Both the position numbers and the translations under genes were made by a program. 64,000 nt of DNA from Bdellovibrio sp. BCCA (lineage in GTDB: Bacteria > Bdellovibrionota > Bdellovibrionia > Bdellovibrionales > Bdellovibrionaceae), in assembly GCF_037996825.1 (NCBI RefSeq), contig NZ_JBBNAC010000001.1:372001-436000 (forward strand), given 5' to 3'. How positions within the stretch are numbered: the stretch's first letter is position 1; each line of letters begins with the position of its first letter. Shown piece after piece: positions 1 through 64,000 of the stretch. Under the pieces are notes generated by a model, which had not been told where the DNA came from, ran no database searches, and saw nothing but the letters and a program-made list of their open reading frames with translations.

Positions 1-39
1 TCCTGTTAACTTCAATGGAAAACTATGAGACCATGAATC

Positions 40-699
40 ATGCGTGAAACAGTGCTAACAAACAGAGAAGTCTATATGGGTTCTCTTCTTCTTGAAGAGA
101 ATGAATGCAAACAGCAATCGCGAAAATTCGCGGAAGAGTTGGGCTTGGCCCGCATTAGTATTTCTCCGGCAGAGGCGCAACTGATCAAAACTCTGGTGCG
201 TTTGCATGGTGCAAAGAAGTTTGTGGAGATCGGAACGCTCACAGGCTTATCTGCGCAGTACCTTTTTGAAGCCCTTCCCGAAGGGGGCGAGCTTTGGACC
301 TTGGAAAAAGAGCCGAAGCACGGCGATATGGCTTCGCAAGTATTTAATAAACTAGATCAGACGAAAAAGAAAATTCATTTGGTTTTAGGTGATGCCCGTG
401 AAGAGCTGACAAAGCTTTCTACGCAAGGGCCCTTTGATGGTGTTTTCATTGATGGCAACAAGGCTGCTTATTTTGATTATTTGTCCTGGGCTGAAAGCAA
501 TTTGCGCCCGGGCGGTTTGATTCTGGCCGATAATATTTTCTTAAGCGGTTCTGTTTGGGGAGATACGGCCCTGCAGCGTTTTTCAGAAAAACAAATAAAG
601 ATCATGCAAGAATTCAACGAACGTCTTTCAGATCCGGCGCTTTTTGAAGCGGCCATCGTACCAAGTTATGAAGGACTTTTTGTCGCGATCAAAAAATAA
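40..699 (+). CDS. O-methyltransferase, SAM-dependent (Methyltransf_3 / CCoAOMT-like)
   Basis: A 219-residue class I methyltransferase of the catechol/caffeoyl-CoA O-methyltransferase type, expected to move a methyl group from SAM to a small hydroxylated acceptor in the cytoplasm. The SAM-binding loop VEIGTLTGLSA lies near residues 61-71. The metal/acceptor segment FIDGNKAAYFDYL is near residue 136 and LRPGGLILADNIF near 155, both in family order. Length is normal for the family. No clear Shine-Dalgarno precedes this ATG, and an ATG 12 codons later is possible. It converges directly on the next gene with no spacer. The family is clear; the substrate cannot be told from sequence. Confidence 0.85.
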   Translation: MRETVLTNREVYMGSLLLEENECKQQSRKFAEELGLARISISPAEAQLIKTLVRLHGAKKFVEIGTLTGLSAQYLFEALPEGGELWTLEKEPKHGDMASQVFNKLDQTKKKIHLVLGDAREELTKLSTQGPFDGVFIDGNKAAYFDYLSWAESNLRPGGLILADNIFLSGSVWGDTALQRFSEKQIKIMQEFNERLSDPALFEAAIVPSYEGLFVAIKK

Positions 700-1578
700 T
701 TAATCTTTGAATGGATCGTACCACAGTTCTTTTTCTTTGAATGGGACGGTCGCAGGCAGATACGGATTTTCTAATTTAATAAGCTGGCGTTTTTTCAATT
801 TTAGTTTTGCAAGATTTGCGGCGTAGTAGTTGTCGAAAATTTTCTGGTATTCACCGTTTTTTAGAAGAATTCGAAATCCTTCTTCCACGCGACGAGCCGT
901 GACTTTACCCTCCGCAGAATTTTGAAACCAGAAATATGTCGGCAGCGGATAATAAATTAAAAATTTTTTTTCAATGGTAAGATGCGGATACAGTTTTTGA
1001 AATGTCTCGAGTTCTTTGTGGACTTCTGAGATACCACGAGGGAAGGCCAGATAGCGGCCGGTACTAAGATGTTTGAAAAGATCGTCATAGTAAATTTCCG
1101 TAAGAACTTTAAAACCGGCTTTTTCAAGAATCTTGATGTCGCCCCAGCCTTGTCCCTGTCCAAGGGGAACCTGTTTTAAATCTTCCAGTGAATTCCATTT
1201 ATCAAAATGTTTTTGAAAAGAGTCTTTGATAAGAAAAACCCGATATCCCAAAAGGTTTCGATCGATAGGAATGCGGACGGGAATCAGAATTTTTTCCATC
1301 TGCTGATCTGTTTCGCGGATCATGACAGTTAGCGACGCATGTTTCTTTTGAATTTCCGAAATCTGCCGGTCTTCGGTCATAAAGACAGAGGCATGCATCT
1401 CGTAGGGGCCGTATTTTGCAGATGTTGTTTCAAGAATTTCGCGTAACACTTTCCAATGAAAGTCGTAGCGGGAGTCAGAACTGGACTCTGGTGCATGATA
1501 AATAAACTTCATGGTTGCCCATGTAGAAGAGCAAAAAAACACAAACAGGACACTCAAAGACGCCGCAAAAAACTTCAT
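700..1578 (-). CDS. Periplasmic solute-binding-like protein (SBP_bac_3-like)
   Basis: A 292-residue protein with a signal peptide (hydrophobic run to about residue 20, SSTWA cleavage region). The rest resembles the extracellular solute-binding family 3 fold in a divergent form: a GQGWGDIKIL segment near residue 143, a stretch like the hinge around FKVLTEIYYDDLF, and a C-terminal helix with RRVEEGFRILLKNGEYQKIFD that is typical of these proteins. No transporter genes lie nearby, so it may be an orphan sensor or binding protein rather than an importer subunit. The ligand is unknown. A second protein of this general type is encoded at 29014-29760. Confidence 0.65.
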   Translation of the reverse strand: MKFFAASLSVLFVFFCSSTWATMKFIYHAPESSSDSRYDFHWKVLREILETTSAKYGPYEMHASVFMTEDRQISEIQKKHASLTVMIRETDQQMEKILIPVRIPIDRNLLGYRVFLIKDSFQKHFDKWNSLEDLKQVPLGQGQGWGDIKILEKAGFKVLTEIYYDDLFKHLSTGRYLAFPRGISEVHKELETFQKLYPHLTIEKKFLIYYPLPTYFWFQNSAEGKVTARRVEEGFRILLKNGEYQKIFDNYYAANLAKLKLKKRQLIKLENPYLPATVPFKEKELWYDPFKD

Positions 1579-1646
1579 GGTTTTATTTTACAGGATGATC
1601 ATAAAAATGCCAGCTATCTGTCTAAAAGAAAATAGAAGTGTAATGC

Positions 1647-2444
1647 TCAATCTTTTTTATAAGCTTCAATTTTCATTTCAATGGAATAGTCTTTGGAAGC
1701 TTCTTTCAAAGGAGCCAATTGCCATATCCATTCTTTGAGCTTTGTGAAGCCTTCGAAAGAAACAGGATACTCACCCGTATAGATGACTTCGCCTTTGGTG
1801 TCGCGGTAAATCACTTTTCGGTCTGCATAGACCAGCTTGCGTCCTTTGCAGTTTTTTAAGTTTTTAAGGTGCAATTCCGCAAAGGCAGTGCAGATCTGAT
1901 CCTTTTCTTCCAAAGACAAAGATCTTTTGATTTTTCTTTCCACGGCTTCTATTGGAAGCAAAGCCAATTGTGAAAGAAGATTGCCTGAAATCACCAAATC
2001 CGCTTCGAAATAAAATAAATTTTGATCTTGAAGCTGTTGAAGAAGCTGGTGCAGTTCTTCAAGATTATTGATCTTGTCCAATTTTTCCAAACTTTTGGAA
2101 AGATCCTCGGTCACAAGTTTGAGATGGGAATTGCGTTTGGCTAAACGGTGATGTTTCAAAGGATGAACGACATCCACCAAAGTGATGTCTTCAAAATGCT
2201 CCGATAACAGGTGTAAGGGGATTTCGTGCAAGTGGGCACTTCCCAAAACCACCACTGATTTTTTTCGTGGAAGATCCTGAACAGTTTCTAAAAAAAGGTC
2301 CTGACAGTTTTTCAGATGCGGAAGCCAGGCTTTTTTACATCTTTCAAAGCGGTGCTGAAGTGCGATGGACGAATAAAGAAATCCATATTTCTTTGCCAGC
2401 GGAGTTGTCGGAGTAAGTAAAAAAACGAGCGCTTCACGAATCAT
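1647..2444 (-). CDS. Conserved hypothetical protein, possible Rossmann-fold (methyltransferase-like)
   Basis: A 265-residue cytoplasmic protein I do not recognise by name. VVVLGSAHLHEIPLHLL (about residues 65-81), followed by a strand ending in LVDVVHPL, looks like the first two beta-alpha units of a Rossmann-like methyltransferase core. The usual glycine-rich SAM loop is weak. The C-terminal part has beta-rich segments (KLVYADRKVIYRDTKG, VIYTGEYPVSFEG). There is no signal peptide. It lies 39 bp downstream of dnaE2 on the same strand, so it may be read through from the mutagenesis cassette, but nothing ties it to DNA repair. Confidence 0.6.
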   Translation of the reverse strand: MIREALVFLLTPTTPLAKKYGFLYSSIALQHRFERCKKAWLPHLKNCQDLFLETVQDLPRKKSVVVLGSAHLHEIPLHLLSEHFEDITLVDVVHPLKHHRLAKRNSHLKLVTEDLSKSLEKLDKINNLEELHQLLQQLQDQNLFYFEADLVISGNLLSQLALLPIEAVERKIKRSLSLEEKDQICTAFAELHLKNLKNCKGRKLVYADRKVIYRDTKGEVIYTGEYPVSFEGFTKLKEWIWQLAPLKEASKDYSIEMKIEAYKKD

Positions 2445-2483
2445 TTCTTAGAAAATTAGCAAAAAAAGCTTTGGCCGTCACTT

Positions 2484-5400
2484 TTAAATCAAGGGCAGAA
2501 CGCGGGCGGCGCGAATATTGATCAACTCTCCTACTTTTTCCACCTGACCTTGAATTTCCAGTAAAGACTTTCCATAAATCGCCAAACGGTCTTTTTGATA
2601 GACGTCAGGATGAATGACAATATTCATAAATCCAAACTCATCTTCCAAAGTAATAAAACACATTCCCTTGGCTGTCGGCGGTCTTTGAGTCACAGAAACC
2701 AGACCTGCCAAGCGCACCTTGGTTTTGTTTTTCATGCGCGGTAAATCGCCGGAATTAAAAAACGGCACATAGCGCTTGGAAATAAACTCCTGACTTTTGT
2801 TTTTTAAATAAGAACGCAGAACTGAAAGCGGATGGGAGTCCACGGAAAAACCTTTGCTATCGTATTCCCGACGTAAACGGTCCCAATTGGATTCAAAAGG
2901 CAAAAGGTCTGAGTCATTGTCTTCTTCATTTTCTAAATCAAACTGTTCTTTAGGATGTCCCCAAAGAAAACTCTCTTGATCCAGACTTAAACTTTCTAAC
3001 TCCCAGATCAGTTCACGCACATTGGTGTTAAAACAATCAAAAGCTCCTGAAGCCGCTATTTTAATCAAAGCACTGCGCGGAAGCTCTGTGCGTTGAATGA
3101 AGTCAGCGACATTCAGAAAAGACCCGTGATTCTGGCGTGATTCTTCAATTCGACGGATCAAGGCTTCGGGAATTCCATACAAAGAACGAAGTCCCACACG
3201 CAGAGCATGTTCCTTGTTGCCTTTATCTTCTAAAGTGTAATCGTATTGCGAGTTTTGAATACATAAAGGACGAACTTCCACACCATGGCGCTGAGCTTCG
3301 GCAACCAGCGTGCGAGGAGCATAAAACCCCATCGGCTGACTGTTTAAAAGCCCGCAGGCAAAAACATCGGGATGTTTATTTTTAATGTAACAGCTTGCAT
3401 AGGTCAAAAGCGCGAAACTCGCGGCATGGCTTTCAGGGAATCCGTAATTTGCAAAACCTTCGATGGTTTTATAAATCTGTTCACCGTATTCATAAGTAAT
3501 GCCGTGTCTGGCAAAGCCATCCAAAATGCGTTTTTTAATTCCATCCATGGTGGATTGCTTTCTCCACGCTGAAGACATAATTCGACGAAGCTCATCAGCT
3601 TCACCCGGTGAAAAATCAGCCGCCGCAATCACCATCTTCATGACTTGCTCTTGGAAAATAGGAACGCCATGGGTTTTTTCCAAGATAGGTCTTAAGAGTT
3701 CATGCGCATAGGTGACTTTTTCTAAACCTTGGCGACGGCGCAAGTAAGGATGAACCATGCCCCCTTGTAAAGGACCAGGACGAACAAGCGCGACCTCAAC
3801 AACAAGATCATAAAAGTTTTTGGGTTTCATTCGTGGCAGTGTTTGCATCTGCGCGCGTGATTCGATTTGGAAAACACCCACGGTGTCTGCTTTGCCGATC
3901 ATCTCATAAGTCGATTCATCTTCAGGGGGCAGTGTTGCAAGGTTAAAGTTCAATCCTTTATGCTCCCGCAAAAGATCAAAACACTTACGCAAACATGTCA
4001 GCATTCCCAGACTTAAGACGTCAATCTTCATCAGTTTTAATAAAGCCACATCGTCTTTATTCCACTGAATCACATAGCGGCCATTCATCGTCGCTTTTTC
4101 AACCGGCACCATTTCGGTGATCGGATCCTGCGTGATTAAAAAACCGCCTGTGTGAATTCCTAAGTGACGGGGAAAGCCGCGCAGTTGATGAGCTAAATGC
4201 AAAAACATTTTCCATTGATCGTGAGGCAGACCAAAGCGATCCGCAGAGTCTGGCTCCAGCAAACGGCTGAAGCCATCGCGGCCCATGAATTTAATCATCT
4301 CGTTGATTTTCGCAAGAGGAATGCCAAAAACTTTCGCTGTCTCGCGAATTGCCATGCGTGAACGATAACGAACTACGGTGCACACCATGGCGGCATGACG
4401 TTCGTTGTACTTTTCGTAAATATGCTGAATGACTTCTTCACGACGATTGTGTTCAAAGTCGATATCAATATCCGGTGGCTCACGGCGCTCACGCGAAATA
4501 AATCTTTCAAAAAGCAAATCCACTTTTGTGGGATCAACAGACGTTAAGCCAATACAATAACAGACGACCGAATTCGCAGCAGAGCCACGTCCTTGATACA
4601 AAATATTTTTACTCGCGGCAAAATCGCAGATCTCTTTGAGAGTCAGAAAATAATCTTCGTACTCAAGCTCTTTAATAAGTTCGAGTTCATAATCGATCAT
4701 TTTTCTGATTTTATCGGGAACACCCTCGGGGTAGCGCCATTTAGCACCTTGCCAAGCTAAATCCCTCAAATGCTCACTGGGTGTGAGTCCCGCGGGAAGA
4801 TTCGAATTGGGATAGCGGTAACGAATTTCATCTAACGAAAACGTCACACGTGCGGCGATCTCCACAGTTTTTTCCACAAGGTCCAAACGGTCTTGCCATA
4901 AGAAAGAAAGATCTTCGAGACTCTTCAAACAACGTTCCGCATTTTGAATTAGTTTATTCTTAGCTTCTTGCAATGTTGTGTGATGCAAAATGCAAGTTAA
5001 CACATCAAAGAGTTCTTTTCTTTCTGGCACGTGCATAAAAGGGCGTTGCGTGACAAAAAGGCGTGCTTGATATTTTTCTTCCAACTCAAAAGCATGTTTG
5101 CAGAATTCGTGAGACTCCCACGTCAGATCGCGCCACACCGGCAAATACAGTCGATCATTAAAAATCTTTTCTAAGCGTTCATAGCGTTTATCAGTCCAGG
5201 GTGGAAGTGCCAGACACAACAATCCTTGATTGTATTTTTCTATTTGTTCCAGACTGAGTTTTGAAAAACCTTTGGCCGCTTGTCTTTTTCCCAATGTCAA
5301 AAGCTCGCACAGATGTGAGTAGCCTTGTTTATTGATTGGGATCAAAGTGACGGTGGTTTCATCCGTTAAAGTCAGTTCAGAACCAATGAGATATTTAAAA

Positions 5401-5696
5401 CCTTCTTTGGCTTTCATCGAAGCCGTAAAAAGAGACGGCGACTGCATCGTTTGAAATCCGCGGGCCACTCCATAAAGACCATTGAGATCACAAATGCCTA
5501 ACCCGTCATAACCATGCTCAATGGCCGTTTGCACCATTTCTTCAGGGGAGGAAGCCCCTTGCAGAAAAGAAAAATTACTTCGCCCCATCAACTCCACAAA
5601 GCATTGGGCCTTTTTAATGGGGAGTGTTGCTTTCGAAGAATTCTGAGGAAGAGAAGGAAGTTTTATCTTGTGATTTCCACTAATCAAAATAGCCAT
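2484..5696 (-). CDS. dnaE2: Error-prone DNA polymerase III alpha subunit DnaE2
   Basis: A 1070-residue C-family polymerase of the DnaE2 (ImuC) type, the catalytic enzyme of the ImuA-ImuB-DnaE2 translesion mutasome. In order: an N-terminal PHP-like domain (from about residue 32), the palm with GRGSAANSVV (about 369) and PDIDIDFE (about 407) carrying the acidic catalytic residues, FQIESRAQM (about 609), and a C-terminal OB-fold (about 985-1035). Length matches DnaE2. The PHP domain is degenerate: the HxH expected in the ELHxHS motif reads ELMGRS, and the TDHDG motif reads CDLNG, so its metal site should be lost. It overlaps the end of imuB by 17 bp, which implies coupled translation. It is expected to be SOS-induced through the box upstream of imuA. 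Confidence 0.95.
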   Translation of the reverse strand: MAILISGNHKIKLPSLPQNSSKATLPIKKAQCFVELMGRSNFSFLQGASSPEEMVQTAIEHGYDGLGICDLNGLYGVARGFQTMQSPSLFTASMKAKEGFKYLIGSELTLTDETTVTLIPINKQGYSHLCELLTLGKRQAAKGFSKLSLEQIEKYNQGLLCLALPPWTDKRYERLEKIFNDRLYLPVWRDLTWESHEFCKHAFELEEKYQARLFVTQRPFMHVPERKELFDVLTCILHHTTLQEAKNKLIQNAERCLKSLEDLSFLWQDRLDLVEKTVEIAARVTFSLDEIRYRYPNSNLPAGLTPSEHLRDLAWQGAKWRYPEGVPDKIRKMIDYELELIKELEYEDYFLTLKEICDFAASKNILYQGRGSAANSVVCYCIGLTSVDPTKVDLLFERFISRERREPPDIDIDFEHNRREEVIQHIYEKYNERHAAMVCTVVRYRSRMAIRETAKVFGIPLAKINEMIKFMGRDGFSRLLEPDSADRFGLPHDQWKMFLHLAHQLRGFPRHLGIHTGGFLITQDPITEMVPVEKATMNGRYVIQWNKDDVALLKLMKIDVLSLGMLTCLRKCFDLLREHKGLNFNLATLPPEDESTYEMIGKADTVGVFQIESRAQMQTLPRMKPKNFYDLVVEVALVRPGPLQGGMVHPYLRRRQGLEKVTYAHELLRPILEKTHGVPIFQEQVMKMVIAAADFSPGEADELRRIMSSAWRKQSTMDGIKKRILDGFARHGITYEYGEQIYKTIEGFANYGFPESHAASFALLTYASCYIKNKHPDVFACGLLNSQPMGFYAPRTLVAEAQRHGVEVRPLCIQNSQYDYTLEDKGNKEHALRVGLRSLYGIPEALIRRIEESRQNHGSFLNVADFIQRTELPRSALIKIAASGAFDCFNTNVRELIWELESLSLDQESFLWGHPKEQFDLENEEDNDSDLLPFESNWDRLRREYDSKGFSVDSHPLSVLRSYLKNKSQEFISKRYVPFFNSGDLPRMKNKTKVRLAGLVSVTQRPPTAKGMCFITLEDEFGFMNIVIHPDVYQKDRLAIYGKSLLEIQGQVEKVGELINIRAARVLPLI

Positions 5697-7002
5697 GTAA
5701 GTACACCTGTGAATTTATGCGATCTTTGAAAACCCACAGAAGCTGACCATGTTGAGAGAGCGCAAAGAAGTAATCTCGATGTTTTAATTCTTGAACAGAA
5801 ATTTGCCACCACGAGGATTCAATTCTCTCGCTGGGAAGTGTCGACACAAAACGCAGTTTCTGAACTTCAAAAGCATTTAAAGGTTGCGGTTTTTCTAATA
5901 ACAACGAAGGACGGGGACTTGCAGAAAGCCCTTTGGCGTAAACCGATTTAATTTGCAAAGCCTCATCTTGGCGCTCGACCAAGTCGTGAGCTCTAAAATC
6001 TTCCGGCCAATCTGTCACCAGACTGAAACTCTGTTCAGGAAAATGACTGGCTTCCATTTGCAGGAAACCCATTTCACACTGCGATTGCTTGGCAAAACTG
6101 ATCAAACGGCGCCAGCGATCTTCGGTGTTGTCGCGTGGTTCAAAAAAATCCAGTTGCTGAATTTTTTCAGGAACGTCAAAAAGTGAAACTTCAAACTCCC
6201 TGACCGGATTTTCTAAAACCAGTTGCGAAAGTTTTTTCTCTAGCAGATCTTCAAAAAGTTCCTGATCGCGTGTGGGACTTACGGGTTCAATACTGAAAGA
6301 ATATCTTTTATCCGAATACTCACAGTGCAAAATCACATCGAGTTTTTGAGCGTAACGAGAAAGTCCCGCCAAACGCGCAAACAAAATGTCCAGATGCGGT
6401 TTCAACCGTGCCATCAATAAAGGAACAGCAGCTATGGGATCGTCAAAGTAACCATAGCCCACAAGAGGGTCGCGAGGAACAAGAGGTGAAATGACCTGAG
6501 CGTCTTGAGAGTGCAAACGATTCCAAAGTAAAACACCGAAATCCCCCCATCTTTCACGAAGTGAATTGGAACGAAAATTCAAAACATCTTCCAAACCATG
6601 CACACCCAAAGTGTGAAAGAACGAAATCATATGCTCGATAGGTTTTTTCTGCGGCCAAGGCTGAAGCCCTTCAAGATCTTTGAGAGCATCCAGTCCCAAA
6701 CCACGAAACCCTTCTTGCTCTTTCCCGCGCGGAGCTACATACGATGGACGCCAGCGCGCAAAGACTTGCGCTACCGATGGCGTGTCAGCAATAGCTGCGG
6801 AAGCATCCGAAGAAAACTTCGCCGCGATTTCCAAAGCTTTCGCCAAGCAGCCATTGTCTCCACCGAAAAAGTGCGAGGTCGATTCCATCTCTACAAAAAC
6901 GTAGTGCGGAAAACGAAACTGCACGCGCGGACTTAAAATCAAAAAAGCTTCAGCTGAGGAGCTTTCTTGCGGTGTTTTTAAATTGATGCATAAAGTTCGC
7001 AT
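5680..7002 (-). CDS. imuB: ImuB, Y-family polymerase-like mutasome adaptor
   Basis: A 440-residue ImuB, the non-catalytic Y-family polymerase homologue that links DnaE2 to the beta clamp and ImuA. Landmarks are SPRVQFRFPHYVFVEME with HFFGG near residues 24-48, a helix-hairpin-helix region around residues 130-165, a little-finger-like segment, and the C-terminal ImuB signature with ESSWW near residue 395 and RDYF...LWVFKD...LHGYF at the end. The N-terminus is short: the LD..G.. strand normally found about 75-80 residues in begins near residue 35, so most of the first palm strand and fingers seems missing. Catalytic acids are absent, as in ImuB generally. It overlaps imuA by 53 bp and dnaE2 by 17 bp. 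Confidence 0.88.
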   Translation of the reverse strand: MRTLCINLKTPQESSSAEAFLILSPRVQFRFPHYVFVEMESTSHFFGGDNGCLAKALEIAAKFSSDASAAIADTPSVAQVFARWRPSYVAPRGKEQEGFRGLGLDALKDLEGLQPWPQKKPIEHMISFFHTLGVHGLEDVLNFRSNSLRERWGDFGVLLWNRLHSQDAQVISPLVPRDPLVGYGYFDDPIAAVPLLMARLKPHLDILFARLAGLSRYAQKLDVILHCEYSDKRYSFSIEPVSPTRDQELFEDLLEKKLSQLVLENPVREFEVSLFDVPEKIQQLDFFEPRDNTEDRWRRLISFAKQSQCEMGFLQMEASHFPEQSFSLVTDWPEDFRAHDLVERQDEALQIKSVYAKGLSASPRPSLLLEKPQPLNAFEVQKLRFVSTLPSERIESSWWQISVQELKHRDYFFALSQHGQLLWVFKDRINSQVYLHGYFD

Positions 7003-7606
7003 GGATCATACTCCCGGCAATATTAAATGGTGTCGGACGGTGAAGGGCTCTTTGAATCGTGATAAAGTCGCGTTGAAACAAAACCATGAAACTAAAAAGC
7101 GGGTTGATGAACTTGGTCGGCTTTTGATTGATAAACACCAAAGCCACTTTGTGCAGACGACAAAGACGTTTTAATTTCTGCAATTGATGATTCTTTAAAA
7201 AGATGTCTTTGAGATTGCAGCCAATCACTTCAAAAAGCGAACTTGTGATAAGTTCCTGCAAAAGCCAAAAGAGCTGTTCATTTTCTTTAGGCTCTTTCAC
7301 CACCAGAAGTTTTTTTAAATTCAACTTATGGTGAGACAAGTGCGCCGGGAAAAGTTGCGTGTCGCCATTGATCCACGCGGCCCACTTGTTTTGCGCATGC
7401 ACGTTTTGCACAATGCGCACCCATAAAGAAGTAGCTCCCGTTCCGGGAATTCCTTGAAAGAGACTTAAATCTCCTTGCGGAATTCCTTTCCATAAAAGGA
7501 AATCATCCAGAACGGAAACTCCAGTGGCCAAACCTGCAGGAGGTTGCAAGTGCTCCGCAGACACGAAAGGGATATTTGCTAATTCGGGAAGGGCGAGGGT
7601 GCTCAT
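6950..7606 (-). CDS. imuA: ImuA, RecA-like mutasome protein
   Basis: A 218-residue RecA/SulA-like protein, first gene of the imuA-imuB-dnaE2 operon. The RecA core is visible as TGVSVLDDFL..GIPQGDLSLFQG followed by GIPGTGATSL (about residues 52-61), which aligns with a Walker A loop but has alanine where the lysine should be, so ATP hydrolysis is doubtful. A Walker-B-like strand VALVFINQ lies near residue 155, and the C-terminus is basic (HQFKNTARKLLS). The start has a GGAGA ribosome site six bases upstream. A palindromic TTAC-N3-GTAA box lies 23 bp upstream of the start codon, consistent with LexA control. Its 3' end overlaps imuB by 53 bp. Confidence 0.85.
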   Translation of the reverse strand: MSTLALPELANIPFVSAEHLQPPAGLATGVSVLDDFLLWKGIPQGDLSLFQGIPGTGATSLWVRIVQNVHAQNKWAAWINGDTQLFPAHLSHHKLNLKKLLVVKEPKENEQLFWLLQELITSSLFEVIGCNLKDIFLKNHQLQKLKRLCRLHKVALVFINQKPTKFINPLFSFMVLFQRDFITIQRALHRPTPFNIAGSMIHANFMHQFKNTARKLLS

Positions 7607-7617
7607 AGGCTCTCCAT

Positions 7618-7650
7618 TTACATATAAATTACTATGTAAATTATATGTAA
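7618..7650. promoter_or_regulatory. Probable LexA operator of imuA-imuB-dnaE2
   Basis: TTACTATGTAA at 7629-7639 fits TTAC-N3-GTAA, the LexA-binding motif I recall being reported for B. bacteriovorus. It is nested in a longer inverted repeat with outer arms TTACATATAA (7618-7627) and TTATATGTAA (7641-7650). It ends 12 bp before the imuA start codon and would overlap an AT-rich promoter. Assignment to LexA rests on motif plus gene context. Confidence 0.75.
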
Positions 7651-7764
7651 GTCAAAGAGCCCGTGAGAAATATAGACCAAGGTTTTAGTTCAACAAATTC
7701 ACAAATAAAATCAATAGTTAATCTTACCTAAAAAGAAATTCGTTTGTTTGTTTATTCTTTGCCG

Positions 7765-8184
7765 CTATTCAATTTCTTCTACATACAAAGGAGTAAAATA
7801 CCGGATGTCATAGGCATCGGCCTTTTTAAAAGCACTGATTACTTCCTGTTTTTTCTGATCACTCAACGTCGGAACACAAACCAGAAGATGACCATTTTTA
7901 AGCTCATAATCCGCTTCACTTAAAAAACGCCATTCGGCAGAGTCTGACATCTTGATAAACTTACGCATATATTTTTCGATCACATTGTGGTGATCACCAT
8001 CAATGTCGACGGCTTGAACGCCACTTTCACCTTCAAAGACGTTGAACTCATCATCGTTGAATCCAAGTGATTCCAACTCTGCGATTGCTTTTTCGGCGTC
8101 TTCCTTAGATTGGAAAAACGCCGAGGTGTAATGACTTGGATACGGAAGGAAGTCAGGATGAGGAAGCTGTTCTAAGCTGACCAT
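7765..8184 (-). CDS. Hypothetical cytoplasmic protein, possibly general-stress/YflT-like
   Basis: A 139-residue acidic protein without signal peptide. The start is set at an ATG with GGAGG five bases upstream, six codons inside the longest frame. The N-terminal half (FFQSKEDAEKAIAELESLGF near residues 24-43, then a VFEGESG strand) resembles the ferredoxin-like module of heat-induced/general-stress proteins. The C-terminal half (HLLVCVPTLSDQKKQEVISA) looks like a second alpha-beta unit, so a duplicated fold is possible. I do not recognise a characterised homologue. It is 25 bp downstream of the secreted-protein gene at 8210-9205, so the two may be co-transcribed. Confidence 0.6.
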   Translation of the reverse strand: MVSLEQLPHPDFLPYPSHYTSAFFQSKEDAEKAIAELESLGFNDDEFNVFEGESGVQAVDIDGDHHNVIEKYMRKFIKMSDSAEWRFLSEADYELKNGHLLVCVPTLSDQKKQEVISAFKKADAYDIRYFTPLYVEEIE

Positions 8185-8209
8185 AAGCACCTCCATAATC
8201 AATTTATTC

Positions 8210-9205
8210 TTATTCGAACATTCCGTCCATTGTGATGTATTTTTGATTGTTAGAAGTCATACGCAATTGCTGATAAAAACTTTGTTGGCACTGTCCTCTT
8301 AATAAAGCATCTATTCCACCAAGCATGGCGGTGTAGACTTCATCGACATTAAGAACATCCATCGAAGTGATTACTCCTGTCTGTGGAGCCGCCGCACGCA
8401 CTTTGCGCAAGAAATGATCGCGAGACGCACACGACATCAAACCCAGAACCGCCGTTTTTTTATCACTCGCATTCAAAGCTGCGAGCATTTTTTTAAGTCC
8501 CGGTCTTTGCACTTCATAGTAACCGTCATAGTTCACTTTATTGCGACCAGGAATAAAAATAGGCGGAGCGAAATCAGGTCCTCCGCCATTGCGAGAATGT
8601 CCGAAATAAAAAACCGCATCGGCTTCCTGCAAGGCATGCGCAAAATAATTATCCATGTATTGGGTTCGCTGTCTTTGTTGTTCACGATAATCACCCAGAT
8701 TCTGACTTAAATATTCCGTCGCGGAAGCAAACTGAACTTCAACACGTGCGGTGTATTTATTCCCCTGAATTTGCACCGTTTTTAAAAAGCGATAGTTGTT
8801 TTTGGGATCTTGACTAAACCCACAAAGGCGCACGCGTCCTTCACAAGAAGATAAGAGCAAACTTTTGATCGCATAAAAAGCACCGATGTCCATCGAAGGG
8901 CTGACGCCGAAACTGCGACCGTCCGCATAGACATTGCTTCCTGTCGTCCAATCAAAGTATCCCAAAGCGATGCGAATATCTAAAACACCGTCTTCAAGAA
9001 TGCCCTTATATCTTTGAATGCAAATATTGCGTTTTTCAGGCGACAAAGAAGAAAGCTGATCTGTCGGCATAGACTCCAGACGATCTAAATAAGATTTTCC
9101 CATGTGATTGAAATTGGCTTCGTACAGATAGTAGCCCCGTGCCGCCAATGAAGATGAGGCAACAGACAGGACACTGACAAACAACGCAATGGCAACTGAC
9201 TTCAT
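8210..9205 (-). CDS. Secreted protein with possible caspase-like (clan CD) His/Cys pair
   Basis: A 331-residue exported protein; the start is placed at the ATG preceded by GGAGGAGCGT, four codons inside the longest frame. A signal peptide ends around SSSLAARG. The second half shows the two hallmarks expected of clan CD peptidases: a hydrophobic strand ending in FYFGHSRNGG (about residue 200) and a second ending in VLGLMSCASRDHF (about residue 257), with a short loop between. The usual His-Gly is His-Ser here. Several other cysteines (LLSSCEGRVRLCGF) may form disulfides. If the pair is catalytic it would be a cysteine peptidase of the cell envelope. This is inference from motif spacing, and the family was not recognised by name. 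Confidence 0.6.
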   Translation of the reverse strand: MKSVAIALFVSVLSVASSSLAARGYYLYEANFNHMGKSYLDRLESMPTDQLSSLSPEKRNICIQRYKGILEDGVLDIRIALGYFDWTTGSNVYADGRSFGVSPSMDIGAFYAIKSLLLSSCEGRVRLCGFSQDPKNNYRFLKTVQIQGNKYTARVEVQFASATEYLSQNLGDYREQQRQRTQYMDNYFAHALQEADAVFYFGHSRNGGGPDFAPPIFIPGRNKVNYDGYYEVQRPGLKKMLAALNASDKKTAVLGLMSCASRDHFLRKVRAAAPQTGVITSMDVLNVDEVYTAMLGGIDALLRGQCQQSFYQQLRMTSNNQKYITMDGMFE

Positions 9206-9276
9206 ACGCTCCTCCATGATGGATCAAGAGCGTAGTGTTTAAAAAATTTAAGTCTAGTTACACGATAACAATAAAA

Positions 9277-10119
9277 TTAAGTGCGAGAGCACAAGAACAC
9301 TTCGTGCACGCAGTCACCACGGTCGTCTTGATATTGGTCAAGAACCCCGAAAATGGCATCGCGCAGTTTTTCTTTGAACTCCGGCAATTGGTGGGATTGC
9401 AAAGAAAACGCCGTATAGAAAAGATAATTTTTCGAATCTGCGGCAATTTCATTGGCGTCCGTACGGATTTGTGAACACAGTGTTCTTGTTAAATCCGCAA
9501 GGCTTGCAGAGTCCGAAAGCTTTAAGAAATCAATTTGGCTAGAGCGTACATAATAACGACCGTTTTGTGTCGTGATCGCGCCCTCGTTCAATAAGAATTG
9601 CAAAGACTCATGCACGTTTTCAAGTGGCATATTTGCACGCGTTGCAATTTCATGAAGACTTGCGCCCTCTTCCTCAGTTCCTAAAGCCGCAAATACGCGG
9701 AACAAAGTGGGCTTTGAAATCAAACGACTGGGATCTTTGATTTGTGACAACGCCTCAGTCTGGCGAGCCACAGAAACTTTGATAGAGCCGACTTGTTTGT
9801 CGATATCTTCCAAAGTCAATTTTCTTGAAAGAAGCTCTGGCTGGTCTTTGCCAACAAGCAAGGAAAACAAATCCAGATAAGGTTTTGGAAGTTTCAAAGC
9901 TGTTTTAAGCTGACCTACGCTTTCACGAGAAAGTCCTTTTTTTCCAGCGAGGTATTCTGAAAGAAAGCTGCGAGAAGAAAAACCAGCGCGGCGAGAGAAA
10001 TCCGCAAGATTGATTTTCCCTTTTTTGCGATAACGAACTTCCAAAGCTCTTTTCAAAAAAGCTCGGGCGTCTTGCATTTCCAAAAGATCCGAATAAGCAG
10101 TGTCGACGGGCATGTTCAT
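9277..10119 (-). CDS. TIGR02147-type DNA-binding regulator (DUF4423)
   Basis: A 280-residue protein of the TIGR02147 family, which is abundant in Bdellovibrio and Fibrobacter. The N-terminal helix-turn-helix includes NLADFSRRAGFSSRSFLSEYLAGKK in two pieces (about residues 36-60), the DYR-like start of the family being reduced to ARAFLKRALEVRYRKKG. A middle winged-helix-like part covers LHEIATRANMPLENVHESL..L.NEG (about 155-185). The C-terminal region is predicted to be the family's effector part. It starts one base after the stop of the secreted-protein gene at 10121-10567, so both should share one transcript. Confidence 0.85.
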   Translation of the reverse strand: MNMPVDTAYSDLLEMQDARAFLKRALEVRYRKKGKINLADFSRRAGFSSRSFLSEYLAGKKGLSRESVGQLKTALKLPKPYLDLFSLLVGKDQPELLSRKLTLEDIDKQVGSIKVSVARQTEALSQIKDPSRLISKPTLFRVFAALGTEEEGASLHEIATRANMPLENVHESLQFLLNEGAITTQNGRYYVRSSQIDFLKLSDSASLADLTRTLCSQIRTDANEIAADSKNYLFYTAFSLQSHQLPEFKEKLRDAIFGVLDQYQDDRGDCVHEVFLCSRT

Positions 10120-10120
10120 T

Positions 10121-10567
10121 TTAGCTACCTACAGAAATGCGTGGTTGTGGTTTAGAGATACGATCGTAAGTGATGCGACCATTTTTATAGCAATCAAGTT
10201 CGTGCATAACGTTTTGGCCGTCTTTAAGAATGGAGAGCATTCCCTTATCAAGATAAGGACCTTTATAATCTACAACCAAACGCAAACTGCCGTTGGCATT
10301 CTCAAACACCAAACTTTCATTGTTTTTGGTTTCATACACAGAAGTTTCCATCACCAAGCGAGACGTCTGTTTTTTTTCATCATGAAGCACGATCGCGATC
10401 AGATAACCATCTTTGCTTGTGAACGGTACAAGACCAATTTCATACCAAAGATCGCCTGCCACTTGGTCACAAGAAATTGTTGTTGAAAGAGAAAGAGGAC
10501 CTGGTGTTTGTGCGAAGGAGCACACGGAAATCAATAACCCCAAAAGACCCATAGCGAACGGCTTCAT
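10121..10567 (-). CDS. Small secreted protein, unknown function
   Basis: A 148-residue protein with a typical signal peptide (MKPFAMGLLGLLISVCSFA, cleavage near AQT). The mature part is beta-rich with two cysteines (TTISCDQ and HELDCYK) that could form a disulfide. No known domain is seen. The start has a GGAGG ribosome site (cctcc on the plus strand just before it). It is the first gene of a two-gene unit, with the TIGR02147 regulator beginning one base after its stop, which suggests that the regulator and this exported protein act in the same process. Confidence 0.7.
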   Translation of the reverse strand: MKPFAMGLLGLLISVCSFAQTPGPLSLSTTISCDQVAGDLWYEIGLVPFTSKDGYLIAIVLHDEKKQTSRLVMETSVYETKNNESLVFENANGSLRLVVDYKGPYLDKGMLSILKDGQNVMHELDCYKNGRITYDRISKPQPRISVGS

Positions 10568-10714
10568 AAAACCTCCGAAAAATTAAGTCGGTGAGAGAAC
10601 GAAATGCTTATATGGGGGACGATGCTGTAGGTAAATGAAATTACTTCACTTTGAGGTGCTTTGCGGTCTCTCGGAGAACATTTTTGAAATTTTTACAGGG
10701 TCTATAGCGAACAA

Positions 10715-11383
10715 TTATGACCGGTAAATAGAAAAATGCGGATAATGGCGGGGAGTTTCAACCTCCGAAAGCCATGGGTGCTCCTTATGAACCAGGAAGC
10801 GGCTTAAGCGTCCGCGAGCGATGACTTCAATGGATCTCTTTTGCGCGATTTTTTGAAGATCAACAAGCGTTTTTTTAACGGCGCTTTCGTTGCCATAGTC
10901 AAAAATAAAATACACGTCGGCTTCAGGTAGAACAAACTCGCTCGCTGAAAGATCCGCTGTATAAAAATTTATTTCAGGATAAGAGAAGTGTGAAAGCACT
11001 CGTTGCGCTTCAAGAACACGGTCTTGTTCTAATTCGTATCCACTAAAACCAATGTCTTTGTAGTGTGCGCCTAAAACAAAGCCCATTCTTCCATAGGCAC
11101 AACCCAGATCCACAACATGCTTTCCAGGTGTCAGCGAAAGAAGATCTAAGATATTGCGAATTTCCACATAAGGAGTTTGGAACGCTTGAACGGAAAGATG
11201 CTCCCAGTTTTGTTGCGGAATATTTTCTTGGGTTTTAGATTTGGAGCGAACTTTTTCCTCGCAAGAATCAATCTGAAAACCCAACCACTCATCAACGAGG
11301 ATCGCGTGATCTTGGGCTTCTTTGTAAGAATAAGTATCAAGTTTTAAAAGAGGAAAGGGATTGTTCGCATCAAAAGAAATCAT
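10715..11383 (-). CDS. Class I SAM-dependent methyltransferase
   Basis: A 222-residue methyltransferase. The SAM loop VVDLGCAYGRMGFVLG (about residues 89-104) is a strong motif I, and SGYELEQDRVLEAQR (about 113-127) supplies the acidic residue at the end of strand 2. An IFDYGNES segment sits where motif IV is expected. The N-terminal 70 residues are helical and not recognised. It overlaps the upstream alpha/beta hydrolase gene by 4 bp (ATGA-type junction), so the two are translationally coupled and follow the aceE-like gene. The substrate is unknown. Confidence 0.8.
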   Translation of the reverse strand: MISFDANNPFPLLKLDTYSYKEAQDHAILVDEWLGFQIDSCEEKVRSKSKTQENIPQQNWEHLSVQAFQTPYVEIRNILDLLSLTPGKHVVDLGCAYGRMGFVLGAHYKDIGFSGYELEQDRVLEAQRVLSHFSYPEINFYTADLSASEFVLPEADVYFIFDYGNESAVKKTLVDLQKIAQKRSIEVIARGRLSRFLVHKEHPWLSEVETPRHYPHFSIYRS

Positions 11384-12147
11384 AAGGGCGTGGCTACGTC
11401 CTTAAGAAACCTCTCAACAGCCGGTACATATTCTTCTTTAAAATCACGAAGTCCCGTGAGGTGTCCTGCTTCAGGCAAAGAAAGTTTTGTCCAATCAAGC
11501 TGCGTTTGCGGCTCAAAAACTTCGTCAATATGTGAAGGCGGAATCAATAGATCTTTCCATCCGCGAATCGAAAGAATTTTAAAACCACGCGGAAAAGATG
11601 CGAGATCTTTATTTAAATCTTTATGAAAGAAAGGACTCCAGCCCAAGCTTAAAACGGGTGCTAAAGCGAGTCTCAAAGCGAAAGGTTGAAGATTGTATTC
11701 ATGCTTATACAAGTTGTAAGCCGAAGGAATAAAACGCGCCGTAGGCCCGCTATCGCAAATCAAAGCAACCGTATCTGAACAATGTCGGCGAGCCATTGCT
11801 TCAATTGCAGCGGCTGTCGGATTGGAAAATGAAAAGATGATTTTGTTGCCGGGAACTAAATTCAGCAAAGTTTCAATCTGGTCAGCGTAAACGTGTTTCG
11901 TTCCAAAAGAGCCTTTAGCGCTGATAGGAAGGCGAAATTTAAGAAAGTCTTTGTGGTCACCTTGAAGATGGAAGGCGAAAGCATCAAAGCCGAGTGAATT
12001 AACAAGCTTGATGTGACGAAGGAGCTGTTTCTTGCTGCCTTCGTAAAAGTGAACGAAGAAAACCAGCTCTTCGTACTTTTTGTTTCTTGATAAAAAGAAC
12101 TCCCCATCAAAGGGGAGCTCTTGTTTCGCGATTTCTTTATAGTTCAT
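11380..12147 (-). CDS. Alpha/beta-hydrolase-like protein
   Basis: A 255-residue protein with an alpha/beta-hydrolase pattern: VFFVHFYEGSKKQLLRHIKLVNSLGFD (first strand, oxyanion region and helix, about residues 29-55), a strand KIIFSFSNPTAAA where the nucleophile elbow should be (about 101), LSIRGWKDLLIPPSH (acid region) and EAGHLTG with the terminal histidine. The elbow reads FSFSNPT rather than GxSxG, so the nucleophile is uncertain and catalysis may be altered. It lies 13 bp downstream of the aceE-like gene and overlaps the methyltransferase gene by 4 bp. Confidence 0.7.
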   Translation of the reverse strand: MNYKEIAKQELPFDGEFFLSRNKKYEELVFFVHFYEGSKKQLLRHIKLVNSLGFDAFAFHLQGDHKDFLKFRLPISAKGSFGTKHVYADQIETLLNLVPGNKIIFSFSNPTAAAIEAMARRHCSDTVALICDSGPTARFIPSAYNLYKHEYNLQPFALRLALAPVLSLGWSPFFHKDLNKDLASFPRGFKILSIRGWKDLLIPPSHIDEVFEPQTQLDWTKLSLPEAGHLTGLRDFKEEYVPAVERFLKDVATPL

Positions 12148-12160
12148 TTAGTCTGGCGCA

Positions 12161-14974
12161 TTAGTGCTTTTGCACCGGAGTTTTGGAAGGCCACAAGTCT
12201 GTCCAGTGTCCCTGGCGTGTTTCAGCTTGATGAGCTTCGCCAAGAGCGTTTTCAGACACAATGACTTTTTCTAATGCCGTTTCAGCCAACACTTTACCGC
12301 AAGCTTCAACAACGGCTTCCGCGTCGATGCTGTGATAAGCGTAGATTTCAGAAGGGCGACCGCACTTCGAGTGCTTACGAACTGCCAAAGCTTCCTGACG
12401 AACACCGATAATAGAACCGATATTGTCAAGCAAACCAGCTTCACCGTCAGCAACGCTGACCGCAGGGATGCGTTTACCAGCAACCGTGATCAAGTCACCT
12501 GTCGTAACGTCGTCGGCTTTTCTTAGGTACAAGTTCGAGTTCACACCCAAACCGTTTTTCAAATAGTCATAGTCAGTTTCGTGAGCTTGGATGCCGACCA
12601 AAAGATCTGAAGACGTGACTACGATCACGTTGGCGTAAATGCCACGAGCTAGCAACGCTTCAGACGCTTTGATTCCCTCAGTAACCAGAGAACCCATCGC
12701 GAAGATATTCACAACGTTATCACCTGGCTCGTAACCTGCGTAACCGCGGTAGTCGATCAAGTAGTAAGCGCCTTTGAGAACATCTTCACGAATAGCTGAC
12801 ATGATTTGTGCTTCGTCTTGTGAAGTCACTTCTTCTTCATTGAAAGCACCAGCTACTGGAAATTCAGCGCGAGCCAAAGAACCCTCAAGACCTGCTTTGA
12901 AGCGAGCTTGTTTTTTCAAGTAGTGAAGCATGTCTTTTTGTTCCGCACCACGAGTCACAAGTCTCAACAATGTACCCGTACGGCCTGCATTGTCGTTCAA
13001 AACGTGACGTTTGATTGTGTCGCAAATAATCCAATCAAGTTCTTGGCAGAAGAATGGTTCCCAAGTGATTTGATTTGGAATTTGGATGTCAGATTTCCAA
13101 CCGTGTTGCGCACCTTCCGGAGACAAAGTCACACCTGATGGAGTTCCCACGCAGATGAACGAGCTTTTCCAATACAAGTTGTAGAAGTATTGGTCCAAAG
13201 CACGTTTGATAAAGAAGTCATAAACCGTCATCAAAGGAATGATTGGAATTCCCAAGAAGTCGCGCATTTTTCCGAATGCGCCCACGCAAGACATCACGTT
13301 TCCTTCAGCAATTTCAAAACGCAAGAAGCGGTCTGAAACTTCTTCGCCGGGAACAAGGTCAGGAAGTTTATGGTCTTTAACGCCCAATTCAGTTTCCAAA
13401 TCTTGAACAACCGGAGCACCGAAGATCTTACCGTCCATCGCAGGGTTCAAGTTCGTAGAAGTTCCTACATCCGGAGCCATAGAGATGAACAACTCTCCCG
13501 GAAGCTTGAATGGTTTTTCAAGAGCCGTAAGAGGCTTTTGTTTTTCAGAAAGTTGAGACTCATCAAGCGGTGTATTCGCGATACGAGTCAACTTCGCTGT
13601 CAACTGACCTAGCATCCACTGCGTGTGAGGGTAGCTAGTCATTTTTGTGTTGATGTCCAAAGATTGAGGGATGTCACCGAACTCAGTTAATTTCTTCAAG
13701 AAGAAATCTTGGTTCTTTGCTTTCAAAGCGTGTTGCGCTTTGATTTCAGAGTAAAGTTTTTCTCCGCGAGAAGCCAAGAATTTGCCTTCAACAGAGTTTG
13801 CAGCAAAACGTTCATAAAGCTTTTCGCCTTTAATGCCTTGCTTTTCTTTAAGTGCGATCACTTCCTCTTCTTGTGGCAGAGAAGAGTGGTTGCCCGGTTG
13901 AGCCGCTGCTTTCAGCCCCCAACCTTTCAAAGTGTGGGCGATGATGATTGTTGGTTTACGAGTGGATTTTTTTGATTTCTCCATCGCTTCAGCCAAAGCC
14001 ACCATGTCGTGACCACCGAAGTCGCGGATCGCATCGAACAACTCTTCGTCAGAGATGCTATCCAAGAACTTCTTCATGTTTGGATGTTCTTTTGCGATGC
14101 CTTTTTTCAAAGCCTTCATATCTTGAACAAGAAGAAGCGCTTGAAGCTCGTAATCTTCCAATTCTTTTTCTAGGAAGTTTTTGAAAGTGTCGCCGTCTTT
14201 CTTTTTGAACAAAGCTTGGCGTTTAGAACCGTGACGAACTTGGATGACTTCCCAACCGTTGGCAGCCATGGTGCGTTCAACACGGTCCGCATCAGTTCCG
14301 TTCATGATTTCTTTGTTCGTGATACGGTGACCGTCCAAGGATTGACGGTTGTAGTCCAAGATCCAAGTCAAAGAACCCAACTCACGCTCCGCAAAGTCAG
14401 GAACGGCTTCATACATGGAACCTTCACGGAACTCAGAGTCCCCGCAAACAGCCCAGAAGTGAGCATCTGGAACTTCATAACCGTGTTCACGAGCGTAGCG
14501 GTAAGCCAATGCCAAGTAACCCGCCTCTACAGGTGGAATACCCACAGTTCCAGAAGGGAAGAAGTTGTGTTGATCAGGATCGTAAGCAGAGTGGTAAGAT
14601 TGGAATACGAATTCACTGCCGTCAGTGAATTTACGAAGACCGTTCATCGCTTGGTCGGCTTGTTCTTGAGTCAACTTTGACAAATCGTTCTTCAAAAGAA
14701 GATCAAGAAGGTAATTGTAAGAGTGATCTGTCGGAGAAGCATGGGGCTTATTCGCGATATGATCGAATCCAGATTTTACGAGCAAGTGAAGAGCACCCAT
14801 AATGTGCAATGAACTTGCGGAAGCTGCCGGGTGACCACCAATTTTTGGGTCGCCTTTTTCTTTATCCGGACGATGATTGGCCTGCCAGATCATCTGCGTG
14901 GCCAAGTAATGCGCACGTCTTGCGATAGAATCTAGAACCTCAGGTTTGACGTTTTTTAGAGTAGAGTTATCCAA
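12161..14974 (-). CDS. aceE: Pyruvate dehydrogenase E1-like protein, homodimeric (AceE) type
   Basis: A 937-residue thiamine-diphosphate enzyme of the AceE/transketolase superfamily, expected to decarboxylate pyruvate and acetylate the E2 lipoyl domain. The ThDP region reads CGDSEFREGSMYEAV followed by WILDYNRQSLDG (about residues 180-215 from this start); the usual GDG is GDS. The pyrimidine domain contains RFEIAEGNVMS, and the C-terminal part has YRGYAGYEPGDNVVNIFAMGS, close to AceE. The start is set at a TTG with AAGGAG six bases upstream; the longest frame would add 30 residues lacking homology. No E2 or E3 gene is nearby. It heads a unit with the hydrolase and methyltransferase genes. 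A related 2-oxoacid E1 is possible. Confidence 0.8.
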   Translation of the reverse strand: MDNSTLKNVKPEVLDSIARRAHYLATQMIWQANHRPDKEKGDPKIGGHPAASASSLHIMGALHLLVKSGFDHIANKPHASPTDHSYNYLLDLLLKNDLSKLTQEQADQAMNGLRKFTDGSEFVFQSYHSAYDPDQHNFFPSGTVGIPPVEAGYLALAYRYAREHGYEVPDAHFWAVCGDSEFREGSMYEAVPDFAERELGSLTWILDYNRQSLDGHRITNKEIMNGTDADRVERTMAANGWEVIQVRHGSKRQALFKKKDGDTFKNFLEKELEDYELQALLLVQDMKALKKGIAKEHPNMKKFLDSISDEELFDAIRDFGGHDMVALAEAMEKSKKSTRKPTIIIAHTLKGWGLKAAAQPGNHSSLPQEEEVIALKEKQGIKGEKLYERFAANSVEGKFLASRGEKLYSEIKAQHALKAKNQDFFLKKLTEFGDIPQSLDINTKMTSYPHTQWMLGQLTAKLTRIANTPLDESQLSEKQKPLTALEKPFKLPGELFISMAPDVGTSTNLNPAMDGKIFGAPVVQDLETELGVKDHKLPDLVPGEEVSDRFLRFEIAEGNVMSCVGAFGKMRDFLGIPIIPLMTVYDFFIKRALDQYFYNLYWKSSFICVGTPSGVTLSPEGAQHGWKSDIQIPNQITWEPFFCQELDWIICDTIKRHVLNDNAGRTGTLLRLVTRGAEQKDMLHYLKKQARFKAGLEGSLARAEFPVAGAFNEEEVTSQDEAQIMSAIREDVLKGAYYLIDYRGYAGYEPGDNVVNIFAMGSLVTEGIKASEALLARGIYANVIVVTSSDLLVGIQAHETDYDYLKNGLGVNSNLYLRKADDVTTGDLITVAGKRIPAVSVADGEAGLLDNIGSIIGVRQEALAVRKHSKCGRPSEIYAYHSIDAEAVVEACGKVLAETALEKVIVSENALGEAHQAETRQGHWTDLWPSKTPVQKH

Positions 14975-15319
14975 GTGATTCTCCTTCGGATTTTGTACTT
15001 TTCTAGCGTCTGGCAAACTAGCACTGTACCGAGGAGGAGTCCATGGCTTTAAGCCCCGCAGCAAGAGTTCTGGCTCTATTTTAGACTTAGAGGCCAGATA
15101 CCGCAGAGCCCCTAGGTAAATAAGTTAAAAATTAGGTCCCTTTAGAATGAAAAACCGTCTTAGGAAAGCAAGGCGGTCAGATCGGTGCTACAAGACCTTT
15201 GTCTCAATCCGAGATGCCTTGGCGAACTCATAAGTAGGGTTCCTACCTTATTTGCAATTCAGAATTTCGCTCGGAAAGCCGATACCATAAGAGTGATAAA
15301 TCAAAACAAAAGGATGCAC
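14975..15319. other. Intergenic region, divergent promoter area
   Basis: About 345 bp between the aceE-like gene (minus) and a secreted-protein gene (plus). It must hold both promoters, but I cannot assign -35/-10 boxes with confidence. A strong GAGGAGGAG ribosome-like site precedes a 13-codon frame at 15043-15084 on the plus strand, judged too short to call. No tRNA-like fold or terminator was seen. Confidence 0.4.
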
Positions 15320-15808
15320 ATGAAACTTAGGTATCATCTTTTGACGTTCGGCTTTTTTCTGACCTCTTTGTTTTCACAAATGAGTGTCGCGGCCGAGACG
15401 TGCGTCACGTCGGCGACAGATTTTGAAGCTAAAAAAAGCGACTTTCCTGCGATCGTCCAACAGCTTCCGGTGATGCTGACTGCCGACACGATGTTTGTGA
15501 CGGCAGGACTTAAAATTCGTACGGTAGGATCAAAGCTAAAAATGGAGGGCTACATCTGGAAGCCCGGCGATATTTATACCGATGACGGATATCTTAAAAA
15601 AGTTTGTTTTGATGGCAGCAACTTCAAAGTCACTTTAGAAAACGGCAAAACTTATAGTGCCGAAGTTAAGGGAAGTCGTTCCGTTTCCATTCAAGGACAG
15701 ACATTTAAAAAATCCAGCGATGCTGAATTCGCGGGGATCGTACAAAAAATCAGAAAAGCTCAGGGCGGCTCGACAAAAACAGCTGGTGATGCTTCAGGCG
15801 TTAAATAG
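15320..15808 (+). CDS. Secreted protein of unknown function
   Basis: A 162-residue protein. The start is set at the ATG with AAAAGGA six bases upstream, because the longer frame adds 45 residues before the signal peptide. The signal peptide runs through LLTFGFFLTSLFSQMSVAAE. The mature part contains two cysteines (ETCVTS and KKVCFDG) and alternating strands such as KLKMEGYIWKPGD and NFKVTLENGKTYSAEVKG, which suggests a small beta domain. The tail is basic and low-complexity (RKAQGGSTKTAGDASG). The next secreted-protein gene follows after 7 bp, so the pair is probably one operon. Confidence 0.65.
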   Translation: MKLRYHLLTFGFFLTSLFSQMSVAAETCVTSATDFEAKKSDFPAIVQQLPVMLTADTMFVTAGLKIRTVGSKLKMEGYIWKPGDIYTDDGYLKKVCFDGSNFKVTLENGKTYSAEVKGSRSVSIQGQTFKKSSDAEFAGIVQKIRKAQGGSTKTAGDASGVK

Positions 15809-15815
15809 GTAGGCT

Positions 15816-16355
15816 ATGAAAAAAGTGATTTCATTCTTCATGATCGGCAGCTTTGCAATGTTGTCTTCCTCTATGGCCGAGAAGCCAGAGAAAACGCCAA
15901 CGCCTTCTCCGATTAAATCCAAAGAGGCCATTGATTTTTTATCTAAAAGCGATCAAACGATGTTGGACATCGGCAAGGTGGATGATTTTGCCGGTATTAT
16001 CACGCGCACTGGAGAAAGCTCCAAAGACCTGCGCACAGTGGATCTTTATACTTTTAAAGGCATTGAGAACTTGTCGATGGATAAAGAGCTTTGCGAAAAG
16101 CTTTTGGCACGCATCTTTGGTCCTCTCAAAGAGAGCTCGTTAAAATATCATGAGGCAGAGATTTTCACGTCCCACACTGGAAAAACGTGCGAAGCACAAG
16201 TGGATGATCCGGATAAAGCCGGAAAAATTCCTGAACGAAGAGTTGTTTTGGGATTTGTAAACGCAAAACCTGTGGGTCTCGTTTTCCGCCTTTCTAAAAA
16301 GTCAGATAAGACCGTAAAGAACAATATCCGCGAGTTCTGGGGAACACTTCGTTAA
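15816..16355 (+). CDS. Secreted protein of unknown function
   Basis: A 179-residue protein with a signal peptide (MKKVISFFMIGSFAMLSSSMA) followed by a Pro/Lys/Thr-rich linker (about residues 22-36). The mature domain has two cysteines (KELCEKLL and GKTCEAQV). No family is recognised. It starts 7 bp after the preceding secreted-protein gene and ends immediately next to the converging receiver-protein gene, with no room for a separate terminator. Confidence 0.65.
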   Translation: MKKVISFFMIGSFAMLSSSMAEKPEKTPTPSPIKSKEAIDFLSKSDQTMLDIGKVDDFAGIITRTGESSKDLRTVDLYTFKGIENLSMDKELCEKLLARIFGPLKESSLKYHEAEIFTSHTGKTCEAQVDDPDKAGKIPERRVVLGFVNAKPVGLVFRLSKKSDKTVKNNIREFWGTLR

Positions 16356-16796
16356 TTACTTGCCTTCGCCAATCAGCGTTTCAATTTCTTTTTCTAAAAC
16401 TTTTATATTCATGGGTTTTGTCATGTGCACTTGAAAACCCGCTTCAAGTGCTTTGCGGGCATCTTCTTCCGTGGTGTAAGCGGTAAGAGCGATAGCCGGT
16501 GTTTTATTTTTATCGTGACGCTTTTCCCAAGCACGATAAATTTTCATCAAATCGTAACCATTAAGATCAGGCATTCCTATATCAGAAATAATCACATCAA
16601 AATCTTTTTCTTGGGCTGTCTTTAAAGCCTCTTTGGGATCAAGGCAGCTCGTGACCTGAGCTCCGAATTTTTTTAAACGATGTTGAAGTAAAGCCAACGT
16701 ATCTTCGGAGTCATCAATGACTAAAATGCGTTGGTTGAAGAGGGGAGAGGTGAAACGCGGATTTTCTTTTACAGAAAGTTCGGTTTGATTTTTCAT
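16356..16796 (-). CDS. Stand-alone response regulator (REC domain)
   Basis: A 146-residue single-domain response regulator. The receiver hallmarks are present: the acidic pair in ILVIDDSED (about residue 28), the phosphorylation aspartate in VIISDIGMPDLNG (about 74), the Thr in AIALTAYT, and the lysine in HMTKPM. There is no output domain, so it probably acts in phosphorelay or by protein contact. The second of two adjacent ATGs is chosen because GGGAG sits six bases before it. About 20 extra residues precede the REC fold. A second REC-only gene lies divergently at 17041. Confidence 0.88.
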   Translation of the reverse strand: MKNQTELSVKENPRFTSPLFNQRILVIDDSEDTLALLQHRLKKFGAQVTSCLDPKEALKTAQEKDFDVIISDIGMPDLNGYDLMKIYRAWEKRHDKNKTPAIALTAYTTEEDARKALEAGFQVHMTKPMNIKVLEKEIETLIGEGK

Positions 16797-17040
16797 CATA
16801 GTCTCCCTATCAATTTTAGGGTGGTCGCAAACGGCTGCAAACTAATTTTAATAGAGACTGTGAATAGACAGTCTTGTGTCTCTACTTTGGATCGGATTTA
16901 TTACTCAATAGAAGCGAGATGAGCTGAAATAACGCAGGGGTGTGCCTGAAAACATTAAACTCCTGTCATTAATGTAAATCTAGAATTTTCTTTCATCTAC
17001 ATTCTCTACACTGAGGGCAGAATTTTGAAAAGGAGAAGCC

Positions 17041-17514
17041 ATGGAGATGGAAATAACTGATAATCGCAGGGACGTGAAGGTTGCCGATATCAAGTCAATC
17101 AAACCCATGCTTGAAAAAAGACGCCTGAAAGTTTTGGTGATTGATGATAGCTCGGACTCCGTCATTTTGATGTCACACATTTTAGATCACTACAATTGTG
17201 ATATTACGGTGGCCTATGACGGTCAGGATGCGGTTCCGCTATTGATGAATCGTGAATTCGACTTGGTCGTGCTGGATTGGCGTATGCCAGACATGGGTGG
17301 CAAAGAAACACTGGAACTGATTGATCGTCTTCTGGTGGATAGAAAAGTTAGAAAACTGCGTTCACAAATTCCTGTCGTGATTTACTCGGCTCACAAAGAG
17401 TCCGAAGTAGATCGTCCCTTTGTGCAGAAGTTTGAATTTGTGGGCTTTGTAGATAAGCGCCAGGGCTATAGCAAAATGATGAAATCTCTCAGCGAGATCT
17501 TGCGCTTTATTTAA
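17041..17514 (+). CDS. Stand-alone response regulator (REC domain)
   Basis: A 157-residue receiver protein with AAGGAG upstream of the ATG. The first 28 residues are charged and not part of the fold. Then come VLVIDDSSDS (about 32), the phospho-acceptor in LVVLDWRMPDMGG (about 80), VVIYSAH with serine at the Thr/Ser position, and the conserved lysine in FVDKRQ (about 143). A longer loop than usual between strand 3 and strand 4 (LIDRLLVDRKVRKLRSQ) is notable. A strong terminator follows. The partner kinase is not in the window. Confidence 0.85.
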   Translation: MEMEITDNRRDVKVADIKSIKPMLEKRRLKVLVIDDSSDSVILMSHILDHYNCDITVAYDGQDAVPLLMNREFDLVVLDWRMPDMGGKETLELIDRLLVDRKVRKLRSQIPVVIYSAHKESEVDRPFVQKFEFVGFVDKRQGYSKMMKSLSEILRFI

Positions 17515-17532
17515 AAATTGAAAATTGGAATT

Positions 17533-17560
17533 AAAGTGAAGGCTTGTGCCTTCACTTTTT
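17533..17560 (+). terminator. Rho-independent terminator
   Basis: An 11-bp perfect stem, AAAGTGAAGGC (17533-17543) and GCCTTCACTTT (17548-17558), with a TTGT loop and a T-run. It ends the receiver-protein transcript and, being symmetric, may also serve the converging VOC gene. Confidence 0.9.
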
Positions 17561-17575
17561 GCGTCGAAATCTCTT

Positions 17576-18004
17576 CTACCAAGTGAGTTTTACGGAGTCG
17601 GCAGAGCGTTTTGCAGGCCCGTGAAAGACAGCTTCAATATTGTTGCCATCGGGATCAATCACAAAAGCGGCATAGTAGCCAGGATGATAAGGTCGATTGC
17701 CAGGAGCGCCATTGTCTTTTCCGCCGGCTTTTAACGCAGCTTCATAAAAAGCCTTCACCATATTTTCATCTTTGGCTTGAAAAGCCAAATGAGTGCGGCC
17801 GGTCAGAGCGCCTGCCGATGCTCGGCTTTCTTTGGAGGAAATAAAGAGTTCGTCAATCCAGAAATAATCTTCGCCTTGACCGCCTAAAGGAACTTGCAAA
17901 GCTTCAAAAACAGAAAAATAAAATTTTTTACTGGCTTCAAGGTCACGTACGACAAGTTGAATATGATCAATCAAACGGCCACGATGAATTTCGTTTACTT
18001 CCAT
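17576..18004 (-). CDS. VOC-family (glyoxalase/bleomycin-resistance-like) protein
   Basis: A 142-residue vicinal-oxygen-chelate protein. The start is placed at the ATG preceded by AAGGAG six bases upstream, nine codons inside the longest frame. The two beta-alpha-beta-beta-beta modules are visible: IDHIQLVVRDLEASKKFYFSVFEAL (residues about 12-36, read in two parts) and HLAFQAKDENMVKAFYEAALKAGG, ending in YYAAFVIDPDGNNIEAVFH, the classic VOC C-terminal pattern. Candidate metal ligands are the His of DHIQ, the His of RTHLAF and the Glu of NIEAV. Substrate is unknown. Confidence 0.85.
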   Translation of the reverse strand: MEVNEIHRGRLIDHIQLVVRDLEASKKFYFSVFEALQVPLGGQGEDYFWIDELFISSKESRASAGALTGRTHLAFQAKDENMVKAFYEAALKAGGKDNGAPGNRPYHPGYYAAFVIDPDGNNIEAVFHGPAKRSADSVKLTW

Positions 18005-18068
18005 GGAATCTCCTTGCTGAGTTGATTTCAACAGAGGAGATCCAGGTAGTCATTGCGCAGAATGTAGA

Positions 18069-19022
18069 TTAAGTTTCGAGAACAAAATCCCAGCGGATTT
18101 TTACAGTGCCGTCACCCTCGATGATTCCTTTGGGAGGATTCGGGAAGGGAGCAGCTGCGCGGAAGGCTTCGATGGCGGCATCATCTAAATCGCGCACGCC
18201 CGAGTCACTTAAGACTTGCACGCGCACAAGAGTGCCTTTGTCATTTAATACGATCATCAATTTCGTGATGCGATCCTGATTTGTTGCTGCAGGAGCGCGG
18301 CCTTCTTTAAAGAGCTTCGAAAGTTTTTCGCGCACGCGGCCTTCCCAGTGTTGAGAAAGTTGGCGGCGAATGCGGTTGTAGTAAGAATAATATTTAAATT
18401 CACGCGTGTTCAAAACCGTTTCAAGGCCTGCTTCGACGTCTTTGATATAGTCATTCGTTTGGCTTGTCTCGGCACCCGTACCGGTGTTTTGATCACCGTT
18501 GCCTCGACCTTCGCCTAGACCGGCCTGTTTGTCGGCGACTTTTTGTCTTTCCAACGCTTCGCTGGCATCAAAACCTTTGAAAAGATCTTTGGCGATGTGC
18601 TTTTTAGATTCTTCTTCTTTGACGACATTCTTATGTTTGCCATCGCCTTTAGGTCCAGTTTTTTCTGGAGCTGCCTTCTTCACGTTTTGAAATTGGCCAT
18701 GAACTTTGGCGACCGTTTGCTTTTGCACTTTTTGGTTTTTGGCGCTCAAAAAGCGTGCGTTTTCCGGAGCCTCTTCGTTGGTTGAAGTCTCGTTTTGTTC
18801 TACGATTTGATTGGCAGGAAGAAGTGCTTTTTTCTTAGCTAACTCTTCCACTTGCGCCATTTTTTGCAGGTCTTCCGGGCTCAGAAAATTGATGCTCACT
18901 GTTTCAGTCTTTTTCGGAGCTTCAGGAGAGAGTCGGTCCACTACAAGCAGTGTCCCAACCACCAAGATGTGGAAGACTATCGAAAGTAGCACATACATTC
19001 TGAAAGACGGTGACTTCATCAT
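18069..19022 (-). CDS. TonB-like energy transducer / TonB C-terminal family protein
   Basis: A 317-residue inner-membrane-anchored periplasmic protein. A single N-terminal transmembrane segment (LLSIVFHILVVGTLLVV, about residues 12-28) has the histidine typical of TonB anchors. A long Lys/Glu/Gln-rich linker with little order follows (about 40-210). The C-terminal domain (about 220-317) contains YYNRIRRQLSQHWEGRVREK and VQVLSDSGVRDLDDAAIEAFRAAAPFPNPP, split here, which is the TonB/TolA C-terminal signature. No ExbB/ExbD genes are adjacent. It is divergent from the PP2C gene. Two adjacent ATGs both fit the GAGG ribosome site. Confidence 0.82.
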   Translation of the reverse strand: MMKSPSFRMYVLLSIVFHILVVGTLLVVDRLSPEAPKKTETVSINFLSPEDLQKMAQVEELAKKKALLPANQIVEQNETSTNEEAPENARFLSAKNQKVQKQTVAKVHGQFQNVKKAAPEKTGPKGDGKHKNVVKEEESKKHIAKDLFKGFDASEALERQKVADKQAGLGEGRGNGDQNTGTGAETSQTNDYIKDVEAGLETVLNTREFKYYSYYNRIRRQLSQHWEGRVREKLSKLFKEGRAPAATNQDRITKLMIVLNDKGTLVRVQVLSDSGVRDLDDAAIEAFRAAAPFPNPPKGIIEGDGTVKIRWDFVLET

Positions 19023-19156
19023 ACGACCTCACCCCTTTCTATCGGTAGTATGACACTTTAAATTAAGCTGATGGTGAACCAGACGCGAAGAATGCGACCC
19101 AAGTCCAGGACCAGACTTTGACTCCTTTGTCGCCTTTGGGTGAAAATGAAACATCT

Positions 19157-19882
19157 ATGAAATTTGACTCTTGGTATCTGACAGATAAAGGGCTACGACG
19201 CGATTCAAATCAGGATTCTTGTCTTATCAATAGAGAGCTGGGGCTCTTTATCGTGGCAGATGGAATGGGCGGTCATTCAGGCGGCGAAGTCGCTTCCAGT
19301 ATGGCTGTGGAGACGGTGGAAGAAATCATGCTTCAGCCGGATGCCGTAAAAAAATCTCCGCGCGAAATGATTTTGCTCGCCTACGAAGAAGCGTCGAAAA
19401 GAATTTTCGATAAAGCGGCGAATGAACGTCCTGAGCTTGCGGGCATGGGAACGACGATGGTGATGTCGTACATTCGCGGCAAGCATTTGTATGTGGGAAA
19501 TGTCGGGGATTCTCGTTGTTATTTATTTAAGCGTCCCCATCTTTGGCAGATCACTGAAGATCATTCGTTATTGAATGAACAACTGCGCGCGGGCGTGATG
19601 AGCGAAGAACAAGTGCGCCAATTCGTGGGACGAAACGTCATCACACGCAGTGTGGGATATGAGCGCGATGTCTATCCAGATATCATCGAAAGAGAGATTT
19701 TCCCTGGGGAAATGTTCTTGATGTGTTCAGACGGACTTTCAGGTTTGGTTGACGATAAAAGAATTTCTGAAATTTTGAATCAAAATACACCTGACAAAAT
19801 AGTTAAAGCGTGTGTAGAACAAGCTCTAGCCAATGGCGGCGACGACAACGTTACAGTCATGCTACTGCATTTTCATGAATAG
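19157..19882 (+). CDS. PP2C-family Ser/Thr protein phosphatase (Stp1 type)
   Basis: A 241-residue PPM/PP2C phosphatase that would dephosphorylate Ser/Thr-phosphorylated proteins in the cytoplasm using two metal ions. Motifs appear in order: LTDKGLRRDSNQDS (about residue 7), FIVADGMGGHSGGEVAS (about 31), GMGTTMV, VGNVGDSRCYLF (about 118), TEDHSLLNEQL (about 136), MCSDGLSGLVD (about 193) and GGDDNVTVM at the end. Metal-binding aspartates are all present. The start is uncertain: a TTG 39 bases upstream extends the frame but adds non-homologous residues. It lies 34 bp before the M23 peptidase gene, so they may be co-transcribed. Confidence 0.9.
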   Translation: MKFDSWYLTDKGLRRDSNQDSCLINRELGLFIVADGMGGHSGGEVASSMAVETVEEIMLQPDAVKKSPREMILLAYEEASKRIFDKAANERPELAGMGTTMVMSYIRGKHLYVGNVGDSRCYLFKRPHLWQITEDHSLLNEQLRAGVMSEEQVRQFVGRNVITRSVGYERDVYPDIIEREIFPGEMFLMCSDGLSGLVDDKRISEILNQNTPDKIVKACVEQALANGGDDNVTVMLLHFHE

Positions 19883-19916
19883 AATTTTTTTAGTTTTATG
19901 TTGAGGAGTCTCGGAG

Positions 19917-20921
19917 TTGGATAAAAAGAAGGTGACGCTGTTTATTGTGAGCAATCAGACGGGAAAAACCCGTAAGATTGTGCTCTCGGCTGCCTGGCTT
20001 AAAGCCATCTCTTTTATTTCTGCTGTTATCATCATTATTTTTGCCGCGGGTCTTGTGGATTATTTCGGTTTGCTTTTGCAAGCCATGGAAAATAAACGTC
20101 TCAAAGCGGAAAATGCGCAACTCATCAAACAATTCCAAGTCGTTGAAAGTAAAGTGAGTGCCTTGGAAAATTCTTTGGAGCGCGTAAAAACATTCACGAC
20201 AAAATTGAAATTGATCACGAACGTCGATGCGGAAGACCGTATCACGAAACTGACGATGGGACCCAAACCAGCGGCAGGACAACAAGTTGAAGAGTATGAA
20301 CCGATGGAACAACGTCAGGAAAATGAAGAACTGGCGGCTCAGGATCAGGTTTTTGCGAATAAAAAACCTCTTAATGATCAAGTCGGTGAATTGGCTAACG
20401 AAAACGCGGATAAAGATTATGCCTCTTTGGTGGTGCGTATTGATAAGGCCGTCAAAGAGACTCAGCTTAAAGAGCAAAGTGTGATCGACTTGTGGGAGAG
20501 TTTATCAGAACGTCAAAGTTTGTTGAACTCGACTCCTAACATGAAACCGGCAAAAGGTTGGATTACGTCTCGTTTTGGATATCGTGTTTCTCCATTCTCG
20601 GGAAAAACAGCACTGCATGCCGGTCTTGATATCGCCGCGGCTCCCGGATCTCCAGTGTATGCGCCAGCTGATGGGGTTGTCGTGTTTGCAAGTTACGATG
20701 AGTCTTATGGAAAACTGATCACGATTGACTATGGTTATGGTGTGACGACTCGTTTTGGTCACTTGTCACAAATTTATGTGCAAGTCGGTCAGCGAGTGAA
20801 TAAGTGGGATGTTGTGGGGGCTGTCGGAAATACAGGTCGTTCGACGGGTCCGCATCTTCACTATGAAGTTCGTATTAATGGAACGGCTGTTGATCCTATC
20901 AACTATATCCTCGATGAATAA
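19917..20921 (+). CDS. M23-family (LytM) murein endopeptidase with membrane anchor
   Basis: A 334-residue protein starting at TTG with GAGGAG eight bases upstream. An N-terminal transmembrane segment (AISFISAVIIIIFAAGLVDYF, residues about 28-48, split) is followed by a coiled coil (about 52-90) and an acidic linker. The C-terminal LytM domain (about 215-330) has both zinc motifs: HAGLDIA (about 232) and HLHYE (about 312), so it should be an active zinc peptidase. This layout fits cell-wall remodelling at the periplasmic face of the inner membrane, relevant to division or to prey-wall entry. Upstream is the PP2C gene. Confidence 0.92.
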   Translation: MDKKKVTLFIVSNQTGKTRKIVLSAAWLKAISFISAVIIIIFAAGLVDYFGLLLQAMENKRLKAENAQLIKQFQVVESKVSALENSLERVKTFTTKLKLITNVDAEDRITKLTMGPKPAAGQQVEEYEPMEQRQENEELAAQDQVFANKKPLNDQVGELANENADKDYASLVVRIDKAVKETQLKEQSVIDLWESLSERQSLLNSTPNMKPAKGWITSRFGYRVSPFSGKTALHAGLDIAAAPGSPVYAPADGVVVFASYDESYGKLITIDYGYGVTTRFGHLSQIYVQVGQRVNKWDVVGAVGNTGRSTGPHLHYEVRINGTAVDPINYILDE

Positions 20922-20990
20922 AGTTCTTTGTTAAATACCAGAACCTCTGTCGCTTTATTGGGAGTACAATAAAGTATATTCGAGGTTCCA

Positions 20991-21590
20991 ATGAAAACTT
21001 TGATTTTTCTTTTGAGTTTTCTATTTGTGATTGTGTCGGCAAACGCCGCTTTACCTCCACAGTTTTCAGAGTGTTTGCGCGAAAATAGCGGCACCGTTAT
21101 GACGGTGACCGATTTAAAAGCCATCTCTTTGCTTTCCCGAGTGACTTATTGTCAGAACCAGGTGGGTATCGTCGGAAAAACAGAAACGATGGATCTGCTT
21201 CGAAGTCCGAATATTCAAGTCGGTATTTCTTTAAGCAAAACCACTTATTCACAGCTGGATTTGATGGATTTGGCGTCTTCCGGAAGCTATGTGCTTTATG
21301 TCGATAGCGGTCGTCTGACTCGCGATAATTTGATCGCGTTGGCGCAAGCGAATGTGCAGTTGGTTGTCATGACGGCGACGTCGGGACTTTCAAAAGCAGA
21401 TTTGCTGGCGATCGCGGCGGCCAAGCCGTTTATTCTTAATGTGAATTCTGCGGTATCCCGAGTCGATTTGCGGGACTATGTGACGGCAGGGGTGCAGGTG
21501 GTGATACGAACCTCCCAGTCGGGCCTTTCGCGTGCTGATATTATCGATGTGGCGCAGGTGAATTCTGAGATGGTGACGATCATGCCCTAA
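20991..21590 (+). CDS. Secreted protein made of short tandem LS-x-x-D-L repeats
   Basis: A 199-residue protein with a signal peptide (MKTLIFLLSFLFVIVSANA). Two cysteines lie in the N-terminal part (SECLREN and VTYCQNQ). From about residue 85 the sequence falls into five repeats of 21-27 residues, each beginning with LSKADLLAIA-like text (YSQLDLMDLA, LTRDNLIALA, LSKADLLAIA, VSRVDLRDYV, LSRADIIDVA) and followed by a hydrophobic strand such as VQLVVMTA or PFILNVNSA. Each unit therefore looks like one helix plus one strand, suggesting a small solenoid. I do not recognise the family. A strong terminator follows. Confidence 0.75.
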   Translation: MKTLIFLLSFLFVIVSANAALPPQFSECLRENSGTVMTVTDLKAISLLSRVTYCQNQVGIVGKTETMDLLRSPNIQVGISLSKTTYSQLDLMDLASSGSYVLYVDSGRLTRDNLIALAQANVQLVVMTATSGLSKADLLAIAAAKPFILNVNSAVSRVDLRDYVTAGVQVVIRTSQSGLSRADIIDVAQVNSEMVTIMP

Positions 21591-21594
21591 AAAT

Positions 21595-21624
21595 AAAAAA
21601 GGCTCTCGGATGAGAGCCTTTTTT
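21595..21624. terminator. Bidirectional rho-independent terminator
   Basis: GGCTCTC and GAGAGCC with a GGAT loop, flanked by an A-run on one side and a T-run on the other, so it can act on both strands. It ends the repeat-protein gene and the converging 733-residue secreted-protein gene. Confidence 0.9.
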
Positions 21625-21648
21625 ATTCAAAATTTGAAGTTCTGGATA

Positions 21649-23850
21649 TTACTGATTCATCACAGAAACAGCAGGCATTGGACATTGCAATTCTTTGAGC
21701 TTTTTGCTCACAAGAGTTGCGTCAGCTTGATAGCCTTTTCTTACCAAAGTGGCTTTGGCCTGGTTTACGATAGATTCTCTGTAAGTCGTTCCGTTCAATT
21801 GGCCGTAACCACGGCAAGCAATGACAACTGAAGAATCCATTTTTACATCCAATACAGGGTCAATCATGTCACAGAAGAATTGAACTGCGCCCAAGTGATC
21901 AATCGCTGCAGACCAATCCAACCAAGCAGATTCAAGTTTTTGACAAACAAGCTCTTGCTCGCGTGAGCCAACTGGAAGCTCTGTCAAGTTGATGTTACCA
22001 AGAACTTGAGAAATTTTATTGGCTTCAACTTGCGCTTTTGGATCCGTGTATGGAGTTCCACCGACAGTGTATTTGATGTGTTTTCCACGGCCTGCATCTG
22101 TCAAACTGTAAGAGTCGTTGCGCACTTCTCTCATGCCAGTGATGAAAGCTGAAACAGCTTGGTCATGCATTGATTTTGTGTGGTTGATCCACGCCAACAC
22201 TGGTGGAGTGCCCCAAGACCAAGCACTGCGAGAACCGAAAAGACCGGATTTCAAGTTGACCATACGTTGCGCAAGTTCAGAGCGGTCGATAATTGAATTA
22301 TCCTTTGCAAGTTCTTGCATCGCTTTTTCAACACGTTTGATGGTTACTTTCTCAACTTCAATACGGTTGAATTGAATTTTCCATTGACGGTATTCAGCGC
22401 TTCTTGAAAGTTCTGTTTCAAGATCTGATTTTGATTTGTTAACAACAGCACCCGTCATTGAAATAGACTGACGAACGCCTGACAACCAAGAGCGACCCGC
22501 TTGAGCACAAAGTTTCAAAGCGTTTTCATCTTCAGAGGATTTCGCCGCGTAATCAGCGATTTTCTTCATCGAAGTCGCATGCAATGTCGCCATTGTTACG
22601 GATTGAAGTTTTTGCGCGCGGTCACCTTGAGCTGTAGCCGCTTGAAGGTTCAAGAAAGCTGATGCTGGGAATGTTTTGCCGTCTCTTGCCCAGTTCACAA
22701 GCTCGTTAGATAGAGTACAAACCATCACGTCGTCGTTGTTTTGACCGATTTGTTGTTCCACTGTCGCAAGGTCCGCACGGTCACTTGCCAATTGGTTCTC
22801 AACCGCTTCAGAAACTTTTGTCGCTGTGTCTCTGTATTTCAAAAGAGCCGACAACTCACGAGAAGGGTTTGCGAATTTTGCGTTGTAAAGATCTACGCTT
22901 TGTTCAAGCTCTTGTGTAATCTTGTCGATCTTACCACTTTGAGCCAATTGCATGAAGCGCACTTTCTTAGCCACTTTCGTGAACTGACATGTATTTTGAA
23001 GAACCGCTTTACGGTGTTCAGGATTTGTCATGTCCAAAGTATTTTGATCGATCATTTTCGCAACGGCAGAAATACCGCTTGTTGCAATCGCACCACCAAG
23101 AACAAACGGAAGAGCTGGAGCCAAAGCCGCACTCATCGAAACCGCGAAAAGAGCATAAGGCGCCATACCGTTGATCACGTCATTCAAAGCCAAAAGAACT
23201 TTACCTGTCGACATAGTTTGACGACCGCACTTTGAATTTAGGAACGAATTGTTATTAACGATGTCACCCAAGTTACCCACGGCTTGCAAAGCCGCTGTCA
23301 TGGATTGATCGATTTGATTTGTGTTCACAGCGTTTGGATCTTGTGTGTCCATGATCTTTTGCAAAACACCGATGCTTTCCTTGATCGCATTTCCGTTGTC
23401 TTCCAAAGATTTCGCTGACGGAGTTCCTGAACACTCCGGAGACGCCTTCACTTCTTTATTTAAAGCATCAATCGCCGCAATCAATTCTGAATGAGGGCGG
23501 TTGTCAAAAAGAGGACAGCTATAAGCTTCAGGAACTCTTGCTGCGTTCATCTTCGTTCCCGCTTGAGGGCGAGTTGCCGGAGCAGTAGATGTGGATCGAG
23601 TCGAACCGTTGTTGCCATTGTTCGGGCGCGTATTATTATTGTTGTTATTGTTTGAAGACCCTGTCGATGGCATCGTTGGATTTGTGGGGCTTAAACCCGT
23701 ATCGTCATCGCTGTTATCCTCAGGAAATAAATCCAGTGGAAAAGAAGCCGTTCCTGTCTTCGCCCATACCATATGAGGGGAGTGCGGAAGGATGAAACTT
23801 GCTGCCAAGGCAAAGATCATTGTACTTCGCTTAACGTTCTTGAAGTTCAT
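21649..23850 (-). CDS. Large secreted protein, unknown, Asn-rich linker
   Basis: A 733-residue protein with a long signal peptide (about residues 1-30, ending HMVWA). It then has a low-complexity Asn/Thr/Ser-rich linker including a run of seven asparagines (about 67-73). The body is mostly helical, with a hydrophobic segment (YALFAVSMSAALAPALPFVLGG, around residue 232, split here) that may insert into a membrane, and long charged helices likely to form coiled coils. Eight or more cysteines are spread along it (YSCPLF, PECSG, SKCGR, NTCQF, MVCTL, LVCQK, FFCDM, ELQCPM), pointing to an oxidising compartment. I recognise no domain. Confidence 0.7.
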   Translation of the reverse strand: MNFKNVKRSTMIFALAASFILPHSPHMVWAKTGTASFPLDLFPEDNSDDDTGLSPTNPTMPSTGSSNNNNNNNTRPNNGNNGSTRSTSTAPATRPQAGTKMNAARVPEAYSCPLFDNRPHSELIAAIDALNKEVKASPECSGTPSAKSLEDNGNAIKESIGVLQKIMDTQDPNAVNTNQIDQSMTAALQAVGNLGDIVNNNSFLNSKCGRQTMSTGKVLLALNDVINGMAPYALFAVSMSAALAPALPFVLGGAIATSGISAVAKMIDQNTLDMTNPEHRKAVLQNTCQFTKVAKKVRFMQLAQSGKIDKITQELEQSVDLYNAKFANPSRELSALLKYRDTATKVSEAVENQLASDRADLATVEQQIGQNNDDVMVCTLSNELVNWARDGKTFPASAFLNLQAATAQGDRAQKLQSVTMATLHATSMKKIADYAAKSSEDENALKLCAQAGRSWLSGVRQSISMTGAVVNKSKSDLETELSRSAEYRQWKIQFNRIEVEKVTIKRVEKAMQELAKDNSIIDRSELAQRMVNLKSGLFGSRSAWSWGTPPVLAWINHTKSMHDQAVSAFITGMREVRNDSYSLTDAGRGKHIKYTVGGTPYTDPKAQVEANKISQVLGNINLTELPVGSREQELVCQKLESAWLDWSAAIDHLGAVQFFCDMIDPVLDVKMDSSVVIACRGYGQLNGTTYRESIVNQAKATLVRKGYQADATLVSKKLKELQCPMPAVSVMNQ

Positions 23851-24203
23851 AGGGTCTCCATTTGTTTAACTTTTCGCCAAGTAACTTTTTTTGCGTGTCA
23901 TTTTGAGGCACTCCTCATCGCTTGAGTGATCCTAAGTTCTCGGAATCACACTGCTCTGTTAAAACACCTTTTCACAACACGACTGTTCGATCGCTGCAAA
24001 GTGCAAGGGTGATGCTAGGATGATTCGTTTTGAAACAAACCCTGAAAACAGTCTAAGGTCGTGTCACAAAATATTGTCAGCCGAAGTTTCTATAGACGCT
24101 TTTTGACCTCGAACACGGCAATACATTGTTAATTGCTTATTATCTTTAATTTAAGCGGACTTTGCGTCCATTGGATGGAACGCTCTTTGAAGAGGGTATA
24201 GGT
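23851..24203. other. Intergenic region, divergent promoter area
   Basis: About 350 bp between two divergent secreted-protein genes. It should hold both promoters; no confident sigma-70 boxes, operator repeats or terminator were identified. Confidence 0.35.
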
Positions 24204-24749
24204 ATGAGATTGATCATGTCTTTTCTCTTTTTAATAGGTTTCACATGCCCATGCATGGCAAAGGTGGATTTGAAGTCCACAAAAAGACTTATTATTCCTG
24301 AAGATAAAGTCACTCCAAAGATCACTCAAGCCGATGTCGCGAAAGTCGTTCCTCTTGATTTAAAACAAGGAGACAGTGAAGGCACCGTTCTTACTCGCAT
24401 TGCGGATAGAGGTTTCTCACTTTGGTTTAATTCAGCGGCGATGAAGGCGACAACGATTGGTCGCATTGCTGAAACAGCTCAAGAAAAACTAAAAACAGAT
24501 GTTGTTGTCCCTGCGAGCACGTCCAAAGGTGTGAGTCATAAGTTTTCCTTTAAGGTCGAGGCTTTCCAAGCTTTGGCAAAAGTGGAGTACACAGGCTGGA
24601 TGAAAGCGGCGATTAATTATGACGCCAAGGCAGCCGAAACGGATATCTTCGTAAAAGAAAAAGTATTCTCGAATAAGGATCTCGTCGTCAGTCACAAGGC
24701 GACAAAAGAGCAGGGCCTTTCTATGGTCGGTCTTGCTTGGTCTTGGTAA
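24204..24749 (+). CDS. Secreted protein of unknown function
   Basis: A 181-residue protein. The start is set at the ATG with GAGG seven to eight bases upstream; the longest frame begins at a TTG 14 codons earlier and would put extra residues in front of the signal peptide. The signal peptide is RLIMSFLFLIGFTCPCMA. The mature part has DLKQGDSEGTVLTRIADRGFSLWFN, split here, and later strands, with no cysteines after cleavage. No family is recognised. The following thiolase gene is on the same strand after 56 bp. Confidence 0.65.
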   Translation: MRLIMSFLFLIGFTCPCMAKVDLKSTKRLIIPEDKVTPKITQADVAKVVPLDLKQGDSEGTVLTRIADRGFSLWFNSAAMKATTIGRIAETAQEKLKTDVVVPASTSKGVSHKFSFKVEAFQALAKVEYTGWMKAAINYDAKAAETDIFVKEKVFSNKDLVVSHKATKEQGLSMVGLAWSW

Positions 24750-24805
24750 CCATTCCTGACATTGTTATTGATTGAAAATCCCTCGACATACGTTAACCTC
24801 AACGT

Positions 24806-25987
24806 ATGGAAAAAATCGTATTTATCTCTGGAAAAAGAACTCCCTTTGGAGCATTTGGTGGATCTCTTAAGGATGTCTCTGCAACAGATCTGGGTGTGGT
24901 TGCCGCCAAGGCCACTCTGGAACAAGCCGGTCTTTCACCTGAAAAAATTGATCACGTCATTTTCGGAAACGTGGTGCAATCAGGTGCCGACGCCGCTTAT
25001 TTGCCTCGTCACATTGGACTAAAAACAGGTGTGCCTGTGAATGTCGGCGCTTTTGCCGTGAACAGACTTTGCGGAAGTGGTTTCCAATCTTGGGTGAACG
25101 CTTTGCAAATGATCCAATGCGGGGAAGCTTCGGCAGTTCTTGCTGGTGGTGTGGAGCAAATGTCTTTGATTCCTTACGTCGCTCGCAAAGTGCGCTTCGA
25201 TGGAATGCGCATGGGAAATTTCGAGTTGGAAGATTTGATGACGTCTGCTTTGACGGATGCTTACGCAAAAATGCCGATGGCTATCACAGCGGAAAACTTA
25301 GGCGAAAAATACGGCATCACTCGTGAACAGTGTGATAAGTATGCGATTCAATCACAAACTCGTTACAAAGCGGCTTTCGATAAAGGTTACTTCGCACAAG
25401 AAATAACTCCAGTGACAGTGGAAGGTCGTAAAGGAGCGGTGGTTGTTGAAAAAGACGAACATCCTAAACCAGATTCGACTTTAGAAAAACTTTCGACATT
25501 GAAATCGCTCTTTAAAAAAGACGGACTTGTGACTGCGGCGTCCGCATCGGGAATTGTCGACGGAGCTGCTTGCTCTCTTTTGATGAGTGAATCAAAAGCC
25601 AAAGAATTGGGAATGAAACCAATGGCTCGCATCGTAAGTTACGCCTCTGTCGGCTGCGACCCAACGATCATGGGTATTGGTCCTGCGGGAGCGGCACGTT
25701 TGGCTTTGCAAAGAGCCAATATGAAACTTGAGCAAATGGACTTGGTGGAAGTGAACGAAGCTTTTGCCGCTCAGTACTTAGCAGTAGAAAAAGAATTGAA
25801 ATTAGATCCAGCAAAAACAAACGTAAACGGTGGCGCGATTGCTGTTGGACATCCTTTGGGAGCTTCTGGCACACGCATCATGAATCACTTGGTTTATGAA
25901 CTTCACCGCAGAAATGCAAAGTACGCTTTAGGTTCTGCTTGTATTGGCGGTGGTCAAGGTATCGCAATAATCATCGAAAAAATCTAA
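24806..25987 (+). CDS. Thiolase (acetyl-CoA C-acyltransferase)
   Basis: A 393-residue thiolase, either degradative (cleaving 3-ketoacyl-CoA in beta-oxidation) or biosynthetic (forming acetoacetyl-CoA). The nucleophilic cysteine lies in NRLCGSGFQ (about residue 89), GGVEQMS follows (about 112), the catalytic histidine is in AVGHPLGASG (about 350), and the second cysteine is in GSACIGGGQG (about 380). Length and motif order match the family exactly. There is no clear ribosome site before the ATG, so a short or leaderless start is possible. No fatty-acid operon is adjacent; the downstream gene is a degenerate SDR protein. Confidence 0.93.
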   Translation: MEKIVFISGKRTPFGAFGGSLKDVSATDLGVVAAKATLEQAGLSPEKIDHVIFGNVVQSGADAAYLPRHIGLKTGVPVNVGAFAVNRLCGSGFQSWVNALQMIQCGEASAVLAGGVEQMSLIPYVARKVRFDGMRMGNFELEDLMTSALTDAYAKMPMAITAENLGEKYGITREQCDKYAIQSQTRYKAAFDKGYFAQEITPVTVEGRKGAVVVEKDEHPKPDSTLEKLSTLKSLFKKDGLVTAASASGIVDGAACSLLMSESKAKELGMKPMARIVSYASVGCDPTIMGIGPAGAARLALQRANMKLEQMDLVEVNEAFAAQYLAVEKELKLDPAKTNVNGGAIAVGHPLGASGTRIMNHLVYELHRRNAKYALGSACIGGGQGIAIIIEKI

Positions 25988-25989
25988 AA

Positions 25990-26047
25990 GGAACGCCGTG
26001 TCCCTCCGAAGGAGGGCTAATCAACAGATTTGAATTGCGATGCACAA
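25990..26047. repeat. Relic of the REP-like repeat, split by an insertion
   Basis: GGAACGCCGTGTCC (25990-26003) and TTTGAATTGCG (26029-26039), followed by ATGCACAA, match both ends of the REP-like repeat seen at 28173-28208, in the same orientation. About 25 bases containing a CCCTCC-GAA-GGAGGG hairpin (26002-26016) lie between them. It sits between the thiolase and SDR genes. Confidence 0.5.
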
Positions 26048-26059
26048 TATTGGAGTTAA

Positions 26060-26818
26060 ATGGAAAACGGATTTAATTTAAGAGAACGAACTGCTTTGAT
26101 TGTAGGTCCTTTTACGACGACGGTACAAAGTCTGATGATGGGACTCACGCAAATGGGCTCTGATTGTGTGTTGTTGGATTTTGATAATTCTGCAAGCCAA
26201 CGTTTTTGCAATCAGATCAATGACTCTCGTGAAATAAATCCTAAGTTTGGCCGTGCGATCAGTATTAAATCTCCGATGAAAACTCCTGAAGATATCAAAG
26301 ACGCTGTGGGATCTGCGGCGCAGTCTTTTGGCAGTGTAGATTTGTTTATCGACGCGCAAGTTTACAATAAGCCGAATCGTTATAAAATCGGCGAGGCTTT
26401 AAGCCATTTGGATGAAGAAGTTCAGCACAACTTTAAAAGCTCTGTGATGCTCACCCATGCGGTTTTAAATTTTTTAAAGAATCGCAAGCGCGGTCGCATT
26501 CTTTATCTTTTGAATGAAAACTATCCTGATCCTATTTTGGCGGGCGCCCGAGGAGCCTTGGTTCCTTTTGCCCAGTCTTTGGCAAAACAAGTTGCTGAAC
26601 ACAATATCACGGTGAATGTTTTGAAATTGGGACTGACAGAAGAATTTATTTTAGCGCAACATCCGGAAGCGAAATCAATTAAGGAAGCGGTTGAGAAGTT
26701 GCGTGAAAAAGAACCGCATTTAAAAATCACGGAACCAGAAAAAGTGACAAACACGATCACTTATCTGGTCAGCCAATACGGCTCGGCTGTAAATGGACAG
26801 GTGATCTCGTTAAGCTAG
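26060..26818 (+). CDS. Degenerate short-chain dehydrogenase/reductase (FabI-like SDR)
   Basis: A 252-residue protein with the SDR fold pattern: N-terminal strand TALIVGPF (about residue 11), strand VDLFIDAQVYN (about 94), helix ending in MLTHAVLNFL, ILYLLNE (about 150), a helix GARGALVPFAQSLAKQ (about 160) and ITVNVLKLG (about 185). The glycine-rich cofactor loop (TGxxxGIG) reads VGPFTTTVQ, and the catalytic YxxxK position reads LAGAR, so both the NAD(P) loop and the Tyr/Lys pair are lost. It is probably a non-catalytic or altered-function SDR. A strong terminator follows. Confidence 0.75.
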   Translation: MENGFNLRERTALIVGPFTTTVQSLMMGLTQMGSDCVLLDFDNSASQRFCNQINDSREINPKFGRAISIKSPMKTPEDIKDAVGSAAQSFGSVDLFIDAQVYNKPNRYKIGEALSHLDEEVQHNFKSSVMLTHAVLNFLKNRKRGRILYLLNENYPDPILAGARGALVPFAQSLAKQVAEHNITVNVLKLGLTEEFILAQHPEAKSIKEAVEKLREKEPHLKITEPEKVTNTITYLVSQYGSAVNGQVISLS

Positions 26819-26827
26819 TCTCTTAAA

Positions 26828-26856
26828 ACTGAAGCTCTTTTTAAGAGAGCTTCAGT
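26828..26856. terminator. Rho-independent terminator between converging genes
   Basis: ACTGAAGCTCT (26828-26838) pairs with AGAGCTTCAGT (26846-26856) around a 7-base loop. It overlaps the last codons of the HD-domain gene and can end the SDR transcript; the T-tract is imperfect (ccttttaa). Confidence 0.7.
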
Positions 26857-28160
26857 CCTTTTAAAATCGCATCTGCTTTTGCAATATTCTCTGGCGCTAC
26901 ATAAATACGGTCGATGATACGAGCGCCTTCATAGCGTTGGAAGATCTCTGTCGTTTGATTGATCGGAGCCGGTTGCGCCCAACGATCGTATTGATCAACA
27001 ACGTAAATTTGCAGGGCACGTTCTTCCGGAGAAGCCGTGTGATATTTCGACAAACGCGCTTTAGAACTTGTGCGAATCACTTCAAGACCTTCAGCTTCCA
27101 AGGCCTTTTTAATCATTTCAGGTCGTTCAGATTCTGCTGTGTTGTGCTGCTCGATTAAAACTTTAAATGGTTTTCTTTGCGCAATTCTTTGCGCCCAAGG
27201 ATTTTCAGCGCCCATCAAGTGTTCGTGCAAGCGATAGTCGTTGTAGCGAGTATATTCATTGATATCGCCTGGCAAAACGAATGTACAATCAGGAGACGTC
27301 AAATAACGAGTGAGCATCTCTTCATAGATAATGCTTTTATGATGGCAGTACACCATCAAGTGCATGTGGTGGCGTGAAATCAAAAAATCGTCGAAAGAGT
27401 AAAGGGCACGGCGATTCAAAGCCAGATACATTTTGTTTTCGCGACGATAAAACGTGAGATTTTGCACCAACCATGCAAGATCGATCTTGCCGTAGTTCGT
27501 TCCGCAGAAATAACTGTCACGCTCTAGATAGTCCATGCGATCGACATCCAGTTCACTGGAAACCAGCTGGCTTAAGATCGGTCTAAAGTCCACACCGTTA
27601 TCGATGAAGAAATCATCCGGGCAGTGCAAAGCCTTATCAATCAAACAAGCGACGTGAATCGGTTGGATTTCTGGAAATTGCTGACGAATTGTCTCAGCAA
27701 TTTGAGAATCGGTAACGTATTTGATTGTGTAGTCTTCGTGATTCGCACGGCGATTGTGATTCATGACTGTGTGAGCTTCGTCACCGTATTGCTCTTGCTC
27801 TTTGTAAAGTTTGATATTGAGCTCCGAAAGATGTGGCATCACTTGCTCGGTCGTATGACTTAAAGGCCCATGACCTACGTCGTGCAAAAGCGCACCTAAA
27901 CGAAGAACCTGACGAAAACGTGTCTTTACAGAAGGTTTTGAAAACGGATAAACGCGAAAGATCGCATCGAAGGTTTCACCAGCCAGATGCCCAACACCCA
28001 CAGAATGGATGTAGCGATTGTGAGTAGCTCCAGGAAAGCTAAACTCCGCATAGCCAAGCTGCTTAATCGCACGCAGACGTTGATATTCAGCGGTATCCAG
28101 GACGGCAACCTCTTGATCAGAATAATAAATCGAACCGTGAACAGGATCCCGAATCTCCAT
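26841..28160 (-). CDS. HD-domain phosphohydrolase, SAMHD1/dGTPase-like
   Basis: A 439-residue HD-superfamily enzyme resembling dNTP triphosphohydrolases (SAMHD1/YwfO type), which would hydrolyse dNTPs to nucleosides plus triphosphate. The N-terminus IRDPVHGSIYYSDQE is characteristic. The metal-binding set is intact: THNRYIHSVGVGHLA (about residues 46-60), ALLHDVGHGPLSH (about 90-102) and ELDVDRMDYLERD (about 205-217). The start has GAGGAG six bases upstream, and a REP-like repeat lies 12 bp before the start codon in the leader. Its role could be nucleotide-pool control or phage defence; the sequence does not decide. Confidence 0.9.
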   Translation of the reverse strand: MEIRDPVHGSIYYSDQEVAVLDTAEYQRLRAIKQLGYAEFSFPGATHNRYIHSVGVGHLAGETFDAIFRVYPFSKPSVKTRFRQVLRLGALLHDVGHGPLSHTTEQVMPHLSELNIKLYKEQEQYGDEAHTVMNHNRRANHEDYTIKYVTDSQIAETIRQQFPEIQPIHVACLIDKALHCPDDFFIDNGVDFRPILSQLVSSELDVDRMDYLERDSYFCGTNYGKIDLAWLVQNLTFYRRENKMYLALNRRALYSFDDFLISRHHMHLMVYCHHKSIIYEEMLTRYLTSPDCTFVLPGDINEYTRYNDYRLHEHLMGAENPWAQRIAQRKPFKVLIEQHNTAESERPEMIKKALEAEGLEVIRTSSKARLSKYHTASPEERALQIYVVDQYDRWAQPAPINQTTEIFQRYEGARIIDRIYVAPENIAKADAILKGLKLS

Positions 28161-28172
28161 TGAACACTCCTC

Positions 28173-28208
28173 GGAGGTACGCCGTACCTTTTTGAATTGC
28201 GGCGCAAC
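28173..28208 (-). repeat. REP-like repeat, left copy flanking the RAYT gene
   Basis: It contains two small palindromes, GGTAC-GCC-GTACC (28176-28188) and TTGC-GGC-GCAA (28197-28207), joined by TTTTTGAA. It is inverted relative to the copy at 28981-29013 and lies in the leader of the HD-domain gene. Confidence 0.8.
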
Positions 28209-28341
28209 ATAAGCTTATTTCAACTAACATATTCATTTATCGAGAGAATATGTCAAGGGGCGTACTTCGGACCGAGAAAGGCCTCCTACGCATAGGATTT
28301 GGAAGATAGCTTGGGACTAGATATTGATGGTCTGGCATTAT

Positions 28342-28980
28342 ATGCCGAGAAAAAAATTCTATCCGACCAATGAATATCCTTATCATGTAACCGCTCGAAC
28401 CTCTAATAAAGAATGGTTTGGAGTTCCTTTAGAAACTGTATGGGGCATATTTGCAGATTATCTTCATTTTGTCTGGCGGGCTTATGACGTAAGAATTCAT
28501 TCATTTGTTTTAATGAACAATCATTTTCATATGCTCATTTCGACTCCCGAGGGAAACCTGGATCAGGTCATGAACTATCTTCTTAGAGAGGTCAGTAAAA
28601 GAATCGGAGAGGAGACCGGGCGAATCAATCAAGTGTTTGGAGGTCCCTACCATTGGTCTGTAATTAAGAACTCCGTTCACTATCAACATGCCTATAAATA
28701 TGTTTATCGAAATCCGGTCCACGCGGGCATTTGTAGAAGAGTTGAAGATTATAAGTATAGTTCTTTGCCCGGCTTATTGGGGATCGACTATTTGTATATA
28801 CCCGTGTACGACAACTTAAATTTAATTCAGAGCCCAACAGCGCAATTGTCATGGCTGAATAATGAATACGAAAATGAAGATCGCGAAGCTATTTTTAAGG
28901 CGCTGAAGAGGAGAGAATTCGGGTTCTCCAGAGATCCACAAACGGCAAGAGTGCATTATCTTGAAAATACAGTTGTTTAG
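28342..28980 (+). CDS. REP-associated tyrosine transposase (RAYT, Y1_Tnp)
   Basis: A 212-residue single-strand transposase of the IS200/RAYT group. The N-terminus MPRKKFYPTNEYPYHVTAR is typical. The HUH metal motif is MNNHFHML (about residues 57-64), preceded by HSFVLM, and the catalytic tyrosine lies in the YKYVYRNPVHAG segment (about 120-131). The start is set at the ATG of MPRKK because the longest frame begins at a TTG six codons earlier and neither has a good ribosome site. The stop codon touches the right-hand REP-like repeat. The gene looks intact, so activity is possible. Confidence 0.88.
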   Translation: MPRKKFYPTNEYPYHVTARTSNKEWFGVPLETVWGIFADYLHFVWRAYDVRIHSFVLMNNHFHMLISTPEGNLDQVMNYLLREVSKRIGEETGRINQVFGGPYHWSVIKNSVHYQHAYKYVYRNPVHAGICRRVEDYKYSSLPGLLGIDYLYIPVYDNLNLIQSPTAQLSWLNNEYENEDREAIFKALKRREFGFSRDPQTARVHYLENTVV

Positions 28981-29013
28981 TGCGGCGCAATTCAAATAGG
29001 TACGGCGTACCTC
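28981..29013 (+). repeat. REP-like repeat, right copy flanking the RAYT gene
   Basis: TGCGGCGCAA (28981-28990) and GGTAC-GGC-GTACC (28999-29011) joined by TTCAAATA. It begins directly after the transposase stop codon and ends against the stop codon of the minus-strand gene at 29014. It is inverted relative to the copy at 28173-28208. Confidence 0.8.
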
Positions 29014-29760
29014 CTAAGGCCCTGGATATTTTTTAAAATAGGCCTCTACGTGGCGGGTGAATTCTTCTTCGGAGGCGAGCTTGTTGAAATTCTCCATTTC
29101 TTTAATGGCCCGTGGAGTTTTCTTAAAGGCGACTCCGTATTGATCCATATGAATGACTTTGGAGTTAAGCTGTAACTGGTTCTGATAAGGTTTCAGCTTT
29201 TCACTGGTCTTAAGCAGATAGGCGAATATTCCGGCGTCGATGAAAACCAAATCCACTCGTTTGTTGGCAAGTTTTAAAAGATTCAGTTCGTCAGTGGAGG
29301 CCGGCTCCAGTTTTAGTTTTTTCTCTTTGTGCAGGCGTTGAAAAGAAACGGCCATTTCATAGCCGCTCGCATTTCCTATTTTATAGGGAAGAATGTCTTC
29401 GGGTTTTTTCCAGAGAATAGGGTTGTCTTTTCTCTCTGCAAAGACCCATGGCGTTTGGTAAACCACTTTGGACATTGTGAACTCTGGAGTGACGTTGACT
29501 TGGGTCACTGGAAAAAATCCAATAACGCTTTCATCTTTCATTGCTAATTTTCTTCCCCGCAAGAAAGGAGCAAAGGTGATCTTCAATTCGCAGTCGCCTT
29601 TTTTTAACATCTGTCGAAGGGCATAAATAGCAGCACCTTGCTCTGGCAAAGATTCACTGACGAAGGGAGGCGCTTCGTAAGTCACAAAATGCATTTCTCT
29701 TGCTAAAACAGCGTTAGCAATGAACAGGGTAGAGCTGAATATCAAAAACACGCGCCACAT
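29014..29760 (-). CDS. Periplasmic solute-binding-like protein (SBP_bac_3-like)
   Basis: A 248-residue exported protein. The start is set at the ATG of the signal peptide (MWRVFLIFSSTLFIANAVLA); the longest frame begins at a TTG seven codons earlier. The fold resembles family 3 binding proteins: HFVTYEAPPFVS (about residue 24) is the typical first strand, followed by ALRQMLKK, a LDLVFID-like strand in KRVDLVFIDAGIF (about 165) and a C-terminal helix FNKLASEEEFTRHVEAYFKKY. There are no permease or ATPase genes nearby, so it is probably an orphan. Its stop codon abuts the right REP-like repeat of the RAYT unit. Confidence 0.7.
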   Translation of the reverse strand: MWRVFLIFSSTLFIANAVLAREMHFVTYEAPPFVSESLPEQGAAIYALRQMLKKGDCELKITFAPFLRGRKLAMKDESVIGFFPVTQVNVTPEFTMSKVVYQTPWVFAERKDNPILWKKPEDILPYKIGNASGYEMAVSFQRLHKEKKLKLEPASTDELNLLKLANKRVDLVFIDAGIFAYLLKTSEKLKPYQNQLQLNSKVIHMDQYGVAFKKTPRAIKEMENFNKLASEEEFTRHVEAYFKKYPGP

Positions 29761-29995
29761 TCGCTCTGATCTCCGTTTCAAGTTTTTGAAGCTTGAACAC
29801 TAATTTCGTCTTCTTATAGAGTCACCGAAAAATAAGAAAAAGTGTTACAAAATCAAAGGTTTACATGTAATTAACTGTGGCCAATCTGAGCTGCAATTTA
29901 TTGGACCAAGGACCAGATCTGTAAAAAAATGAGACGTATCACTTTAGGAATTTCTGAAGGCTCCGATCAGTAAGGTAAGAATGAATCGCCCATTC

Positions 29996-30037
29996 GCACC
30001 AAGGTAGGTGCACAGAGTTTCAAGGATAGAAACTCTG
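29996..30037 (+). promoter_or_regulatory. Two hairpins in the flagellin mRNA leader
   Basis: GCACC-AAGGTA-GGTGC (29996-30011) is followed directly by CAGAGTTTC-AAGGATA-GAAACTCTG (30013-30037). They lie 23 bp before the flagellin start and just upstream of the AAGGAGGAGG ribosome site, which stays free. Stem-loops at the 5' end of flagellin messages commonly affect stability or translation. Confidence 0.6.
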
Positions 30038-30060
30038 CAAATCTTCAAGGAGGAGGAATT

Positions 30061-30909
30061 ATGGGTTTGCGTATTAACACGAACACAGCTTCGTTGAATG
30101 CTCAGAGAGTTCTCTGGGGAACGAAGATCGGTCTTGATAAGAGCATGGAAAAGCTTGCATCAGGATTCCGAATCAACCGCGCTGGTGACGATGCTGCCGG
30201 CCTCGCGATCTCTGAGAATTTAAAAGCTCAAGTTCGCGGTCTTAAACAAGCATCACGAAATGCTCAAGACGGTATCTCTCTCGTGCAAGTCGCCGAGGGT
30301 TCGATGAATGAGATCTCTTCGATCTTAATTCGTCTCAGAGAGTTGTCTGTACAAGCCGCTTCTGACACTGTTGGACCGACCGAACGTCAGTTCCTCAATG
30401 TGGAATACGATCAGCTTGTATCAGAGATTGACCGTATCTCCGAAGGCACAGAGTTCAACGGAACTCAGTTGCTGGCAGGTGTGGGCTCCATCTTGGATTT
30501 CCAAGTTGGTACTAGAAATAATCCTGAAATCGACCGTATCTCTTTCGATGCATCTAAAGCAGATGCGAACTCCGCAGCCCTTGGCGTGAACTTGACGTCA
30601 GTAGCCGATAAAGCTTCCGCACAAAATGCGCTAGCAGCTATCGACCAAGCGATCGTGAGTGTCTCTGCGATGAGAGCCGACTTCGGTGCGATTCAAAATC
30701 GTCTTCAATCAACGGTATCGAACATTCAAGTTTCCGTTGAGAATATGTCAGCCGCGAACTCTCGTATCAGAGATGTGGACGTAGCTGAAGAGACGTCTGA
30801 AATGACTAGAAATAATATCTTGTTGCAAGCAGGTACTAGCGTCCTAGCACAAGCAAACCAACAAGCTAACGTAGCACTTGGACTCTTGAACAAATCTTTC
30901 CAAGGTTAA
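30061..30909 (+). CDS. fliC: Flagellin
   Basis: A 282-residue flagellin, the subunit of the flagellar filament, exported by the flagellar type III system. The N-terminal D0/D1 region is standard (MGLRINTNTASLNAQR, LASGFRINRAGDDAAGLAISE near residues 32-52, QDGISLVQVAEGSM). The C-terminal D1/D0 is also standard (ANSRIRDVDVAEETSEMTRN, QAGTSVLAQANQQ). The middle is very short, so the surface domains D2/D3 are absent. The ribosome site is AAGGAGGAGG. The leader carries two hairpins. A second flagellin gene follows after about 450 bp, fitting the multi-flagellin arrangement of Bdellovibrio. Confidence 0.97.
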   Translation: MGLRINTNTASLNAQRVLWGTKIGLDKSMEKLASGFRINRAGDDAAGLAISENLKAQVRGLKQASRNAQDGISLVQVAEGSMNEISSILIRLRELSVQAASDTVGPTERQFLNVEYDQLVSEIDRISEGTEFNGTQLLAGVGSILDFQVGTRNNPEIDRISFDASKADANSAALGVNLTSVADKASAQNALAAIDQAIVSVSAMRADFGAIQNRLQSTVSNIQVSVENMSAANSRIRDVDVAEETSEMTRNNILLQAGTSVLAQANQQANVALGLLNKSFQG

Positions 30910-30916
30910 TCTGATG

Positions 30917-31088
30917 TACTCCGGTAAGGATGCCGGAGTATGACTCTAACCTTAACGAAAGAACGGTTCCCGATCTTATCTTCAATGATCAAGATCACCC
31001 TCAAGAGAATTATCCATCGAGATAATTCCGAGTGTACATGACCCCGAAGCTCTGTTTAGAGCTGACAATTTGATCTGTTTCCTGCGAC
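30917..31088 (+). other. Flagellin 3' region with an 8-bp hairpin
   Basis: Right after the flagellin stop, TACTCCGG (30917-30924) pairs with CCGGAGTA (30933-30940), but no T-run follows, so it is not a classic terminator and may instead protect the mRNA 3' part. The true terminator is probably at 31089-31117. Confidence 0.4.
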
Positions 31089-31117
31089 GAGGCCGCCAAT
31101 GCGGCGGCCTCATTTTT
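31089..31117 (+). terminator. Rho-independent terminator after the first flagellin gene
   Basis: GAGGCCGCC (31089-31097) pairs perfectly with GGCGGCCTC (31103-31111) around AATGC, followed by ATTTTT. Confidence 0.9.
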
Positions 31118-31365
31118 CGTGGAAGGATTTTTTCCTTCATCATTTTTGCGCAAATTCTTCGCGCGCGATTTTCAAAAAAATTTTCCTGAAAAATAAAAAC
31201 AAAACAAAAAATCTGGACTCGAGTCACTCATATTTTTTTCCGAAAAGTTAGGTGGAACCTTGTATCGCAAGTTCCGAATATTAATTTAGCAGGTGCACGG
31301 ATCGCGCCTTAAGCCAATGGATGGCATTTTTTCAAGGAGGAAGAGGATTATGCAGGGAGGATAGA

Positions 31366-32199
31366 ATGGGATTAAGAATCGGTACAAACGTGTCGGCATT
31401 GAATGCGCAAAAGAATCTGTACATGACACAGATCAATGCGAACAGATCAATGGCAAGATTGGCTTCTGGATTCAGAATCAATCAGGCAGCAGACGACGCC
31501 GCTGGCCTTGCGATCAGTGAGAACCTCAAAGGACAAATCAGAGGTTTGAGACAAGCCAACAGAAATGCCAACGACGGTATTTCTTTAGTGCAAGTCGCAG
31601 AGGGTAGCTTGAATGAAGTTTCAAACATGCTCATTCGTTTAAGAGAATTGGGTGTACAGGCGTCTTCTGACACGATTGGTGGAACAGAAAGAAAGTTTTT
31701 GGATGTTGAGTATCAACAGTTGAAGTCCGAGATTCAGCGTATTACTGAAGCCACAGAGTTTAACGGTTACGAATTGCTCAACGGTACTGGTGGAATGATT
31801 GATATCCAGGTCGGAACAAACAACGACCCTTTCCGTGACAGAATCAGTTTTAATTCTGGTGCGGCAAATGCTTCAGTGGATGCTTTGGGTTTGACGGCAG
31901 AATCTGTCTCAACAAAAGAAGGCGCGCAACTGAGCTTGGATGTGATTGACCAGGCCATGACATCGGTGAACGCGATTCGCGCGAACTTCGGTGCCCTACA
32001 AAATCGTCTAGTATCAACATCAAATAACTTGTTGATCGCAGATGAAAACTTGTCGGCAGCGAACTCTCGAATCAGAGACACAGACGTCGCGGCAGAGACT
32101 TCCGAAATGACAAGAAATAACATCTTGTTGCAAGCGGGGATCTCGGTTCTAGGTCAAGCCAACCAGTCACAACAGCTGGCTTTGAAACTCTTAGGTTAA
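31366..32199 (+). CDS. fliC: Flagellin
   Basis: A 277-residue flagellin paralogous to the one at 30061. The start is set at the ATG of MGLRIGTNVSALNAQK, which has GGGAGG six to seven bases upstream; a longer frame adds 15 unrelated residues. Conserved ends include MARLASGFRINQAADDAAGL and AENLSAANSRIRDTDVAAE (the latter starting with DENL), again with almost no central domain. Different codon use and central sequence from the first copy (for example EATEFNGYELLNGTGG) show that this is an old duplication. Its own leader and terminator suggest independent expression. The filament probably contains several flagellins. Confidence 0.97.
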   Translation: MGLRIGTNVSALNAQKNLYMTQINANRSMARLASGFRINQAADDAAGLAISENLKGQIRGLRQANRNANDGISLVQVAEGSLNEVSNMLIRLRELGVQASSDTIGGTERKFLDVEYQQLKSEIQRITEATEFNGYELLNGTGGMIDIQVGTNNDPFRDRISFNSGAANASVDALGLTAESVSTKEGAQLSLDVIDQAMTSVNAIRANFGALQNRLVSTSNNLLIADENLSAANSRIRDTDVAAETSEMTRNNILLQAGISVLGQANQSQQLALKLLG

Positions 32200-32212
32200 T
32201 CCGTTTTTCTTA

Positions 32213-32253
32213 AAAGGGTTGCTCCTGAATAAGGGGTGGCCCTTTCTTTTTTT
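32213..32253 (+). terminator. Rho-independent terminator after the second flagellin gene
   Basis: AAAGGG pairs with CCCTTT at the base of an imperfect stem (inner CTCC with GGGG), followed by CTTTTTTT. Confidence 0.8.
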
Positions 32254-32424
32254 ACAAACCTGTCTAAAACTTGGATATCTCTTGCGTGAAGGATTCTGCT
32301 TTAACGCCTGTCCACGAGTTTCCGCGAAAATATTCAATCTTACAATCTGGCAATTTGGAGATTTGCCCTCTTAGGAGTATAAAGTTCGCGTTCTAAATAC
32401 GAATAACGACTTTAAGGAGTCTCC

Positions 32425-32793
32425 ATGAAAAACATGATTATGGCGGCAGCTCTTTTGCTGTCTGTGTCTGCTCAAGCAAACGATCAATATGTTCCAGTTA
32501 TTAAATGTAAAGGCAACGGTGTTGCTTTGACTGTTTCTGAAGGCGGTTTCACCGGTATTCCGATGATCCAAATCGACCGCGAAGAAGAAGGTGTCACATC
32601 TTCTGAAAATCACTTGGCTCGTTTGGTACGCGCAGAAGGTCGCATGGGTGCTCCAGTGACTTATGTTGGTAAGAAGATCACTTTCACGATTAACTTCACA
32701 ACATCTCCTGGCCCTAACGGCACTCGCCAAGGCACTCTTTATAATAAAGAGACTAAGAAATCTGAAACGCTTGTCTGTAAGCGTGTAAAATAA
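32425..32793 (+). CDS. Small secreted protein, unknown function
   Basis: A 122-residue protein with AAGGAG before the ATG and a signal peptide (MKNMIMAAALLLSVSAQA). The mature protein is about 104 residues, beta-rich (VALTVSEGGFTG, PVTYVGKKITFTINFTT) and has two cysteines near the ends (VIKCKGNG and TLVCKRVK) that probably form one disulfide. No family is recognised. It is monocistronic, with its own strong terminator. Confidence 0.75.
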   Translation: MKNMIMAAALLLSVSAQANDQYVPVIKCKGNGVALTVSEGGFTGIPMIQIDREEEGVTSSENHLARLVRAEGRMGAPVTYVGKKITFTINFTTSPGPNGTRQGTLYNKETKKSETLVCKRVK

Positions 32794-32804
32794 ATCGAAC
32801 ACTG

Positions 32805-32833
32805 AAAAAGGCCGCCAAACGAGCGGCCTTTTT
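32805..32833 (+). terminator. Rho-independent terminator
   Basis: GGCCGC (32810-32815) and GCGGCC (32823-32828) around CAAACGA, extended by A5/T5 on the flanks and ending in TTTTT. Confidence 0.92.
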
Positions 32834-32918
32834 CATTCTCTTTTCATTTAGCCACCTTGCTGCTCAGAGTAATACGAATCTTGTTGAAATAGCGCGAACC
32901 CCCGGGCACCTACAGAGT

Positions 32919-34061
32919 ATGAAATTAATTGCGATTCTTCTTTGTATGATGTCCCTGAAGGCACAAGCGGCTTGGGATCTGAATGATGTCTCTTACTTGA
33001 TGCCTTTGCCTGCAAGCGTGGGCAATGACCAGCTTTTGGGACTTGAGGCTCCAGGAAAAGGTGGCGCTCTTTTACCTCCGTCTTTCGTGGCAAAGATTCC
33101 TGTTCTTGCTTTTGGAATGAATCGCGAAGAAACAGCAGCAGCATTGCGTGTGATGGCTGTGCGTATTGATCCTTGTTTTCCTTTGCCGACACCTCAATCT
33201 TGCCAAAAGCAAATTCGTTTGGTGTGGCAACCGATTGAAATGGGCCGCCGCAATCAAGTTCAAACAGTGGATGCCGCTCTTCATAGTTTCTATGTTTTGA
33301 CAGATGCCGAGTTTGATTCTTTGCTTAACGATATTGAAACTTGGAAAAAGAAATACGCAGTGAAAACTGATTTTGTTCCTTTGCAAGTTCATCCCGCTTG
33401 GGCCAAAGAGGGAGATCGCAGTCCTGCTCTGGCGGATTTTCACAACATTCTAAAAAAATACGCCGGTGTCGGCAATATGACTCGTGTGACAGCGATGGTT
33501 TTGCGTGGCGCGGGTGACATGTGGGCTTTTGCAGGCTTTGAGGTTCGCGGTGACGATTTAGAAATGATTCCGGTTCCGCGTTTGAATGGAAAACTTTCTC
33601 AAGCCTTCATCAATGTTGCGGTTCCTGCAGAACAATTTGCGGGCGGAGGAATTTCTCCGACTCCCAAAGGCGATGACACATTCAATAATATCGCTGCGGA
33701 ATCTGTTCGACTGGGCGAGGGAACAGAAGATCTTATTCGCCAAGAAGTGAAAGCGGCTTTCCGTATCGAAAATCCTAAAAACTTTAATCCTGAAAATATG
33801 GACTGTGTAAGCTGTCACGTGGCTCAACCCGCAATTCAATGGGTTTTAAACAAGCGTCCTGAGTTAAAAGCTGATCAGCTCTGGAATGCAGAGATTTATA
33901 AAAACTCAAAGTATGATCTCAAAAACGTGAGTCCTGAGCTTTGGAACACACAAATGATTCGTGGCTTAGGTTATTTCGGTAAGAATTTGGCGATAAGCCA
34001 ACGCGTGATCAATGAATCTGCGGAAGTCGCAGACATGCTTAATCAAAAAGCGGCGAAATAA
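32919..34061 (+). CDS. Exported protein with a single CxxCH haem-binding motif
   Basis: A 380-residue protein with a short signal peptide (MKLIAILLCMMSLKAQA). The only recognisable motif is DCVSCHVAQPA near residue 293, a c-type haem attachment site, with IQWVLN and several methionines downstream that could give the axial ligand. Two further cysteines (DPCFPLPTPQSCQK) lie near residue 90. The remaining sequence is unlike known cytochromes, so it may be a periplasmic redox or haem-sensing protein. No cytochrome-biogenesis or oxidase genes are nearby. The start lacks a strong ribosome site but is supported by the signal peptide. Confidence 0.7.
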   Translation: MKLIAILLCMMSLKAQAAWDLNDVSYLMPLPASVGNDQLLGLEAPGKGGALLPPSFVAKIPVLAFGMNREETAAALRVMAVRIDPCFPLPTPQSCQKQIRLVWQPIEMGRRNQVQTVDAALHSFYVLTDAEFDSLLNDIETWKKKYAVKTDFVPLQVHPAWAKEGDRSPALADFHNILKKYAGVGNMTRVTAMVLRGAGDMWAFAGFEVRGDDLEMIPVPRLNGKLSQAFINVAVPAEQFAGGGISPTPKGDDTFNNIAAESVRLGEGTEDLIRQEVKAAFRIENPKNFNPENMDCVSCHVAQPAIQWVLNKRPELKADQLWNAEIYKNSKYDLKNVSPELWNTQMIRGLGYFGKNLAISQRVINESAEVADMLNQKAAK

Positions 34062-34075
34062 ATCGCCGCTTCTTA
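34048..34075. terminator. Rho-independent terminator between converging genes
   Basis: AAGCGGCGA (34048-34056) pairs with TCGCCGCTT (34063-34071). The loop holds the stop codon of the plus-strand gene. The A-run on the left gives a good T-run for the minus-strand LysR transcript. Confidence 0.75.
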
Positions 34076-34078
34076 TTA

Positions 34079-34849
34079 TCATTCTTCAATAGCTGAAGTG
34101 ATATTTTCCCAAAGAACGGGGCTCAGTAATTCAGAACCAATCATCATCACAGGTTCCGCATCTTTTGCGCGGCCCTTTTTGGCTTCGGTCGGTAAGTGAC
34201 CTGTGCCACCGTGTTTATCAAACCAAGCTCGGCGCATTGCCAACGAGTTTGAAACAAAAAGATGAGGGTAGGCTTCCAGTTCTTTTTTATTTGCGCGACC
34301 GTATTCGAACGAACTTAAAACGGCAAAGTTTTTTGAAGATTCAATTTTTTCCAATTTTTGAAATCCGAGTTCACTTAAGTATTTAAACTTCTGACGTCCC
34401 GGGGTTTTGGAAGTGAAGATAAGGTCCAAGTTTCCTGAAAGGAAATTTGCCTCCAGTTCGTTAAGGTCGAAAATATCAAGAGTGATTTTTTTAACGCCTA
34501 CCTCTTCAAAACAAAGACGAGACGTATTTAAAGCAAAATCCGCCATTCCTTCAAGAGTTCCAATATGCAGTTCGCCCACCATCTGGTTGTTGCTGATACC
34601 CTGAAGTTCCGTTTCCAGACGACGAATGGATTTTTCAAAGATCTCTGAAAGTTGAAAAGCTACTGCCGTCCATCCGGATTTTCTTTTTGCTGAGCGATCC
34701 AGAAGAACGATTTTTAACTCATCTTCGATCTTAGCAATAATGCGAGACAATTGAGGCTGGCTTAAACCCACATGCAAAGCAGCGGCAGAGAGATTTTTAA
34801 AGTTCACTGATTTCGCCAAGACACTCAGTTCATAATAAAGTTGTTGCAT
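34079..34849 (-). CDS. LysR-family transcriptional regulator (shortened)
   Basis: A 256-residue LysR-type regulator. The N-terminal winged helix is clear: NFKNLSAAALHVGLSQPQLSRII with KIEDELKIVLLDR (about residues 16-55, split here). The effector domain begins at ELHIGTLEGMAD (about 93) and includes LSGNLDLIFTSKTPG (about 137). At 256 residues it is some 40 shorter than typical LysR proteins, with the second effector lobe reduced. It lies 15 bp downstream of the ABC1/UbiB kinase gene on the same strand. The target genes are unknown. Confidence 0.82.
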   Translation of the reverse strand: MQQLYYELSVLAKSVNFKNLSAAALHVGLSQPQLSRIIAKIEDELKIVLLDRSAKRKSGWTAVAFQLSEIFEKSIRRLETELQGISNNQMVGELHIGTLEGMADFALNTSRLCFEEVGVKKITLDIFDLNELEANFLSGNLDLIFTSKTPGRQKFKYLSELGFQKLEKIESSKNFAVLSSFEYGRANKKELEAYPHLFVSNSLAMRRAWFDKHGGTGHLPTEAKKGRAKDAEPVMMIGSELLSPVLWENITSAIEE

Positions 34850-34864
34850 GCTGCTGTCTCCACA

Positions 34865-36541
34865 TTAAGGTTTACGAATGTAGTTCAAGAAAGCAATCAT
34901 ACCGAGGACTATGGCTATTAAGTATCCAATAAAGCTCATAGTTGGCATCCCGGCGATGTGGCTTTCTGTGTTGTGTACAAAGATGAAGGACGAACTTAAA
35001 ATCAGGGCTCCGATAATCAAGCCTAAGAATAATAAATTCGAAGAGCTTTCTACGGATCTTTTTAATTCTTTGATTTCTCCCACCTTTAGGCGGAAAGCGT
35101 GATCAGGACTGTTGATCTTGCGTAAAAAGAAATTCAACTGGCGAGGCAAAGAATTTAAAAACGCTTTTGATTCCCGCGCCATTTGAGTCATATCGTTCAT
35201 GACTCTTTGTGGACCATACTGAGTTTTCGCTAGTTCGCCAGCAAACTCCAAAGAGTAGTGAAGGAAGTCGAAGTCTTTATTAATTTTTCGACCCATGCCC
35301 TCAATAGAAACAATTGATTTAAAGAAGAGCATCAGATCCGTCGGCACTTGCAAATGATGGCGAGCCGCAATTCCTGAAGACTTCATCAGGATTTTACCCA
35401 AATTGACATTTCTAAGAGTCAAACCAAAGTAAGGCGCGATCAATTCACGTAGATCTTTAGCGAAAATATCAATGTTCACGCGGTCTGTGAATGGAGCTAG
35501 ATCCACATACTCATAAGCCAAGCGTTCATAGTCTTCTTTTGAAAGAGCTAAAAGCATGTTAGCGATAGCGGCCTGGGTACGGGTATTGAGTCGTCCCACG
35601 ACACCGAAATCAATCAAACCAATTTGATTTTGTGGAAGAACGAAAAAATTCCCCGCGTGCAAATCACCGTGGAAAAGACCGTCTTCAAACACCATTTTTA
35701 GGTAAGCACGCAAGCCCTTACGAATGACTTCGTTAGGATCAATGTTTTCCTGAAGAAGCGCACCCTCTTGGCTTAATGGAATTCCTGGAAGAGCTTCCAT
35801 CACAAGAACTCGTTCCGTGGTATGCTCCAAGTACACTTTAGGAATTTTAATATCTTCGTGGCCTTTGAAGTTTTCTTGGAAGCGGCGAATGTTGTTAGCT
35901 TCAACGACGAAGTTCGTTTCAAACTCCAGCGTTCTAAAATACTCATCCACAATTCCTACAGGATTGTACGGGCGAGCTTCAGGGATGTAGGTAACTATCA
36001 GTTCTGCCAACAAATAAAGAACGTTAAGATCATCATTGATCTTTTGAATGATTCCAGGACGTTGAACTTTGATGACGACATGTTCACCCGTAGTCAGGCG
36101 AGCTCTGTGTACTTGCGCGATGCTGGCAGATCCCAAAGGTTCAGGATCAATGCTTTCAAATTTTTGATAAAGAGCATTGCCGAATTCTTCTTTAAGAACT
36201 CCTTCAATGATTTCAAAGGAAAGCGATTGAACACGGTCGTGCAGTTTTTCAAATTCATTGACGTATTCTTCGGGAACCAAGTCGGGGCGAGTGGCGAGAA
36301 GTTGTCCAAGCTTAACGAAAGTAGGTCCGAGTTCTTCAAAACTCATACGCATGCGCTCGGGCATCGAAAGAGATTCGATGTCCGAGTTTGTGTTGAGTCT
36401 TTCTATAAGGAATTTACCGAGTTTTACCTTTTCCGCGACTTGATGAAAGCCGTGCTTTGCGAACACCCCCACGATCGTTCGCAGTCTTGCCGCGTTTTTT
36501 AGAGTCTTTCCGATCTGGCGTCCGGTGTTTAAGGCTGTCAC
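34865..36541 (-). CDS. ABC1/UbiB-family atypical kinase
   Basis: A 558-residue ABC1/ADCK/UbiB protein, a kinase-like ATPase linked to ubiquinone or membrane-lipid metabolism. Motifs: the KxGQ region FVKLGQLLATRPDLVP (about residue 74), the alanine-rich loop EPLGSASIAQVHRA (about 132), the lysine in VVIKVQRPG, HGDLHAGNFFV (about 294) and LIDFGVVGR (about 309). Two transmembrane helices close the C-terminus. The start is set at GTG with GGAG seven bases upstream; the frame stays open 17 codons further. Even so its 5' end overlaps the 3' end of rnr by 128 bp in another frame. Confidence 0.88.
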   Translation of the reverse strand: MTALNTGRQIGKTLKNAARLRTIVGVFAKHGFHQVAEKVKLGKFLIERLNTNSDIESLSMPERMRMSFEELGPTFVKLGQLLATRPDLVPEEYVNEFEKLHDRVQSLSFEIIEGVLKEEFGNALYQKFESIDPEPLGSASIAQVHRARLTTGEHVVIKVQRPGIIQKINDDLNVLYLLAELIVTYIPEARPYNPVGIVDEYFRTLEFETNFVVEANNIRRFQENFKGHEDIKIPKVYLEHTTERVLVMEALPGIPLSQEGALLQENIDPNEVIRKGLRAYLKMVFEDGLFHGDLHAGNFFVLPQNQIGLIDFGVVGRLNTRTQAAIANMLLALSKEDYERLAYEYVDLAPFTDRVNIDIFAKDLRELIAPYFGLTLRNVNLGKILMKSSGIAARHHLQVPTDLMLFFKSIVSIEGMGRKINKDFDFLHYSLEFAGELAKTQYGPQRVMNDMTQMARESKAFLNSLPRQLNFFLRKINSPDHAFRLKVGEIKELKRSVESSSNLLFLGLIIGALILSSSFIFVHNTESHIAGMPTMSFIGYLIAIVLGMIAFLNYIRKP

Positions 36542-39020
36542 TATTCTTCTCCGAATAATCGTCATTATCACGAAGTTTAGATTGTTCGGCAAACATCAAT
36601 TTTTTACTGAGCTTGGGCTTGTCTTTAGAAGGGGTTTCCTCTTCCGACTTTCTGTATTTCTCTGGACCAAGGATCATGTTCAAAAGGCTCTGATCCGGTC
36701 CTCTCTTTTCATCGTCGTCCCGAGCGCCCGGTTTAAAGCCATACTGTTTTTCAATTTTATGGATTTTTTCGCGCTGACCTTGTTCGTCTTTACGAGAATC
36801 TCCAAAGAATTTTGATTTCTGACCTTTTTTAAACGGACGTTCTTCTTCGCGGTCTTTGGATTTCTTAATAAACTCCTGACGGGAATCTTTGCGTCCGCCA
36901 CCTTTGGTGAAAGCCCCGCGCTCTTCGCGACGGTCGTCTCTTTCGCCACGGCGTTTATCTCGACCGTGATCTCTTCTTTCGTCGCGTTCATCACGACGAA
37001 CGGGACGACCGGATCTTTCTTTTTGTTGGCCATGCAGCTTCTTAAGAAAAGACTCTGCCGTGGCTTGCGCCGAAGTTCTTTCTTCATCGGATTCTTCTTT
37101 TTCAAGTCCTGCAAGAACGAAGTTGATTTGGCCTAATTCCGGATCGGCTGCGGCTACTTGAATACGAATCTTATCGCCGATGGCGTAAGCAAATCCGGAT
37201 CTCTTGGCGACAAGGCGCAAGTTTTCTTCGTCATATTCAAAACGTTCGCCACCAAGATCATCCAAGCGTACAAGTCCATCGACGTCGTATTCTCTTAAAA
37301 GAACAAAGACACCGAATTTAGCCACAGAGCTGATCATGCCGTCGAATTCTTGACCCACAAATTTTTCCATAAAGCGGGCTTTTTTAATCGATTGCACTTG
37401 GCGTTCTGCTTTTGTTGAGCGTTGTTCAGCCGCAGAAAGAATCGTTCCTGCTGTGGATAAATCATCTTCACTCATCAAACGATAACCAGAATTTGGCATC
37501 ACTTGATTTTTAAGAAGTCTGTGCACGATCAAATCAGGATAACGACGGATCGGAGAAGTGAAGTGAGTATAGAACTCAAATCCCAATCCAAAGTGACCGA
37601 CGTTGTTCATGCTGTATTTGGCTTGGCTCATCGAGCGTAACGTCAGGATATGAAGAATCTGCGCTTCAGGACGGTTTTCAAACTCTTCCAACGCTTTTGT
37701 AAGGCGCTTTTGCAGTTTGCCTTGTCCTAACTTTGTTTTACTTCCAAAGTTCGCAAGATATTTTTCTAAAACACGAATGGCCATTTCATTCGGCGGTTCA
37801 TGAATACGATACAAAGCCGGAATATTGCGGCTTGAAAGAAACTTCGCCACGCCCACGTTGGCTGCCAACATCATCTCTTCAATCAAGCGATGTGAAAAGA
37901 GACGCTCAGAGCGTTGGATGTCGACAGGAACACCTGCGCCATCAATCACAAGTTCCGTTTCAGGAATTTCAAGATCCAGTGAGCCTTCTTTAAAGCGTTT
38001 CGCCATCAAGATTTTTGCAAGATCTGAAAGGCGCAGAATATTTTCTTTAACGTGGCTGTGTTTTTTAACTTCGTTGCCATCGATGATTTCTTGCGCTTCA
38101 CCGTAAGTCACACGCGCTTTGCTTTCCATCACAGCTTCATAGAAGTCGGAGCGTTTCATTTCGCCCGTGAAATCAAAAAGCATTTCAGCAACAAGGCATA
38201 GGCGTGGAACATGAGGATTTAAAGAACAAAGTCCGTTACTAAGAATTTCCGGTAGCATTGGGACAACATAGTTCGGGAAGTAAACCGAAGTTCCGCGTTC
38301 GTAAGCGTCTTTATCAATCGCGCTGCCAATGCGAACATAGTGGCTGACGTCAGCAATAGCGACGTAAAGAAGAAATCCTTCCTCTGTCACTTCAACGTAA
38401 ACGGCGTCGTCAAAGTCTTTCGCTGTCGCACCGTCGATCGTGATTAGGTTTTTATCACGAAGATCGCGACGGCCTTTAAAGTCCTTTTCGTCAGGAACTT
38501 CATTAAAATGTTTGGCTTCTTCTAAAGTCTCTTTCGAAAATTCCAAAGGAATGTTGTTAGAACGGATCACTCTTTTAATATCTGTAAGAGGATCTAAAGC
38601 ATCACCGATGATTTCGGTAACTTTTCCCGTGAAAGATTTTCCTTCGTCGGGGTAAGTGAGAATTTCAGCCGCAACAAGTTCTTTGTCTTTGGCATTCAAA
38701 GAGTCTTCAAGCTTGATCTTAAGATCTTGCCCCCAGCCTTTGCCTTCATCGCGGATGGCGCCGACTCTTTCATTCATTTTGTAAAAACGGCCGACAACAG
38801 TTTTAGTCCCGCGAGAAAGAATACGGACGATTTCTCCGCGAAAACGTTCGGTCCCTTTTTCCGGAAAAGCTTCAATCACGACTTTATCATTTGTCATGAT
38901 GCCTTCCATTGAATTGCGGGGAATGTATACGTCAGGGTGTCCGATATCGTCAGGGATAAAAAAACCAAATCCGTCCGGGTGTCTTTTGATTGTGCCGTTG
39001 AGGAGTTTCTTTTTTTGCAT
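36414..39020 (-). CDS. rnr: Ribonuclease R
   Basis: An 868-residue 3'-5' exoribonuclease of the RNB family, acting on structured RNA. It has N-terminal cold-shock-like domains (LLNGTIKRHPDGFGFFIPDD from residue 5), the RNB catalytic centre with ITIDGATAKDFDDAVYVE (about residue 192-209, the aspartates bind magnesium), YARGTSVYFPNYVVPMLP-type text near 246, and an S1 domain (EFDGMISSVAKFGVFV, about 548). The last 210 residues are a highly basic Arg/Lys/Asp/Glu-rich tail with many RDERDERR-like runs, longer than in E. coli RNase R. The tail's final 43 codons overlap the start of the UbiB-family gene. Confidence 0.95.
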   Translation of the reverse strand: MQKKKLLNGTIKRHPDGFGFFIPDDIGHPDVYIPRNSMEGIMTNDKVVIEAFPEKGTERFRGEIVRILSRGTKTVVGRFYKMNERVGAIRDEGKGWGQDLKIKLEDSLNAKDKELVAAEILTYPDEGKSFTGKVTEIIGDALDPLTDIKRVIRSNNIPLEFSKETLEEAKHFNEVPDEKDFKGRRDLRDKNLITIDGATAKDFDDAVYVEVTEEGFLLYVAIADVSHYVRIGSAIDKDAYERGTSVYFPNYVVPMLPEILSNGLCSLNPHVPRLCLVAEMLFDFTGEMKRSDFYEAVMESKARVTYGEAQEIIDGNEVKKHSHVKENILRLSDLAKILMAKRFKEGSLDLEIPETELVIDGAGVPVDIQRSERLFSHRLIEEMMLAANVGVAKFLSSRNIPALYRIHEPPNEMAIRVLEKYLANFGSKTKLGQGKLQKRLTKALEEFENRPEAQILHILTLRSMSQAKYSMNNVGHFGLGFEFYTHFTSPIRRYPDLIVHRLLKNQVMPNSGYRLMSEDDLSTAGTILSAAEQRSTKAERQVQSIKKARFMEKFVGQEFDGMISSVAKFGVFVLLREYDVDGLVRLDDLGGERFEYDEENLRLVAKRSGFAYAIGDKIRIQVAAADPELGQINFVLAGLEKEESDEERTSAQATAESFLKKLHGQQKERSGRPVRRDERDERRDHGRDKRRGERDDRREERGAFTKGGGRKDSRQEFIKKSKDREEERPFKKGQKSKFFGDSRKDEQGQREKIHKIEKQYGFKPGARDDDEKRGPDQSLLNMILGPEKYRKSEEETPSKDKPKLSKKLMFAEQSKLRDNDDYSEKNSDSLKHRTPDRKDSKKRGKTANDRGGVRKARLSSSRGKGKTR

Positions 39021-39248
39021 CTTCAGGTTGTATTTCCTTTATATAGAGAACGCATCTTTAGATTAGCACAACTTAAGTGGTGGAAAAGCACATTATTTGA
39101 TATGCAATTTGGCGCAGGACCTAAAATGTCAGGGACAATTCGTAAGACGATGAGTACAAGACACGCAATGCGTTTATTGATAATGCCCACGAACCGTGGG
39201 TGATACGCAGATTCTTATGCAAAAACCGTAAATTCGCAAGTTCTAAAT

Positions 39249-39278
39249 AAAAAGGCCGACCTCTTGGTCAGCCTTTTT
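39249..39278 (-). terminator. Rho-independent terminator
   Basis: AAAAAGGC-CGACC-TCTT-GGTCA-GCCTTTTT forms a long stem with one mismatch and terminal A/T runs. It lies 25 bp past the stop of the porin-like gene at 39303 and would work on that strand. Confidence 0.88.
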
Positions 39279-39302
39279 GTATTTTTATTCTGTCAGATTC
39301 TT

Positions 39303-40361
39303 TTAGAAGTGGGCAAGAGCACCCAAAGTCACCATCTGCGCGTCAGCCGTCGGTGCGCCATCTTTATCTAAGAATGAATCGGCGTCAGAGTGATCCATAC
39401 GGAATTCAGCATAAAGATTCAAATTGTCATTCAAGACAATTTTGTCAGTGACTGAAAGAGCATTCACTTTGTCAGCTGCTCCACCATATCCAATTTCATT
39501 TCCGCCACGAACCATTTCATAGCGAAGACCTAAGTTGTTGATGCCGATACCATAAGTGAGAACGGCACTCACTGAATCCGCCCAATGCGTGTGAGTGTTT
39601 TCAAACTTGAAAGTGCGTGAATCATAAGTCACTGCCAACATAAGGTTGTCCATGAACTTATAAGAAGCCCAAACGCTGGAAGCTGAATTGTCTTTTTTGC
39701 CGGTTGCTGGTGCGACCGCTGCATCTGTTCCAATCAAGTAGCCCGCAAACCATGTGAGTTTACCAGCCAAAACACCCGTGACAGAAAGCTCTGTTGTTTT
39801 TGTTGGAGCATAGTCTTCACCGATGGCTCCATAAGTAAATTGATTGTAAGTCGAAAGAGTTGCTGTCAACCAGTCACCAGGAGTGTACTTCGCGCGCAAA
39901 CCTTCTCCGTAACCAGGTACGATTGTTTGATAGGCGATTGTATCGTTATAGAATGCATTTTCGTATCTCATCAATGATTCGTATCCCATTGTAGTAAGGA
40001 AACGACCGAAACCGATTTGCAATTGTGGATTTACTTTATAGAACAACTCCATTTGATCCAATACGCCGAAGTAAGCTTTGGATGTTGCTGCTCCATCTGG
40101 AGAGTACTGAGTTGGTGTGTGAACAAGACGACCTAAGAAAGAGATTTGTTCTGTTTCTTTTTTAAGGAGCACTTGTGCTTTATTTAAACGATAAGCCTCG
40201 TTTGTTGCGCCTTCCGTATTGGGAATTGCTGCATCTTTTGATGAAAGAAAATTGTAGTCAAAGGCCACCTCACCATTAACAGTGATTCCGCCGATGTCCG
40301 CTGCATTCGCAGTTGCTGTCCCCATGATTAGCAAAGCTGCGAGAATTTTTGAAATACTCAC
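39303..40361 (-). CDS. Outer-membrane beta-barrel porin-like protein
   Basis: A 352-residue outer-membrane barrel starting at GTG with AAGGAG five bases upstream. A signal peptide (ISKILAALLIMGTATANA) is followed by alternating amphipathic strands with short turns (AYFGVLDQMELFYKVNPQLQIGFGRF in parts, WLTATLSTYNQF, NLNLYAEFRMDHSD), ending in MVTLGALAHF with the terminal phenylalanine recognised by the BAM complex. The general type is the BBP2/OmpL-like putative porins. It is divergently placed from the barrel gene at 40884, across 520 bp containing inverted repeats. Confidence 0.82.
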   Translation of the reverse strand: MSISKILAALLIMGTATANAADIGGITVNGEVAFDYNFLSSKDAAIPNTEGATNEAYRLNKAQVLLKKETEQISFLGRLVHTPTQYSPDGAATSKAYFGVLDQMELFYKVNPQLQIGFGRFLTTMGYESLMRYENAFYNDTIAYQTIVPGYGEGLRAKYTPGDWLTATLSTYNQFTYGAIGEDYAPTKTTELSVTGVLAGKLTWFAGYLIGTDAAVAPATGKKDNSASSVWASYKFMDNLMLAVTYDSRTFKFENTHTHWADSVSAVLTYGIGINNLGLRYEMVRGGNEIGYGGAADKVNALSVTDKIVLNDNLNLYAEFRMDHSDADSFLDKDGAPTADAQMVTLGALAHF

Positions 40362-40883
40362 GTGAACTCCTTTTAAATAAGTAATGAGCTTTTAAATTTG
40401 ATTTAAGGTTACGACCTTGGTCTAGTTCGTGTAACGTAAAAAATTACTAAACCTAGACCATGATCCAGGATGATCTAGTGCGGCGACTCTATTATGAAAT
40501 TTCGCGTCAATGTCCAAACTTGTACGCAAAAGCAGACTAAAAACTTGCAGACAAATTACATCACTGGCCTCGTTTACTAAGTTCAAAACTTGTGAAGCAT
40601 TCGCCATGAAAACCGCTCCAGGTTTGAATTTCGTCGAAATAAAATTTTTGAAAAAAGAGCATCAAAGAAACGTCAAAATGAAGAGCAAGTCCTGTGTACT
40701 TGAAACCACATTGAGAAAGTTATTGGTGATGTTTTGAGCAGGCATGAAGAGATCCCAAAATTTTTGTTGTTGATCTTGGACTAGGTCCTCATTAGCATTT
40801 TTTATGTAATGGCTTACAGCTTTTAATGGATTAATAAGTTTATAAGTAATCATAAGATTGCAACGAAACGAAAGGATGCAACA
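40362..40883. promoter_or_regulatory. Divergent regulatory region between two outer-membrane protein genes
   Basis: A 522-bp non-coding stretch. Near the minus-strand porin start there is GACC-TT-GGTC (40413-40422) overlapping TGGTCTAG (40418-40425), whose inverted partner CTAGACCA is at 40453-40460, followed by GATCTAG. Near the plus-strand gene there is GGAC-TAG-GTCC (about 40779-40789). These related CTAG-centred palindromes look like operator sites. A short frame at 40510-40737 has no ribosome site and is not called. Confidence 0.45.
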
Positions 40884-41972
40884 ATGAAAAAACTTTTAGT
40901 AATGGCAGCTATGACAGTTGCGGCTACTAACGCGTTCGCGGGTGTAAAACTCGTTGTACGTTCAGACTATGTCAACACTCCAAACTATGATGACAACACA
41001 GGTGCTGAAGTTGCTGGAACTTCTGTATTTACACCTGCGGTTGCTCGCTTGTACCTAACTGGTATGGTTGGTGACGCTGTGATCGATTCTGGTTGGAATC
41101 TTCGTGCGTTCACACCAGAAGTATCTGCTGGTGGTACTCTTTCTAAAACTATGACTGTTGATAAGTTCGTAGATCACTTGACTATTGCTAAGCCAATGGG
41201 TGACTGGACTTTCACAGCTGGTAAATTGCAAGTTAACGTGGGCGGATACGAACACGGTAAAACTATCATGGGCGACACTTACTTGACATCACTTGCTGGT
41301 GGCGGTGTTGGCGGTGATGGTCAAACTGGTTCAGTTGTAACTCCAGAAAACTCTTCAGGTGTTGCTGCTGCTTACGCGATCAATGCTGATCACAAACTTG
41401 AGTTCCAAGTAACTAACTCTACAAATGCACAAACTATCGAAGCTGGCGCTAGATCAACAGACAAGCGTCACAACATGGGTTTGGCTTACTGGGGTTCATT
41501 TGCTGAAAAAATGTTCCAAACATACTTGAGCTACACTGTTGGCGCAGGTGACACTATTGCTGCTGGTGTAACTACTGGTCATGAGCAAACTTTCCTAGGT
41601 GCTGGTTTCCGTATCGCTCCAATGGAAAATTTGAACATCGATCTTGAATACCTAGCTAACAGCGATAAAAACGCTACAACTGGTGACAAAGACGAGACAA
41701 ACTCTACAATCGTAGAAGCTTCTTACAAAATCAACAACTGGACTCCAGTTTTGAAGTACGAAATGTCTAACGATAAAGTTGCTGGCAACGACAACTTCAA
41801 ACGTAACGCATTCGCAGTTGGCGTAGAATACATGCCAAAAGCTGAAGATGCTTTCCGTTACCACATCGCTTACGCTTCTGCGAAAGACGATTTCGACAAC
41901 GCAGCGTTGGAAGACGTTACTTTCAACACTATCACTGTTGGTTTCAAATACACTGGCGACATCGCGAAGTAA
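40884..41972 (+). CDS. Major outer-membrane barrel protein (Bdellovibrio OMP-like)
   Basis: A 362-residue outer-membrane protein with signal peptide MKKLLVMAAMTVAATNAFA. The mature protein is Gly/Thr/Asn/Asp-rich with barrel strands (LDVVRSDY-like LVVRSDYVNTPN, FQTYLSYTVG, NIDLEYLANSD, PVLKYEMSND). The last strand, FNTITVGFKYTGDIAK, does not end in phenylalanine. Codon choice is strongly restricted (for example GCT, ACT, AAC, GGT), unlike the neighbours, which suggests very high expression. It shares architecture with the gene at 61263-62300, including EYMPKAEDAFRYHIAYA versus EYKPYTDTNFRYHFAYN. A strong terminator follows. Confidence 0.85.
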   Translation: MKKLLVMAAMTVAATNAFAGVKLVVRSDYVNTPNYDDNTGAEVAGTSVFTPAVARLYLTGMVGDAVIDSGWNLRAFTPEVSAGGTLSKTMTVDKFVDHLTIAKPMGDWTFTAGKLQVNVGGYEHGKTIMGDTYLTSLAGGGVGGDGQTGSVVTPENSSGVAAAYAINADHKLEFQVTNSTNAQTIEAGARSTDKRHNMGLAYWGSFAEKMFQTYLSYTVGAGDTIAAGVTTGHEQTFLGAGFRIAPMENLNIDLEYLANSDKNATTGDKDETNSTIVEASYKINNWTPVLKYEMSNDKVAGNDNFKRNAFAVGVEYMPKAEDAFRYHIAYASAKDDFDNAALEDVTFNTITVGFKYTGDIAK

Positions 41973-41996
41973 TTTGATCCTGAAAAGGTGAAAGTT

Positions 41997-42026
41997 AAAA
42001 AGCCCAGGCAACCCCTGGGCTTTTTT
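41997..42026. terminator. Rho-independent terminator, usable on both strands
   Basis: GCCCAGG (42002-42008) pairs with CCTGGGC (42014-42020), with an A-run before and TTTTTT after. It ends the outer-membrane protein gene and the converging hicAB transcript. Confidence 0.92.
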
Positions 42027-42031
42027 ATTTT

Positions 42032-42364
42032 TTAAATTTCTCGTGAAATTTTCTCTTCGATGGCGATATTGATATAGTCATTGATGCTGATACGATGAGC
42101 ATCCGCAAATACTTTAACCATGCGGTGTTTTTCCGGTCCCATTCTCAAATTTAAATTTCCAGACAGAGTAACTTCTGGTTTTTTACCTTCTTTGGCGCAA
42201 AACTCCAGGTAGTCTTCGACTGAGATCCGTAATTCCTTTTCAAGTTCATCTACCGATGTTCCTTGAAAAGTTATGACATCGTTAATGCCTAACACTTCAC
42301 CATGAAAAATTTTTGCCTCGGCATCAAACTCAACGCTCGCAAAATATCCTTTATAAGACATCAT
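42032..42364 (-). CDS. hicB: HicB-family antitoxin
   Basis: A 110-residue HicB antitoxin. The N-terminal partial RNase-H-like HicB fold reads YKGYFASVEFDAEAKIFHGEVLGI and later VITFQGTSVDELEKELRISVEDYLEFC, in family order. The C-terminal 40 residues (LNLRMGPEKHRMVKVFADAHRISINDYINIAIEEKI, in parts) are a ribbon-helix-helix DNA-binding domain. The start is set at the ATG with GGAG six bases upstream. It overlaps the 3' end of hicA by 14 bp, the usual toxin-antitoxin coupling. It should bind HicA and repress its own promoter, where a direct repeat is found. Confidence 0.92.
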   Translation of the reverse strand: MMSYKGYFASVEFDAEAKIFHGEVLGINDVITFQGTSVDELEKELRISVEDYLEFCAKEGKKPEVTLSGNLNLRMGPEKHRMVKVFADAHRISINDYINIAIEEKISREI

Positions 42365-42557
42365 GGGTAACTCCTGCATTATTTAAAAAACGACGAACAG
42401 ACTTAAGTTTCACACGGACACGTGATCCATTTCCTTCGCTGATTTCACCGCCAAGAGCCCTAAAGAGACTTTCAATGTCGCTCCAAGTGATATTCGACCT
42501 CACTGGATCTTCAAACAGAATCTTCAGTGTTGTTAGTTGCTTATTGTTCAAACTCAA
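42351..42557 (-). CDS. hicA: HicA-family toxin, apparently internally shortened
   Basis: A 68-residue HicA homologue. The start is set at a TTG with AAAGGAG five bases upstream; an ATG five codons earlier has no ribosome site. KQLTTLKILFEDPVRSNITWSDIESLF (in parts) and ALGGEISEGNGSRVRV match the N-terminal half of the HicA subfamily closely. From there it jumps to KLKSVRRFLNNAGV, which matches the very C-terminus. The intervening 20-27 residues, which in this subfamily carry an FHRPHP-like segment with histidines, are missing. The frame is intact. It may therefore be an inactive mRNA interferase kept with its antitoxin. Functional loss is inference. Confidence 0.82.
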   Translation of the reverse strand: MSLNNKQLTTLKILFEDPVRSNITWSDIESLFRALGGEISEGNGSRVRVKLKSVRRFLNNAGVTHDVL

Positions 42558-42570
42558 TGCAACTCCTTTC

Positions 42571-42591
42571 ATGGTACTGCAAAATGGTACT
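42571..42591. promoter_or_regulatory. Direct repeat upstream of hicAB, candidate operator
   Basis: ATGGTACT occurs at 42571-42578 and again at 42584-42591 (13-bp period), directly upstream of the hicA start. Position and spacing suit a ribbon-helix-helix repressor such as HicB. Confidence 0.5.
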
Positions 42592-42699
42592 AAGTTGGAT
42601 TATTTTTCAAAGTTATTGCAAAGTTTTGGTGGGTTCTGACTGTAACTATTGGAAATTTATGGATAAACGGGTCCGAATTCCGGGTCTTTTTGAATAAAA

Positions 42700-42723
42700 A
42701 AATCCCGCTTTTGAACGGGATTT
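42700..42723 (-). terminator. Rho-independent terminator after brnTA
   Basis: AAATCCCG (42700-42707) pairs with CGGGATTT (42716-42723). The A-run to the left supplies a T-run on the minus strand, just past the brnA stop codon. Confidence 0.8.
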
Positions 42724-42751
42724 ATAAACTATCTGTTTGTCCTTGATTTTA

Positions 42752-43015
42752 TCAGGAAGCTCTTTTGATAACCAGCTCGATGAGCGCTTTTCTAATCAAT
42801 TTCTGATAATCCGTTTTATCTTTTGTGGCGATCTTCTTGAGTTCTGTAAGTAGCTCTGCAGGAACTCGCAATGTAATCGTGGTGTCCTTCTTTTTAATTT
42901 CTAAATCATAGATATCATCAAATGACTTCCAGCTGCCGTGCTCAATCAAACCAGAAAGATCGCGATCCAAGGGGTCTTGAGTAGGTTTCGTCTTTTTATT
43001 TGAATGTTTTTTCAT
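42752..43015 (-). CDS. brnA: BrnA-like antitoxin (ribbon-helix-helix)
   Basis: An 87-residue antitoxin with AAGGA upstream of its ATG. The C-terminal half, TTITLRVPAELLTELKKIA and DYQKLIRKALIELVIKR, is a CopG/ribbon-helix-helix fold typical of BrnA. The N-terminus is basic and disordered. Its start overlaps the end of the brnT gene by 20 bp. It should neutralise BrnT and, with it, repress the operon. Confidence 0.88.
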   Translation of the reverse strand: MKKHSNKKTKPTQDPLDRDLSGLIEHGSWKSFDDIYDLEIKKKDTTITLRVPAELLTELKKIATKDKTDYQKLIRKALIELVIKRAS

Positions 43016-43286
43016 AAAGCTTCCTTATTTCTTTTGGTCGAGCATAACGAGCGGAAATAGGTCTTATCAAAAGCCTTCCGTTATTAGCACGAACAGTGAA
43101 GGCTACGAAAACAAAACGGGAATCTAAGCTGCCGAAAGCTATGTAACGTTGTTCTTCCGAAGAGTGAGAGTCGTCGTTGGCATAAACAGGGTTGTTCTTA
43201 AAAAAGCGTTCAATATCAGCGGCGGATAAGCCGTGTTTGCTTAGCTTGTTTCTATTTCCTTCGTCGAACTCAAGCTCAAATCTCAT
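42996..43286 (-). CDS. brnT: BrnT-like toxin
   Basis: A 96-residue BrnT-family ribonuclease toxin (RelE-like fold). The family pattern is present in order: FELEFDEGNRNKLSKHGLS at the N-terminus (NxxKHG core), a helix DIERFFKNN, SSEEQRYIAFGSL in place of the GExRxxxIG strand, VFVAFTVR and the C-terminal PISARYARPKEIRKLYEK, which matches the ISAR.A...E...Y signature. The likely functional Arg and Lys residues are kept, so the toxin should be active. It is the first gene of the pair, with AT-rich direct repeats upstream. No strong ribosome site is seen. Confidence 0.9.
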   Translation of the reverse strand: MRFELEFDEGNRNKLSKHGLSAADIERFFKNNPVYANDDSHSSEEQRYIAFGSLDSRFVFVAFTVRANNGRLLIRPISARYARPKEIRKLYEKTFK

Positions 43287-43314
43287 ATTTAATTTATCCC
43301 AAACCCTTAAAAAT

Positions 43315-43335
43315 GTAAATACAAACGTAAATACA
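43315..43335. promoter_or_regulatory. Direct repeat upstream of brnTA, candidate operator
   Basis: GTAAATACA occurs twice (43315-43323 and 43327-43335) with a 12-bp period, 29 bp upstream of the brnT start codon, where a ribbon-helix-helix antitoxin would bind. Confidence 0.5.
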
Positions 43336-43439
43336 TAAAAACATTGAATAATGTGCTTAGTTGCAAGACTGAGGGGATCCCTAGGGACGTATTAATTAGA
43401 TGAAGAAGGACCTTAGAAAACGATATCCGGAAAAAGGAA

Positions 43440-43472
43440 AAACCCAGGCCTTGGGGGGAAGAGCCTGGGTTT
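43440..43472 (-). terminator. Rho-independent terminator of the small secreted-protein gene
   Basis: AAACCCAGGC (43440-43449) pairs with GCCTGGGTTT (43463-43472) around a 13-base loop. On the minus strand the stem is followed by TTTCCTTTTTCC. Confidence 0.75.
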
Positions 43473-43502
43473 ATTGGGGGCTATTTAAATTTCTTCTACG
43501 AA

Positions 43503-43688
43503 TTAGCGAGTGCCGGCGTGTGTAGAAGAAGCCGATGCTGTCTTAACAGTTTGTACTTTCACAGAAGAAGGAGCTGCTGTTTTTGCGAAAAGGCCGCCTG
43601 ATTCTTTGTGATCGCATTTAGTTGCGCCGAAAGAAGCCGCTGCTGCGATTGTGATAACTGCTGCTGTGATGATTTTTGCGAATGTCAT
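43503..43688 (-). CDS. Small secreted peptide-like protein
   Basis: A 61-residue protein with AAGGAG six bases before the ATG. A signal peptide (MTFAKIITAAVITIAAAASFGA) leaves a mature peptide of about 39 residues that starts with TKCDHKESGG and is otherwise Ala/Ser/Thr/Lys-rich and low in complexity. It has a single cysteine, so either it dimerises or the cysteine binds something. It has its own terminator. The clear ribosome site and signal peptide support a real gene. Function is unknown. Confidence 0.7.
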   Translation of the reverse strand: MTFAKIITAAVITIAAAASFGATKCDHKESGGLFAKTAAPSSVKVQTVKTASASSTHAGTR

Positions 43689-43891
43689 TTTGAACTCCTT
43701 CGTAACAAGCTGTATACATATCCCTAGTGCGAGGAGTATGCCACGCGAGTTGGTTCATCTTGAGAATCTCTCAACGACCTTTCAAGCACTTAGAAACGGC
43801 GATTCTCAGAGTGAGATCGCAGTGACAGCGTGTGACCGACAACGCGCGCACCTGTCAGCTTTCTAACAGTTTCGATGAAGGAGTTTTCTTC

Positions 43892-44731
43892 GTGCGTGCT
43901 CTCTTGTCTTCTTTGGGTTTGATCCTGGCTGCAATGTTTTCGATTCAACTTGGGGCATCGATTGCCAAGCAGCTTTTTCCTGTAGCTGGGGCAGCGGGAA
44001 CAACTGCTTTACGTGTAACAATGGCGGCGATTCTTTTATCTGTAGTCGCAAAAATTTGGAAACATAATATTTCCTGGAAAAGTCTTCCGTCGTTTGCCGC
44101 CTACGGGATTTCCTTGGGAAGCATGAACCTGCTTTTCTATTTTGCTTTAGAAAGAATCCCGCTCGGTATTGCGGTGGCTTTGGAATTTACGGGACCTCTT
44201 GCTGTCGCTCTTTTTTCTTCAAAAAAATCCTGGGATATTCTGTGGGTGCTTCTTGCAGGAATCGGAATTTATCTTCTGCTTCCGGTGTCTCCGTCGGCTA
44301 GCCACCTAGATGTGATCGGTATTCTTCTCGCATTAGCCGCGGGATTTTTCTGGGCTTTATATATTATCTTCGGGCAGAAGGCGGCGAAGCACGGCTCCAG
44401 TCTTCAAGTCACTGCGTGGGGCATGTGGTTCGCGGCACTAGTCGCATTGCCTGGCGGAATTTATTTTAACAGTGCAGAGATCAAAGACATTTCACTCTGG
44501 CCCATGGGACTTGGAATCGCCATTCTTTCAAGCGCACTTCCGTATTCGCTAGAGATGAAAGCCATGCGCAATATGCCGACAAAAACTTTTGGAATTTTAA
44601 TGAGTATGGAGCCTGCGGTGGCAACCCTGATGGGAATTTTAGTGCTTAAAGAGACTTTGAGCGTACCGCAATGGATAGCTATTGCCTGTATCATTGCGGC
44701 TTCGGCGGGAAGTACTGCGACGGCTAAATAA
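43892..44731 (+). CDS. DMT-superfamily transporter (EamA, RhtA-like exporter)
   Basis: A 279-residue inner-membrane protein with ten predicted helices in two EamA repeats, the pattern of RhtA-type amino-acid exporters. Characteristic text includes AKQLFPVAGAAGTTALRV near residue 25, the repeat-1 segment FALERIPLGIAVALEFTGPLAVAL (split, about 105) and the repeat-2 segment MPTKTFGILMSMEPAVATLMG (split, about 230). The start is set at GTG with AAGGAG eight bases upstream; the longest frame begins at another GTG 20 codons earlier. The substrate is probably a small metabolite such as an amino acid. Confidence 0.87.
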   Translation: MRALLSSLGLILAAMFSIQLGASIAKQLFPVAGAAGTTALRVTMAAILLSVVAKIWKHNISWKSLPSFAAYGISLGSMNLLFYFALERIPLGIAVALEFTGPLAVALFSSKKSWDILWVLLAGIGIYLLLPVSPSASHLDVIGILLALAAGFFWALYIIFGQKAAKHGSSLQVTAWGMWFAALVALPGGIYFNSAEIKDISLWPMGLGIAILSSALPYSLEMKAMRNMPTKTFGILMSMEPAVATLMGILVLKETLSVPQWIAIACIIAASAGSTATAK

Positions 44732-44758
44732 TTTGCAAGCCGTCGCGGAAAACAGAAA

Positions 44759-45838
44759 CTATTTCTTTTCTTCTTTATCCGATTTTTCAGTCGTATCGAA
44801 ATAATCTGGAGCTACAAAGTCCACAGTGAATGGATATTTATAAGACTTGTAAGCACCCAATTTTGGTTTGCCAGCGCTTGCGTAAGCTTCATCCCAAAGA
44901 TTTGCCAGCAAGACCGCTCCACGAGCCATTTCCGTAACAATGTAGGGCTTCATTTTCTTGAAAGCCACGGAAGCTGGTTCACGTTCCGCCGGAGTTTTGA
45001 TTTCCATTCCTTTTTCTTTTACTAGAGTCGATTTCTTTTTAATCGGATCTAGCTTCAAGATTTTCGGAATTTCTTTATTAGAAATCACACTTAAAACTTT
45101 CATTTTTTCAATCGGAGTTTTTGGTTTTAAGAACTCAGGCTTTTTCATCGCGCGAGCCTCTTTCAAAACCAAGTAATCCAAGTCGCCATCGAACTGACCA
45201 ACAACGAGATCTTCGAAGTAAGCGTGGATACCACCATGTCCTGTAGCATAACCATCATAGTCCGCTGTTGTATGGAATGGTTGGCAGTTGTCACCTACGA
45301 AGTGACCCATCAAACCCATGGAAGTTACTAATTGATAAGCCAGCTTGTTGTAAGGAAGATCGTTGTTTTGTTCTTCTTTAAAATTCGCCGGAGGAGTCGC
45401 TAGCGCAAATTCTTTTTCAAGACCTGCGATAATGCGCATGAATTGATCGACTCTCCACCAAGAAGAACCAAACTCTTGAGGCATGGATTTGATTGTGGAT
45501 CCGTCGTTTTTAAATTTATTTGGCTTTCCTGTGTAGTCGGCGATCAATTTTTTGTAATCAACAGGAATGTCTTTCACATCAAGACCGATGACTTCGATAT
45601 CGATGAAGTGCGCAGGGTTGCCAAGTTTATTTGCTTCGCCACCCAGACTTTTCCAGTAAAAATCCGGCATATTGCACAGGTGACCCATCATCTGTGGTTT
45701 ATGTTGTAGATACTCTTTTAAACCCGGTTCTTTCACCAAGAAGCTAGCAACACGGCAGATAGTATCGTGACCGCGACCACCCCAAGCAAAGGCTTGTGTC
45801 GACATTAAAAGAATCAATCCTGCGAGAAGATGTTTCAT
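44759..45838 (-). CDS. S1/P1-family nuclease (periplasmic, zinc-dependent)
   Basis: A 359-residue exported nuclease. After a signal peptide (MKHLLAGLILLMSTQAFA) the mature N-terminus is WGGRGHDTICRVA, matching the tryptophan and first histidine that bind zinc in P1 nuclease. Other ligand motifs follow: HFIDIE (about residue 77), GHFVGDNCQPFHTTADYDGYATGHGGIHAYFE in pieces (about 175-210). These enzymes cut single-stranded RNA and DNA to 5'-mononucleotides and can remove 3'-phosphate. A Lys-rich insert follows (about 230-290). It begins 18 bp after the last gene of the nucleoside-type ABC importer, so both are likely on one transcript. Confidence 0.88.
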   Translation of the reverse strand: MKHLLAGLILLMSTQAFAWGGRGHDTICRVASFLVKEPGLKEYLQHKPQMMGHLCNMPDFYWKSLGGEANKLGNPAHFIDIEVIGLDVKDIPVDYKKLIADYTGKPNKFKNDGSTIKSMPQEFGSSWWRVDQFMRIIAGLEKEFALATPPANFKEEQNNDLPYNKLAYQLVTSMGLMGHFVGDNCQPFHTTADYDGYATGHGGIHAYFEDLVVGQFDGDLDYLVLKEARAMKKPEFLKPKTPIEKMKVLSVISNKEIPKILKLDPIKKKSTLVKEKGMEIKTPAEREPASVAFKKMKPYIVTEMARGAVLLANLWDEAYASAGKPKLGAYKSYKYPFTVDFVAPDYFDTTEKSDKEEKK

Positions 45839-45856
45839 AAAAACCTCTTTTGAAAG

Positions 45857-46726
45857 TTATCGTCCCAACGCTTTCGGTGCACGGCTTTTTCCGATAAAGC
45901 CCGCTAACGCAATGATGGTCACGACGTAAGGTAAAATCTGAATAAACTGAACGGGGATTTCAAAGTCGTTCACTTTGATTCCCTGCAAACGAATTTGCAA
46001 AGCATCAGCAAATGCAAAAAGCAAACAAGCTCCAAGAGCAGGCAGTGGTTTCCATTTTCCAAAGATCAAAGCCGCGAGCGCCATAAAGCCACGGCCGCCC
46101 GTCATCAATGGAGAGTATGAAGAAGCCAAGAACAAAGATAAACTTGCGCCACCCCACGCAGCGAAAGCTCCACTGACAGAAACAGCGGCCCAACGCACTT
46201 TGCGCACACTCACGCCACTAGCGACAAGAGCTTCGGGGTGTTCACCCGCAAAAAGAAGCCAAAGACCGGAGCGCGTTTTATAAAGCCAGTAAGTCAAAGC
46301 CCCGACTAATACGAACGCCATCACAAGCGGTTCAAAACTAAAACGGTCTTCCGCTAGTAACGCTGGTGTGGAACCTGTTGAGTTGTAAAGAATCTTCGTG
46401 AGAAAGGGAATAAGTCCCATCACAAGAAGATTAAACGCCATACCTGTGACGATTTGATCGGCTTTAAGTTCAATCGTGAAAAGAGCATACAGTGCGCCGA
46501 TCACAAGGCCCGCAATCAAAGCCGCACCCCAACCCAACCACGCGGAAGCAAACATATGTCCGACAACGGCTCCGGCAAAAGCACCTGTCAGCATAAAACC
46601 TTCAAGGGCAACGTTCACAACACCGGAACGCTCGCTCATAAAGCCACCCATTGAAGCAAAAACTAAAGGAGTTGCTAAACGCAAAGTGGCGAGAAGCAAA
46701 GAGATGATAAGAGCCATCATGTCCAT
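45857..46726 (-). CDS. ABC transporter permease, nucleoside-type (BPD_transp_2)
   Basis: A 289-residue inner-membrane permease of the branched-chain/ribose/nucleoside class, homologous to YufQ/NupQ. It opens with helices and the family segment SMGGFMSERSGVVNVALEGFML (split, about residues 26-47), later ADQIVTGMAFNLLVMGL (about 98) and GRGFMALAALIFGKW (about 210), then IQILPYVVTIIALAGF. It overlaps the upstream permease gene at a TGATG junction, so translation is coupled. Together the two permeases form the channel of the importer. Confidence 0.9.
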   Translation of the reverse strand: MDMMALIISLLLATLRLATPLVFASMGGFMSERSGVVNVALEGFMLTGAFAGAVVGHMFASAWLGWGAALIAGLVIGALYALFTIELKADQIVTGMAFNLLVMGLIPFLTKILYNSTGSTPALLAEDRFSFEPLVMAFVLVGALTYWLYKTRSGLWLLFAGEHPEALVASGVSVRKVRWAAVSVSGAFAAWGGASLSLFLASSYSPLMTGGRGFMALAALIFGKWKPLPALGACLLFAFADALQIRLQGIKVNDFEIPVQFIQILPYVVTIIALAGFIGKSRAPKALGR

Positions 46727-47760
46727 CAGTCTTTTCTCCTTTTGTGCTTAATCCACTCCCAATAACCTTGAGCCGTCACACCCAAGATGATCAAACCTTG
46801 GATGATGCGAGAAAAATCGCGAGTGATTGTCGTTGTCTCAAGATCCAGATCTGAAGCACCTTTATGAAGTGCGCCCATTAAGAAAGCGGCAGCGATAATA
46901 CCCAAGGGATTATTATTTGCTAAAAGCGCAACGGCAATACCGATAAAACCATAGTCCGGGGAAAATCCAATGCGATACTGTCCGGCACTTCCTAAAACTT
47001 CAGAAAGAGCGACACAACCAGCAAGCGCTCCAGCCAACGCCATCGCCAGCATTTGCACTTTCTTTTCAGAAATTCCACCACGGTGAGCGGCTTCAGGATT
47101 GGAGCCGACAGCCCGCAAACCAAAGCCCCACGTGGTTTTCCAGAGAAATATCCACATTAAAACTGCAAACACAATCGCAAAGCCCAAAGAAGCATTCGCA
47201 GGAGTGTCTGGGAAAAGGCGTGCGATCAAATCATAATCCTTAAACATATAGTTGGGCGACACCATCGCCGTTTCAGGATTTTGAGAATTCGGATTTGGAA
47301 TGATTTTAAGAGTAAACCAACTCGCAATACCTGCCGCGATGAAGTTCAGCATGATTGTGATAATCACTTCATGACTTCCACGATACGCGCGCAACCATCC
47401 GGCGATCCATCCCCACAGTCCTCCGGCAAGAATCGCTGCTAGGAACGCGACAACTGGAGCTAAAGGAAATGGAATGTTTGGACAAAGTACACCAACAGCC
47501 GCTGCCGTAAGCACAGCCACAGTGAGTTGTCCTTCAGCACCGATATTAAATAATCCGGCATGAAAACCGATAGCGACTGAAAGACCACAAAAAATCAAAG
47601 GTGTCGTGTAGGAAAGAGTCAGACCCAAATCATACATGGAACCAAAAGCACTCTTCATAAGAATCATGAAGATGTTCAAAGGGTTTTCACCAGCAAACAA
47701 AGTCAAAAGCAAAGCGATAGTAAGACCGATTAAAAATCCGAGGATGCGTTTCACTTGCAC
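46726..47760 (-). CDS. ABC transporter permease, nucleoside-type (BPD_transp_2)
   Basis: A 344-residue inner-membrane permease similar to YufP/NupP. Diagnostic text includes LSYTTPLIFCGLSVAIGFHAGLFNIGAEGQ (split, about residues 48-78), GLFNIGAEGQL being nearly invariant in the family, HEVIITIMLNFIA (about 133) and GLRAVGSNPEAAHRGGIS (about 215), the coupling helix contacting the ATPase. It has nine to ten predicted helices. It overlaps the ATPase gene by 10 bp and the next permease gene by 1 bp. Confidence 0.92.
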   Translation of the reverse strand: MQVKRILGFLIGLTIALLLTLFAGENPLNIFMILMKSAFGSMYDLGLTLSYTTPLIFCGLSVAIGFHAGLFNIGAEGQLTVAVLTAAAVGVLCPNIPFPLAPVVAFLAAILAGGLWGWIAGWLRAYRGSHEVIITIMLNFIAAGIASWFTLKIIPNPNSQNPETAMVSPNYMFKDYDLIARLFPDTPANASLGFAIVFAVLMWIFLWKTTWGFGLRAVGSNPEAAHRGGISEKKVQMLAMALAGALAGCVALSEVLGSAGQYRIGFSPDYGFIGIAVALLANNNPLGIIAAAFLMGALHKGASDLDLETTTITRDFSRIIQGLIILGVTAQGYWEWIKHKRRKD

Positions 47761-49226
47761 CCTCCCATCGCAGTTCCTAGTGCAATTTCATTAAATTCAG
47801 AGCGGTTAAATTCCGCCACCAGTTTTCCTTTGTATAGAACCACAATACGATCTGAAAGAGTCATGAGTTCATCAAGTTCCGAAGAAATCAAAAGAATGCC
47901 AGCGCCTTCATCGCGCGCTTTGCGAAGTTCACTATGAATAAATTCAATCGCACCGATATCCACACCACGAGTCGGCTGTGCTGCAATCACCACTTGGGGT
48001 TTTTGCGAAAGGGCGCGAGCGACAACAAGTTTTTGTTGATTGCCTCCGGAAAGTTTATCAAAAGGCAAAAGAGGATTGTGCGGGCGAATATCGTAGGTAT
48101 CCATGATCTCTTTGGTGCGAGAAATAATCTCGCGCACTTTTAAAAAGATACCGCGCGAGAAAAGAGAACGCTTGTGCTGACCTAAAATAAAATTCTCATA
48201 AACAGGGCGCGCGGGAAGCATACCAAAACGCAAACGGTCCTCTGGAAAAGAGCAAATCAATCCTTCGCTGGAGACAGAACCATTTACGGAACCTTTTTTC
48301 AGAGCGTGCTTATCAAGCAAAGAACGAATCAGAATGTCTTGTCCGTTACCTTCAACGCCAGCAACGCCGACGATTTCTTTTGAATGAACGGTGATGTTGA
48401 TATCTTCAATCTGATGATTGCCCAAAGTCGCAGAGACATTGTCGAACTTTAAAACCGCACGAGTTTTATCAACGGACGTCTGTCTTTCTTGAGGAGCTTG
48501 AATGTGGCGACCGACCATCATTTCAGCAAGTTCGGAACCGTTTGTTTCAGACGTTTTTTTATTTCCCACAACACGTCCCGTGCGAAACACAGTGACTGAA
48601 TCCGTAAGGCTCATCACTTCTTTGAGTTTGTGAGTGATGATAAGAATCGTTTTGCCTTCATCTTTCAAGCGACGAAGATTCTTAAACAGGTCTTGCACTT
48701 CTTGCGGAGTCAAAACAGCCGTCGGCTCATCCAAGATTAAAATCTCAGAGTCTTGCGAAAGAATTTTTAGAATTTCCAAACGCTGTTGTTCGCCGACAGA
48801 AAGGTCTTCAACCTTCGCATCCAGATTCAAAGTAAAACCATAACGTTCCGCAATTTCTTGCAGACGTTGTTTTTGTTCTTTGCGTGGAAGAAGGGAAAAT
48901 GCCGAGCCTTTTTGTTGCAGCAAAATATTATCAAGAGCGGTGAAAGGTTCCGCCAACATAAAGTGTTGATGAACCATGCCGATCTTTGCCGCCATGGCAT
49001 CAATCGGAGATTCAAAAGAAACCGGATTTCCGTGAACAAGAATTTCACCGCCATCGGGACGATAGAGTCCGAAAAGGATTTTCATGGCGGTGGATTTGCC
49101 GGCACCGTTTTCGCCAACGATGCCGTGGATAGTGCCTTTAGCAACAGAGAAAGAAATATCAGAATTCGCGCGGACTTCGCCGAAGTATTTTGAAACCCCT
49201 TTAAACTCTACTGCTGAAACACTCAT
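47751..49226 (-). CDS. ABC transporter ATP-binding protein, nucleoside-type, two fused ATPase domains
   Basis: A 491-residue ATPase with two nucleotide-binding domains in tandem, as in YufO/NupO and sugar importers. Domain 1 has Walker A GENGAGKST (about residue 38), signature LSVGEQQRLEILKIL (about 142) and Walker B EILILDEPTAVLTPQE. Domain 2 has a degenerate Walker A (GVEGNGQDILIR, about 293), signature LSGGNQQKLVVARAL (about 395) and QPTRGVDIGAIEFIH. One active and one altered site is usual in this class. It lies 2 bp after the binding-protein gene and overlaps the first permease by 10 bp. Confidence 0.93.
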   Translation of the reverse strand: MSVSAVEFKGVSKYFGEVRANSDISFSVAKGTIHGIVGENGAGKSTAMKILFGLYRPDGGEILVHGNPVSFESPIDAMAAKIGMVHQHFMLAEPFTALDNILLQQKGSAFSLLPRKEQKQRLQEIAERYGFTLNLDAKVEDLSVGEQQRLEILKILSQDSEILILDEPTAVLTPQEVQDLFKNLRRLKDEGKTILIITHKLKEVMSLTDSVTVFRTGRVVGNKKTSETNGSELAEMMVGRHIQAPQERQTSVDKTRAVLKFDNVSATLGNHQIEDINITVHSKEIVGVAGVEGNGQDILIRSLLDKHALKKGSVNGSVSSEGLICSFPEDRLRFGMLPARPVYENFILGQHKRSLFSRGIFLKVREIISRTKEIMDTYDIRPHNPLLPFDKLSGGNQQKLVVARALSQKPQVVIAAQPTRGVDIGAIEFIHSELRKARDEGAGILLISSELDELMTLSDRIVVLYKGKLVAEFNRSEFNEIALGTAMGGCK

Positions 49227-49228
49227 TA

Positions 49229-50209
49229 CTATTTCTTTTTGTAGTAGTCAGGAACTTGAATTTGGCCAGCGATGATTTTCTTTTTGATGTCTTCAAGCTT
49301 TTTTCTCATATCCGGAGTCACAAGCTTGTCGTTGTATTGATCCAAAGTGTAGTTCACACCGTTGTTCTTAAGACCAAAGTGGCTCACACCACCAGTGAAC
49401 TTTCCTTCTTGAGTTTCTTTGATCGTGTCGTAAACCGCAACGTCCACGGCTTTCAACATGCTCGTCAAAATCACGCCGGGTTTGATCCAGTTTTGATTCG
49501 AGTCACAACCAATCGCGAATTTCTTTTTGTCTTCAGCGGCATCGAAGATACCAGTGTTGGAAGCACCCGCTGCACCAAACACAACGTCAGCGCCTTTTGC
49601 GTATTGAGAAAGCGCCAACTCTTTTGCTTTCGCAGGATTGTTCCAAGCTTCACCAGTGACACCGATGTAGTTTTCAATCACGTTGATTTTTGGATTTACG
49701 TATTTCGCACCGGCTGCGTATCCCATCGCGAAACGACGGATCAAAGGAATGTCCATACCGCCAACAAAACCGACAGCATTGTTTTTAGAAACCATCGCCG
49801 CCAAAGCACCCACTAAGAAAGAACCTTCGTGCTCTTCAAACAAAAGGGAACGAACATTCTTTGCATCAACTTCGCCATCAACAACGGCGAACTTCACGTT
49901 TGGAAATTGCGCTGCTACTTTTTTAACGGCTTCTTTTTGCGCGAAACCGATTCCGATCACAAGATCGAAATTCTTACGGGCAAAAGAGCGGTGCAAGTTT
50001 TCAATGGCGTTTGTATCCGTGGCTTCGACGTATTTCAGATCAATTTTTAGGTCTTTTTCTGCTTTTGTTGCGCCAAGGTAAGCTGCGGAGTTGAAAGATT
50101 TATCGTCTTTACCGCCCTTATCTAGAACCAATCCGACTTTAATTGGATTTGCGAAAGAAACAATGTGGAATAACACAATTAACAGGCCAGTAACGAACGA
50201 TTTAACCAT
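49229..50209 (-). CDS. BMP-family periplasmic binding protein (nucleoside-type)
   Basis: A 326-residue BMP/PnrA-like binding protein, the capture subunit of the importer. The signal peptide is VKSFVTGLLIVLFHIVSFA, followed by NPIKVGLVLDKGGKDDKSFNSAA (split, family signature with GGKDDKSFN), a ligand-region EHEGSFLVGALAAMVSKNNAVGFVGGMDIPLIRRF in pieces (about 128-160) and GADVVFGAAGASNTG (about 210). There is no lipobox cysteine, so it should be soluble in the periplasm rather than a lipoprotein. Known members bind purine or other nucleosides. The ribosome site is weak (GGGG). It heads the four-gene ABC operon. Confidence 0.92.
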   Translation of the reverse strand: MVKSFVTGLLIVLFHIVSFANPIKVGLVLDKGGKDDKSFNSAAYLGATKAEKDLKIDLKYVEATDTNAIENLHRSFARKNFDLVIGIGFAQKEAVKKVAAQFPNVKFAVVDGEVDAKNVRSLLFEEHEGSFLVGALAAMVSKNNAVGFVGGMDIPLIRRFAMGYAAGAKYVNPKINVIENYIGVTGEAWNNPAKAKELALSQYAKGADVVFGAAGASNTGIFDAAEDKKKFAIGCDSNQNWIKPGVILTSMLKAVDVAVYDTIKETQEGKFTGGVSHFGLKNNGVNYTLDQYNDKLVTPDMRKKLEDIKKKIIAGQIQVPDYYKKK

Positions 50210-50469
50210 CTTTTGAGCCCCTTAAATATGATGAAACTCAGGTGCCTTTTAGCACTAAGTAAACGTTTGATATCACAAAAAAAACTCTGATTTCTGGCGG
50301 AGAAAGTAGGGGAGCTGTCCCTATGAGTCAAGTCAAAAGCATGTCAGGGCGTTAATAGACTGCCGTTACAAGAGTGTTATGTCGAAATTTCAATTAGGCG
50401 GCTGTATAATACCAGTTTAGGATTGGCCTAAACATTAACCCAACGAAGAAAGCTCGGAGGTAATAGAGT

Positions 50470-51186
50470 ATGGAATCTCAAACGATACTCAATGGCGGAG
50501 TAAACTCCCTTGGTTTTATGGGCAATCAAAACCTAAATATTCCGAATACTTCAAACGTTCCTTATGAAGTCATTCATCTCAAAGAAGAGGAGATGATCTT
50601 CAAAGAAGGGGAACCGGCGAAGGGTCTGTATTACGTGCAATCTGGCTGTGTTAAAGTTGTAGTAAACCGCTCTCATGCCCGCGGACGCACAACTACAAAT
50701 GAATATGTAACCAAACTGGTGTCTCCAGGAGAATATTTTGGTTACAAGGCTTTGGTAAAAGGCATGCCTGCCCAGAGTCATGCGAAAGCTGTTAAGTCGA
50801 CAGTGCTTTGGCTTTACCCACGCGAATTGATTCAAGTGGCGATTGCTCAAGCAAGTCCGTTAGTAAAATTGCTGCTCAACCAAGCAGTGAACGATCTTGA
50901 GTCTTTTGAAACTATCAGCCAGCTTCACTATTTGGCATCGGTGCAAGAACGCATCGCTTACCAACTGGTTTTGCTTGCTGACAAATTCGGGGTGCAAACT
51001 CCAAACGGAATTTCATTGAATTTGAAACTGACACGCAATGAGTTCGCTCAGCTTGCCAGCACAATCAATGAATCTTTGTCTCGTCATCTGACTGAGTTTA
51101 AAAATGAAGGTCTTATCGATCTAAACGGTAAAGAGATCATCATTAAAAACAAAGATGGCTTGATGAAAAGATCCGGCAACTTCTAA
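50470..51186 (+). CDS. Crp/Fnr-family transcriptional regulator
   Basis: A 238-residue regulator with GGAGG upstream. A 30-residue Asn-rich leader precedes the cyclic-nucleotide-binding-like barrel (EEEMIFKEGEPAKGLYYVQSGCVKVVV in parts, about residues 38-65; PGEYFGYKALVKGMPAQSHAKAV about 86-108). A dimerisation helix follows, then the HTH_Crp domain with KLTRNEFAQLASTINESLSRHLTEFKNEGLI in parts (about 186-216). The RxS/T phosphate cassette of true cAMP binders is not obvious and there is no Fnr cysteine cluster, so the signal is unknown. It is monocistronic with its own terminator. Confidence 0.9.
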   Translation: MESQTILNGGVNSLGFMGNQNLNIPNTSNVPYEVIHLKEEEMIFKEGEPAKGLYYVQSGCVKVVVNRSHARGRTTTNEYVTKLVSPGEYFGYKALVKGMPAQSHAKAVKSTVLWLYPRELIQVAIAQASPLVKLLLNQAVNDLESFETISQLHYLASVQERIAYQLVLLADKFGVQTPNGISLNLKLTRNEFAQLASTINESLSRHLTEFKNEGLIDLNGKEIIIKNKDGLMKRSGNF

Positions 51187-51219
51187 AAAGAAAACTTTTG
51201 TCTATGCAAAAGACATTTT

Positions 51220-51257
51220 AAACCCGTTTCGTTTGCGCGAAGCGGGTTTTTTATTTT
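51220..51257 (+). terminator. Rho-independent terminator
   Basis: AAACCCG (51220-51226) pairs with CGGGTTT (51243-51249), with further pairing inside (TTTCG with CGAAG region), followed by TTTTTTATTTTT. It ends the Crp/Fnr gene transcript. Confidence 0.85.
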
Positions 51258-52324
51258 TACATGATGGCTTGGTTGCAAGTTACGATGTGAGTCTTATTGC
51301 CAAGAAGATTTCTGAAATAATCTAAAACGTTGTCTTTGATCATTCTCAAAGCAGGCAAAGTCACTTTCAGATTTTCTGTGCGGAAAAGATAATAGCGAGT
51401 CACTTCATCTTGATAAACTAAGATTGCGCCGATTCCTGGAGGCATGGAAAGACCCGTTGAGGCGGCCCAACCAAATTGATGTGTTCCTTGACGGAAAACT
51501 CCGGCAACGCCACCGTAAGTGGTATTACTTTTTTGATGAGTGAATTCACCCGTGCGTTTTTCAAACACAAGACCGTAAGTTCCAGCAGCAGAAACTTCCA
51601 CAAGTCCAGTCAGAGTGGATTTGAGTCTTTCCACATCCATAAAGATTTCAAAAACGAATTTGGATTTTTTGTTTTCATCTACACGGCGGGCAAAGCTGAC
51701 GCCTAAACCCATCATATAATAAAATCCACCGGACTCCGGAATGTATTTGCCAATACTACGTTCTTTCAAAGTCTTGACGAATTTCTGTGGCAAAGCCATA
51801 CCACCTGAAACGGAGAACATCATCGCTGCACCCTTGGTGTTACTGCGGGAAACGACATGCGAGCTTTCGTAAAAGCGATTGTTCAGCTCTAGTAAAACCT
51901 TATTGATTTTCTTTGGAGACAAGCGGAAGAACGCCAAAGTTTTAGCGAATTTCCCAAGGAAAGCTTCTTTCTTTCCTAAGAACGAAGCGATTTCAGCGTC
52001 TGAAAGTTGCAAAAGTTTTTGTAAGTGTTCTTCAGAGCGCGGTCCTGACCAGATTTCGATTTTTTCTTGAGAAGGCTCCGCTGTCATAAGGTCTCGTGAG
52101 TCACGAATGAATTTTTCACGGTCAAAGTTTTTTTCCGGCTCCGTGACTTCGGAAGGATCAAAGCGAACTTCCATTTCTTGAGATTCAGATGTGATGGCCG
52201 GAGCGTCTTTTTCATTTGGGACTAAGAGAAGATTCGTTTCGTCTTCCGCTTTCGCATTGAAAGATAAAAGGCACGTGATGGCCATCAACGAAAGGCAGAG
52301 AGTTTTAAATTTAAAGACGCGCAT
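51257..52324 (-). CDS. Secreted protein of unknown function
   Basis: A 355-residue exported protein. The signal peptide covers LSLMAITCLLSFNAKA. The first third is acidic and probably disordered (about residues 27-80), then a helical segment LQKLLQLSDAEIASFLGKKEAFLG (split, about 100-123). From about residue 165 the sequence turns Gly-rich with alternating hydrophobic residues (MMFSVSGGMALPQKF, FYYMMGLGVSFARRVDE, KFVFEIFMDVER, TYGLVFEKRTG), a pattern consistent with a small beta-barrel or beta-sandwich at the outer membrane. No named family is recognised. Confidence 0.65.
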   Translation of the reverse strand: MRVFKFKTLCLSLMAITCLLSFNAKAEDETNLLLVPNEKDAPAITSESQEMEVRFDPSEVTEPEKNFDREKFIRDSRDLMTAEPSQEKIEIWSGPRSEEHLQKLLQLSDAEIASFLGKKEAFLGKFAKTLAFFRLSPKKINKVLLELNNRFYESSHVVSRSNTKGAAMMFSVSGGMALPQKFVKTLKERSIGKYIPESGGFYYMMGLGVSFARRVDENKKSKFVFEIFMDVERLKSTLTGLVEVSAAGTYGLVFEKRTGEFTHQKSNTTYGGVAGVFRQGTHQFGWAASTGLSMPPGIGAILVYQDEVTRYYLFRTENLKVTLPALRMIKDNVLDYFRNLLGNKTHIVTCNQAIM

Positions 52325-52429
52325 TGTTCACCTCATAGGAGGTAAAAGCAATTCGCGGACCATATTTTATGGATAATTTAGTGCAATTGATTGTTAGGGA
52401 ACTGACAGCGCTGCGACCAAATTTGGCGC

Positions 52430-52446
52430 CGTCTCAAATTGAGACG
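52430..52446. other. 17-bp hairpin downstream of the subtilase gene
   Basis: CGTCTCAA-A-TTGAGACG, extended by GCGC-like bases on both sides. It has no T-run on the minus strand, so a terminator role for the subtilase gene is only tentative. Confidence 0.4.
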
Positions 52447-52464
52447 ACGCTTTTCGAATGAAAT

Positions 52465-54045
52465 CTAGAGATGGAAATTCTTCCCACCACCGATGGAAGG
52501 AGGACGGCAAAGTCCGGCTTCAAGAGGACGTTGGAAAATTTCGACGGCTCCCGGAGGAATGGCAGCAAAACGCGGATACACCGCGTATCCTCCTTGTGGA
52601 AGTGCCACGATCATGTCGTTTAATAAATTGCGACGAAGATAAGGTGCCATCGTGATTGGATCAAACGGGACCATCACGCGAACGGCCGCTGTCGTTTGAA
52701 CAGGAACTCCGCCACGAGACAAAACTTCGCGAACATAATCAGGAACTGGATTTAGATTCACGTCGATAAAACATCCAGGGCCCGTTGGCCCGAATTCCAA
52801 AAGATTCAACGAAACTCCACGCTGATTCCAACCATCGCCATTGCCGCGAGTGACTGTGTCTAAAAGATCTTTGCGAGTCATGCGTGGCTCTTGAGATTTT
52901 AAAATTCCCAAACCTGCTGCCACAATGGCCGCGGCATTGGAGCTGCCACGATATTCTCCGCCACCTGCCAACTGAATAGAAGACGGCGCTAAAAGATCGG
53001 GCTTGTTTTTTGATGATGATGAACGATCCGAATCAGAAGCACCCACAGTAATGACCGTTGTGTTGTCAGCGGGATTTAGAATTGTGTCGCTGATGCTATG
53101 AGAGGGCATTGTCACTTCGCCATCGACCGTGATGCGCAATTGATCGCGATCCACAAAGTTTTGTGAGCGATTTTTCACGCGCAAAAAGTATGTTCCAGCA
53201 GAAAGTTCTGCTGCGATAATCTCACGCGGGTATTTTGAAAAACCAGGACGGGATTCTTTTGGATCTTTGGATTGTTTCAAAGCACTTGTTTGCACGATAT
53301 TGAGCATATCGTCCGTTAAAGCAAGATCCAGGTCCTTATCTGTTCCAAGCTCCACGTCGTTTTTAAAATCATTCCAGGAAAGAACGATTTTCACAGGGCA
53401 TTTGCCATTGCGGTTTTCACAGCGAATCATCAAGGCATTGTTTTGATCTGGCAACTGCACCCAATCGTCTTTCAGTGTGCGAATGCCTGAATTGTAAGTT
53501 GTTAAAGAAAAATTCCCGGCGGCATTCACCCAGATCACGCCGTTACGAGTAGCGCGGTTGACTTCGTTATTGATGAAGCCTGTGCCATCAAAGTTTCCGC
53601 CGTACTCCCATACTTCAGAATAAAGCACGAGGTCCACTTTGTTTGCGATCACATCATCAATCGCCGCTTTGAAGTTTGAAAATCCAAAGACGTTATAAAG
53701 TGTCAGCTCTGGCATCCATTGTGTGGCCTGCATATCGTTTGTCATCATGGCAACTAAGATTTGCGCCATACGAAGACCATGCTCCACATTCACATTTTCT
53801 GGATTTGCCACAGGTCCTGCAACGTAACGAGTGGATGCCGGCAGTGATCGGCCCAGCTCTTTTTCGTAACCGTAAAATCCTTTATCTAGAACTGCGATCT
53901 TAAGGCGACGTCCTGGATTTTGTTGAGAGTAGTAAGGAGAAAATCCCAAAGAATATTTAACGCCAGCAAGATTTGAAAACGGAGAAGATGCAAAGGCGAA
54001 TTGAAAAGAAAAACAAACGCTCAAAAAAGAAATCAATAACTTCAT
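52465..54045 (-). CDS. Secreted subtilisin-like serine protease (S8 family)
   Basis: A 526-residue exported S8 peptidase. After a signal peptide (MKLLISFLSVCFSFQFAFA), the catalytic set is complete: Asp54 in IAVLDKGFYG, His89 in NVEHGLRMAQ (HGL instead of HGT), oxyanion Asn178 in WVNAAGNF and the nucleophile in YRGSSNAAAIVAAG (about residue 367). Between Asn and Ser lies an insert of about 130 residues ending in TYFLRVKNRS, which looks like a PPC-type beta domain. A 110-residue C-terminal extension has two cysteines. Predicted role: extracellular or periplasmic proteolysis, plausible in prey digestion. Confidence 0.85.
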   Translation of the reverse strand: MKLLISFLSVCFSFQFAFASSPFSNLAGVKYSLGFSPYYSQQNPGRRLKIAVLDKGFYGYEKELGRSLPASTRYVAGPVANPENVNVEHGLRMAQILVAMMTNDMQATQWMPELTLYNVFGFSNFKAAIDDVIANKVDLVLYSEVWEYGGNFDGTGFINNEVNRATRNGVIWVNAAGNFSLTTYNSGIRTLKDDWVQLPDQNNALMIRCENRNGKCPVKIVLSWNDFKNDVELGTDKDLDLALTDDMLNIVQTSALKQSKDPKESRPGFSKYPREIIAAELSAGTYFLRVKNRSQNFVDRDQLRITVDGEVTMPSHSISDTILNPADNTTVITVGASDSDRSSSSKNKPDLLAPSSIQLAGGGEYRGSSNAAAIVAAGLGILKSQEPRMTRKDLLDTVTRGNGDGWNQRGVSLNLLEFGPTGPGCFIDVNLNPVPDYVREVLSRGGVPVQTTAAVRVMVPFDPITMAPYLRRNLLNDMIVALPQGGYAVYPRFAAIPPGAVEIFQRPLEAGLCRPPSIGGGKNFHL

Positions 54046-54072
54046 GAACTAAAAACCCTTCAAAAAACAAAA

Positions 54073-54110
54073 AGCCCCATAGAGAAAGCGGCCCCTTAAG
54101 GACCGCTCTT
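54073..54110 (-). terminator. Possible terminator after the tyrosine-rich protein gene
   Basis: On the minus strand GCGGTCCTTAAGGGGCCGC can fold (GCGG and CCGC outer pairs, CCTTAAGG inner) and is followed by TTTCTC and then GGGGCTTTTTG. The T-tract is imperfect. Confidence 0.45.
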
Positions 54111-54116
54111 CATCAA

Positions 54117-54548
54117 CTACCAACGATAGTTTGAGTAGTAGTAGTACTGATAATAGCTATAACTGTATGTATAGCAGGGTGTGTACCAAGTGCCGTACCA
54201 GTAAACGTAGCTGTAGTAGTAAGTGTTGTAACCGCTGTTGTAATTTCCGCATGGGTTGCAGAAATACCAGCTAGAAGCACCGGCATCGTTGTCCAATTCG
54301 CTTCTGACATTTTCAGCAGAAACCGCTTGGAAGGTGCCTTTCAGCGCCAAGGCTTGAGCTTGAGTATCGTTGGCCATCACTTTATCAGAAGCCATCACCG
54401 CTGTTTGGTTCGTGCGAGTATCCACGCGAATGACAACTGTTCCGTTCATGGATTGATTCGTTACTGAAGACTCGTTATCAAGTTCTCCGGCAAACGCAGA
54501 TGCGCTCACGCCCAAAGCAAGAGCGGCTACTAAAATCAAATGTTTCAT
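54117..54548 (-). CDS. Secreted protein with an extreme tyrosine-rich tail
   Basis: A 143-residue protein with a signal peptide (MKHLILVAALALGVSASAFA) and a GGAGG ribosome site. Residues 21-95 are a polar, Asn/Thr/Ala-rich region. The C-terminal 41 residues, from about 103, contain 19 tyrosines plus several tryptophans (for example NTYYYSYVYWYGTWYTP and YSYYQYYYYSNYRW), just after a CNPCGN cysteine pair. Such aromatic tails can cross-link, bind surfaces or carbohydrates, or aggregate. No family is recognised. Confidence 0.7.
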   Translation of the reverse strand: MKHLILVAALALGVSASAFAGELDNESSVTNQSMNGTVVIRVDTRTNQTAVMASDKVMANDTQAQALALKGTFQAVSAENVRSELDNDAGASSWYFCNPCGNYNSGYNTYYYSYVYWYGTWYTPCYTYSYSYYQYYYYSNYRW

Positions 54549-54636
54549 AAGAACCCTCCTAAAAGATATGCTTTCGTTTTATGCAATCCAGAGCGAGTGT
54601 CACTCAAAAATGGAGTGTCATTTGAAAGTCCTTGAC

Positions 54637-54668
54637 GCGAGGCAATTCAAAAAGGTACGGCGTACCTC
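54637..54668 (+). repeat. REP-like repeat at the trmO start
   Basis: GCGAGGCAATTC, AAAAA and GGTAC-GGC-GTACC (54654-54666) match the RAYT-flanking repeat almost base for base, in the same orientation as the copy at 28981. It ends one base before the trmO ATG. Confidence 0.8.
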
Positions 54669-54669
54669 T

Positions 54670-55377
54670 ATGGAACCTATTGGCTATTTAGAATCTTGTT
54701 TTCGCGATAAATTCGGGACGCCGCGACAGCCTGGCCTTGTGAAGGAGGCTTGGGCGCGCCTGAAAATTCGTGCGGATCTTCAACCTGAAGAATCTCTTCA
54801 GGGGCTCGAAGGTTTTAGTCATGTGTGGCTCGTGTGGGTTTTTCATCAAAATAAAACGGCGCGTTTTCATGCAAAGGTTCATCCTCCGCGTCTTGAAGGA
54901 AAGACCATGGGCTTGTTTGCGACTCGCAGTCCACATCGTCCCAATCCGATCGGCCTTTCGTTGGTGGAGCTTATTAAAGTCGAGAAAGACGGGATCATCG
55001 TTGCTGGAGCCGATCTTGTGGACGGCACGCCCATCTTGGATATCAAGCCTTATCTGCCTGAGGTGGAGGCTATCCCTAACGCGCGCACGGGCTGGCCTGC
55101 GGAGATCGCTAAAGACCCTATCCATGTAGAATTTACCGAGCACGCAGAAGCTTTGATGAAAGAGTGGGAAGCACGTCTTCCAGATCAGTCGTTAAGAAAA
55201 GTTGTCGAGGAAACCCTCAAGTTAGACCCGCGCCCTGTGGTTTATCGCGGTTATGAGGAAAAAGAATCTCCTTATCGCAATGAGCACGCGGTTCGTTTGT
55301 TTGATGGAGATGTCCATTTCAAATTTGAAACTCCCACTTTAGTCCGAGTTTTTGATATTCGTTTCATACATATTTAG
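54670..55377 (+). CDS. trmO: tRNA (adenine(37)-N6)-methyltransferase TrmO (TsaA/YaeB)
   Basis: A 235-residue TrmO, which methylates N6 of t6A37 in certain tRNAs using SAM. It begins at MEPIGYLES, the typical start, and continues with KFGTPRQPGLVK (about residue 13), GLEGFSHVWLVWVFH (about 44), GLFATRSPHRPNPIGLSLVEL (split, about 81) and DLVDGTPILDIKPYLP (about 117), all hallmark motifs. The C-terminal domain ends with DPRPVVYRGYEEKE. The longest frame starts 34 codons earlier but runs through the REP-like repeat and lacks homology. There is no Shine-Dalgarno; the repeat's hairpin ends one base before the ATG. Confidence 0.93.
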   Translation: MEPIGYLESCFRDKFGTPRQPGLVKEAWARLKIRADLQPEESLQGLEGFSHVWLVWVFHQNKTARFHAKVHPPRLEGKTMGLFATRSPHRPNPIGLSLVELIKVEKDGIIVAGADLVDGTPILDIKPYLPEVEAIPNARTGWPAEIAKDPIHVEFTEHAEALMKEWEARLPDQSLRKVVEETLKLDPRPVVYRGYEEKESPYRNEHAVRLFDGDVHFKFETPTLVRVFDIRFIHI

Positions 55378-55472
55378 TTGCAGTTGCCTTTTATTTGCGC
55401 ACCTTGCTAGAGTCCGTTCTAATGTTACTTCAACGAAGTTGAAGTGTAGACAAACTAACTTGGAGGGAAATC

Positions 55473-56456
55473 GTGAGAACATTGGATACTGCTTCTCATT
55501 CTGAAAACAGCACTCTTCGTAAAGTTCCAACATTGAGCCTTGCAAGCTACACAAAGGGCTCAGACGCGGACCGCGCGAAATTCATCGACAATCTTTTCAC
55601 AGGTCTTAAAGAATACGGTTTCATCATTCTTAAAGATCACAACGTGAAAGCCGCGGACTTACACAAAGCTTACGATATCCTTCAAAAATTTTATTCTCTT
55701 CCAACAGACGTAAAAAAATCTTACATCTCTCCAAAGGCGGGCTTCCAACGTGGTTACACTCCATTTGGTCAAGAGCACGCTAAAGATTCTCCAGTGATGG
55801 ACTTAAAAGAGTTCTGGCACGTGGGTCGCGTTCTTCCTGAAGGCCACGCTTTGAAAACAGTTTACCCAGAAAACGTATGGCCGACAGAGACTCCTGAATT
55901 TAAATCTCACTTCACAGCTTTGTTTGATGCTTTGGAAGAAGCAGGAAACGTGATGCTGGAAGCATTGACGATGCCTCTTGAAGTTGAAAAAGACTTCTTC
56001 GCGAAAATGACGAAAGATGGAAATTCAATCTTGCGTCTTCTTCACTATCCGCCGATTCCTGAAGGTGTTGATCCTCGTTGCGTGCGCGCAGCGGCTCATG
56101 AAGATATCAACTTCATTACAATCTTGCCAGCAGCGACGGCTTCCGGTCTTCAATTGAAAGATCGTGATGGTCAATGGTTGGATATCGATTCTGAACCAGA
56201 CACGTTGATCGTCGATGTGGGTGATATGTTGGCTCGTTTAACAAACGACGTATTGCCTTCAACTACTCACCGTGTGATCAACCCGCAAGACGGTAAAAAC
56301 CAAAGCCGTTACTCAATGCCGTTCTTTATGCATCCGCATCCAGAAGCGATGTTGAGCTGCTTGCCATCTTGTAAAGGGACAGGCGCGAAATACCCTGATA
56401 TCACTGGACACGATTTCTTGATGCAACGTTTGCGTGAGATCGGTCTTATCAAATAG
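55473..56456 (+). CDS. Isopenicillin-N-synthase-family 2OG-Fe(II) oxygenase
   Basis: A 327-residue non-haem iron oxygenase starting at GTG with GGAGGG before it. The DIOX_N part covers KVPTLSLASYTKG to about residue 130, including LKEYGFIILKDHNV and RGYTPFGQEHAK. The jelly-roll core has the iron ligands HED (in AAHEDINFITIL, about residue 210) and a distal histidine in TTHRV (about 269), and the 2-oxoglutarate-binding arginine in QSRYSMPFF (about 281). The substrate is unknown. The family includes antibiotic, hormone and amino-acid hydroxylases. No biosynthetic cluster is around it, and a strong terminator follows. Confidence 0.92.
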   Translation: MRTLDTASHSENSTLRKVPTLSLASYTKGSDADRAKFIDNLFTGLKEYGFIILKDHNVKAADLHKAYDILQKFYSLPTDVKKSYISPKAGFQRGYTPFGQEHAKDSPVMDLKEFWHVGRVLPEGHALKTVYPENVWPTETPEFKSHFTALFDALEEAGNVMLEALTMPLEVEKDFFAKMTKDGNSILRLLHYPPIPEGVDPRCVRAAAHEDINFITILPAATASGLQLKDRDGQWLDIDSEPDTLIVDVGDMLARLTNDVLPSTTHRVINPQDGKNQSRYSMPFFMHPHPEAMLSCLPSCKGTGAKYPDITGHDFLMQRLREIGLIK

Positions 56457-56487
56457 ACATTTTCTGTCACTGAACTGAAATGACTTC

Positions 56488-56520
56488 AAGAAAGGGATTC
56501 GTAAGAATCCCTTTCTTGCT
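56488..56520 (+). terminator. Rho-independent terminator
   Basis: A 13-bp perfect stem, AAGAAAGGGATTC (56488-56500) with GAATCCCTTTCTT (56505-56517) around GTAA, followed by GCTTTT. Confidence 0.85.
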
Positions 56521-56582
56521 TTTAGCTCTTGAGATTAGATACAAACGGTTTGTTTCACGAGTAGAACATGAAGGGGGATTTC

Positions 56583-57053
56583 ATGCGATATTTTGTGTTT
56601 GTGATGATGGTCTTGGTGAGTTTGTGGTCCGCGCACAGTCAGGCGGCCGATAATTTCATGAGTTTCAAAATCAATACTCTGGCGCCGGGCCGATACGATT
56701 ATTCTTTCGTTTGGAATCCGGTGACTCAAGAGGCGACTTTGCGTGTGGGCTTAGTGGCTGATAAAGTCGATCCGTTTTTGCAAGATAAAGAGATTTCCTT
56801 CACGAACGCACAGAAAGCCGAGTTTGAAGCTTTGGATTTTCCAAAAGTGGTCCAAGGTTGCGAGGCGATTTCTCACTGGCAATTTGAATATCAGCCAGGC
56901 CTTCCTAATTATTTAATGTATATGACTTTGAAAGGACCTAATTGCGAAAAGGTCGCACAGGTTTTTGATATTCTGCAAGTTCGCATGCGTTTTATCGGCG
57001 TTTCTGTGGTTTCGTTTGAACCCATTGACGTCGCTGTCGATATCAGTCGGTAA
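56583..57053 (+). CDS. Secreted protein of unknown function
   Basis: A 156-residue exported protein. The start is set at the ATG with AAGGGGG five to six bases upstream, five codons inside the longest frame. Signal peptide: FVFVMMVLVSLWSAHSQA. The mature part is beta-rich (FMSFKINTLAPGRYDYSFVWN, split; EATLRVGLVADKV) with two cysteines (VVQGCEAIS and GPNCEKVA) likely to be disulfide-bonded. It ends with a strand-rich FIGVSVVSFEPIDVAVDI. No family is recognised. The next gene follows on the same strand after 44 bp. Confidence 0.65.
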   Translation: MRYFVFVMMVLVSLWSAHSQAADNFMSFKINTLAPGRYDYSFVWNPVTQEATLRVGLVADKVDPFLQDKEISFTNAQKAEFEALDFPKVVQGCEAISHWQFEYQPGLPNYLMYMTLKGPNCEKVAQVFDILQVRMRFIGVSVVSFEPIDVAVDISR

Positions 57054-57097
57054 GCACCGTTTCTTGATAAAAAGATTTGAACGGCGTACAACAAGGT

Positions 57098-57871
57098 ATG
57101 AAGAAGAATACTTTAATACTCCTCATTGTTGGCGCCGCTATTATTTTAATCATCTCTTATTGCCAATTCTGGTCTGGTGGAGAAAAAAATCCGACGGCTG
57201 TCGTTGATCCCGAGACGATGGGAAATGTTCCTCCGGAATCTTCTTCTGCTACTGCTGGAAAACCTAAAGGCGAAGTGCCTCCTCCTTCTGAGCAAGCTTC
57301 AGCACCCAGTGCAGGATTTCTCCCTACACAAATGGAAGACGCCGGAAAATTTGAAGCTTACAAAAAACACCTTAAGGAAATGGCTGTTTGCTTAAACATG
57401 CAAGTAGGACAGCTTGATCCTCAGTCTGAAATTAATTTTGAAACTTTCAATAAAGCGATTTCTCCGGATTTGGGTGACATCGTTATGACGACAGATGAGT
57501 GGTCAGCGACGGACATTCGTACAAAAGCAGGCGAGCTTCGTCGTATTTATATCGAAAATTCTCCTGATCCAGAAAAACAATCTCAGAAGACCCTGAAGTA
57601 TTATTCTTTGGGTGCTTCTGGTGAGCAAAAAGAATTACCTTTGGCAGCAGACCAGATGGCCAATCCTTCGGATGCTTTGATCGCGAGCCTTGAGTCAGAC
57701 GGAGAGCTTGTTGGCAAATCGACATCTCGCCGGATGTTTTATCAAAATGGCGATGATCTTTTATTGATTGAAAGAAACGGAAAGATCTATTCGTTTGAGC
57801 TTCCGCATGATGGTAAGACTTTTACGTGCATTGATGCGGATTCTACAAAAATGGCCTGTCGTTGTAAGTAG
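57098..57871 (+). CDS. Membrane-anchored periplasmic protein of unknown function
   Basis: A 257-residue protein with an N-terminal transmembrane segment (LILLIVGAAIILIISYCQFW, residues about 6-25). Because no canonical signal-peptidase site is visible it is probably a membrane anchor. A Pro/Ser/Glu-rich linker (about 30-75) leads to a domain with four cysteines (MAVCLNM, TFTCIDA, MACRCK). The start is uncertain: the ATG has AAGG only one base away, and an upstream TTG seven codons earlier lacks any ribosome site. Function is unknown. Confidence 0.6.
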   Translation: MKKNTLILLIVGAAIILIISYCQFWSGGEKNPTAVVDPETMGNVPPESSSATAGKPKGEVPPPSEQASAPSAGFLPTQMEDAGKFEAYKKHLKEMAVCLNMQVGQLDPQSEINFETFNKAISPDLGDIVMTTDEWSATDIRTKAGELRRIYIENSPDPEKQSQKTLKYYSLGASGEQKELPLAADQMANPSDALIASLESDGELVGKSTSRRMFYQNGDDLLLIERNGKIYSFELPHDGKTFTCIDADSTKMACRCK

Positions 57872-57899
57872 AATCTTTCGCAATGAGTTCTACTGTGAA

Positions 57900-57929
57900 A
57901 ACGGCGAGGAGGGTTGTCTGCTCGCCGTT
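57900..57929 (-). terminator. Rho-independent terminator of valS
   Basis: AACGGCGAG (57900-57908) pairs with CTCGCCGTT (57921-57929). On the minus strand it is followed by TTTTCAC. It lies about 22 bp past the valS stop codon. Confidence 0.75.
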
Positions 57930-57951
57930 ATTCTGAAATTACTTTTAAGAC

Positions 57952-60630
57952 TTATTGGAAACGAGTCAAAGCATCACGCAAAGACTCCAGTTGGATCTTG
58001 GACTGAGCTAACAAAGCCTTATCCGCTGCTACAACTTCTTCGTCGGCATTCGCAATAAACTTCTCGTTTGAAAGTTTACCAGAAAGCATAGTGATGTCTT
58101 TTTGAAGTTTTTCGATCAACTTGTTGATGCGTTTTACTTCTTCATCAAAATCGACCAAGCCTTCAAGCGGGATGATCACTTTCACATTCGTGTCTTTCAC
58201 CACAACCGGAGCGACAGCGCACTTCATCAGGTTGCCTTCTTCTCCGATTTCAAGATTCTCAACACGTCCCATTGTCAAAATAGCCGTGCGGTTGTTGCCC
58301 AAGATTTTTTGAACTTGGTCATTTGTCACACCCAAACGCACGTTGATTTTTACAGCCGGGCTGATGCGGTTTTCACCACGAATGTTACGAATCGCCGTGA
58401 TCACTTCCTTCACGATATCGATTTCAAGAGCCGCTTGAGCAGAGCCCAGGCTTAGGAATTCTTTATCGTTACGTGTATTCGGGAACTGGTCCACGATACA
58501 AGCCGTGCCTTTGATCGGAAGCTTTTGGTAAATCTCTTCTGAAATAAACGGAGCAAATGGATGCAACAAGCGCATCATGCGATTCAAAACTTGCGCAATC
58601 ACAAGTTGAGTCGCTTGTTTTTCTTCCATGTTGTTGCCGTTCATGATTGGTTTTGTAAATTCAATGTACCAATCGCAGAACTGATTCCAAATAAATTGGT
58701 AAAGAGCATTGGCAGCGTCAGAGAATCTTTCGCCTTCCATTGCTTCTTCCACTTCTTTTGTGACCTCTGCCAACTTTGTGATGATCCATTGGTCAAACAC
58801 ACTGATTTGGCCTTTGTTTGGAAGGGCTTTCACACCTTCCGCAGGCACTTTGAAGTCAGCAAGATTTGAAAGCGCGAAACGAGCCGCATTCCAGATCTTG
58901 TTCATAAAGTTTCTGTAGCCTTCAAGACGTTGTTCACTGAATTTAAAATCTTTTCCAGAGTACAAGTGAGCCGCGAATGTAAAGCGCAAAGCATCTGCTC
59001 CGTACTTTTCAATCATCTCAACCGGATCGACAGAGTTGCCCAAAGACTTAGACATCTTGCGACCTTGAGAGTCACGCACCAGACCGTGGATGTAAACTGT
59101 GCGGAACGGAACATCACGTTTGAACTCAAGACCCATCATGATCATACGAGCCACCCAGAAGAAGATGATATCGTGACCAGTCACCAAGTAACTTGTTGGG
59201 TAGAATGTTTTCAGAGTTTCAGTCTCTGTCGGCCAACCCATTGTTGAGAACGGCCAAAGAGCCGAACTAAACCATGTATCCAAAACGTCTTCGTCTTGAG
59301 TCAGTTTCGTGTTTCCGCATTTTTCACAAGCGGTCACATCTGTTTCGCTCACGTTTTGGTGATGGCAGTTCGTGCAATACCAAACCGGAATGCGGTGACC
59401 CCACCACAATTGACGAGAAATACACCAGTCTTCGATGTTGTTCAGCCAGTGCAAGTATACTTTTGTCCAAGATTCCGGTTCAAAACGAATTGTGCCGCTT
59501 TCAACAACGCGTTTTGCGGGCGTTGCAAGCTGCTCCATTTTTACAAACCACTGCTCAGACAAGAAAGGCTCAACAACTGCGCCCGAACGAGAGCAGTGAC
59601 CTACTGAGTGAACATAAGGTTCTTCTTTTTCAAGAAGGTTTTGTGCTTTTAAATCTTCCAACACGCGCTTACGAGCTTCTTGAACTTTCAAGCCTTGGTA
59701 AGGACCTGCGTTTTCGTTCATCTCTGCTTTTTTTGTCAGAATGTTGATGAACTCCAAGTGATGAGTTTTACCGATTTTATAATCGTTAAAGTCATGCGCC
59801 GGAGTGATTTTCACAACGCCCGAACCGAAAGCCTTATCAACGTAAGTGTCTGCGATGATTTTTATCTTTCTGTTGATCAAAGGAACGATCACGTTTTTGC
59901 CGATCAAATGTTTATAGCGTTCATCATCTGGATTTACGCAAAGAGCGGTATCGCCCAGCATTGTTTCAGGACGAGTTGTTGCGACAATCAAGAAACCAGA
60001 ACCATCTTCAAGTGGATACTTGATGTGATAAAGGGAACCCTTGATTTGTTTGTGTTCAACTTCCAAATCGGAAATCGCTGTCTCAAGAGGGCCTGACCAG
60101 TTCACCAGGCGTTGACCACGGTAGATCAAACCTTTTTTGTGAAGGCTCACGAAAACTTTGCGAACGGCTTTAGAAACGCCTTCATCCAATGTGAAAACGG
60201 CGCGTTCCCAATCGCAAGAGTCACCAAGACGGCGCATTTGTGAATAAATACGATCGCCATATTGATGTTTCCACTCCCACACTTTGCCTACGAATTTTTC
60301 ACGGCCTAATTCATGACGAGTGATATTTTCTTTTTTAAGTTCTCTTTCAACAACCGATTGAGTTGCGATGCCCGCGTGATCCGTTCCTGGCAACCACATT
60401 GTGTTGTAACCATTCATGCGCTTCCAACGAATGAGCATGTCTTGAATCGTGTGATCCAAAGCGTGACCCATGTGCAAGAAACCTGTGACGTTCGGTGGAG
60501 GAAGGATGATTGAAAACGGAGGTTTTGTGGACTGATCTTGTGCTTTGAAGTATCCAGCATTCTCCCACCATTGATAGGTACGAGTTTCCACGTCTGCGGG
60601 ATTGTAACGATCGGATAATTGTTCTGACAT
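57952..60630 (-). CDS. valS: Valyl-tRNA synthetase
   Basis: An 892-residue class I aminoacyl-tRNA synthetase that charges tRNA-Val. The HIGH-type motif is PPPNVTGFLHMGHALD (about residues 44-59), the editing (CP1) domain includes ATTRPETMLGDTA (about 220), and KMSKSLGNSVDP is near 540. A zinc-ribbon-like CTNC...CEKCG lies near 425. The anticodon-binding domain follows with WNQFCDWYIEFTKP, and a C-terminal coiled coil closes the protein (VKRINKLIEKLQKDI, about 835). Length and motif order are normal. A 132-bp inverted-repeat element lies about 110 bp upstream. Confidence 0.97.
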   Translation of the reverse strand: MSEQLSDRYNPADVETRTYQWWENAGYFKAQDQSTKPPFSIILPPPNVTGFLHMGHALDHTIQDMLIRWKRMNGYNTMWLPGTDHAGIATQSVVERELKKENITRHELGREKFVGKVWEWKHQYGDRIYSQMRRLGDSCDWERAVFTLDEGVSKAVRKVFVSLHKKGLIYRGQRLVNWSGPLETAISDLEVEHKQIKGSLYHIKYPLEDGSGFLIVATTRPETMLGDTALCVNPDDERYKHLIGKNVIVPLINRKIKIIADTYVDKAFGSGVVKITPAHDFNDYKIGKTHHLEFINILTKKAEMNENAGPYQGLKVQEARKRVLEDLKAQNLLEKEEPYVHSVGHCSRSGAVVEPFLSEQWFVKMEQLATPAKRVVESGTIRFEPESWTKVYLHWLNNIEDWCISRQLWWGHRIPVWYCTNCHHQNVSETDVTACEKCGNTKLTQDEDVLDTWFSSALWPFSTMGWPTETETLKTFYPTSYLVTGHDIIFFWVARMIMMGLEFKRDVPFRTVYIHGLVRDSQGRKMSKSLGNSVDPVEMIEKYGADALRFTFAAHLYSGKDFKFSEQRLEGYRNFMNKIWNAARFALSNLADFKVPAEGVKALPNKGQISVFDQWIITKLAEVTKEVEEAMEGERFSDAANALYQFIWNQFCDWYIEFTKPIMNGNNMEEKQATQLVIAQVLNRMMRLLHPFAPFISEEIYQKLPIKGTACIVDQFPNTRNDKEFLSLGSAQAALEIDIVKEVITAIRNIRGENRISPAVKINVRLGVTNDQVQKILGNNRTAILTMGRVENLEIGEEGNLMKCAVAPVVVKDTNVKVIIPLEGLVDFDEEVKRINKLIEKLQKDITMLSGKLSNEKFIANADEEVVAADKALLAQSKIQLESLRDALTRFQ

Positions 60631-60738
60631 TTGAAGACCTCTAACTCATTTAAGAACACGAAATACTGGGACTTTTAAACCCTTTGAGAGTAACAAACTT
60701 GAGGCTTGTTTTGTAGGCTTAATGCGGGGGTAAGACCC

Positions 60739-60870
60739 ATAAAATCCCGTCTGAGTTTTAAACCCAGACCTCGTCCGCTCGGACAGTCCTCGCAGACGCC
60801 GTCCCGTTGGGACTGGCTGCTGTGGAACTCGCTCCCGCGGCCCGGGTTTAAAACTCAAACGGGATTTTAT
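60739..60870 (-). ncRNA. Large structured inverted-repeat element upstream of valS
   Basis: Two 27-bp arms (60739-60765 and 60844-60870) are complementary except at one position, which is a G-U wobble when read on the minus strand. That favours an RNA on the valS strand. The 78-bp interior is GC-rich and has its own stems: GTCC-GAGC-GGAC, GTCCC-AAC-GGGAC and CCCGGG/CCGCGG-type pairing. It could be a 5'-UTR regulator of valS, a separate RNA, or a dispersed palindromic repeat. It is GC-richer than its surroundings. Confidence 0.55.
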
Positions 60871-61050
60871 TGGTTTCCTCGATAAATTCAAAAACTGCAG
60901 TTGTTGCATGGTTTAATAACTGAAGCATTGCGGCGATCTTAGTGGAGACGCGGCATAAATTCAGATTTTAAAAGCTTACGTTATCGTTCCCAAGACTGAT
61001 GGATGGATGATTTTAACTCCGCTCAAAGAAGAGAGTGGTTTCAAAAATGC

Positions 61051-61116
61051 AAAAGCGAATCAGGCCTTTGCCAGACTCGCTTTTGGTGGATCTCCTGTCC
61101 GAAAACTTACAGGAGG
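61051..61116 (+). promoter_or_regulatory. Two-hairpin leader that masks the ribosome site of a 30-codon ORF
   Basis: Stem 1 is AAAAGCGA (61051-61058) with TCGCTTTT (61077-61084), enclosing GGC-CTTT-GCC. Stem 2 is CTCCTGT (61092-61098) with ACAGGAG (61109-61115). The second strand of stem 2 contains the AGGAGG ribosome site of the ORF at 61123. This is the layout of a translational switch or an attenuated leader, but no known riboswitch class was recognised. Confidence 0.5.
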
Positions 61117-61122
61117 TGTCCG

Positions 61123-61215
61123 ATGCGTAAAACAACCTACTTACGTATTCGACGCGTTTTGAAGATTACTAAAGGGTTTTTGATTATTTCGACTATTGTC
61201 GAGTCTTGGAAATAA
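61123..61215 (+). CDS. Small cationic, membrane-active-looking 30-residue peptide
   Basis: A 30-codon ORF with a very strong ribosome site (ACAGGAGGTG, six to seven bases before the ATG). The peptide begins MRKTTYLRIRRVLKITK and ends GFLIISTIVESWK. It has eight basic residues against one acidic, and a hydrophobic C-terminal half, resembling type I toxin peptides or short membrane proteins. It is followed directly by a strong terminator, so the transcription unit is only about 200 bp. The ribosome site is buried in a hairpin. No homologue is recognised; coding status rests on the ribosome site and the compact unit. Confidence 0.5.
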   Translation: MRKTTYLRIRRVLKITKGFLIISTIVESWK

Positions 61216-61246
61216 AAAAAGGGAGATTTGTTGATCTCCCTTTTTT
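61215..61246. terminator. Rho-independent terminator, usable on both strands
   Basis: GGGAGAT (61221-61227) pairs with ATCTCCC (61234-61240) around TTGTTG, with AAAAAA before and TTTTTT after. It ends the 30-codon unit and the converging outer-membrane protein gene. Confidence 0.92.
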
Positions 61247-61262
61247 GCTTTTATTAATCAGC

Positions 61263-62300
61263 TTACTTCAAGAAATCTGCTAGCAAGCGGGCGCCTACTA
61301 CGAATTCGTCTCTGACTGTTTTGTCGGCTACACCATCAAGATCGCCTGTTGTGTTGTTGTAGGCGAAGTGGTAGCGGAAGTTTGTGTCAGTGTATGGTTT
61401 GTATTCAGCAACTACACCGTAAGCGATGTATTTGTTTGTTCTGTCAGTGACGCCGCCGATTTTTTCTTCTGTTGAGATCACTTCAAGGCGTGGTGTCCAT
61501 TGTTCCCAACCTGTGTAAGCCAATTTTCCTACGAATGAAGATTCAGAATCTTTGAAACCTGTTGCGTCGGCTTTGAATTCGCCCATCAAGTAGTCAAGTG
61601 ATGCAGAGATCGGGCTTGAGTTCCACATAACACCCGCTGCGATGAATTGGTGTTTGTCGTCTTTCGCCGGGCCGGCAAGAGTGTGATAGCTCAAGTTGAA
61701 GTTCAAGGCTTTTTCTAGGAAAGCGCCTCTCCAGATCACGCCCCACATGCTTGAGTTTTGTGATGCTGTTGGACCTGCTTTTGTGTCAGGTTCGTTCGTT
61801 GCCAGAACATGGATTTGTTGGCCGTCGAAAGAGAAAGTTCCCTTCACGCCAGTCATATAAAGAAGATCTTTTGTGCCAAGAAGAGTCGTAGAAGCTCCTG
61901 TTGGAGTGTAGAACGGAGAAGTTAAGTACAAATCAGCGCCGCTTGTAGCGCCTTCGAAGCCGCCGAATTCAGTGTTGAATTTACCAGCTGTCAAAGTGAA
62001 AAGATCAGACATCTTATGTGACAAGTACGCGTACTCAACAGCTGTTTGAGAAGCATCAACACCGCGAGTGGCGTCTTTGTTGAATGCTAAGCGCACGCGG
62101 AAAGTAAGATCTTCAAGAGCTTTACCTTGGTAATCAAGACGACCCGTTTTGAAATAAAACTTCGTCTGATCTGTCGATCCCGGAGTGTCTTTAAATGTTG
62201 TGGAGTTATAGTCTGCACGCATGTCCAGACTCAAAGAGCCCGCGTGTGCCGCTGTTGTCATGGCTGTCATCGCCAACGTTGCAATCAAAAACTTTTTCAT
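61263..62300 (-). CDS. Outer-membrane barrel protein, paralogue of the 40884 gene
   Basis: A 345-residue outer-membrane protein. The start is set at the ATG with AAGGA before it, 14 codons inside the longest frame, giving the signal peptide KKFLIATLAMTAMTTAAHA. The barrel is Thr/Gly/Asp-rich with strands such as LSLDMRADYNST, KFYFKTGRLDYQG, LNFNLSYHTLAG and ISASLDYLMGEF. It resembles the barrel at 40884 in length, in the LTAGKFNTEFGG versus FTAGKLQVNVGG strand, and near the C-terminus (NFRYHFAYN). Codon use is again restricted, suggesting strong expression. It ends in LADFLK. Confidence 0.82.
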   Translation of the reverse strand: MKKFLIATLAMTAMTTAAHAGSLSLDMRADYNSTTFKDTPGSTDQTKFYFKTGRLDYQGKALEDLTFRVRLAFNKDATRGVDASQTAVEYAYLSHKMSDLFTLTAGKFNTEFGGFEGATSGADLYLTSPFYTPTGASTTLLGTKDLLYMTGVKGTFSFDGQQIHVLATNEPDTKAGPTASQNSSMWGVIWRGAFLEKALNFNLSYHTLAGPAKDDKHQFIAAGVMWNSSPISASLDYLMGEFKADATGFKDSESSFVGKLAYTGWEQWTPRLEVISTEEKIGGVTDRTNKYIAYGVVAEYKPYTDTNFRYHFAYNNTTGDLDGVADKTVRDEFVVGARLLADFLK

Positions 62301-62402
62301 TGGTACATCCTTGTTTAAAGTTTTAGGTTTTCGAATGTACATAGTATGTTACAAACAACGGCTGCCGCCAAGGACGCTTTAATTTATTTTGTCAGTTGGC
62401 TT

Positions 62403-62744
62403 TTAGTTTTGGTTGCGCTCTTCAGAAATTCCGACAAAACCATTTTTAACATAAAACGCGTTTGTGAAACCGACCTTCTCAAGTTCTGCAACCACGGTGG
62501 GGCTTTTGTCACCTTTTTGATCTAAAACGACGATACCAAAGTGTGCGGGCAGTTTTTTATCTTGAATAAGCTTCAACGCTTCTTCTTTGGATGTACATGA
62601 AATTGTTGCGTTTTGAATGTGCATTTGTACGACACTGTCGTACCACGGCTTCAAATTCACTTCTTCAAGCATTACCAAAAGAAGCGGCACTCGGTTGCGC
62701 AGCAAATTGTCGAATTGAAAAAAGCCGATGCTGTTAAATTCCAT
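62403..62744 (-). CDS. Rhodanese-like protein lacking the catalytic cysteine
   Basis: A 113-residue cytoplasmic protein. The start is set at the ATG four codons after the upstream stop region; a TTG two codons earlier is less likely. The C-terminal half reads GIVVLDQKGDKSPTVVAELEKVGFTNAFYVKNGF in pieces, which follows the rhodanese pattern (VVxCxxGxRSxxxAxxLxxxGFxNVxxLxGG), but the active-site cysteine position holds aspartate (VLDQKG). Two other elements, RVPLLLVM and ALKLIQDKKLPAH, fit the preceding strand and helix. It should not transfer sulfur. It begins next to the stop codon of the MFS gene, so they are probably co-transcribed. Confidence 0.65.
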   Translation of the reverse strand: MEFNSIGFFQFDNLLRNRVPLLLVMLEEVNLKPWYDSVVQMHIQNATISCTSKEEALKLIQDKKLPAHFGIVVLDQKGDKSPTVVAELEKVGFTNAFYVKNGFVGISEERNQN

Positions 62745-62746
62745 GA

Positions 62747-63964
62747 TCAACCTACGCGCCCGTGTTCGGGAATAAATTTATAAATTATCAAAGCAATACC
62801 TAATCCCACAAACGCCAACAGTCCTGAGGCCCAAAACGGAGCTGTGATGGCCACGGCTCCATACAAAGCTCCACCCATGGCGGGGCCGATGATGCGCCCA
62901 AGTGAAGCCATGCTTTGAGTGACTCCTAGGGTAACGCCTTGTTCTTTGGAATCTGTGAGCAAGCTGATACTTCCTAAGATGGAAGGATTCGAAAGTCCAT
63001 TCCCAAGTGAAAGAAGTGTCATTGCGATGGCCATGGCAGAAATGCTTCCAGAGATGGCAATGCTCGTGAGGCCGAGGGCAAACAAGGTTAATCCCAAACC
63101 CAACACTTTGCGCTCGCCCCATTTAGGTAAAAGACGGCGCACTAAAAAACCTTGTGTGAAAACAATGATCACACCGATGTAAGCAAAACCGAAGCTCACT
63201 TGTTTTACGTCCCACTGAAATTTTTCGCCCATGAACAGAATCAATGTCGCTTCCATCGACGACATCGCTAAAGAGCACAAAAGAAAAACTGTCATCAAAG
63301 GGCCCACAGTTTTCACGTTTAAATAGTGCCACATCACAGAGAATCTTTTTTTCTTCTCCGCAGATTCACTTTTTTCGCTTAAGGATTCAGTGAGGAACTT
63401 GATTCCAAAAAGGAAATTTGCAAAACACAAAACGGACACCCAATATGCTGAAAATGAAGTGTCGAAGTGAGGTGCTGGATTGATATGGTGGCCCCAAACG
63501 GCTAAGCCTCCGCCTAACGCAGGACCGACAACGAATCCTAAGCCGAAGGCGGCACCAATCAAAGCCATGCCTTTGGAGCGTTCGTGTTTTGGTGTGATGT
63601 CAGAAATATAAGCCGAGGCGGTGGAGAGACTCGCTCCAAAAAATCCGGCAAGGATGCGTGCAATAAAAAGCCACTCTAAAGAGCGGGCCCACGCAAAAAG
63701 AATGTACGAGAGGCCCTCACCGAAAAGGCAGAAAAGCAAAATAGGTCGGCGTCCTAAGCGATCGCTGAGGCGACCCCAGAATGGAGAAAATAAAAACTGC
63801 ATCAGCGAGTAAACAGAGAGAAGAAGCCCCGTTTGCAAAGCTGTTGCGCCAAAGTTGCGACTTAAGATGGGAATGATGGGAATGACTACACCAAAGCCCA
63901 CTAAATAAAGGAAAACGGTGAAAAAGATGATAGCAAGCCGTGATTTGTTTGATGTCGACGTCAT
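62747..63964 (-). CDS. MFS transporter, DHA1 (TetA-like) drug/metabolite exporter
   Basis: A 405-residue 12-helix major facilitator. Motif A is FWGRLSDRLGRRPILL (about residues 62-77), motif C-like GFVVGPALGGGLAVWG lies near 145, and the N-terminus has GFGVVIPIIPILSRNFG, typical of DHA1 proton antiporters. The central loop carries EKSESAEKKKRF. The gene appears complete, beginning 36 bp before the window end. There is no strong ribosome site. A divergent rhodanese-like gene follows immediately downstream in the same unit. The substrate is unknown. Confidence 0.9.
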   Translation of the reverse strand: MTSTSNKSRLAIIFFTVFLYLVGFGVVIPIIPILSRNFGATALQTGLLLSVYSLMQFLFSPFWGRLSDRLGRRPILLFCLFGEGLSYILFAWARSLEWLFIARILAGFFGASLSTASAYISDITPKHERSKGMALIGAAFGLGFVVGPALGGGLAVWGHHINPAPHFDTSFSAYWVSVLCFANFLFGIKFLTESLSEKSESAEKKKRFSVMWHYLNVKTVGPLMTVFLLCSLAMSSMEATLILFMGEKFQWDVKQVSFGFAYIGVIIVFTQGFLVRRLLPKWGERKVLGLGLTLFALGLTSIAISGSISAMAIAMTLLSLGNGLSNPSILGSISLLTDSKEQGVTLGVTQSMASLGRIIGPAMGGALYGAVAITAPFWASGLLAFVGLGIALIIYKFIPEHGRVG

Positions 63965-64000
63965 AGGGTTGTTAATATTAGGAAGTTATGAAAATGGCAA

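Follow-up and report, generated by a model that had tools for sequence, protein, structure and literature searches.

A previously undescribed family of tiny genes, scattered through the genomes of Bdellovibrio and its relatives, was identified in which the full members share one conserved small open reading frame (ORF), carried by an RNA whose two alternative folds exclude each other and covary separately. The family was recognized from a copy in a window of 64,000 nucleotides from Bdellovibrio sp. BCCA (contig NZ_JBBNAC010000001.1, positions 372,001 to 436,000), and the favored reading, held with moderate confidence, is that the full copies are switch mRNAs encoding a membrane-type peptide that is helical and cationic and that the window copy is probably a decaying relic. 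The comparative signal is unusually clear in that both of the exclusive folds covary over dozens of divergent copies.

Distribution of the family

A DNA search of the genome carrying the window copy gave three further copies at 86-92% identity, and an alignment of 27 copies was used for a covariance model with stems I-III that detected six copies in this genome, the window copy included. The other five, which are intact, lie near 12.6, 247.9, 272.1, 672.5, and 2575.7 kb. The model matched 16 of 24 Bdellovibrio genomes and, within the phylum, 42 of 369 genomes, every one of which belongs to the order Bdellovibrionales, and the named records with the family belong to Bdellovibrio and Pseudobdellovibrio. 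For analysis, 89 copies were extracted and aligned. A pattern scan of GTDB with the 3' motif returned, beyond these two genera, only one match in Pseudanabaena that was accompanied by no leader match and was taken as chance, and no matches were found in phage and plasmid collections (by protein) or viral contigs (by 3' motif). A further match to the 3' domain (G009:C11:200913-200987; E 3e-8), in a genome with no leader match, is probably a 5'-truncated remnant.

Rfam 15 had no match to the window at the gathering score and nothing in a search to E<=5, and the five loci with full copies gave chance-level matches only. The earlier note had known of no described equivalent, and this held for the family databases and for the open-access literature, in which no earlier description of the family was found, absence there not being proof. 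Profile searches with the peptide gave no match in Pfam, NCBIfam, or PHROGs, a PDB search returned only designed proteins (E 0.6-0.7), and PADLOC gave one weak match in 1 of 25 members (E 0.0098). The small-protein family is new to the family libraries searched, and its product is a candidate toxin or regulator for Bdellovibrio.

Anatomy of full copies and the encoded peptide

A full copy spans ~300 nt and runs from a 5' GG through stems I-III and an ORF of 28-45 amino acids to a conserved 3' domain of ~100 nt. The 5' end is sharp, with G at -8 (87%) and -7 (97%) before AAATGC and almost no information upstream of the GG except a weak A at -15, and no clear signal of a conserved promoter was seen across copies upstream of this boundary. 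The 3' domain contains CUCCAACGUGUACA and GGACCAAGGNNGGGACUUAAAAUCCC among other motifs and terminates in about GC-R-C-Y. Its model (R2) uses sequence only, RNAalifold on the 3' domain alone having yielded no consensus pairs across families, and matches downstream of most leader matches, including five of the six copies in the genome of the window copy, which is itself the sole exception. Another small hairpin element (..TTTTTCGCGC..AGCCCCGAAGGGG..GGCAGGA..) was apparently inserted inside family copies, 5' of stem I in L035, L039, and L092 (stem I being left in place) and in the 3' domain in L042.

The ORF is retained at 28-45 codons in 80 of the 89 copies, and the Shine-Dalgarno (SD) sequence and start codon are kept in nearly all of them. 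The peptides share a hydrophilic start followed by the pattern [YF]RRxLKIxKxxLxIxLLxLxII, and dN/dS outside stem III was ~0.26 (dN 0.33, dS 1.27; Nei-Gojobori) in 14 sequences of the subfamily of the window copy, with the latter left out. The family ORF is coding and under purifying selection. The AlphaFold2 model of the peptide is a single helix (mean pLDDT 89.5), and a helical, cationic, membrane-type product of roughly 35 residues is predicted; the cationic and then hydrophobic character that had earlier been read from the window ORF was borne out at the family level, with a mean net charge of +5.8. The most likely site of action would be a membrane, where the peptide would serve as a type I toxin or stress peptide. 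Premature ORF ends in L014, L031, L038, L098, and L103 were attributed to decay of family members.

Conservation of motifs in the 3' domain, CUCCAACGUGUACA and GGACCAAGGNNGGGACUUAAAAUCCC among them, together with structure that runs from almost the first base of the element through to its last, would also suit an RNA that acts by itself, as a ligand sensor or a structured regulator, with an incidental ORF. This is very improbable, however, because the peptide is conserved (dN/dS 0.26) even where the nucleotide sequences diverge and is modeled as a helix, and because its start codon and SD are retained in nearly all copies.

Two mutually exclusive folds

Column counts for stems I-III gave double changes in 19 of 32 pairs, with 85% of cells paired vs. 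38-49% when the partners were slid. The loop and 3' half of stem I are also complementary to the 3' end of the element, with which they form a long-range helix (in subfamily A, 88.6% of cells paired vs. 32-48% when slid). Pairing was further evaluated by a swap test in which each copy's own partner was compared with partners exchanged between copies (39 dereplicated copies, 5000 permutations). With the caveat that pairing partners were picked by energy and that the copies are related, dereplication not having weakened the result, the test gave z -17.3 for stem I, z -7.9 for stem II, z -19.0 for the long-range helix (own partner best in 28 of 39), and z -9.8 for the pairing between the 3' domain and the anti-SD strand of stem II, with none of the 5000 permutations as extreme in each case. 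Controls pairing the SD with the ORF and the long-range segment with the ORF gave z +2.7 and z -1.4, respectively. Stem III had z -9.1 over all copies and was not significant within subfamily A.

The two sets of folds cannot coexist because stem I shares bases with the long-range helix and stem II with the 3'-domain pairing. The layout seen in the window is beyond chance because the 89 copies retain it with compensatory changes; conservation of the ORF and stems in relatives, on which the earlier note had staked its reading, is present.

A proposed translational switch

The predicted cost of opening the SD had medians of 8.4 kcal/mol for the RNA up to the stop codon, 5.7 kcal/mol at full length, and 5.2 kcal/mol in the closed fold, and, with the constraints applied, 67 of 68 copies favored the closed fold over the open one. 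In the proposed mechanism, stems I and II would form first in the nascent RNA and bury the SD, keeping it silent, after which the completed 3' end would invade stem I via its loop and the 3' domain would capture the anti-SD strand of stem II, leaving the SD loosened and easier to open. Translation would then require the 3' end to be intact and would cease upon 3' trimming. The ON/OFF direction derives from folding energies and is a thermodynamic prediction, and in several copies of subfamily A a CCUCC in the 3'UTR can re-mask the SD, counting against the ON direction. Re-masking of the SD by the 3'UTR was not supported as a family-wide feature: the SD with the CCUCC after the ORF gave z -3.6 in subfamily A and z -0.9 in the whole family, where covariation is hard to test since both SD and CUCC are near-constant.

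The family resembles type I toxin mRNAs in general design and, by this analogy, is a candidate for membership in the type I toxin-antitoxin (TA) systems. Toxins of such systems are small and usually membrane-active peptides, a type to which the predicted helix with its mean charge of +5.8 conforms. Sequestration of the SD in the primary transcript, by which such systems are recognized, was found in the form of the covarying stem II, with a predicted opening cost of ~8 kcal/mol in the nascent RNA. The tisB, ldr, and ibs genes encode short helical membrane-type peptides, occur in multiple or tandem copies, and have their translation limited by RNA structure; the family is alike in its predicted short helical membrane-type peptide, its multicopy and tandem occurrence, and its predicted structure-limited translation, but differs in being dispersed with sharp element ends, and no match to the family was detected among them. 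In hok, translation of the toxin is coupled to an overlapping leader ORF (mok-like). The family and hok/Sok have in common a whole-mRNA 5'-3' pairing and an alternative 5' hairpin that are mutually exclusive, whereas the metastable hairpin of hok is not directly SD-masking (PMC6733600), as stem II of the family is. The aapA/IsoA systems of Helicobacter likewise have several chromosomal copies of a gene for a small toxic-type peptide, with the SD masked by an upstream anti-SD hairpin (PMC6733600). A further likeness is that the full-length mRNA can instead pair over a long distance between its 5' and 3' ends (z -19 in the family, with no more than a short remnant left in the window copy). The aapA/IsoA systems differ in belonging to another phylum with no peptide homology detected, and while the full-length closed aapA mRNA is inert and activated by 3' trimming (PMC6733600), the 3' domain of the family would capture the anti-SD strand and not clearly mask the SD, such that the polarity looks reversed.

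These likenesses raise a rather unlikely alternative, namely a type I TA locus with aapA/hok polarity in which the CCUCC of the 3'UTR would hold the SD and the full-length closed RNA would be inert, stems I and II would serve as metastable guards during transcription, translation would be activated by 3' trimming, and the antitoxin would be an antisense RNA arising within the ORF. It is consistent with aapA3, in which an upstream anti-SD hairpin is also followed by a 5'-3' long-distance interaction (PMC6733600), with the CCUCC opposite the SD in the 3'UTR of subfamily A and the CUCC common 3' of the ORF across families, and with the multicopy nature of the family, including the tandem arrangement in G051 and the cluster of three in G017. 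However, 3' trimming would restore the SD-masking stem II, and the pairing of SD and 3'UTR lacks family-wide covariation. The search for an antisense RNA like that of aapA/IsoA covered promoter-like signals, which were weak in the family: antisense sigma-70-like scores within the ORF slightly exceeded those of codon-shuffled sequences (7.7 vs. 7.0, p 0.002), in favor of this alternative, but the excess is partly explained by Ile codons. If the preferred reading of the full copies as switch mRNAs is true, structure-controlled small-peptide mRNAs, possibly type I TA-like, would be extended to predatory bacteria, and the family would offer a defined, testable system for co-transcriptional translation control.

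Dispersal and probable mobility

Of 68 classifiable copies, 33 lay in convergent gene gaps and 6 in divergent ones, and orientation in codirectional gaps was unbiased (16 vs. 13), on which ground readthrough from upstream genes was rejected. The genes beside inspected copies were ordinary-looking and different from copy to copy. Some mobility of the family is likely because a site occupied by the element in G002 and G023 has none in G006. Tandem copies lie 368 nt apart in G051:C12 (L112), and the three-copy cluster in G017:C10 (L096) has a spacing of ~2 kb with ordinary-looking genes between the copies.

Miniature inverted-repeat transposable elements (MITEs) and IS200/IS605-derived non-autonomous elements are short, dispersed, and intergenic with a hairpin near the end, features that are shared by the family. 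Such elements have terminal inverted repeats or, at both ends, subterminal hairpins, and a transposase moves them in trans. A non-autonomous mobile DNA element of MITE-like or IS200/IS605-like type, with the hairpins as transposition ends and the ORF as a passenger, is conceivable though not the expected explanation. The sharp element ends, unrelated flanks, mostly convergent intergenic sites, and unbiased codirectional orientation point in this direction, as do the element-free site in G006 vs. G002 and G023, the opposite orientations of copies at one site (between valS and a porin-like gene), and the finding that the window copy is most closely related to other copies from the same genome. 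The family nevertheless differs from such elements in its selected ORF and RNA-level covariation, the covarying SD and anti-SD being sensible only in a translated RNA; moreover, the 5'-3' complementarity is not terminal, being preceded at the 5' end by ~25 nt of conserved sequence, and no linked transposase was seen in the neighborhoods inspected. Inspection by eye showed no terminal inverted repeat longer than about two bases. Mobility and RNA function can be compatible, and it is tentatively proposed that the family may represent a self-contained mobile mRNA element of a new class, so far only in Bdellovibrionales, in which the finished 3' end would turn translation ON by taking over the anti-SD strand, with a polarity opposite to hok and aapA. 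If true, this would constitute a built-in check by which the membrane peptide is made from intact full-length RNA only.

The window copy

The window copy is a truncated element between a gene that is presumably valS and a porin-like gene, whose function is suggested by sequence (Table 1). It is 86% identical to L037 of the same genome, and the whole 211-nt stretch had a fold z of -6.7 vs. shuffles. The two stems described earlier 5' of the ORF were corroborated and covary in the family, the second being formed by AUCUCCUGU paired with ACAGGAGGU with the AGGAGG buried within it.

Table 1. Features of the window copy and its neighbors (coordinates in the window).
Feature	Coordinates	Strand	Evidence and remarks
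Presumed valS (valyl-tRNA synthetase)	57952..60630	-	ORF; orthologues 88-95% protein identity
Element, truncated copy	61037..61209	+	From GG 5' boundary (61037-61038) to likely remnant of 3' long-range strand; aligned with 88 other copies
Stem I	61050..61085	+	-16.6 kcal/mol, z -4.6; covariation
Long-range helix, 5' segment	61064..61079	+	Stem I loop and 3' half; partner in full copies is the element's 3' end
Stem II	61090..61117	+	Anti-SD strand 61090-61098, SD strand 61109-61117; -10.3 kcal/mol, z -2.95
Shine-Dalgarno AGGAGG	61111..61116	+	6 nt upstream of ATG; sequence
Stem III	61121..61151	+	Spans start codon and first codons; -7.9 kcal/mol; absent from the earlier note
ORF, 30 codons, MRKTTYLRIRRVLKITKGFLIISTIVESWK	61123..61215	+	Net charge +7
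CGAGTCTTGG	61200..61209	+	Resembles GAGTCTGG ends of full copies
Perfect terminator hairpin, bidirectional, of the porin-like gene	61215..61246	.	-17.3 kcal/mol, z -4.9
Outer-membrane porin-like gene (putative)	61263..62342	-	ORF; orthologues

Compared with intact family ORFs, the N-terminal part of the window ORF is typical and the C-terminal part altered, the peptide diverging after ...KGFLII and its hydropathy being lower (best 18-residue mean 1.2 vs. a family mean of 2.2). The alteration is probably the result of a deletion, and CGAGTCTTGG is likely a remnant of the 3' long-range strand moved beside the ORF by an internal deletion. The perfect terminator hairpin directly after the ORF, as noted earlier, does exist, but it belongs to the porin-like gene because a similar hairpin is present in element-free relatives: in most members of the genus the gap between valS and the porin-like gene holds no element, yet a similar bidirectional terminator lies beside the porin stop codon. 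In the same gap, full copies occur in G007 (same orientation) and G003 (opposite orientation) and a remnant in G014. The complete miniature transcription unit that had been proposed for this locus was not supported, with the 3' domain missing, the C-terminus altered, the terminator owned by the neighboring gene, and no conserved promoter upstream of the 5' boundary.

The predicted cost of opening the SD of the window copy stayed within 9.0-9.7 kcal/mol whether the RNA was nascent, full-length, closed, or open, and with the 3' domain and part of the C-terminus missing its SD should remain masked. Its closest relatives are two copies in the same genome, and its terminal branch is 0.14 compared with 0.04-0.08 in the three nearest copies there. 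The window copy is most likely a decaying relic with stems and N-terminus still intact. A shortened working variant, repressed by stem II and freed by a trans-acting factor, would account for the intact stems I-III and N-terminal peptide and for an in-frame ORF that ends just before the terminator, yet it is improbable in view of the altered, less hydrophobic C-terminus, the longer terminal branch, and the absence of the 3' domain, which the other five copies of the genome all carry. The idea of a switchable small-protein gene thus passes to the family, whose design it fits, and not to the probably decayed relic in the window. The gap between valS and the porin-like gene also holds a long inverted repeat at 60735-60874 (39-nt arms, 87% complementary, 62-nt loop), and large palindromes of apparently unrelated sequence occupy the same gap in G001 and G019.
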